Shown one piece after another: positions 1 through 23,028 of a stretch of 23,028 nucleotides of DNA (position 1 is the stretch's first letter; every line of letters begins with the position of its first letter). Source of the stretch: a virus. The position numbers were made by a program, and so were the translations under genes. The notes under the pieces were generated by a model. It did no database searches, had not been told where the DNA came from, and saw only the letters and a program-made list of their open reading frames with translations. Location: the IMG/VR virus record IMGVR_UViG_3300043331_000268, positions 1-23,028 of that record, one strand, 5' to 3'.

Positions 1-19
1 GCCGAATTGACCCCCCCTC

Positions 20-70
20 CTCGGGGATACCCGGCGCCGGGTGGAGCGCGGGCCTGGTTCCTCCCCCGAG
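20..70. repeat. Nested inverted repeats in the left non-coding region
   Basis: An outer stem CTCGGGG (20-26) pairs with CCCCGAG (64-70). It encloses a perfect 14-bp palindrome, ACCCGGCGCCGGGT (29-42). No T-run follows on either strand, so it is not a standard intrinsic terminator. It lies upstream of the promoter and could be a transcription stop, a protein-binding site or part of a packaging signal. Only the base pairing is seen directly; the role is not known. Confidence 0.5.
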
Positions 71-115
71 ACCACACCCCCCGAAAAAATTACAAATCAA
101 CGACTTACAGAAACC

Positions 116-144
116 TTGCCGCGCCGCGCGGGCGGCGGTATACT
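116..144 (+). promoter_or_regulatory. Sigma70-type promoter for the late gene cluster
   Basis: A -35 box TTGCCG (116-121) and a -10 box TATACT (139-144) are separated by exactly 17 bases. They match the consensus at 4 of 6 and 5 of 6 positions. An A/T-rich stretch (about 83-113), unusual in this GC-rich sequence, lies just upstream like an UP element. Transcription would begin near 151. A small hairpin, CGCCG-TCCG-CGGCG (152-165), would then form at the extreme 5' end of the mRNA. This is the best promoter I see, and it would drive the PKD gene and probably the terminase operon. Confidence 0.65.
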
Positions 145-202
145 CCCCTCACGCCGTCCGCGGCGGTCGCAGTCCACGGCAGCCTCACGCCGACCCTAGC
201 AC

Positions 203-211
203 AGGAGGTGA
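203..211 (+). promoter_or_regulatory. Near-perfect Shine-Dalgarno set far from its start codon
   Basis: AGGAGGTGA at 203-211 is an almost ideal Shine-Dalgarno sequence, but the ATG of the next gene is at 234, leaving 22 bases between. No ATG or TTG stands at the usual 5-10 base distance, and the GTG at 208 overlaps the site itself. A weaker AGGG (217-220) is 13 bases from the ATG. The ATG at 234 is kept because its N-terminus aligns with the first residue of the protein at 17843. Confidence 0.5.
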
Positions 212-233
212 CGCCCAGGGATACGACCGCACG

Positions 234-1517
234 ATGGCCTTCATACTGCCCCCCGCAGGAAACCGTTACGACCGCCGGAACGAAAACGAAGCACGCAGGA
301 TCGTGGAGCAGGCTTTCGCCGAGCTCTCGACCCGCCTGGAGGCCGTAGAGGCCATCATCGCGGCCGGCGGGGTCACGCCTGACCCTGATCCCGTAGGCCC
401 GACCGCCGGCTTCACGTTCAGCGTCCAGAACCTCGTGGTGAGCTTCACCGACGCCTCGACACCGGGCGACGCGGCCATTACGGCACGCCTCTGGACGTTC
501 GGAGATGGCACCACCAGCACCGCCCCGAACAACCTGACGCCGGTCCACACCTACCCCGACGCCGGCACCTATCAGGTCACCCTGAAATGCACCGACGCGA
601 ACGGGCTGGAGCACACCTCCGCACCCCAGAGTGTGACGGTCAACGAGGAATTCGGGACCGCCCCGATCATCAACCTGGCGCGCGGCCCGAACACGCAAGC
701 CGACATTGCCCCCTACACCTTCTTCAACGGCGCGCAGATCGGCGGCCTCAACCCCGCCAACTGCGTCACCACCATCGACGGGTTCGCGAATTCCGGCCAG
801 AAGGTCGCCCTGCGCCTTTATCGGGACGCCGACTGCAAAGACGCGAACGGGGTGTTCATCGTCTCCGGCTGGAAGGCTTCGGTGCGACGGTACTTCGACG
901 CCGGCCTGGCGCCCTACCTGAACGGCCGCGCCGACGACGGGACCATCGTGTACTCGGACATCATCGATGACATCAAGGCGGGGCATCGGTGGGGGCGGGT
1001 CATCACCGAGGCCGAAATCGATGAGATGAGCGCCTTCCACCGCTCGCTCTATCCCAACATCCAGGCCTGGGTGCGGGCTCGGACGATCCAGATCGGCGCC
1101 TTCCCCTTCCAGCACCTCCAGGGGTGCAGCTCGATCTACCTGTTCAACCGCGGTGGCGTGCCGGAGCAGGGTCGCATCGCCGACTGCACGGCCTACCGGG
1201 ATCAGGAGATTGCCAACCGGCCGCTCGTGAACGGGCAGCCCATCGTCCTGTCGTTCGGCATCAACATCACGAACGGCGGGGACGGCACGAGCGGCCAGGT
1301 GGGTGAGAACCCCGGCTCGAATGCCAACTGGCGCATGAGTGCCCAGGAGCTCCGCGACTACGCCGACATCCTCGTGCCGGGGACGCCGGCCTCGACCGTT
1401 CAGCGGGTGTTCCAGCAGTGGGAATACAACGACGGTGCCGGTATGGCGGCCTACCTGGCTGACCCAGCGATTGTGGCGTCGCAGCAGTACATCCGTAGCC
1501 TCTGCGACGCGCAGTAA
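234..1517 (+). CDS. PKD-domain virion protein with a putative barrel-like C-terminal domain
   Basis: This 427-residue protein has three parts. Residues 1-45 form a charged, helix-prone module (YDRRNENEARR...TRLEAVEA) that closely matches the whole 45-residue protein at 17843. Residues 56-137 are a PKD (Ig-like) domain with the typical WTFGDG (87-92) and HTYPDAGTYQV motifs. Residues about 141-427 alternate strands and helices (VFIVSG, IVYSDIIDD, SSIYLFNRGG, PIVLSFGIN, FQQWEYND) like a TIM barrel. Asp in SDIIDD or Glu in QQWEYND could be catalytic, but no family is recognised. No signal peptide is seen. It is the first gene after the promoter and lies just before terminase. It is most likely an exposed tail or head appendage that binds, or perhaps cleaves, a surface polysaccharide. 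The PKD call is strong; the enzyme idea is inference. Confidence 0.7.
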   Translation: MAFILPPAGNRYDRRNENEARRIVEQAFAELSTRLEAVEAIIAAGGVTPDPDPVGPTAGFTFSVQNLVVSFTDASTPGDAAITARLWTFGDGTTSTAPNNLTPVHTYPDAGTYQVTLKCTDANGLEHTSAPQSVTVNEEFGTAPIINLARGPNTQADIAPYTFFNGAQIGGLNPANCVTTIDGFANSGQKVALRLYRDADCKDANGVFIVSGWKASVRRYFDAGLAPYLNGRADDGTIVYSDIIDDIKAGHRWGRVITEAEIDEMSAFHRSLYPNIQAWVRARTIQIGAFPFQHLQGCSSIYLFNRGGVPEQGRIADCTAYRDQEIANRPLVNGQPIVLSFGINITNGGDGTSGQVGENPGSNANWRMSAQELRDYADILVPGTPASTVQRVFQQWEYNDGAGMAAYLADPAIVASQQYIRSLCDAQ

Positions 1518-1540
1518 ACCCATCACCCGGAGGGACCGGA

Positions 1541-1552
1541 ATGGACCGATAA
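1541..1552 (+). other. Three-codon micro-ORF (Met-Asp-Arg-stop) before terminase
   Basis: GGAGGG (1529-1534) is six bases upstream of ATG GAC CGA TAA (1541-1552). The micro-ORF ends one base before the TTG start of terminase at 1554. The only good ribosome-binding site therefore serves the micro-ORF, and terminase would rely on re-initiation. Expression is not shown by sequence alone. A similar unit precedes the portal gene. Confidence 0.4.
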
Positions 1553-1553
1553 G

Positions 1554-2978
1554 TTGACTGAGCAACACACGCCGACGCTGATGGACGAATTCCTCGCGCG
1601 CTACGAGAACGACCCGGTTCTCTTCGTGCGCGAGGTGCTGGGCGCCGACCCCTACGACGACCAGCTTGAGATGCTGGAGGCTTACGCCCGGCGCGACCGG
1701 CGCATCACGAAGCGTAGTGGTCACGGTCCTGGCAAGACCACCTCTCTTGCTTGGATAATCACCCACCACGCTGCCTGTAGGTACAAGCAGAAGACGGTCT
1801 GCACGGCCCCGACGAGCTCCCAGCTCTTCGATGCGCTCTATGCGGAGACGGTGACGTGGTTCAACAAGCTGCCGCCCATCGTGCGGGGCCTGTTCGAGAT
1901 CAAGAGTGAGTCCATCGAGCTCATGGCTGACCCGGAAGCCTCGTTCATCAGCTTCCGCACCAGCTCGGCAGACAAGCCGGAGGCCCTGGCCGGCGTCCAC
2001 AGCGATTGGGTGCTCCTCATCGTGGACGAGGCATCCGGCGTGCCGGAAGCGATCTTCGAGTCCGCGGCCGGCTCGATGTCGGGCCACAATGCCTGCATGA
2101 TCCTCGCCGGCAACCCGGTGCGGACCAGCGGGCTTTTCTTCGAGACGCACACCAAGCCGGAGCTGGAGGCCTCGTGGACTCGGTTCCACACCTCCTCCGA
2201 GGGCCACCCCAACGTGGCGCCGGACTTCGTCCAGCAGATGAAGGACACCTATGGCGAGGACAGCGACGCCTATCGTGTCCGTGTCCTGGGCGAATTCCCG
2301 AAGGGCGAAGCCGACACGGTCGTCCCGTTCGATCTGGTGCAGGCCGCACTCTCGCGGGACGTCAAGCCGCTCCCGGTGCGGCCGATCTGGGGGCTCGACG
2401 TGGGTGTCGAGAACGACCCGAGCGCCCTCTGCCAGCGCCGCGGGAACGTGCTGGACTGTCCGACCGAGGAATTCCGGGCCGACGGTGACCCGATGCGGGT
2501 AGTGGGATGGGTGAAAGCGAAATGGGACACGACGCTCCCCTCCCAGCGGCCGAGCGAGGTCAACGTGGACAGCATCGGCATGGGCCTGGGGGTGGCCTAC
2601 CGGCTGCTGGAGCTCAACATCCCGGCGCGAGCCATCAACGTTTCTGAGTCGGCGGCCATGAAGCAGCAATTCATGCGTCTCCGTGACGAGCTGTGGTGGA
2701 AGGCGCGTGAGTGGTTCCAGAAGCGGGACTGCCACATCTGCGGGGACAAGGCCCTGGCGCGGGAGATCGTCCGGCCGACCTACAAGCCGACCGACAACGC
2801 GAAGATCAAGGTCGAATCGAAGCGTGACACGAAGAAGCGGACCCGCTCGAAGTCGCCGAACCGCGCGGATGCGTTCATCCTGACCCTGGCCGGCGATGCC
2901 ATCACCGCGAGCGGCACCGACGCCCAGCCGATGAGCTGGAAGGAACCACTGAAGCGGGAGATCAAGGGGATAGTGTGA
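1554..2978 (+). CDS. terL: Terminase large subunit (packaging ATPase and nuclease)
   Basis: A 474-residue DNA-packaging motor. The N-terminal ATPase domain has Walker A SGHGPGKT (55-62) and Walker B VLLIVDE (153-159). The C-terminal RNase H-like nuclease has the expected acidic residues: D282 in WGLDVG, D339 in NVDSIGMG and D439 in NRADAF. These hydrolyse ATP to move DNA into the prohead and cut the concatemer. Length is normal for the family. The listed start is TTG at 1554; ATG at 1581 (MDEFLARYE) is an alternative that keeps all motifs. The stop overlaps the GTG of the next gene (GTGA). The usual small subunit gene is not upstream; an appendage gene sits there instead. Confidence 0.95.
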   Translation: MTEQHTPTLMDEFLARYENDPVLFVREVLGADPYDDQLEMLEAYARRDRRITKRSGHGPGKTTSLAWIITHHAACRYKQKTVCTAPTSSQLFDALYAETVTWFNKLPPIVRGLFEIKSESIELMADPEASFISFRTSSADKPEALAGVHSDWVLLIVDEASGVPEAIFESAAGSMSGHNACMILAGNPVRTSGLFFETHTKPELEASWTRFHTSSEGHPNVAPDFVQQMKDTYGEDSDAYRVRVLGEFPKGEADTVVPFDLVQAALSRDVKPLPVRPIWGLDVGVENDPSALCQRRGNVLDCPTEEFRADGDPMRVVGWVKAKWDTTLPSQRPSEVNVDSIGMGLGVAYRLLELNIPARAINVSESAAMKQQFMRLRDELWWKAREWFQKRDCHICGDKALAREIVRPTYKPTDNAKIKVESKRDTKKRTRSKSPNRADAFILTLAGDAITASGTDAQPMSWKEPLKREIKGIV

Positions 2979-3328
2979 AACATGAGGACCACTTGGAAGA
3001 GATTTTCCTCACCACCGTCATTCTGGGCTGCCTCTACATGGCTCTGCGCCCGGCCAAACCGCCGGCACGGGTGTGCCCGCCCCGGCGACGGCGTGTGGAG
3101 GTGCCCGTGAGCTACCACCCGGAGGGCCCAGCCGAATATGACAGCTACTTCGACGGCCCCGACGTCAAACTGTACCGGCACGAGTGGGAGGCCGAACAGC
3201 GCCGGGTGGCGCAGATCGACCGCCTGCTCGACTCCCTCACCCCAGCCGACAGCGAGGCCGAGCTCTTCACCTTCTGGGAGCGGTGGTGGTTCGACCTGCA
3301 GGTGCACAAGAAGCGGCCGCGCGAATGA
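2975..3328 (+). CDS. Small membrane-anchored phage protein, unknown function
   Basis: A 117-residue protein that starts at GTG, overlapping the terminase stop by four bases. One hydrophobic segment (about residues 10-24, IFLTTVILGCLYMAL) is followed by a basic patch (CPPRRRRVEV) and then a hydrophilic, Trp-rich C-terminal part (EAEQRRVAQIDRLLDS...FWERWWFDLQ). The topology suggests a single-pass inner-membrane protein with a cytoplasmic tail. Its stop overlaps the ATG of the zinc peptidase (ATGA), so the two are likely co-translated. I do not recognise a family. Holin-like or host-membrane roles are possible but unsupported. Confidence 0.65.
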   Translation: MKHEDHLEEIFLTTVILGCLYMALRPAKPPARVCPPRRRRVEVPVSYHPEGPAEYDSYFDGPDVKLYRHEWEAEQRRVAQIDRLLDSLTPADSEAELFTFWERWWFDLQVHKKRPRE

Positions 3329-3753
3329 ACCTCAACGAGCACGTTCAGTCCATCTTCGAGGCCGTCCGCGAGCCCCTCGGGCTGGATCGGTGGCAGATTC
3401 GGCTTGGGGCCGAGAAGCTGGAGGACTCGCGAGCTGCCTGCATCGCCCAGCCGGAGTATCGCGAAGCTGACCTGTACTTCGACGCCGAGAAGATCAAGAC
3501 GGGCGACGACCTGGCCGAGCTGACCGTCCATGAGATGGCCCATTGCCACACCTTTGAGCTCCACTCGCTCGCAGAGGAGCTGGCCGACGCACTTGCCGAG
3601 TCGGCACCTGAGTCGCACAGGGAGTCACTCAGGAAGTTGTTCCATGAGAAGGTCCGGCAGGCCGGGGAACGCTGCACCACGGACGTCGGGCACACATACC
3701 TCCGGCTGCTCCGACGCGCGGGCATTCTGGACAATCCGCCTGTGGGCAACTAA
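3325..3753 (+). CDS. Small zinc metallopeptidase with HExxH motif
   Basis: A 142-residue protein with the gluzincin/SprT-like motif HEMAH at 69-73, where the two His bind zinc and Glu is the catalytic base. A helix with Glu follows (SLAEELADALAE) and may supply a third ligand. The fragment WQIRLGAEKL near the start is typical of phage HExxH proteins of this size. The same frame is open further upstream, but ATG 3325 is chosen because it overlaps the previous stop (ATGA) and the product then begins MNLNEHVQ. It lies between terminase and portal, where phages often keep head-maturation proteases, but this is not a classical prohead protease. The substrate is unknown. It may act on a virion protein, a host protein or host wall components. 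Confidence 0.7.
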   Translation: MNLNEHVQSIFEAVREPLGLDRWQIRLGAEKLEDSRAACIAQPEYREADLYFDAEKIKTGDDLAELTVHEMAHCHTFELHSLAEELADALAESAPESHRESLRKLFHEKVRQAGERCTTDVGHTYLRLLRRAGILDNPPVGN

Positions 3754-3766
3754 CTTCCCCGCGTCT

Positions 3767-3784
3767 GATCGCTCGCGGGCGATC
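3767..3784 (+). other. Stem-loop between zinc peptidase and portal
   Basis: GATCGC (3767-3772) pairs with GCGATC (3779-3784) around a six-base loop. No T-run follows. The 87-base gap 3754-3840 otherwise holds only the portal leader. It may affect mRNA stability or translation of portal; the role is inference. Confidence 0.35.
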
Positions 3785-3829
3785 CCTCGGGTTGCGTACA
3801 CGCCCGTCTCTTCAGCAAAGGATGACGAC

Positions 3830-3841
3830 ATGGACTTCTGA
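3830..3841 (+). other. Three-codon micro-ORF (Met-Asp-Phe-stop) overlapping the portal start
   Basis: AAAGGA (3817-3822) is seven bases before ATG GAC TTC TGA (3830-3841). The TGA shares its A with the portal ATG (TGATG), an arrangement that favours stop-and-restart by the same ribosome. The portal ATG itself is 18 bases from this site. This mirrors the Met-Asp-Arg unit before terminase. Confidence 0.4.
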
Positions 3842-6114
3842 TGGCGTACAAGCTGCACTCGCCGGCCGATTCCGGCCAGCCGCTCATCCCCGTACCAGAT
3901 ACAGGCCCGCGCCCCGACGAGGGGCCCATGAAGGACTCGGAATTCCGGTCCATCATGCACGAGCTGATTTCCTCGGCCATCCAATACGTTGACGGTGAGC
4001 TCTCTGCCGACCGGGCGGAAGCCACCGATTTCTACATGGGCCGCCCCTTCGGCAACGAAGAGTCCGGCCGGTCCCAGGTCGTCCTCACCGAGGTCCGTGA
4101 CGGCGTCCAGGCGGTCCTCCCGCCGATGTTGCGTGTGGTCTTCGGCCCCGAGCATGCGGTCGAATTCCGGCCGCGCTCGGCGGAAGACGTCGATGCCGCG
4201 CAGCAGAAGACCGACTACGTCCGCTTCGTCTTCGAGTCCGACAACCCCGGCTTCCTGCATACCCACTCCGTGATGAAGGACGGCCTGATCCGCAAGATCG
4301 GCGCCTTTAAGTGGTGGTGGGACGACACGACCGCCACGACGACGCACAAGCTGGAGAACGTCGATCAGGAAGGCCTGGAGCTCCTGGCCCAGGACGACGA
4401 GGTCGAGCTCACCCGCATCGAGGAGTCCGGTGAGGCCGCCGGCCCGCCCGGCCCGGATGGGCAGCCGACAACGATCAAGCTGCACGACGTCGAGCTGAAG
4501 CGCACCGTCAAGGACGGCCGCGCGCGGTTCGCCGCCATCCCGCCCGAGGAGCTGATCTTCGTCCGCGACACCCGCGCGGAAGACTCGGCCATCTTCCTCG
4601 GCCACCGCACCCGGAAGACCCGCGGCGAGCTGCTCGCCATGGGGATCGACGCGAAGATCATCGATGCCCACGGCAGTAACGATTCCGACCTGCCCGGCAA
4701 CGAGGAAGCCATCGCGCGCACACCGAACGAGCTCATGGACGATGAGGAGCTCGGGGGCAAGGCCAACGACAAGATCCTCTGTGTCGAGGGGTTCGTGCGG
4801 GTGGACTTCGATGGGGACGGGTTCGCCGAGCTTCGGCGCGTTGTCACCATCGGGGCCGCCCACCACCCGGTCGAGAATGAGCCGTGGGATGAGCCGAACA
4901 TCGCCGTCTACTGCCCGGACCCGGAGCCACACCAACTGGTCGGGCTCTCCTGGGCTGACCGGCTCATGGACATCCAGAAGATCAAGTCCTTCTCGCTCCG
5001 TGCCGGCCTCGATTCCTTCTCGGCCTCGCTCCACCCGCGGACGTGGTACGTCGAGGGGCAGGCCAACCTGGCCGACATCCTCAACACAGCCATCGGGGCC
5101 CCGATCCGGCTCAAGTCGCCGGGTGCGGTCGGTGAGCTAGAGCACCACTTCACCGGCAAGGAGGCCTTCGGGGTACTCAGTTACATCGATGAGGTAGTCG
5201 AGCGCCGCACCGGCCAGAGCAAGGGTGCGGTGAACATGGACGCCGACGCTATGCAGTCGAGCACGAAGTCGGCCGTCCAGGCCGCCATTACGGCCGCCCA
5301 GGCGCAGCAGGAGATGCTGGTGCGGATCTTCTGCGAAGGCGCCCTGAAGAAGCTGTTCCGCGGCCTCCTGAAGTTGCTCGTGAAACACCAGCCCCGCGCT
5401 CGGGTGGTCCGGCTCCGCAACCAGTGGGTCACCATCGACCCGCGCACCTGGGATGCCGACATGGACGTCACGGTCAACGTGGCGCTCGGCGCCGGCCTCA
5501 CGGACGAGCGGATCGCGACCCTGGAGCGGGTGGTCGAGGCCCAGATGGGCATCGCTGAGAAGATGGGTGAGGACAACCCCATCTGTGGGCTCAAGGAAAT
5601 CCGCGACACGCTGGCGCAGATCGTAGAGATGCGCGGCTTCAAGGACAGCGCACGGTACTTCCGCCCGATCACCGAGGAGCAGATGAAGCAGCTCGCGGAG
5701 GCGAAGAAGAACCAGCCCCCGCCGAAGTCACCGGAGATGGTCCTTGCCGAGGCCCAGATCCAGATCGAGCAGATGAAGGCCGAGAACGACAAGCAGCTCA
5801 AGATGATGGACGCCCAGACCAAGCTGATGCAGGTCAAGGCCGAGCTGGAGCTCAAGCGGCGCGAGATCGCCCTGGAGGACGACCGCCAGCGCGACAAGCA
5901 GGCCGCCGAGACCATCGTCAAGCTGCGAAAGATCGAAGCGGATACGGGCATCTCGCAGGCTTCGGCCATCGAGCAGATCGAGCAAGCGCGGGCCAGCGCC
6001 ATGCGGAGCCCGTTTGAAGTGAAGCCGCGCGTAAAGCGCGTGAAAAACATCGAGCGCGACGGAAGCGGACGCCTCGTGGGAGCAACGGTAGTTGAGGAAG
6101 AGGATCTCTCCTAA
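3841..6114 (+). CDS. Portal protein
   Basis: A 757-residue protein of the large podovirus portal type. It forms the ring at one capsid vertex through which DNA enters and leaves. Typical stretches include GRSQVVLTEVRDGVQAVLPP (residues near 75-95), IAVYCPDPEPHQLVGLSWAD, the helix-rich DRLMDIQKIKSFSLRAGLDS, HPRTWYVEGQANLADI and RRTGQSKGAVNMDADAMQSS. A long charged coiled coil follows (about 640-710, with EAQIQIEQMKAENDKQLK). The C-terminus is basic, then acidic (EEEDLS). Length is typical for P22/BPP-1-like portals. The start is coupled to a micro-ORF (TGATG). The stop overlaps the next ATG (TAATG). Confidence 0.92.
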   Translation: MAYKLHSPADSGQPLIPVPDTGPRPDEGPMKDSEFRSIMHELISSAIQYVDGELSADRAEATDFYMGRPFGNEESGRSQVVLTEVRDGVQAVLPPMLRVVFGPEHAVEFRPRSAEDVDAAQQKTDYVRFVFESDNPGFLHTHSVMKDGLIRKIGAFKWWWDDTTATTTHKLENVDQEGLELLAQDDEVELTRIEESGEAAGPPGPDGQPTTIKLHDVELKRTVKDGRARFAAIPPEELIFVRDTRAEDSAIFLGHRTRKTRGELLAMGIDAKIIDAHGSNDSDLPGNEEAIARTPNELMDDEELGGKANDKILCVEGFVRVDFDGDGFAELRRVVTIGAAHHPVENEPWDEPNIAVYCPDPEPHQLVGLSWADRLMDIQKIKSFSLRAGLDSFSASLHPRTWYVEGQANLADILNTAIGAPIRLKSPGAVGELEHHFTGKEAFGVLSYIDEVVERRTGQSKGAVNMDADAMQSSTKSAVQAAITAAQAQQEMLVRIFCEGALKKLFRGLLKLLVKHQPRARVVRLRNQWVTIDPRTWDADMDVTVNVALGAGLTDERIATLERVVEAQMGIAEKMGEDNPICGLKEIRDTLAQIVEMRGFKDSARYFRPITEEQMKQLAEAKKNQPPPKSPEMVLAEAQIQIEQMKAENDKQLKMMDAQTKLMQVKAELELKRREIALEDDRQRDKQAAETIVKLRKIEADTGISQASAIEQIEQARASAMRSPFEVKPRVKRVKNIERDGSGRLVGATVVEEEDLS

Positions 6115-6524
6115 TGGCTTCAGACGTCCGGTACTCCAGCGCCACCCTCAACGGGTTTCTGGATACCATCAACACACGGCTCGGTTCGGGCGCGCTCCTG
6201 CGCTTCTACTCCGGCACCAAGCCCGCCAACGCCGACACTGCGCTGTCGGGTAACACCCTGCTCGCGGAGCTCCCGCTGTCGTCCACGCCCTTCGGCGCGG
6301 CGTCCAGCCGGGTCATCACTGCCAACGCCATCACGACGGACACCTCGGCCGATGCCACCGGCACGGCGACCTTCGCGTCCTTCGTGACCAGCGGCGGGAC
6401 GCGCGTCATGGACGTGACTGTGGGCGAAGCTGCGGACAGCGCCGACATCACGGTGGACAACAAGGATTTCCAGGCCGGCGCGGACATCGCTGTTACGGCC
6501 TTCACCCTCGAATTGTCGCTGTAA
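6114..6524 (+). CDS. Conserved small phage structural protein, possibly capsid decoration
   Basis: A 136-residue protein beginning MASDVRYSSATLNGF and followed by LGSGALLRFYSGTKPANADT. This pattern is familiar from small hypothetical proteins in many tailed phages. The rest is beta-rich and Thr/Ala/Ser-rich with no Cys, fitting a compact surface or decoration protein. Its ATG overlaps the portal stop. It ends just before a row of three hairpins, so it may close the first part of the operon. No catalytic motif is seen. A virion location is inferred from context. Confidence 0.7.
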   Translation: MASDVRYSSATLNGFLDTINTRLGSGALLRFYSGTKPANADTALSGNTLLAELPLSSTPFGAASSRVITANAITTDTSADATGTATFASFVTSGGTRVMDVTVGEAADSADITVDNKDFQAGADIAVTAFTLELSL

Positions 6525-6605
6525 TCGGCGGGGTTGACCCGCCGATGGCTGCCACTCCTGCGGTGACCCCGCAGACTCTCGCGCGCACCCCTCGAAATCG
6601 AGGGG
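6525..6605 (+). other. Array of three consecutive stem-loops
   Basis: Three perfect hairpins fill most of the 101-base gap. They are TCGGCGGG/CCCGCCGA (6525-6532 and 6538-6545, 5-base loop), CTGCGG/CCGCAG (6558-6563 and 6569-6574, 5-base loop) and CCCCTCG/CGAGGGG (6588-6594 and 6599-6605, loop AAAT). They begin at intervals of 33 and 30 bases. No T-run follows any of them. They could attenuate transcription, protect mRNA ends or bind a protein. Confidence 0.6.
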
Positions 6606-6625
6606 GCGCCGGAGGCTACGCATAA

Positions 6626-9600
6626 ATGGCGGCCCCGACATTTGTCAGCGCGTCCGCGATTGCGGCGGACGTCGATACCAATGTGCAGGTCACGCTGGGC
6701 ACCCATGCCGCGGACGATCTTGGGCTGCTCCTGGCGTGGTCGCGTGATGCCAATGACGTCGCGTTCAGCATCGACCAGGGGTGGTCGGAAGTCCACACGT
6801 GGACAACGACTGAGCCGCTGTCGAGCTCGAACATCCGAATCTCCCTCTTCAAGAAGCTGCTCACCTCGGCGTCGGAGACCAATCCTACGGTCACCGCCGA
6901 CGAAGACGTCACGGTCATGTACGCGATGGCTGCCGTGTACCGCGGCGACGGGAGCGGTGAGTTGGAAGTGCGGGTCGTCGGCACGCCCGCGAGCAGCAAC
7001 GCCGATCCCCTGACCATCCCAGGCATCACGACGCTCGATCCCGACTCCCTGGTTGTCGTGGGGTACCTCTACTCCAACGACAATGCGTCTGCGGTCGATA
7101 TGACGGCTACCGACCCGGCCACATTCACCGAGCACTATGCCGAGGATGCAGCCGGCGCGAACGGGAGCATCGCCTTTGCGGAAGGTGTGCGCTCGACGGC
7201 CGGCGCGACGGGCGACATCACGGCGGATCTGAATGCCACGTTCACCGCGAACAAGGTCAACTCCGGCATCGCGATTGCTATCGCTGTGCAGTCCGAACCA
7301 GCGGGCGCGACCGGCTCCGGCGCCCCGGTCGATACGCTCACCTCGGTGGCCGCCGGCACCGCGATTCAGAAGTTTGTTGGTACGGGCGCCCCGGTGGATT
7401 CGCTCACCTCGGTCGCCGCCGGTACTGCGACGCAAAGCACGGTGCCTTTCTGTGTGGGGGTCGGAGCCCAGGTCGCGGGTTCCACCAACGGGGCGACGCT
7501 CTCGCCGGCATTCCCTGGCGGGTACTCGGTCGTGCCCGACGACTTCATGTTGGTGGTCGTCTCCGGTAACACCGATACGCCGGGAGCCAACCCGACCACG
7601 CCGACCGGGCTGACACTTCGCACGGCCGTCGAGCACGAGGTCGGCGCGCGTGACCTGCGGACGGTCACCTACTACCGAATCTTGCAGGCCGGGGATTCGG
7701 CGCCGCAATTCACGATCCCGACGGCCTGGTCCGGGGCGGCCGCGGGCGGCATGACGGCCCAGATCGCCATTTACCGTGGCGTAGACCCGTTCACGCCGTT
7801 CGACGCCGCGGACGTTACCCACACCTTCGACACGCTGGCGAACGGGCAGTGGCAGCCGACCGGCATCACGACGGTCACGGCCGATGCGCGGGTACTCTCC
7901 ATCGTCTCGACCACGCGCGTCTCTGCGGTGGCGCTCCATACCGCCAACAGCTTCACGCTACGGGCCGGCGGTGCGGCCTACGACACTTCGGAAGGTGGCG
8001 AGCTGTCTTTCGGTCTCGCGGACTTCCTGAAACAGGCTGCCGGGGCGACGACTAACCCGGTCTGGGTCACCTCCCCCGCCGAGACGACGCCGGTTGCGAA
8101 CATCACGTGCGCCTTGCGGCCCGCGTCGCCTCCGGCTCCGGTTGAGGGCTCCGGCGACCCGGTAGACACGCTCACGTCGGTGGCCGCCGGCACTGCGGTT
8201 CAGAAATTCGTCGGCACCGGGGCGCCGGTCGATACGCTCACGTCAGTGGCCGCCGGCACGGCTACACACACTCATACGGCTTCCGGCGCCCCGGTAGACA
8301 CCCTCACCTCGGTTGCGGACGGCACTGCGACCAATACCGCCCCGGAGCCGGGATCTGCCATCGGGACCGGCTCTCCGGTCAGTACGCTTACCTCCGTGGC
8401 CGATGGGGACGCCTCCAGCGTCGAGGATGCGATGACGGGCGCGGGTGCGGTCGTTGACATTCTCGTTTCCATCGTGAGCGGCACGGCGAGCCAGAAATTC
8501 AGCGGCAGCGGCGCCCCGGTCGATACGCTCACCTCGGTAGCCGTCGGCAGCGGGGATCAGGTTGCCTTTGAAGGTGCCACGTTCGTCGCGGCGAGCGGGC
8601 CCCTCTTCTCGACGGGCGACCGGGAGATAGCCTGGCCGGGGACCAACGCCGTTGAGGAAGACAGCAGCATCCAGGCCGATGACGTCGCGTTCCTCTTCGT
8701 CATCACGAAGAACCAGACAGTGCCGGCGTTGCAGCCGGGGGCCGCGGACAGCGCCGGCGACACGTCCGTCTTCACGGCCATCACCGGGGGCGAGGACGGG
8801 GTCGGAACCGCGGGAAATGCCGCGGCAATTCGCATCAAGCCCTATTGGGCGCGGGCGACGTCCCACCACATGCGTTCGGTGCTCATTCCCGATCCGGGCG
8901 CTGCCGTCGGGGCCCTGATGATCGTCCTGCGGGACGTCATCGCGACCGGCGACCCGGTGGATGCGGTCTCGGTCAACCTCACCAGCCCCGACAACACGGC
9001 CTTCACTTTCGACGGCCTGACCACGACGGTCAACAACGGGCGGGTGATTGGCGCGGTGGGCCTCTCGTTCGTGGGCGACCAGACCGGCTCGGGCGTCACG
9101 TTCACCAACGCCGATCTGGCGACCCTCACCGAGCTGGTCGATTCTCTGACCGGCACTGGACCAGGGGGGTTCGGCCTCGCGGCCTTCTCGGGCGAGAAGC
9201 TGGACGCAGGCGCCGTAGGGACCACGGACGGCACAGTCAGCTCCTCTGCGCGTGCCGCCGCCGTCCTCATTGCGGTCAAGCCGGTCCCCCCGCCGACGTC
9301 CAGCACCGGCACCGCCGCTATCACGGACACGCTCACGTCCGTGGCGAGCGGTACGGCAGTCCATGTCGAGAACGCAGGAACGGGCGCCCCGGTCTCGACG
9401 CTGGTCAGTGTGGCGAGCGGCACGGCTACTCAGCTCGCGGACCATACCGGGACCGGGGCCCCGGTCTCGACGCTGGTCAGCGACGCGAGCGGCACGGCCA
9501 CCTCGACCGGAGTCGATCAGATCAGCGCCAGTGGCGCCCCGGTCTCGACCCTGGTCTCCGATGCGAGTGGTCTCTGCTTCACCCGGCCCATCATCACGTA

Positions 9601-9913
9601 CCCGCCGCACACCCCACAGCCGTCCGACGGGGGGCAGGTCCGGCGGGGGCCGAAGCGCACGTACTACGTGGTGCCGGAGGAAGAGCCCGAGCAGCCGAAG
9701 CGGAAGCGCCGCCGTCGGCGCCGGCCGCAACCTGCGGTGGAGGTCGTGCCGCTCCCCGACACACCGGAGCTGCCGCACTTCGAGCCGGTCACGTTCGACC
9801 CGATGCTCTGGCAGCACCTGATGGCGCAGGTCCGGCCGGAGGCGCCGGTGGTGTCCCCGCAGCAGATCGCCGAGGAAGATGAATTCCTCATCCGCTTACT
9901 GGAAACCGTCTGA
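6626..9913 (+). CDS. Giant modular repeat protein, probable virion surface fibre
   Basis: A 1095-residue protein. Three beta-rich domains of roughly 210-260 residues (about 2-229, 274-507 and 650-892) share a plan: a DDFMLVVV or DDVAFLFV type strand, an AIYRG or IVLRD type strand, a long Thr/Val-rich half and a final AIAVQSEP/ALRP/IAVKP strand. They are separated by twelve short repeats of the form GTGAPVDTLTSVAAGTA, in blocks of two, six and four. The C-terminal 110 residues differ: Pro-rich, with a strongly basic KRKRRRRRRP run and an acidic end (QQIAEEDEFLIRLLETV). The ATG follows GGAGG (6609-6613). No signal peptide is seen. Placement between portal and scaffold suggests a head fibre or appendage. 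Family unknown. Confidence 0.75.
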   Translation: MAAPTFVSASAIAADVDTNVQVTLGTHAADDLGLLLAWSRDANDVAFSIDQGWSEVHTWTTTEPLSSSNIRISLFKKLLTSASETNPTVTADEDVTVMYAMAAVYRGDGSGELEVRVVGTPASSNADPLTIPGITTLDPDSLVVVGYLYSNDNASAVDMTATDPATFTEHYAEDAAGANGSIAFAEGVRSTAGATGDITADLNATFTANKVNSGIAIAIAVQSEPAGATGSGAPVDTLTSVAAGTAIQKFVGTGAPVDSLTSVAAGTATQSTVPFCVGVGAQVAGSTNGATLSPAFPGGYSVVPDDFMLVVVSGNTDTPGANPTTPTGLTLRTAVEHEVGARDLRTVTYYRILQAGDSAPQFTIPTAWSGAAAGGMTAQIAIYRGVDPFTPFDAADVTHTFDTLANGQWQPTGITTVTADARVLSIVSTTRVSAVALHTANSFTLRAGGAAYDTSEGGELSFGLADFLKQAAGATTNPVWVTSPAETTPVANITCALRPASPPAPVEGSGDPVDTLTSVAAGTAVQKFVGTGAPVDTLTSVAAGTATHTHTASGAPVDTLTSVADGTATNTAPEPGSAIGTGSPVSTLTSVADGDASSVEDAMTGAGAVVDILVSIVSGTASQKFSGSGAPVDTLTSVAVGSGDQVAFEGATFVAASGPLFSTGDREIAWPGTNAVEEDSSIQADDVAFLFVITKNQTVPALQPGAADSAGDTSVFTAITGGEDGVGTAGNAAAIRIKPYWARATSHHMRSVLIPDPGAAVGALMIVLRDVIATGDPVDAVSVNLTSPDNTAFTFDGLTTTVNNGRVIGAVGLSFVGDQTGSGVTFTNADLATLTELVDSLTGTGPGGFGLAAFSGEKLDAGAVGTTDGTVSSSARAAAVLIAVKPVPPPTSSTGTAAITDTLTSVASGTAVHVENAGTGAPVSTLVSVASGTATQLADHTGTGAPVSTLVSDASGTATSTGVDQISASGAPVSTLVSDASGLCFTRPIITYPPHTPQPSDGGQVRRGPKRTYYVVPEEEPEQPKRKRRRRRRPQPAVEVVPLPDTPELPHFEPVTFDPMLWQHLMAQVRPEAPVVSPQQIAEEDEFLIRLLETV
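7313..7444 (+). repeat. Repeat block 1: two 22-residue PVDTLTSVAAGTA units
   Basis: Residues 230-273 hold two 22-residue copies, GSGAPVDTLTSVAAGTA and GTGAPVDSLTSVAAGTA, each followed by a five-residue spacer (IQKFV, TQSTV). The DNA copies differ at many third positions, so they are not very recent duplications. They link beta domains 1 and 2. Confidence 0.8.
8147..8565 (+). repeat. Repeat block 2: six PVDTLTSVAAGTA-type units
   Basis: Residues about 508-646 hold six copies of 22-28 residues. The first four stay close to GTGAPVDTLTSVA(A/D)GTA. The fifth is diverged (AGAVVDILVSIVSGTA) and the sixth reads GSGAPVDTLTSVAVGSG. The spacers vary in length and sequence (VQKFV, THTHT, TNTAPEPGSAI). 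The block links beta domains 2 and 3. Confidence 0.8.
9302..9582 (+). repeat. Repeat block 3: four APVSTLVSVASGTA-type units
   Basis: Residues about 893-986 hold four copies. The first is TAAITDTLTSVASGTA; the others read GAPVSTLVS(V/D)ASG. The change from VDTLTSV to VSTLVSD runs through the block, suggesting local duplication. It precedes the basic C-terminal tail. Confidence 0.8.
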
Positions 9914-9922
9914 GGAGGACGC

Positions 9923-10204
9923 ATGGAAGAGCCGAAGCTACCGTCGAGACATGATCTGGAGATGCTGGTGATCCATGGGGAGGCCGCCGCGAGGTTCGCC
10001 GCCGACCCGTCCATCCGGCAGGTCTTGTCCGGCCTGAGGATGTCGTACTTCAACAATTGGCAGTCCAGCCAGGATGTGCATGAACGAGAGAAGCTGCACG
10101 CCCAGGCTAGCGCACTCTCGGACATCGAGAACGCTCTCGATGCCGTCAAAGACGCCGGGATTGGCGCCAAGGTCGCTCTCGACCAGCGTCGGTACTCGGA
10201 CTAG
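9923..10204 (+). CDS. Small helical phage protein upstream of scaffold
   Basis: A 93-residue, mostly helical protein (SRHDLEMLVIHGEAAARF, REKLHAQASALSDIENALDA). It has a strong GAGGAGG (9913-9919) before the ATG. Similar short helical proteins occur next to scaffold or capsid genes in many podovirus-like phages. It has no membrane segment or catalytic motif. A role in head assembly is inferred from position only. Its stop is 24 bases before the scaffold ATG. Confidence 0.65.
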   Translation: MEEPKLPSRHDLEMLVIHGEAAARFAADPSIRQVLSGLRMSYFNNWQSSQDVHEREKLHAQASALSDIENALDAVKDAGIGAKVALDQRRYSD

Positions 10205-10228
10205 CGCAACACACCCTGAGGAGTTAAA

Positions 10229-11257
10229 ATGCAGCCCAACGACGTGTCTTCCGGCACCAGCGACGAGCTGACCGTAGAGACCGCCGCCCCTGTCTTCGAG
10301 TCCTACCTCTCGTCCCTTGAGGACGAGGACCAGGCAGAGCCCGAAGCGACCCCGGCTCAAGAATCCACCGAGTCGGAGCCCGAGTCCGAGGAAGAGGCCC
10401 GCACCGAGCCGGCCGAAGAGGACGAGGGCACTGAAACCGCGCAAACCGACGAAGAGTCCGAAGAGAGCCCCGAGGCACCCGCCGAGCTGACCTACGACCC
10501 GGCCGCGCTTGTGCGTGTCAAGGTCGATGGTGTCGAGCAGCAGGTCACCCTCGAAGAGGCCCTGAAGGGCTATTCAAGGACCGCGGACTACACCCGCAAG
10601 ACGCAGGCGCACTCCGAGAAGGTCAAGGCCTTCGAGCAGGAGTCGCAGGCGGTGCGGAACGAGCGCCAGTTGTACGCCCAGCGATTGGCTCAGTTGGACC
10701 AGCACATCGCTGACATGACACCGCAGGAACCGGATTGGGACCAAGTCCAGAAGGACCGTCCCGCCGAATTCGCCAACCTGCGAGCGCAGTGGTCGCTGTT
10801 CAAGGAGCGCCAGGCCGCCATCCAGGCCGAGCGCCAGCGGGCTGAAGAGGCCGTCCAGCGGGACATGACGGTCGCCCGGCAGCAGTACCTCCAGGCCGAG
10901 CAGGAGAAGCTCTTCGAGGCACTTCCCGAGTGGAAGGACACCGAGAAGGCCTCCAAGGCCAAGGCCGATATGGTTGCCTACGTGAAGGATCTGGGCTACT
11001 CGGTCGAGGAGATCAGCGGCATCACGGATCATCGGATCATCAAGATTCTGGACAAGGCCATGAAGTGGGACCGGGCCCAGGAGAAGAAGCCGGTGATTGC
11101 GAAGCGCATCGAGAAGGTGAAGACGGCGACGCCGGGACCGTCGAAGGGCAAGCCGGTCGAGGTGTCCAAGGCAGCACAGGCGCGTCAGAGGCTCGCGAAG
11201 ACAGGCCGGACGGAAGACGCCGCGGCCGCATTTGAGGAATTGCTCAACCTTGAGTAA
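10229..11257 (+). CDS. Capsid scaffolding protein
   Basis: A 342-residue protein directly upstream of the major capsid gene. Residues 1-90 are very acidic, rich in Glu/Asp/Pro/Ser. A short folded motif follows (VRVKVDGVEQQVTLEEALKG, then YSRTADYTRKTQ), common in phage scaffolds. A long coiled coil spans about 125-235 (EKVKAFEQESQAVRNERQ, RQAAIQAERQRAEEAVQRD), and the C-terminal part is basic (KPVIAKRIEKVKT). This layout fits a rod-like scaffold whose basic end binds the capsid protein during shell assembly and which is later removed. A good GAGGAG (10217-10222) precedes the ATG. Nothing shows whether it is cleaved or recycled. Confidence 0.85.
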   Translation: MQPNDVSSGTSDELTVETAAPVFESYLSSLEDEDQAEPEATPAQESTESEPESEEEARTEPAEEDEGTETAQTDEESEESPEAPAELTYDPAALVRVKVDGVEQQVTLEEALKGYSRTADYTRKTQAHSEKVKAFEQESQAVRNERQLYAQRLAQLDQHIADMTPQEPDWDQVQKDRPAEFANLRAQWSLFKERQAAIQAERQRAEEAVQRDMTVARQQYLQAEQEKLFEALPEWKDTEKASKAKADMVAYVKDLGYSVEEISGITDHRIIKILDKAMKWDRAQEKKPVIAKRIEKVKTATPGPSKGKPVEVSKAAQARQRLAKTGRTEDAAAAFEELLNLE

Positions 11258-11283
11258 GGGTTGAGGCACAGGAAAACCATACA

Positions 11284-12243
11284 ATGGCGAAAGCCACTGG
11301 AACGTACACGACGGGTGATGCCAAGGGTCTGAGGGAAGACCTGACGGACATGATCTACAACATCACCCCCACGAAGACCCCGCTGATGCAGTTGGCGGGA
11401 CGGGGCAAGGCCGACGCACTTCTGCACGAGTGGCAGATCGATACGCTGGCCGATCCCGACACGACGAATGCCCAGCCCGAGGGCAACGTGGCGTCCTTCG
11501 CGACGCCCGCGGCCACCCAGCGGGTCGGCACGTACGTGCAGATCAGCGACAAGACCGCGCTCGTCTCCGGCTCGCTGGAGGCAGTGAGCAAGGCCGGCCG
11601 TAAGAAGGAAATGGCCTACCAGATGTCGAAGCGGTCGAAGGAGCTCAAGCGGGACATCGAGAAGATCGCCCTGGCGAACCAGGCAGCGGTCGGCTCCGAT
11701 CCTCGGAAGACGGCTGGCTTGCCGGCCTGGCTGAAGACGAACACGGTGTTCGTGACGGCCGACGGGGAAGATCCCGACTACACGACGCTGCCGGACGACG
11801 CGCGGACGGATGCCACGACCCCGGTGACGTTCACCGAGGCCATGCTCCAGAGTGCGGTCGAGCTGTCGTGGGATGAGGGCGCCGAGCCCAGCATCCTGAT
11901 GGCTGGTGCCTTCAACAAGCATCAGGTGTCCACGTTCGACGGGATCGCGACGCAGACGATGAACCTGAACCAGGCCAAGCCGGGCACGATCATCGGTTCG
12001 GCCGACGTCTACGTCTCGGAATTCGGCAACCTGAAGGTGGTCCCGAACCGCTACCAGCGGACTCGCGACGTCTTCGGGCTCGACCCGGAGTTCATCAGCT
12101 TCATCTACCTCCGCGGCTTCCACAGCGAGAAGCTGGCGAAGGACGGCGATGCGGAGCGTCGCATCGTGCGTGCGGAGTGGGGCCTCAAGATCCACAACGA
12201 GGCCGCGCACTTCGGTATCTACGACCTGACGGCGGCTGCCTAA
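11284..12243 (+). CDS. Major capsid protein, SU10/DUF5309 type
   Basis: A 319-residue protein with the typical start of this HK97-fold family: YTTGDAKGLREDLTDMIYN, then TPTKTPLMQLAGRGKADALL. Other marks are LLHEWQIDTLADPD, NYxQI-like YVQISDKTALVSGS, the RSKELKRDIEKIAL helix and a C-terminal KTVAKDGD-like stretch (EKLAKDGDAERRIVRAEWGL). It follows the scaffold gene by 26 bases, with AGGA (11270-11273) as ribosome-binding site. It builds the icosahedral shell. Directly after it lies an 18-bp palindrome, a common place for an mRNA-stabilising or terminating hairpin behind a highly expressed gene. Confidence 0.93.
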   Translation: MAKATGTYTTGDAKGLREDLTDMIYNITPTKTPLMQLAGRGKADALLHEWQIDTLADPDTTNAQPEGNVASFATPAATQRVGTYVQISDKTALVSGSLEAVSKAGRKKEMAYQMSKRSKELKRDIEKIALANQAAVGSDPRKTAGLPAWLKTNTVFVTADGEDPDYTTLPDDARTDATTPVTFTEAMLQSAVELSWDEGAEPSILMAGAFNKHQVSTFDGIATQTMNLNQAKPGTIIGSADVYVSEFGNLKVVPNRYQRTRDVFGLDPEFISFIYLRGFHSEKLAKDGDAERRIVRAEWGLKIHNEAAHFGIYDLTAAA

Positions 12244-12264
12244 GGCGCCGGCGGGAGCAGTAAG

Positions 12265-12291
12265 GGAGTGGGGCGCGGCCGCGCCCCCTCC
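12265..12291 (+). terminator. Strong hairpin after the capsid gene
   Basis: GGGGCGCGGCCGCGCCCC (12270-12287) is a perfect 18-bp palindrome. With one bulged T (12269) the stem extends through GGAG (12265-12268) and CTCC (12288-12291). No T-run follows, so a weak or Rho-assisted terminator, or a 3' mRNA-protecting hairpin, are all possible. It lies 22 bases after the capsid stop. Confidence 0.45.
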
Positions 12292-12333
12292 TGGCTTCAC
12301 CCTCACTGTGGAGGAACCCTGAGGATGTAGTAA

Positions 12334-12900
12334 ATGCTTCGTTGGATCACCGCAGCTCTCGTTATCGCAATACTCGCCGGCGCCTACTTCTCCTACCAGC
12401 AGAACAACCAGCTCGCCGAGTCGCGCGCGAACCTGAAGGCCGCCGTCACCCGAGCCGAAAAGGCGCAGTACCGTGTCGAGCACCTGACCCGGTACGCGAC
12501 CGAGCAGAAGGCCCTCGCCGACAGTGCCCAGGCGAAGGCCCGGAGGTCCGTTGTCCGCGCCACCGACGCCGAGCGCCGGCTCGCGGCGGCTACGACGGCC
12601 CAGGACTCGTTGCCGGCGGCCGTCGAGGCCAAGGACGAGTACAAGTCGGCATGGGAGTCCCAAGTGGCCGCGAGCGCCTCCCTGCGGGCTCGGGGCGACT
12701 CGCTCCAGACAGCCGTCAATGAGCTCGGCCAGGTCGTGCGGGATTACGGCGATGCCTCGAAGAGCATCCTCCAGGCCACGAAACCCTCGTTCATCGAGCG
12801 TCTACTGCCGAACGTCGGCGCTGGTGCCGCCGTTGGCGCCGATCCCTTCACCTACAGGCCATCGACTACGGTCGGTGTGACTCTGAGCTGGGACTTCTAA
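12334..12900 (+). CDS. Membrane-anchored coiled-coil protein, spanin-like
   Basis: A 188-residue protein with one N-terminal membrane segment (about 4-20, WITAALVIAILAGAYFS), a long coiled coil (about 25-135) and a Gly-rich C-terminus (NVGAGAAVGADPF, then STTVGVTLSWDF). The first two parts match inner-membrane spanins, which bridge to the outer membrane at lysis. The end resembles a final outer-membrane strand with terminal Phe, which is odd for a classical i-spanin. No embedded lipoprotein partner is found in another frame. It may be a one-protein spanin variant or a tail or envelope protein. The start follows GAGG (12321-12324); ATGTAG at 12325 is a start-stop pair just before it. The stop overlaps the next ATG (TAATG). 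Confidence 0.5.
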   Translation: MLRWITAALVIAILAGAYFSYQQNNQLAESRANLKAAVTRAEKAQYRVEHLTRYATEQKALADSAQAKARRSVVRATDAERRLAAATTAQDSLPAAVEAKDEYKSAWESQVAASASLRARGDSLQTAVNELGQVVRDYGDASKSILQATKPSFIERLLPNVGAGAAVGADPFTYRPSTTVGVTLSWDF

Positions 12901-13226
12901 TGGACAGCCGCATTCTCGCATCCGATCCGATCACGAAGGCCCAGACGATCTTCCATGGGCACAACGACGACGCCGGCAGCTACACTATCGAGGAGACGCA
13001 GGACGTCACCGATCTCGTGGAGCAGAACCGCGCCCAATACAACAGTGTGGACGAGCGCGCTGGCTGGAAGGGCAACATGCACCGGGTCGCCTCGATCCCC
13101 CTGGTCACGTTCTTCGACCTGTGGAAGAAGGGCTATTTCCGTGGCAACAAGCTGTCGAAGGACGACAAGCGTTGGCTGAATGATTCGGAGAATCGCTTCT
13201 TCAGGACGCGGCCGGGTACTCTGTGA
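12900..13226 (+). CDS. Conserved phage protein of capsid neighbourhoods, unknown function
   Basis: A 108-residue protein starting MDSRILASDPITKAQTIFH. The ending WLNDSENRFFRTRPGTL and the middle HRVASIPLVTFFDLWKKG are familiar from a small family found near capsid and tail genes in many phages. The fold and function are unknown; a virion or assembly role is inferred from position. No membrane segment is seen. Its ATG overlaps the stop of the spanin-like gene, and its stop overlaps the GTG of the glycosyltransferase, so the three are probably translated together. Confidence 0.75.
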   Translation: MDSRILASDPITKAQTIFHGHNDDAGSYTIEETQDVTDLVEQNRAQYNSVDERAGWKGNMHRVASIPLVTFFDLWKKGYFRGNKLSKDDKRWLNDSENRFFRTRPGTL

Positions 13227-13936
13227 GCGAGATCAAACTCGACCGCCCGGTGAAGCCGTTCCGCGTCGCGGTGAGCATTCCCTGCGGCGATGAGGTGAAG
13301 ACCGGATTTGCCTACGACCTGTCGAACCTGATGTGCGCGACGTGCCTCTCGCGGGACGACGTCGAGCTCCGGCTGCACACGCTCAAGGGCACCATCTTGT
13401 CGAAGAGCCGTGAAGAGCTCGCCTTCATGGCACTTGAGCATGATTACACCCACCTCATGTTCCTCGACAGCGACATGCGGTTTCCCCGGAACGCGCTCCT
13501 CCGGCTGCTCGCGCGGGACACTTACGTGATCGGCGCCAACTACGCCACCCGCCGGTATCCGGTGCGGCCGGTGACCTTCGCCGACGATGAGGACGCCTCG
13601 AAGCGGGTCTTTACCGAGGAGGGCGCCGATGGGGTCGAGCAGGTCGCCAGCATCGGCATGGGCTGTGCCCTGATCGATCTGGACGTCTTCAGGGCCCTCC
13701 CCCGACCCTGGTTTGCCATGCCTTGGGATGAGAAGGCTCGCGCTTTCATAGGGGAGGATGTATACTTCTGCCGCAAGGTCCGGCAGGAGCTGGACCTGCC
13801 CATCCTCGTTGACCACGGCCTCTCCCAGGAGATCGCCCATGTCGGCGAGTGGGAATACCGCCTAGACCATGCCCGCGCCCTGCGGGATGAGGCGCCCCAG
13901 AACACCCCGGTGGCACCCCTGGTCGTGGCATCCTGA
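13223..13936 (+). CDS. GT-A-fold glycosyltransferase
   Basis: A 237-residue protein with features of family-2-like glycosyltransferases: an N-terminal Rossmann-type strand (FRVAVSIPCGDEV), the metal-binding DSD in HLMFLDSDM (82-84), a YVIGANYATRRYP stretch, a small-residue segment (ASIGMGCALIDLDVF) and an acidic EDVYFC motif (178-183) that could hold the catalytic base. It would transfer a sugar from a nucleotide-sugar to an unknown acceptor. It starts with GTG overlapping the previous stop, and its stop overlaps the adaptor ATG (TGATG). It is therefore embedded in the head-tail operon, suggesting that a virion protein may be glycosylated. Host surface sugars or DNA are alternative targets. 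Confidence 0.75.
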   Translation: MSEIKLDRPVKPFRVAVSIPCGDEVKTGFAYDLSNLMCATCLSRDDVELRLHTLKGTILSKSREELAFMALEHDYTHLMFLDSDMRFPRNALLRLLARDTYVIGANYATRRYPVRPVTFADDEDASKRVFTEEGADGVEQVASIGMGCALIDLDVFRALPRPWFAMPWDEKARAFIGEDVYFCRKVRQELDLPILVDHGLSQEIAHVGEWEYRLDHARALRDEAPQNTPVAPLVVAS

Positions 13937-14562
13937 TGGCACTCAACATCGCCAGTTACACGGAACTGAAGGCGACAGTCGCGCGGTGGCTCAACCGCGG
14001 CGACACGGAGCTCCTGGCCGACATCCCCACGATGATTGCCATCGCGGAGGAAGAGATCAGCGCCGAGCTGCGCGCCCAGGTCACACGCGCCGCGCTGACG
14101 CTCGACTCGGATGAGGTCACGCTCCCCGACGACTGCGGTCAGCTCCGGGTGGTGCGGTTCGACACCGCTACGCTCCGGCACGCGCTTGACATCACAACCG
14201 ACGTGGCCCTGGCGGGCCTGCGTCGGGTGGGCACCGGCATCCCGCAGTATGCGGCCGTCGTGGACAACACGCTCCTGCTCGACATCGAGCCGGGCGACGA
14301 CTACACGGCCGAGATCACCTACTACGACAAGCTGGTCCCCCTCTCGGACGACAATCCGTCGAACGACATACTGACCAACTCGGCCCGGATCTACCTCTTC
14401 GGTGCCCTGAAGGAAGCCGAGCCGTTCTTGCAGCACGACGAGCGCATCCCGGTGTGGGAAGCGAAATTCGCGAAGGCCATCAGTGATGAGAACGTACGGC
14501 GCGAACGCGCCGAGCTTGCAGCCGCGCCGGTAGTCATGCGACTGCCGACGGTCATAGGGTAA
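13936..14562 (+). CDS. Head-tail adaptor protein (SU10/P22 gp4-like)
   Basis: A 208-residue helical protein of the phage adaptor family. It forms the ring under the portal that joins head to tail. Typical parts are SYTELKATVARWLNRGD, the helix IPTMIAIAEEEISAELR, the short beta insert LTLDSDEVTLPDDCGQL and LLLDIEPGDDYTAEITYYDK, and the final helices ARIYLFGALKEAEPFL and WEAKFAKAISDENVRR. Length and order match adaptors encoded after the capsid gene in SU10- and BPP-1-like phages. Its ATG overlaps the glycosyltransferase stop. Confidence 0.85.
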   Translation: MALNIASYTELKATVARWLNRGDTELLADIPTMIAIAEEEISAELRAQVTRAALTLDSDEVTLPDDCGQLRVVRFDTATLRHALDITTDVALAGLRRVGTGIPQYAAVVDNTLLLDIEPGDDYTAEITYYDKLVPLSDDNPSNDILTNSARIYLFGALKEAEPFLQHDERIPVWEAKFAKAISDENVRRERAELAAAPVVMRLPTVIG

Positions 14563-14565
14563 GCC

Positions 14566-15141
14566 ATGCCAGATACAGTCAACTACGGGTGGACGATGCC
14601 CACGGAGGGCGGGTCAACGGGTTCCTGGGACACGATCCTTAACGCACTCCTTGTCGAGCTCGATGCCCAGGTCAAGACGAACGAGAACAAGGCCGACGAC
14701 GCGCTCGCGGAGAACCTCTCGTTCCCGTTGTTCGATGCGGCGGCGCTCGGGCAATTCTCGATTGACCAAACGACTGTCGCGACGTCGCGGAATGGCCCTG
14801 GCGGTGGTGTCACGCTGGTTCAGACGTCACCGGCCACGCAGGAAGTCCTCATTCAGATCCATGGTCTGGCTCCAGGCATGCGGATCACCGGGTTCAAGTC
14901 GCGGGGTCAAGCGCCGACCGGCACCTCCTGCTCAGTGGTTCTCTCCTCCGTGGATGCGACGGGGACAGTGACGATCCACAGCACACACAGCCATGGCTCG
15001 ACACTCCAGACGCTCACGAAGACGGGCCTCTCCATCGATGTCGCCGCCGACCGGACCTACTACTTCCGCGTCCCGCTGGGCAGCGTGTCGAACGATGGTG
15101 CCACGATCTATTGGGTGCAGCCGACGGTGACGAGGCCGTAA
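14566..15141 (+). CDS. Tail-appendage protein with conserved N-terminal module
   Basis: A 191-residue protein. Its start, NYGWTMPTEGGSTGSWDT, is a hallmark of many phage tail fibres and small tail proteins. It is followed by a helix (ILNALLVELDAQVKTNENK) that may trimerise. Residues about 70-191 are beta-rich (VLIQIHGLAPGMRITGF, CSVVLSSVDATGTVTI, RTYYFRVPLGSVSNDGATI), like a compact beta-sandwich receptor-binding tip. It is short for a fibre, so it may be a stub onto which others attach, or a decoration protein. It lies between the adaptor and holin-like genes. Confidence 0.7.
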   Translation: MPDTVNYGWTMPTEGGSTGSWDTILNALLVELDAQVKTNENKADDALAENLSFPLFDAAALGQFSIDQTTVATSRNGPGGGVTLVQTSPATQEVLIQIHGLAPGMRITGFKSRGQAPTGTSCSVVLSSVDATGTVTIHSTHSHGSTLQTLTKTGLSIDVAADRTYYFRVPLGSVSNDGATIYWVQPTVTRP

Positions 15142-15417
15142 ATGGACGCCACGAACCCGAACGTCTACAACGTCCTCATCATCTTGATCCAGACGCTGGG
15201 CACCGCATTCGGCCTCTGGCTTACGTACCGCGCGACGATCCGAAACGTCGCCTCCCGCTCTCAGGTGGATGAGGTCCACAAGACAGTCAACGGCAACCTC
15301 TCTCGGGCAACCGAGAAAGCCGAGAAGTACGCCCGCATGTTGCGCGCTAACGGGATCGAGCCTGATGATGACGCTCCCGCACCTGAAGGATCAGGCAGTA
15401 CCCCGGAGACTTTGTAA
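15142..15417 (+). CDS. Small single-span membrane protein, holin-like
   Basis: A 91-residue protein with one membrane segment (about 9-29, YNVLIILIQTLGTAFGLWLT), a basic flank (YRATIRN), a short helix (QVDEVHKTVNGNLSRATEK) and an acidic, Pro-rich tail. The QVDEVHKTVN stretch resembles the segment after the membrane span in small phage holin-like proteins. It would then form lesions in the inner membrane at lysis. It starts right after the previous stop (TAA ATG). A DUF5675 protein, a possible lysis enzyme, is one gene away. A lysis role is plausible but not proven. Confidence 0.6.
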   Translation: MDATNPNVYNVLIILIQTLGTAFGLWLTYRATIRNVASRSQVDEVHKTVNGNLSRATEKAEKYARMLRANGIEPDDDAPAPEGSGSTPETL

Positions 15418-15900
15418 ATGCAGATCACCGCAGTTGTTCATGCGAGCCAGGTGCTGACGGCCGCAGCAAACGCCGGCAACACCGAGACCGTCACGGTCGG
15501 CGGGAAGACGTACACCTTCCAGACCACGCTCACGAACGTCGATGGCAACGTAGACATCGGCGCCGATGCGGAGGAGAGCCTCGCGAACCTGAAGGCCGCC
15601 ATCAACCTCGAAGCGGGCGCCGGCACGAAGTACGCTGCCGCGACGACTGCCAACGCGCATGTGGTGGCGACGGGCGTCACGGCGACTGCGCTCACCGTGA
15701 AGGCGAAGGTGCCCGGCACGACCGGCAACTTCATTCCCAGCACCGAGACGGCTGCCCAGCTTTCCTGGGGCGCGGCGACGCTGGCCGGCGGGACGGGCAA
15801 CATCTCGACCGCCATTTCGGAGATCCTGGCGGGCGCGCAGCTCAACGCCGAAGTCGCCCAGGCCCTGAAGAAGCTCGACGGAACCCCCGCGAGCCAGTAA
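15418..15900 (+). CDS. Beta-rich phage virion-type protein
   Basis: A 160-residue protein with the common phage motif TVTVGGKTYTFQTTLTNVDG, followed by NLKAAINLEAGAGTKYAAAT and a LTVKAKVPGTTGNF strand. This domain recurs in tail and baseplate-type proteins of many phages. The C-terminal part (ISTAISEILAGAQLNAEVAQ) is helical. There is no membrane segment or catalytic motif. It begins right after the previous stop (TAA ATG) and ends abutting the next GTG. It is most likely a structural protein; the exact place in the particle is unknown. Confidence 0.65.
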   Translation: MQITAVVHASQVLTAAANAGNTETVTVGGKTYTFQTTLTNVDGNVDIGADAEESLANLKAAINLEAGAGTKYAAATTANAHVVATGVTATALTVKAKVPGTTGNFIPSTETAAQLSWGAATLAGGTGNISTAISEILAGAQLNAEVAQALKKLDGTPASQ

Positions 15901-16332
15901 GTGCTGACGCTCACGCGCACCGTCCGTAATGCGGACGGTGTGTTTGGCGTCCTGCGGATGCCCGGATTCGTGTGCGTCACCGCGGAGGAGCAGGACTTGG
16001 GCAACGCCCGCAACGTGTCCTGTATTCCTGCGGGCACCTACCCGTTCAAGCGGACGACGTACTTCAAGCACGGCTACCCGACGTACGAGGTGTGCGACGT
16101 GCCGGGGCGTAGCCGCATCCTGATCCATCCCGGCAACACCGAGGAAGACACAGATGGATGCATCCTGCTCGGCCTCCAGCCGGGCAAGCTGCGGGTCAAG
16201 GACGAGGACACCGGCAGCCGGGAGTGGAAGCATGGCGTCCTCCACAGCCAGAAGGCCTTCGCCCGGTTCATGCAGCACATGGGCGCCATTCAGTCCACCA
16301 CGATCACGATCCAGTGGGCTGACAACGTATGA
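15901..16332 (+). CDS. DUF5675 family protein, possible wall-acting enzyme
   Basis: A 143-residue protein matching the DUF5675 pattern: LTLTRTVRNADGVFG, the core CIPAGTYPFKRTTYF and SRILIHPGNTEEDTDGCILL. H76, N79 and C87 (IHPGN...DGCILLG) resemble the His...Cys layout of YkuD-type L,D-transpeptidases, though without the full HGT...SHGC signature. A cell-wall role is therefore a hypothesis. It sits one gene after the holin-like gene and begins with GTG next to the previous stop. Its end overlaps the gp10-like start (ATGA). No other endolysin candidate is visible in the window, which makes it the best candidate here. Confidence 0.7.
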   Translation: MLTLTRTVRNADGVFGVLRMPGFVCVTAEEQDLGNARNVSCIPAGTYPFKRTTYFKHGYPTYEVCDVPGRSRILIHPGNTEEDTDGCILLGLQPGKLRVKDEDTGSREWKHGVLHSQKAFARFMQHMGAIQSTTITIQWADNV

Positions 16333-17843
16333 TCGAAACCCTCATCCCTATCGAGATCCCTCCCGGCCTTTTCCGCAACGGCACGCGGCAGGACGCCGCT
16401 GGCCGCTGGTACGACGGTAATCTGATTCGCTGGGTCGAGGGCTACCCACAGCCGGTGGGCGGGTGGCGCGAGGCGCAGAGCAGCTCGGGCGGCCCGCTCG
16501 GAGAGCTCACAGTGAGCACGACGGCGCGGTTCAACTCCGCGCTGGCTTGGCGCCGGAACAACGGCGACCCGCGGCTTGCGCTCGGGAGCAACGAGAACCT
16601 GCTGGTCTTCAACGGTGAGATCATCGGTGGCAACACGAGCAACCTGGGCTCTGGGGCGGGCCTCACGACCGGCGGGCCGACGTCGGTGATGACCGGTGGC
16701 GTCTACGGCGCCGGAGCCTACGGCGACGGCCCGTACGGTGACGGCTCGGGTGCGCTCGCCCTGGTCGAGGCCGCGACCTGGCAGCTCGACACGTTCGGGG
16801 AAGTGCTGCTCGGGGTGCTTTCCACTGATGGCCGACTGCTCCAGTGGACGGGCACGGGGATACTAACCGCCGTCTCTGGCGCACCCACAGGCAACATCGG
16901 CGTCGTGGTGACGCCGGAGCGATTCGTGATGGTGCTCGGCGCGGGCAGTGACGGGCGCAAGGTCCAGTGGCCCGATCAGGAGACCCTGACGACGTGGACC
17001 CCGCTCGACACCAACCAGGCTGGGGGCTTCACGCTTCAGACTCGCGGCCGCATTAAGTGCGGTCTCAGGACGAAGTCCCAGACCCTGATCTGGACGGACG
17101 TGGACTTGTGGAGCGCGAATTACATAGCCGGTGGTCTGGTATATGGCTTCCAGCAGGAGGGCGACAAGTGCGGCATCATCGGCCCTCAGGCTAAGGCCGC
17201 GACCGACACGCAAGTCTTTTGGATGGGTCGCAACTCGTTCTACGTGTACGACGGCTTCGTGCGGAAGCTGCCGTGCGAGGTACATGACTACGTCTTCGAG
17301 GATTTCAACGAGCTCCAGGGAGCCCAGGTGTGGGCCCAGACGCTCGCGGAATTCGGAGAAGTGACGTGGCACTACTGCTCCGCGGCGTCGGACGAGATCG
17401 ACCGCTACGTGACCTACAACTACCACCAGAAGCATTGGACTTTCGGTGAGCGGGCGCGGACCTGCGGGGTGGACGCCGACGTCTACACTCGGCCGGTCAT
17501 GGTGGGCACTGACCGCAAGCTGTACGAGCACGAGATCGGCGAGAACCGCGGGAGTGAGACGCCGTTTCTGGAGAGCGGGATCGTGACGCCTGACCGGAAC
17601 CGTACGATGCGCGTGCAGGGTCTGGTGCCGGACGGGAACGCGCTGGGCGACGCCAAGGTGTCCTTCTACGGGTCGTACCATCCGGTGGAGACGGAGACGC
17701 TGTACGGCCCCTACACGATGACGAACCCGACGGACGTCCGGTTTTCTGCACGGCACATTCGGGTCCGCATCGAGGAGAACAGCGACACCTCGTGGCGGGT
17801 GGGGCTCCCGCAGCTCGCAGTGCTGCCCTCGGGACGCCGGTAA
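16329..17843 (+). CDS. P22 gp10-like tail/DNA-stabilisation protein
   Basis: A 504-residue protein. It starts IEIPPGLFRNGTRQDAAGRW, then LIRWVEGYPQPVGGWRE, typical of the podovirus tail-nozzle family related to P22 gp10. Repeated blade-like segments follow (WRRNNGDPRLALGSNENLLV, FGEVLLGVLSTDGRLLQWT, IGVVVTPERFVMVLGAGSDG, ATDTQVFWMGRNSFYVYDG), consistent with a beta-propeller. A Tyr-Gly repeat lies at 126-140. It would sit below the adaptor and keep packaged DNA in the head. Its start overlaps the DUF5675 stop and its stop overlaps the next ATG. Confidence 0.8.
   Translation: MIETLIPIEIPPGLFRNGTRQDAAGRWYDGNLIRWVEGYPQPVGGWREAQSSSGGPLGELTVSTTARFNSALAWRRNNGDPRLALGSNENLLVFNGEIIGGNTSNLGSGAGLTTGGPTSVMTGGVYGAGAYGDGPYGDGSGALALVEAATWQLDTFGEVLLGVLSTDGRLLQWTGTGILTAVSGAPTGNIGVVVTPERFVMVLGAGSDGRKVQWPDQETLTTWTPLDTNQAGGFTLQTRGRIKCGLRTKSQTLIWTDVDLWSANYIAGGLVYGFQQEGDKCGIIGPQAKAATDTQVFWMGRNSFYVYDGFVRKLPCEVHDYVFEDFNELQGAQVWAQTLAEFGEVTWHYCSAASDEIDRYVTYNYHQKHWTFGERARTCGVDADVYTRPVMVGTDRKLYEHEIGENRGSETPFLESGIVTPDRNRTMRVQGLVPDGNALGDAKVSFYGSYHPVETETLYGPYTMTNPTDVRFSARHIRVRIEENSDTSWRVGLPQLAVLPSGRR
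16704..16748 (+). repeat. Three tandem YGxGx units in the gp10-like protein
   Basis: Three 15-base units encode YGAGA, YGDGP and YGDGS (residues 126-140). The Gly/Tyr-rich run is likely an exposed loop between propeller blades. Confidence 0.6.
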
Positions 17844-17980
17844 TGGCGCGCATCCCGGTCCCGCCGGCCCCGGCCGCGCACGACTTGCGGAACCAGAACG
17901 AGTACCGGCGCCTGGTGGACCGGATGATCCAGCAGCTCCGGGTGCGGCTCCAGGCAGCCGAGGCCGCCGTAGATGCTTGA
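17843..17980 (+). CDS. 45-residue protein matching the N-terminal module of the PKD protein
   Basis: A short helical protein beginning MARIPVPPAPAAHDLRNQNE and continuing YRRLVDRMIQQLRVRLQAAE. About 20 of its 45 residues are identical, by eye, to residues 1-44 of the PKD protein at 234. Shared blocks are PPA, D-RN-NE-RR-V and RL-A-EA. Its ATG overlaps the gp10-like stop (TAATG), and its end overlaps the next gene by eight bases, so it is translated with tail genes. It may be a tail-attachment helix or a free form of the docking module. Similar short proteins next to tail genes occur in other podovirus-like phages, as I recall. Function unknown. Confidence 0.7.
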   Translation: MARIPVPPAPAAHDLRNQNEYRRLVDRMIQQLRVRLQAAEAAVDA

Positions 17981-18338
17981 TCTGGAAGGGGCTAGACCTC
18001 ACATCGAGGCGGCGCTATCTTACGGGGGTCACACGCACACCTTCGACGACGTGCGTGAGATGATTGAGCGGGGCGAAGCGATCTTCTGGCCCGGCCCCAA
18101 TTCAGCCATTATCACACAAGTCATAGAGCAACCGCAACTGCGGACTCTGCACTTCTTCCTGGCGGGAGGCAATCTCGCCGAGCTGGAAGCTATGCTCCCC
18201 GGTATCTGCGAGTGGGGGCGCAAGGAGCGGGGCTGTAAGTACGCGACCCTGACCGGCCGCAAGGGCTGGGAACGCACCTTCCTCACCAAACGCGAGGGGT
18301 GGAAATCCAATCTGGTAGTGATGTCGAAGGAGCTGTAG
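17973..18338 (+). CDS. GNAT-like phage protein (T7 gp13-like context)
   Basis: A 121-residue protein with the pattern GHTHTFDDVREMIERGEAIF, WPGPNSAIITQVIEQ, RTLHFFLAGGNLAELEAM and KYATLTGRKGWERTFL. This is familiar as a small GNAT-fold protein in the tail/ejection region of podoviruses, comparable to T7 gp13. The acetyl-CoA loop is not clear, so it may be structural or an assembly factor and not an enzyme. Its ATG lies inside the end of the 45-residue gene (eight-base overlap). Three ejection-type genes follow. Confidence 0.7.
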   Translation: MLDLEGARPHIEAALSYGGHTHTFDDVREMIERGEAIFWPGPNSAIITQVIEQPQLRTLHFFLAGGNLAELEAMLPGICEWGRKERGCKYATLTGRKGWERTFLTKREGWKSNLVVMSKEL

Positions 18339-18341
18339 TCC

Positions 18342-19601
18342 GTGAAGCAGTCCAAGCCGCAGGTCGTGACGGAGACGCTCGATCCCGACACGCAACGCTA
18401 CCGCAACGAAATCTTCGACCGTGCACGTCAGGTCTCTAACCAACCCTACACGCCGTACGGCGGGCCGACAGTCGCCAACGCGGACCCACTGAGCCGTGAG
18501 GCGGTCGGGGGGATGCAGGAGGCCTACCGCCGGATGGGTCTGCTCGGGGACATGAGCCTCAACCAGGGCGAGCGATTCAACCAAGCCGGCCAGGAGCTGA
18601 TGAATCTCGGGTTCGGGTTTGGTGGGCAGGCGGGTAACCTACGCGACCTGGCGGGCGGGTTCGATCAGCAGGGCGCGGGGATGGGGCAGTGGGCAGCAGG
18701 CGCCGACCAGCGCGCTGGCGCGATGGATCAGTGGGGGAACCGCTTCAACAACTACTCGGCGGCCGGCGATGTCGGCGCGCGTGCGCTGGGGGGCGATGCC
18801 TCCGCGACCCAGACGTTGATGAACCCCTATCAGGAGCAGGTCATCGGAGCCGTGAATGCGGACTTCGACAAGCAGCGCGCCCAAGCTCACACGGATGCTA
18901 ACCAACTCGCAACGCAGTCGGGCGCGTTCGGTGGTGACCGGCATGCGGTGATGGAGGGCGCGCGAAAGGGTGAGCTTGATGCCGCGCAAATGGCGACCGT
19001 CGCCAACCTCCGGCAGTCCGGCTTCAACGATGCGATGGGACGCGCCGGACAGGCCGCGAACCTCGGGATGGGTGCAGGCCAGATGGACCTGGCCGGGCGC
19101 GGGATCGGACTTCAGGAGCGTGGGCTCGGGATGGATGCGCGGCGTGTCGGACAGGATTTCAACCGGCTCGGCATGGACGCGCGGAACCTGGGCGCGACCT
19201 ACGACAACCTCGGCCTCAGTGCTCGGAACCTCGGCTTGGATGCCTACGGGCGCGGCGCGGGCGCTATCGATCAGGCGGGGCAGTTTGCTCGCGACCGGGC
19301 CGGCGTCTCCGGCGACCTGTTCAATGCGGGCGACTACTACCGCAACATCAACCAAGCCGGACTTGATGATCGGTATCGCCGGCACTTGGAGGAGCGCGAT
19401 TGGGGTGTCCGCAATCTCGACATCCTAAGTGGCGCCATGGGCGGTATGCCGTACGGCACGACCCGTACGCAACCGATGGAGCGCAACGCGGGCGCCGGGT
19501 TCCTCGGCGGGGCCGCGACGGGTGCCGGGATCGGCAGCAACTTCGGCCCCTGGGGCACCGGCATCGGCGCAGGTATCGGCGGAATTCTGGGGCTCTTCTA
19601 A
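18342..19601 (+). CDS. Internal (ejection) virion protein with heptad Leu-Gly repeats
   Basis: A 419-residue protein rich in Gly, Ala, Gln and Asn. After a polar N-terminus (DPDTQRYRNEIFDRARQVSN) come Gly-rich helices. A regular seven-residue repeat at about 253-301 has units RGIGLQE, RGLGMDA, RRVGQDF, NRLGMDA, RNLGATY, DNLGLSA and RNLGLDA. The C-terminus (about 385-419) is a glycine-zipper-like hydrophobic run (GFLGGAATGAGIGSNFG, then GIGAGIGGILGLF) that could insert in a membrane. This composition and place fit an ejection protein that leaves the capsid with the DNA and helps form a channel. The start is GTG, three bases after the previous stop. Confidence 0.75.
   Translation: MKQSKPQVVTETLDPDTQRYRNEIFDRARQVSNQPYTPYGGPTVANADPLSREAVGGMQEAYRRMGLLGDMSLNQGERFNQAGQELMNLGFGFGGQAGNLRDLAGGFDQQGAGMGQWAAGADQRAGAMDQWGNRFNNYSAAGDVGARALGGDASATQTLMNPYQEQVIGAVNADFDKQRAQAHTDANQLATQSGAFGGDRHAVMEGARKGELDAAQMATVANLRQSGFNDAMGRAGQAANLGMGAGQMDLAGRGIGLQERGLGMDARRVGQDFNRLGMDARNLGATYDNLGLSARNLGLDAYGRGAGAIDQAGQFARDRAGVSGDLFNAGDYYRNINQAGLDDRYRRHLEERDWGVRNLDILSGAMGGMPYGTTRTQPMERNAGAGFLGGAATGAGIGSNFGPWGTGIGAGIGGILGLF
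19098..19244 (+). repeat. Seven tandem 21-base units encoding xxLGxxx heptads
   Basis: Seven in-frame 21-base units (147 bases) encode residues 253-301. Gly is invariant at position 4, and Leu, Ile or Val is at position 3. Position 2 is often Asn, Gly or Arg. The period of seven suggests a helix with a Gly stripe for close packing. Confidence 0.75.
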
Positions 19602-19602
19602 A

Positions 19603-20808
19603 ATGGCATCTCCACTCTTCGGACGCCCGGTGCAGCAGCCGCAACAGCGGCGGGGTCTTCTTGACCGCATCCAGGGCGCACTGATGCCGGCGCCTGCCGG
19701 CGGCCTCCTCTCTGAGGAGGACGTGAAGAACGCGCGCATGCAGGGGTTGCTCGGGCTGGGCGCAGGCCTGCTCAGTGCCTCCGGCCCCGCGCCACAGGGC
19801 ACGGCGCCGCGGCTGATGCAGGCCGTCGGCCAGGGCATCCAGGGCATGCAGGGCGCCTACCAGGGCGCTGTCGGCCAGAACGTTGAACAGCGTGCCGCGC
19901 AGCAACAGCTCCAGGCCGGACAGGCCGAGCTCGCCGAGCAGCAGGCCGCGAAGCAGAAGCAGGCTGCCCTCGCGGCGACGCGGCAGCAGATCATCGCGGA
20001 ACATCCGCTTCCGGCTGACGTCGGCGGCATGGCGAAGTGGGTCGAGGCGGTGCTGCCGAAATTCATGGCGGCCGGCGACGAGGAGTATGTGCAGCGGCTC
20101 GCGGCGATTCGCTCGACGCTGGGCAACGGACAGAAGGAGAAAGAGCCCGGTCAGTGGGTGGAGATTCCCGGCCCCGATGGCAAGCCGATGACGAAGTACG
20201 TCACGGCGAGCGAGGCCGGACAGGGCATCCCGGTGTACGAGCGGCCCCAGCGTGACACGGATGAGGCCATGACGATCAACAGTCGCTTCCTCAACGAGCA
20301 GAGGCTGGAGGATCACTATGGCAAGCAGATCGATGGCGTGAAGACGACCATCGATGCTTACATGGGCGCGAAGCAGGCCGCGCAAATGGGTGGCGCGGGC
20401 GACCTGCAAGTCCTCTACTCGTTCATTCGTGCGCTCGATCCGGCGTCAGTGGTCCGTGAGGGTGAGGTCGCGCTTGCGCGGCAGGCGGCATCGCTCCGGT
20501 CCCAGGCCGAGATCCTGAAGCAGAAATTCGAGAAGGAAGGCGGCACGCTCTCCCAGGTGCAGCGTGACCAGATGCTACAATTGATGAAGCAGATGGTAGA
20601 GCTGAAGGCCGCGCGAGCGCGTGATGCGCGGAAGAGTGCCCAGAGCCGCTCCGAACGGTTCGGGCTCAACGTCTACCTCTACGATCCGCTGGAGGCCTAC
20701 GACGCCAGCGAAGGACAGCAGCCGAACGCATTCGGCGTCGTCTCCGGCGGCTCGACCACCGCGGCCGGCAGCAACCTCGATCAGTACCGACAGGGGAAGC
20801 CAAAGTAA
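19603..20808 (+). CDS. Internal (ejection) virion protein, 401 residues
   Basis: The start is set at ATG 19603 (MASPLFGRPVQQ), just after the previous stop; the same frame is open upstream but reads as out-of-frame sequence of that gene. Residues 45-60 are hydrophobic (MQGLLGLGAGLLSASG). A Gln/Ala-rich coiled coil follows (about 92-130). A conserved-looking part (about 222-345) has MTINSRFLNEQRLEDHYG and LYSFIRALDPASVVREGEVA, a motif that recurs in phage DNA-ejection and internal core proteins. The C-terminus is polar. It probably acts with its two neighbours. Its stop overlaps the next ATG (TAATG). Confidence 0.75.
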   Translation: MASPLFGRPVQQPQQRRGLLDRIQGALMPAPAGGLLSEEDVKNARMQGLLGLGAGLLSASGPAPQGTAPRLMQAVGQGIQGMQGAYQGAVGQNVEQRAAQQQLQAGQAELAEQQAAKQKQAALAATRQQIIAEHPLPADVGGMAKWVEAVLPKFMAAGDEEYVQRLAAIRSTLGNGQKEKEPGQWVEIPGPDGKPMTKYVTASEAGQGIPVYERPQRDTDEAMTINSRFLNEQRLEDHYGKQIDGVKTTIDAYMGAKQAAQMGGAGDLQVLYSFIRALDPASVVREGEVALARQAASLRSQAEILKQKFEKEGGTLSQVQRDQMLQLMKQMVELKAARARDARKSAQSRSERFGLNVYLYDPLEAYDASEGQQPNAFGVVSGGSTTAAGSNLDQYRQGKPK

Positions 20809-22250
20809 TGCCTGATCCGAAAGCACTACTCGCCTGGGCTCGGGAGACCGCCGCGAAGATGAAAGCGGATGGTGTGCCCGAGGCCGACATCGACCGCTTC
20901 GTACAGGAGGAAGTGGGCCTCTCCCTGGAGCAGGTCAACTCTCCTGACGTGGCCGACTACCTCCGCGCCGCCGGCATGGGCGCGAGCTTCGGCTTCCTCG
21001 ACAACCTGGCCGGCGTTGGCGCGGCCATCGTGCCCGGCGGGAAGGGGTACACCGAGGCCCGCGACGAGGTCCGGCGCAACTACGATGCGGCGAATGAGGC
21101 CGCCACCGGAGCCGACCAGGCTCTCCTCTCCGGCGCCGAGCTCGCTGGAGGACTCGCGCTGCCTATCGGTGCGGTCGGGGGCCTGGGGAAACTCCTCGGC
21201 ATGGGCGCCAAGGCCGCGCGAGCCACCGGCGTGGGCACCCAGGCCCTGAAGGCGGCGGCCGGCGGGGCAGCGGCGGGCGTCGGCTACGGTAACCCGGAGA
21301 CGTTGAAGGAGGGCGCCGTTGACGCCGGGATCGGCGCCGCCGCGGGCGCGGCGATTCCGGTGGGTGCCGGACTTCTCAAGGGTGGCGTGAAGTGGCTGGA
21401 GGGGATGACGAACCCCGGTGGCGCCATCCGCCGCGAGGCGCGCGGTTTGCTGGCCCACACCCCCGACGCCGAGCAGATCCTGGCGCGTCAGGAACGGTTG
21501 GCGCCGGGGACAGCTACGGTGGCTGACATCTCACCCGAGATGACTGGCCTGATGAGTGGGGTCGGTGCTGACCGGGCCACCGGCAGTGCCGCGCGGGTAG
21601 CTGCGGAAGAAGGTGTGGAAGGCCTGATGCAGGGCATTCGCAACGTTCAGGCGCAGTACGAGCAGGTCACGAACGGCGTGATGTTGAAAGCGACGGACAA
21701 GGTACTCGACGTCATGGAGAAGTACAGCAAGGGTCGGGGCCGAGCCGTACTTGCTCCGAACGGCGAGGTCCATGCCAAGGACGTCCAGATGTTGCGCTCG
21801 CAGATTCGCGACAAGTTGCGGAACACTAAGAAGGGCTGGGTCAAGGACAAGCTGCGGCCGGATGAAGCTGTGCTCGATAAGTACCTGCAGTCTCGGCTTC
21901 CCGCCATCTCGAAGCTCGACAGCGACTACAAGTTTCTGTTGGGACGGATCAAGGCGAAGGAGGATCTAGCCAGCACGGTGACGAAGTCGGGCGCGGCCCA
22001 CGCGAAGATTCGCGGCTACGGAAAGGAACCCGGTTCCGTCGGCGGGAGCCTGCTCGGAAGCAAGCTGGACAAGATTCTCGGCCTCCTCTCGCCGAACCAG
22101 GCGGATCGAGCTCGTGCCGCGCAGGAGTACCTGATGACGAGCCGGCTGCCCCGTCGGGGGATGCCGCCCATGCCGCACATTCCCGGCGGCGCATTCGGCG
22201 TTGGGAGCTGGGGCGGGCAAGTGGGTGGCGGGCTACTCGGTGAAGAATAG
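20808..22250 (+). CDS. Internal (ejection) virion protein with hydrophobic Ala/Gly core
   Basis: A 480-residue protein. The N-terminal helix region (DPKALLAWARETAAKMKADG) is followed by Ala/Gly-rich hydrophobic stretches at about 54-76, 107-130 and 145-195 (GGLALPIGAVGGLGKLLGMG, AGIGAAAGAAIPVGAGLLKG), then a soluble helical part (about 200-400) with basic helices (VQMLRSQIRDKLRNTKKGW). The C-terminus is Gly/Pro/Met-rich. Membrane-active segments in a long virion protein fit an ejection protein that lines a path across the inner membrane. No lytic transglycosylase motif is seen. Its start overlaps the previous stop. Confidence 0.75.
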   Translation: MPDPKALLAWARETAAKMKADGVPEADIDRFVQEEVGLSLEQVNSPDVADYLRAAGMGASFGFLDNLAGVGAAIVPGGKGYTEARDEVRRNYDAANEAATGADQALLSGAELAGGLALPIGAVGGLGKLLGMGAKAARATGVGTQALKAAAGGAAAGVGYGNPETLKEGAVDAGIGAAAGAAIPVGAGLLKGGVKWLEGMTNPGGAIRREARGLLAHTPDAEQILARQERLAPGTATVADISPEMTGLMSGVGADRATGSAARVAAEEGVEGLMQGIRNVQAQYEQVTNGVMLKATDKVLDVMEKYSKGRGRAVLAPNGEVHAKDVQMLRSQIRDKLRNTKKGWVKDKLRPDEAVLDKYLQSRLPAISKLDSDYKFLLGRIKAKEDLASTVTKSGAAHAKIRGYGKEPGSVGGSLLGSKLDKILGLLSPNQADRARAAQEYLMTSRLPRRGMPPMPHIPGGAFGVGSWGGQVGGGLLGEE

Positions 22251-22361
22251 ATGAGGCCAGTGCTTCTCAAGGATCGGCTGAACCACATCGAACCAGAGAA
22301 GCATCGGCAGCACTACCACGAGCGCAACGACACCGAGACCCATCAGGATGAGTGTCCACAT
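22233..22361 (-). CDS. Possible 42-residue single-span membrane protein on the opposite strand
   Basis: Read on the minus strand, ATG at 22361 opens 42 codons beginning MWTLILMGLGVVALVVVLPM and ending HWPHLFFTE. Residues 3-24 form one clear membrane helix with Trp near its edges and a charged tail (DVVQPILEKHW). AAGG lies seven bases upstream. It overlaps the end of the 480-residue gene by 18 bases. The forward frame in perfect codon register gives a very polar 52-residue ORF (22251-22409), so only one of the two is likely real. I favour this one slightly on protein quality, but every other confident gene is on the plus strand. Confidence 0.4.
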   Translation of the reverse strand: MWTLILMGLGVVALVVVLPMLLWFDVVQPILEKHWPHLFFTE

Positions 22362-22409
22362 AGCTTGACCTTACCACCAACCTGGGAGGACCGCAAGAGG
22401 ACGATGTAA
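22251..22409 (+). CDS. Alternative small ORF, 52 residues, doubtful
   Basis: ATG at 22251 directly follows the previous stop (TAG ATG), and its TAA directly precedes the next GTG (TAA GTG). The fit to the gene packing is therefore perfect. The product (MRPVLLKDRLNHIEPEKHRQ...) is unusually rich in His, Glu, Asp and Arg, as expected for the mirror of a membrane-protein frame. No strong ribosome-binding site is seen. If not translated, this is a 159-base gap on the plus strand. Confidence 0.25.
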   Translation: MRPVLLKDRLNHIEPEKHRQHYHERNDTETHQDECPHSLTLPPTWEDRKRTM

Positions 22410-23028
22410 GTGCCCGATCCAGTAAACCCGCCCCGCAAGCCCGAGCCACCCTGGCTCACCCGCTGGCTCAAGGCCCAGGCTACTGACGCCACCCGCGTCG
22501 CCCCCCAGGCGCCCCAGCTCCCGCCCGTCCCGGTCCTGACAGCCGACAACAGCCAGCCGGGCCGGCGGGAGGCCCTCCGCGAGGCCTACGACAACCCCCA
22601 GGTGAAGCTGGGCCAGGGCCTCCAGGCCGCCCAGGCGGCCGCCGAATTCCTGCCCTCGCCCTTCGGTGACGTGGCCTCGGCCGGCGCCGCGGTGCGGGAG
22701 GCCCGCGCCGGGAACCCCGGCATGGCGGCACTCTCAGCCGCCGGCATCTTGCCCCTGGTGCCCTCGCTCGCCCCGGCCGCCCGGAAGACAGGCATCGCGA
22801 GCCGGCTGAAGAAAGCCATCTCAGAGAACGGCGGCTTCACATTCGATCCGCGCGCTGGTGAATTCGTGCAGTCCGGCGGGTACATGGTCGGTGGTGTGCC
22901 GGGCCAGAAGGGCCTCGCCACTGCGAAGCTGACGCCCCAGGCATTGGAAGATTTCATGCGTGACAATGCCGACCTGCTCTCGCAAGAGGGCATGATGTTC
23001 GGCGGGTGGTTCGACAAGGACAGCGGGA
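22410..23028 (+). CDS. Partial large virion-associated protein, cut by window end
   Basis: At least 206 residues, with no stop before the window end. It begins at GTG 22410 after AAGAGG (22395-22400). The N-terminus is Pro-rich (VNPPRKPEPPWLTRWLKAQ). A hydrophobic Ala-rich stretch (about 70-125, AEFLPSPFGDVASAG, GMAALSAAGILPLVPSLAPA) resembles segments of phage ejection proteins. The last part (GGFTFDPRAGEFVQSGGYMV, then LTPQALEDFMRDNADLL and GMMFGGWFDKD) looks like a folded domain of the type found in large polyvalent phage proteins. The full gene may be long. Function cannot be fixed from this part. Confidence 0.65.
   Translation, partial: MPDPVNPPRKPEPPWLTRWLKAQATDATRVAPQAPQLPPVPVLTADNSQPGRREALREAYDNPQVKLGQGLQAAQAAAEFLPSPFGDVASAGAAVREARAGNPGMAALSAAGILPLVPSLAPAARKTGIASRLKKAISENGGFTFDPRAGEFVQSGGYMVGGVPGQKGLATAKLTPQALEDFMRDNADLLSQEGMMFGGWFDKDSG

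Follow-up and report, generated by a model that had tools for sequence, protein, structure and literature searches.

Why should one phage genome encode the same short segment twice, once as the N-terminus of a larger protein and once as a protein of its own? The question is raised by two genes of a 23,028-base IMG/VR virus sequence, the whole of which was searched and is hereafter called the window. Gene A encodes a protein with a PKD domain and lies upstream of the gene for the terminase large subunit (terL), and gene B encodes 45 residues that resemble the start of A. An earlier note, made from the letters of this DNA, had read the pair as an exchangeable tail-docking helix, for which one socket could hold either a bare plug or a receptor-binding protein.

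Two homologous modules and the genes that carry them

The translations of A and B match their coordinates (Table 1). BLASTP aligned the A module with B at 18 of 40 identical and 27 of 40 positive residues (E 1e-11, in a single comparison), and end-to-end alignment with MAFFT gave 21 invariant columns out of 45 with one gap, in agreement with the roughly 20 identities and single gap that had been counted by eye between residues 1–44 of A and the whole of B. The alignment score was reached by none of 1000 shuffles (z = 15.8). When B was searched against the whole 23,028-base record, it matched exactly two places, B itself and A (E 2.6e-8). We concluded from these comparisons that residues 1–44 of A and the entire B protein are homologous beyond reasonable doubt. 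The module contains a YD/HD aromatic element, and a single best heptad register is common to all four A and B modules (those of the window and of the relatives described below), the individual heptad signals being weak (p 0.02–0.12). Neither a tblastn search of annotated phages with the A or B module nor a comparison of the module profile with PDB yielded a meaningful or convincing match, and no solved docking segment was matched; B had no match in Pfam or PHROGs.

Table 1. Positions and supporting evidence for the features of the window discussed here
Feature	Coordinates (strand)	Evidence or description
Gene A	234..1517 (+)	encodes 427 aa: putative docking module, PKD and a C-terminal domain; terL immediately downstream
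A docking module (putative), residues 1-44	234..365 (+)	proline arm LPPA, then RYDRRNENEARR, then heptad helix
A PKD domain, residues 61-136	414..641 (+)	Pfam PF18911, E 1e-14; PF00801, E 1e-11
A C-terminal domain	642..1514 (+)	partial beta/alpha pattern; putative fold only
Terminase large subunit (terL)	1554..2978 (+)	assigned by synteny with annotated relatives; the first gene past A that is conserved; L095 copy 72% identical
SU10-type adaptor protein	13936..14562 (+)	PF24175, E 1e-24
191-aa protein, candidate lateral fibre	14566..15141 (+)	distinct N-terminal fibre-type motif YGWTMPTEGGSTGSWDTILNAL
Tail nozzle, P22 gp10 / SU10 gp17 / Pa223 type	16329..17843 (+)	sequence and predicted fold
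Gene B	17843..17980 (+)	free 45-aa putative docking module, encoded next after the nozzle; L003 has a bare orthologue, B'
121-aa small conserved protein	17973..18338 (+)	3' flank of the slot after the nozzle gene

The PKD domain expected on the larger copy was recovered with Pfam, and it is the only domain recognised in A; no receptor-binding, beta-helix or glycosidase domain was recognisable there. The C-terminal domain contains the conserved blocks DDIKAGHRWGR, SIYLFNRGGVPEQGRIADC and NANWRMSAQELRDYADILVP, and an alternation of beta and alpha elements that is confined to residues ~165–272 of A. It matched no family in Pfam, NCBIfam or PHROGs, and a search for relatives in viral contigs, bacterial genomes and 385 whole genomes returned only the contig L095. 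An AF2 model of A made from 2 sequences was unusably poor (pLDDT 40). The 'barrel-like' fold once ascribed to this domain thus found no support; because the domain has no relative except the L095 protein and no usable model, both the barrel and the role in receptor binding are guesses, the latter drawn from the domain layout.

The gene upstream of B was confirmed as a tail nozzle of the P22 gp10/SU10/Pa223 type by its sequence and predicted fold. It matched phrog_3287 (E 3e-59) and, in PDB, the Pa223 chain 9nwi_Y (E 6e-10). Its AF2 model (pLDDT 82, pTM 0.84) was ranked by Foldseek against the Pa223 tail 9nwi (E 2e-28), followed by the VP1 portal-tail, SU10 and P22 gp10 (gp10–gp26 entry 8eap). 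These matches vindicate the earlier label of a gp10-like tail gene, and place B in the position that we call nozzle+1. The ATG of B shares the last base of the nozzle stop codon (TAATG at 17841–17845), and the following gene starts, with its ATG at 17973, before B has ended; B is therefore a coupled gene within the tail operon, and the tight coupling claimed when the two genes were described as co-translated was right. The protein that follows B had no Pfam match, and its relatives, annotated as acetyltransferase in two phages, lie directly after the nozzle gene in most cases and otherwise after the module gene.

Two further genes of the structural region were remarked on in passing. A 1095-aa protein with many GAPVDTLTSVAAGTA-like repeat units is encoded at 6626–9913, flanked by portal and scaffold genes, and a 237-aa protein at 13223–13936, within the structural block, is glycosyltransferase-like by eye (HDYTHLMFLDSDMRFP).

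The nozzle+1 position in a sister phage and beyond

A scan with the nozzle found the contig L003, whose nozzle is 79% identical and whose next gene encodes B', a bare protein of 46 aa that keeps 20 of 45 residues of the 45-aa B. A scan with the C-terminal domain of A found L095, which encodes A' complete with all three domains (module, PKD, C-terminal) at the equivalent location directly upstream of terL, with 57–58% identity to A. The two contigs come from one metagenome, are fragments of ~6.8 kb with complementary coverage and have diverged from the window to a similar degree; they may be parts of a single sister phage. The pN/pS ratios were 0.50 for the A/A' modules, 0.68 for B/B' and 0.27 for the nozzle. 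By this measure both copies of the module look constrained, and they evolve faster than the nozzle.

A module profile was run over the open reading frames of the collected loci, with matches at E <= 3e-14 taken as confident. Confident matches were limited to nozzle+1 (B, B', L004, L010, L084–86, L097 and L111) and to the position before terL (A and A'), and searches of the whole records agreed in finding the module at these two positions only. At nozzle+1 the module is bare in L004 (80 aa) and L097 (67 aa). It is loaded in L084–86 (open frames of 178 aa, all of one type), L111 (416 aa, with weak tail-fibre matches) and L010 (458 aa, with weak tail-spike matches). Weaker relatives of the type LP..YD..DQ..LR..LERAD were found at nozzle+1 in L158 and at least one gene further on in L011, L012, L015 and L176. 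The 98–99-aa nozzle+1 proteins of L037–L052, alike by eye, had no profile support and were set aside. So was the idea that the position before terL is a general slot for the module: the sole further terL relative found, L180, has no module there.

In 73 of the 78 loci of a wider nozzle scan, mostly from one large clade, the module gene is absent and a small protein of the 121-aa type directly follows the nozzle, which indicates that the module gene is optional and dispensable in those phages. A degenerate DNA pattern of the module matched only L084–86 and the contig of L010. A scan of IMG/VR with the module alignment was unproductive, the alignment being too short or variable, and a module search of 385 whole genomes, run without a positive control, gave no match.

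Across these proteins the N-terminal segment is conserved and the distal part varies (PKD protein, 178-, 416- and 458-aa proteins, or none), the pattern by which a docking anchor is recognised. A nozzle-slot docking or plug module with exchangeable cargo is thus well supported, and to that extent the exchangeable tail-docking first suggested holds: the module recurs at nozzle+1, either bare or with 178–458-aa cargo.

An apparent exchange of cargo was seen in a second lineage, in which the nozzle+1 gene begins MSKI.NVRLPNA. Its bare form is a 58-aa protein in L030–L033 and L053 that matches phrog_32936, a 59-aa family. In L034 the gene encodes 473 aa; the first ~165 bases are nearly identical in DNA to the bare form, after which the sequences diverge sharply, and the remainder matches phrog_1645, a virion structural protein. 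Sequence comparison thus presents the 58-aa and 473-aa forms at one site as an apparent natural cargo swap, and the arrangement of a plug or a receptor-binding protein in one slot does occur between phages. A relationship of this module to that of A and B is suggestive: an hhalign comparison (P 2e-4, probability 44%) is the sole link, B having no HMM match to phrog_32936. No second copy of the module was seen in the fragmentary records of phages with the bare 58-aa form. In these bare-form loci (L030:1777–2280, L031–L033 and L053), the stop codon is followed three bases on by an in-frame ATG and a frame of ~108 aa, to which readthrough would fuse the 58-aa protein.

A proposed plug, a loaded copy and the competing explanations

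We are inclined, on balance, to read the 44–45 residues as a trimeric docking or plug module of the nozzle, with B as the bare plug and A as a duplicated, cargo-bearing and probably surface-binding appendage. The proline-led arm [LV]PPA and the polar-aromatic clasp [YH]DxRNxNExxRR would bind the nozzle, and the heptad helix after the clasp would trimerise the module. Expression from nozzle+1 would supply the bare plug, and the copy upstream of terL would join the module to a PKD spacer and a distal domain of ~290 aa, giving a tail appendage that probably binds a surface. Position, homology and layout are the grounds on which we infer the trimer, its binding to the nozzle, the role of B as a plug and, for A, a place in the virion and the binding of a surface. 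A P22 needle truncated at codon 54 is null (PMC3741392), so that a short bare plug such as B is not guaranteed to be functional.

Do A and B share one socket? In a module tree, weak because it is built on 47 columns, B and B' stood apart from all other modules (92% UFBoot). At column 21 (NExx[FY]RR) A and A' have Ala in place of the Phe or Tyr of every confident nozzle+1 module; at column 13 B and B' have His and the other modules Tyr or Phe. At columns 12, 13, 15, 18 and 26, A and A' are mostly like the loaded nozzle+1 modules and B and B' differ, and the L010 module is more similar to A (z 13.6) than to B (z 5.2). By these residues A and B are separately conserved subtypes. The notion of one socket for a bare plug or a receptor-binding protein stands between phages (58 vs 473 aa) and is rather less likely for A and B of the window, where the tree and column 21 weigh against it. 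On a simple account, copying of a loaded nozzle+1 gene would have come first; the loaded copy would then have come to lie before terL, and the remaining copy would have stayed bare and changed. We regard it as rather unlikely that A and B occupy the same sites on the nozzle, or form mixed trimers, and that the virion thereby blends plugs with receptor-binding proteins. The modules are 45% identical, equal in length and common in heptad register, and one slot does carry bare or loaded forms between phages; the split into A/A' and B/B' subtypes, with its differences at columns 21 and 13, fits different sites or partners at least equally well. That the two would compete or co-trimerise at the nozzle, so that the ratio of gene products decides how many receptor-binding arms each virion has, is unlikely in our judgement.

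Other explanations would give B a different role, or none. B might be what remains as an anchor after truncation of a first receptor-binding protein (RBP), with A docking onto it. Such an arrangement has been proposed for Klebsiella phages of KP34 group A and KP32 group D, which have a truncated first RBP and a separate depolymerase RBP with a short conserved N-terminal peptide (PMC6872550); the window likewise combines a short tail-operon protein with a loaded one encoded at a distance. In the models of those phages, however, the anchor and the peptide differ, homology between them being undescribed, and a T4gp10-like branching domain is involved (PMC6872550), whereas the A and B modules are homologous and B is too small for such a domain. 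Nor is a Latka-type anchor present (identity of 39% or more across no fewer than 166 residues, or a T4gp10-like domain): the module has ~45 residues, and Pfam, NCBIfam and PHROGs gave no such domain in A. We therefore consider docking of A onto B doubtful. It is more doubtful still that B is a decaying remnant, translated and functionless, of a former nozzle+1 fibre that lost its cargo to A. A does retain the loaded-module signature R12 Y13 R15 E18 E26 that B and B' have lost, L010 is nearer to A, and the pN/pS of B/B' exceeds that of the nozzle; but the ratio is below 1, B' has remained open, bare and of nearly the same length beside a clearly related nozzle, and lineages further removed also have bare forms (58, 67 and 80 aa). 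Finally, B could be an assembly factor that seats the nozzle on the adaptor, its likeness to A reflecting a common nozzle surface used for another purpose. The 99-aa gp7.3 of T7 binds where the nozzle meets the adaptor, between neighbouring subunits of the nozzle (PMC11784390), and the coupling of the B and nozzle genes also speaks for such a role. The loaded versions at nozzle+1 suggest instead an exposed appendage, and we consider this explanation highly improbable.

Relation to known tails and significance

Gene 26 of P22 presumably follows gene 10, and the SU10 needle gene likewise its nozzle gene, as we take from their numbering. In relatives with solved structures the product encoded at nozzle+1 is associated with the tail, among them the P22 needle gp26, seen with gp10 in the in situ entry 8eap, the SU10 needle and the Pa223-type product. 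One of the closest parallels to the plug that we favour for B is the trimeric P22-type needle (gp26; knobbed in Sf6 and HS1), whose base is a DNA plug and whose distal tip is exchangeable and non-essential in the laboratory (PMC3741392). The window nozzle has the predicted gp10 fold and B is likewise encoded directly after a gp10-type gene. In contrast, the module has no detected sequence similarity to the needle (Pfam, PHROGs, PDB), the needle has 233 aa against 45 in B, and the window has a further copy, with cargo, close to terL.

In SU10 the needle gp18 is bound to the nozzle channel, and the trimeric short fibre gp16 docks on a loop of the gp17 nozzle through its N-terminal ~25 residues, a Tyr-Ile-Tyr clamp (PMC9509320). 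This docking motif appears to differ from that of the module. Judged by sequence, the SU10-like lateral fibre of the window is more likely to be the 14566–15141 protein than A or B; its N-terminus, YGWTMPTEGGSTGSWDTILNALLVELD, resembles those of the phiM5 'putative host-binding tail fiber' and of proteins in L077 and L078. It is a third possible fibre of the phage.

The solved structure of the nozzle+1 product of Pa223-type phages (PDB 9nxp) comprises three chains, and the gene that precedes their nozzle has a product solved under the name 'Tail fibers protein'. The nozzle+1 protein of Bruynoghevirus (Pa223, KG853) likewise follows a homologous nozzle and has a Pro-containing N-terminus, a helix-like segment and a distal domain; its N-terminus has no sequence similarity to A or B. 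The phrog_32936 module is likewise free-standing at nozzle+1, and in L034 heads the 473-aa protein.

Exchangeable attachment ends of fibres are known; it is unusual to find free and loaded copies together in a genome, as here and in the sister phage. Our results suggest that a short-tailed bacterial virus has reused one plug-in connector with and without cargo. If A and B compete or mix, a short tail could tune the number of its receptor-binding arms. Even if they do not, nozzle+1 holds a connector of ~45 residues, bare or loaded, and marks where to seek tail proteins in uncultivated short-tailed phages whose fibres are unannotated.
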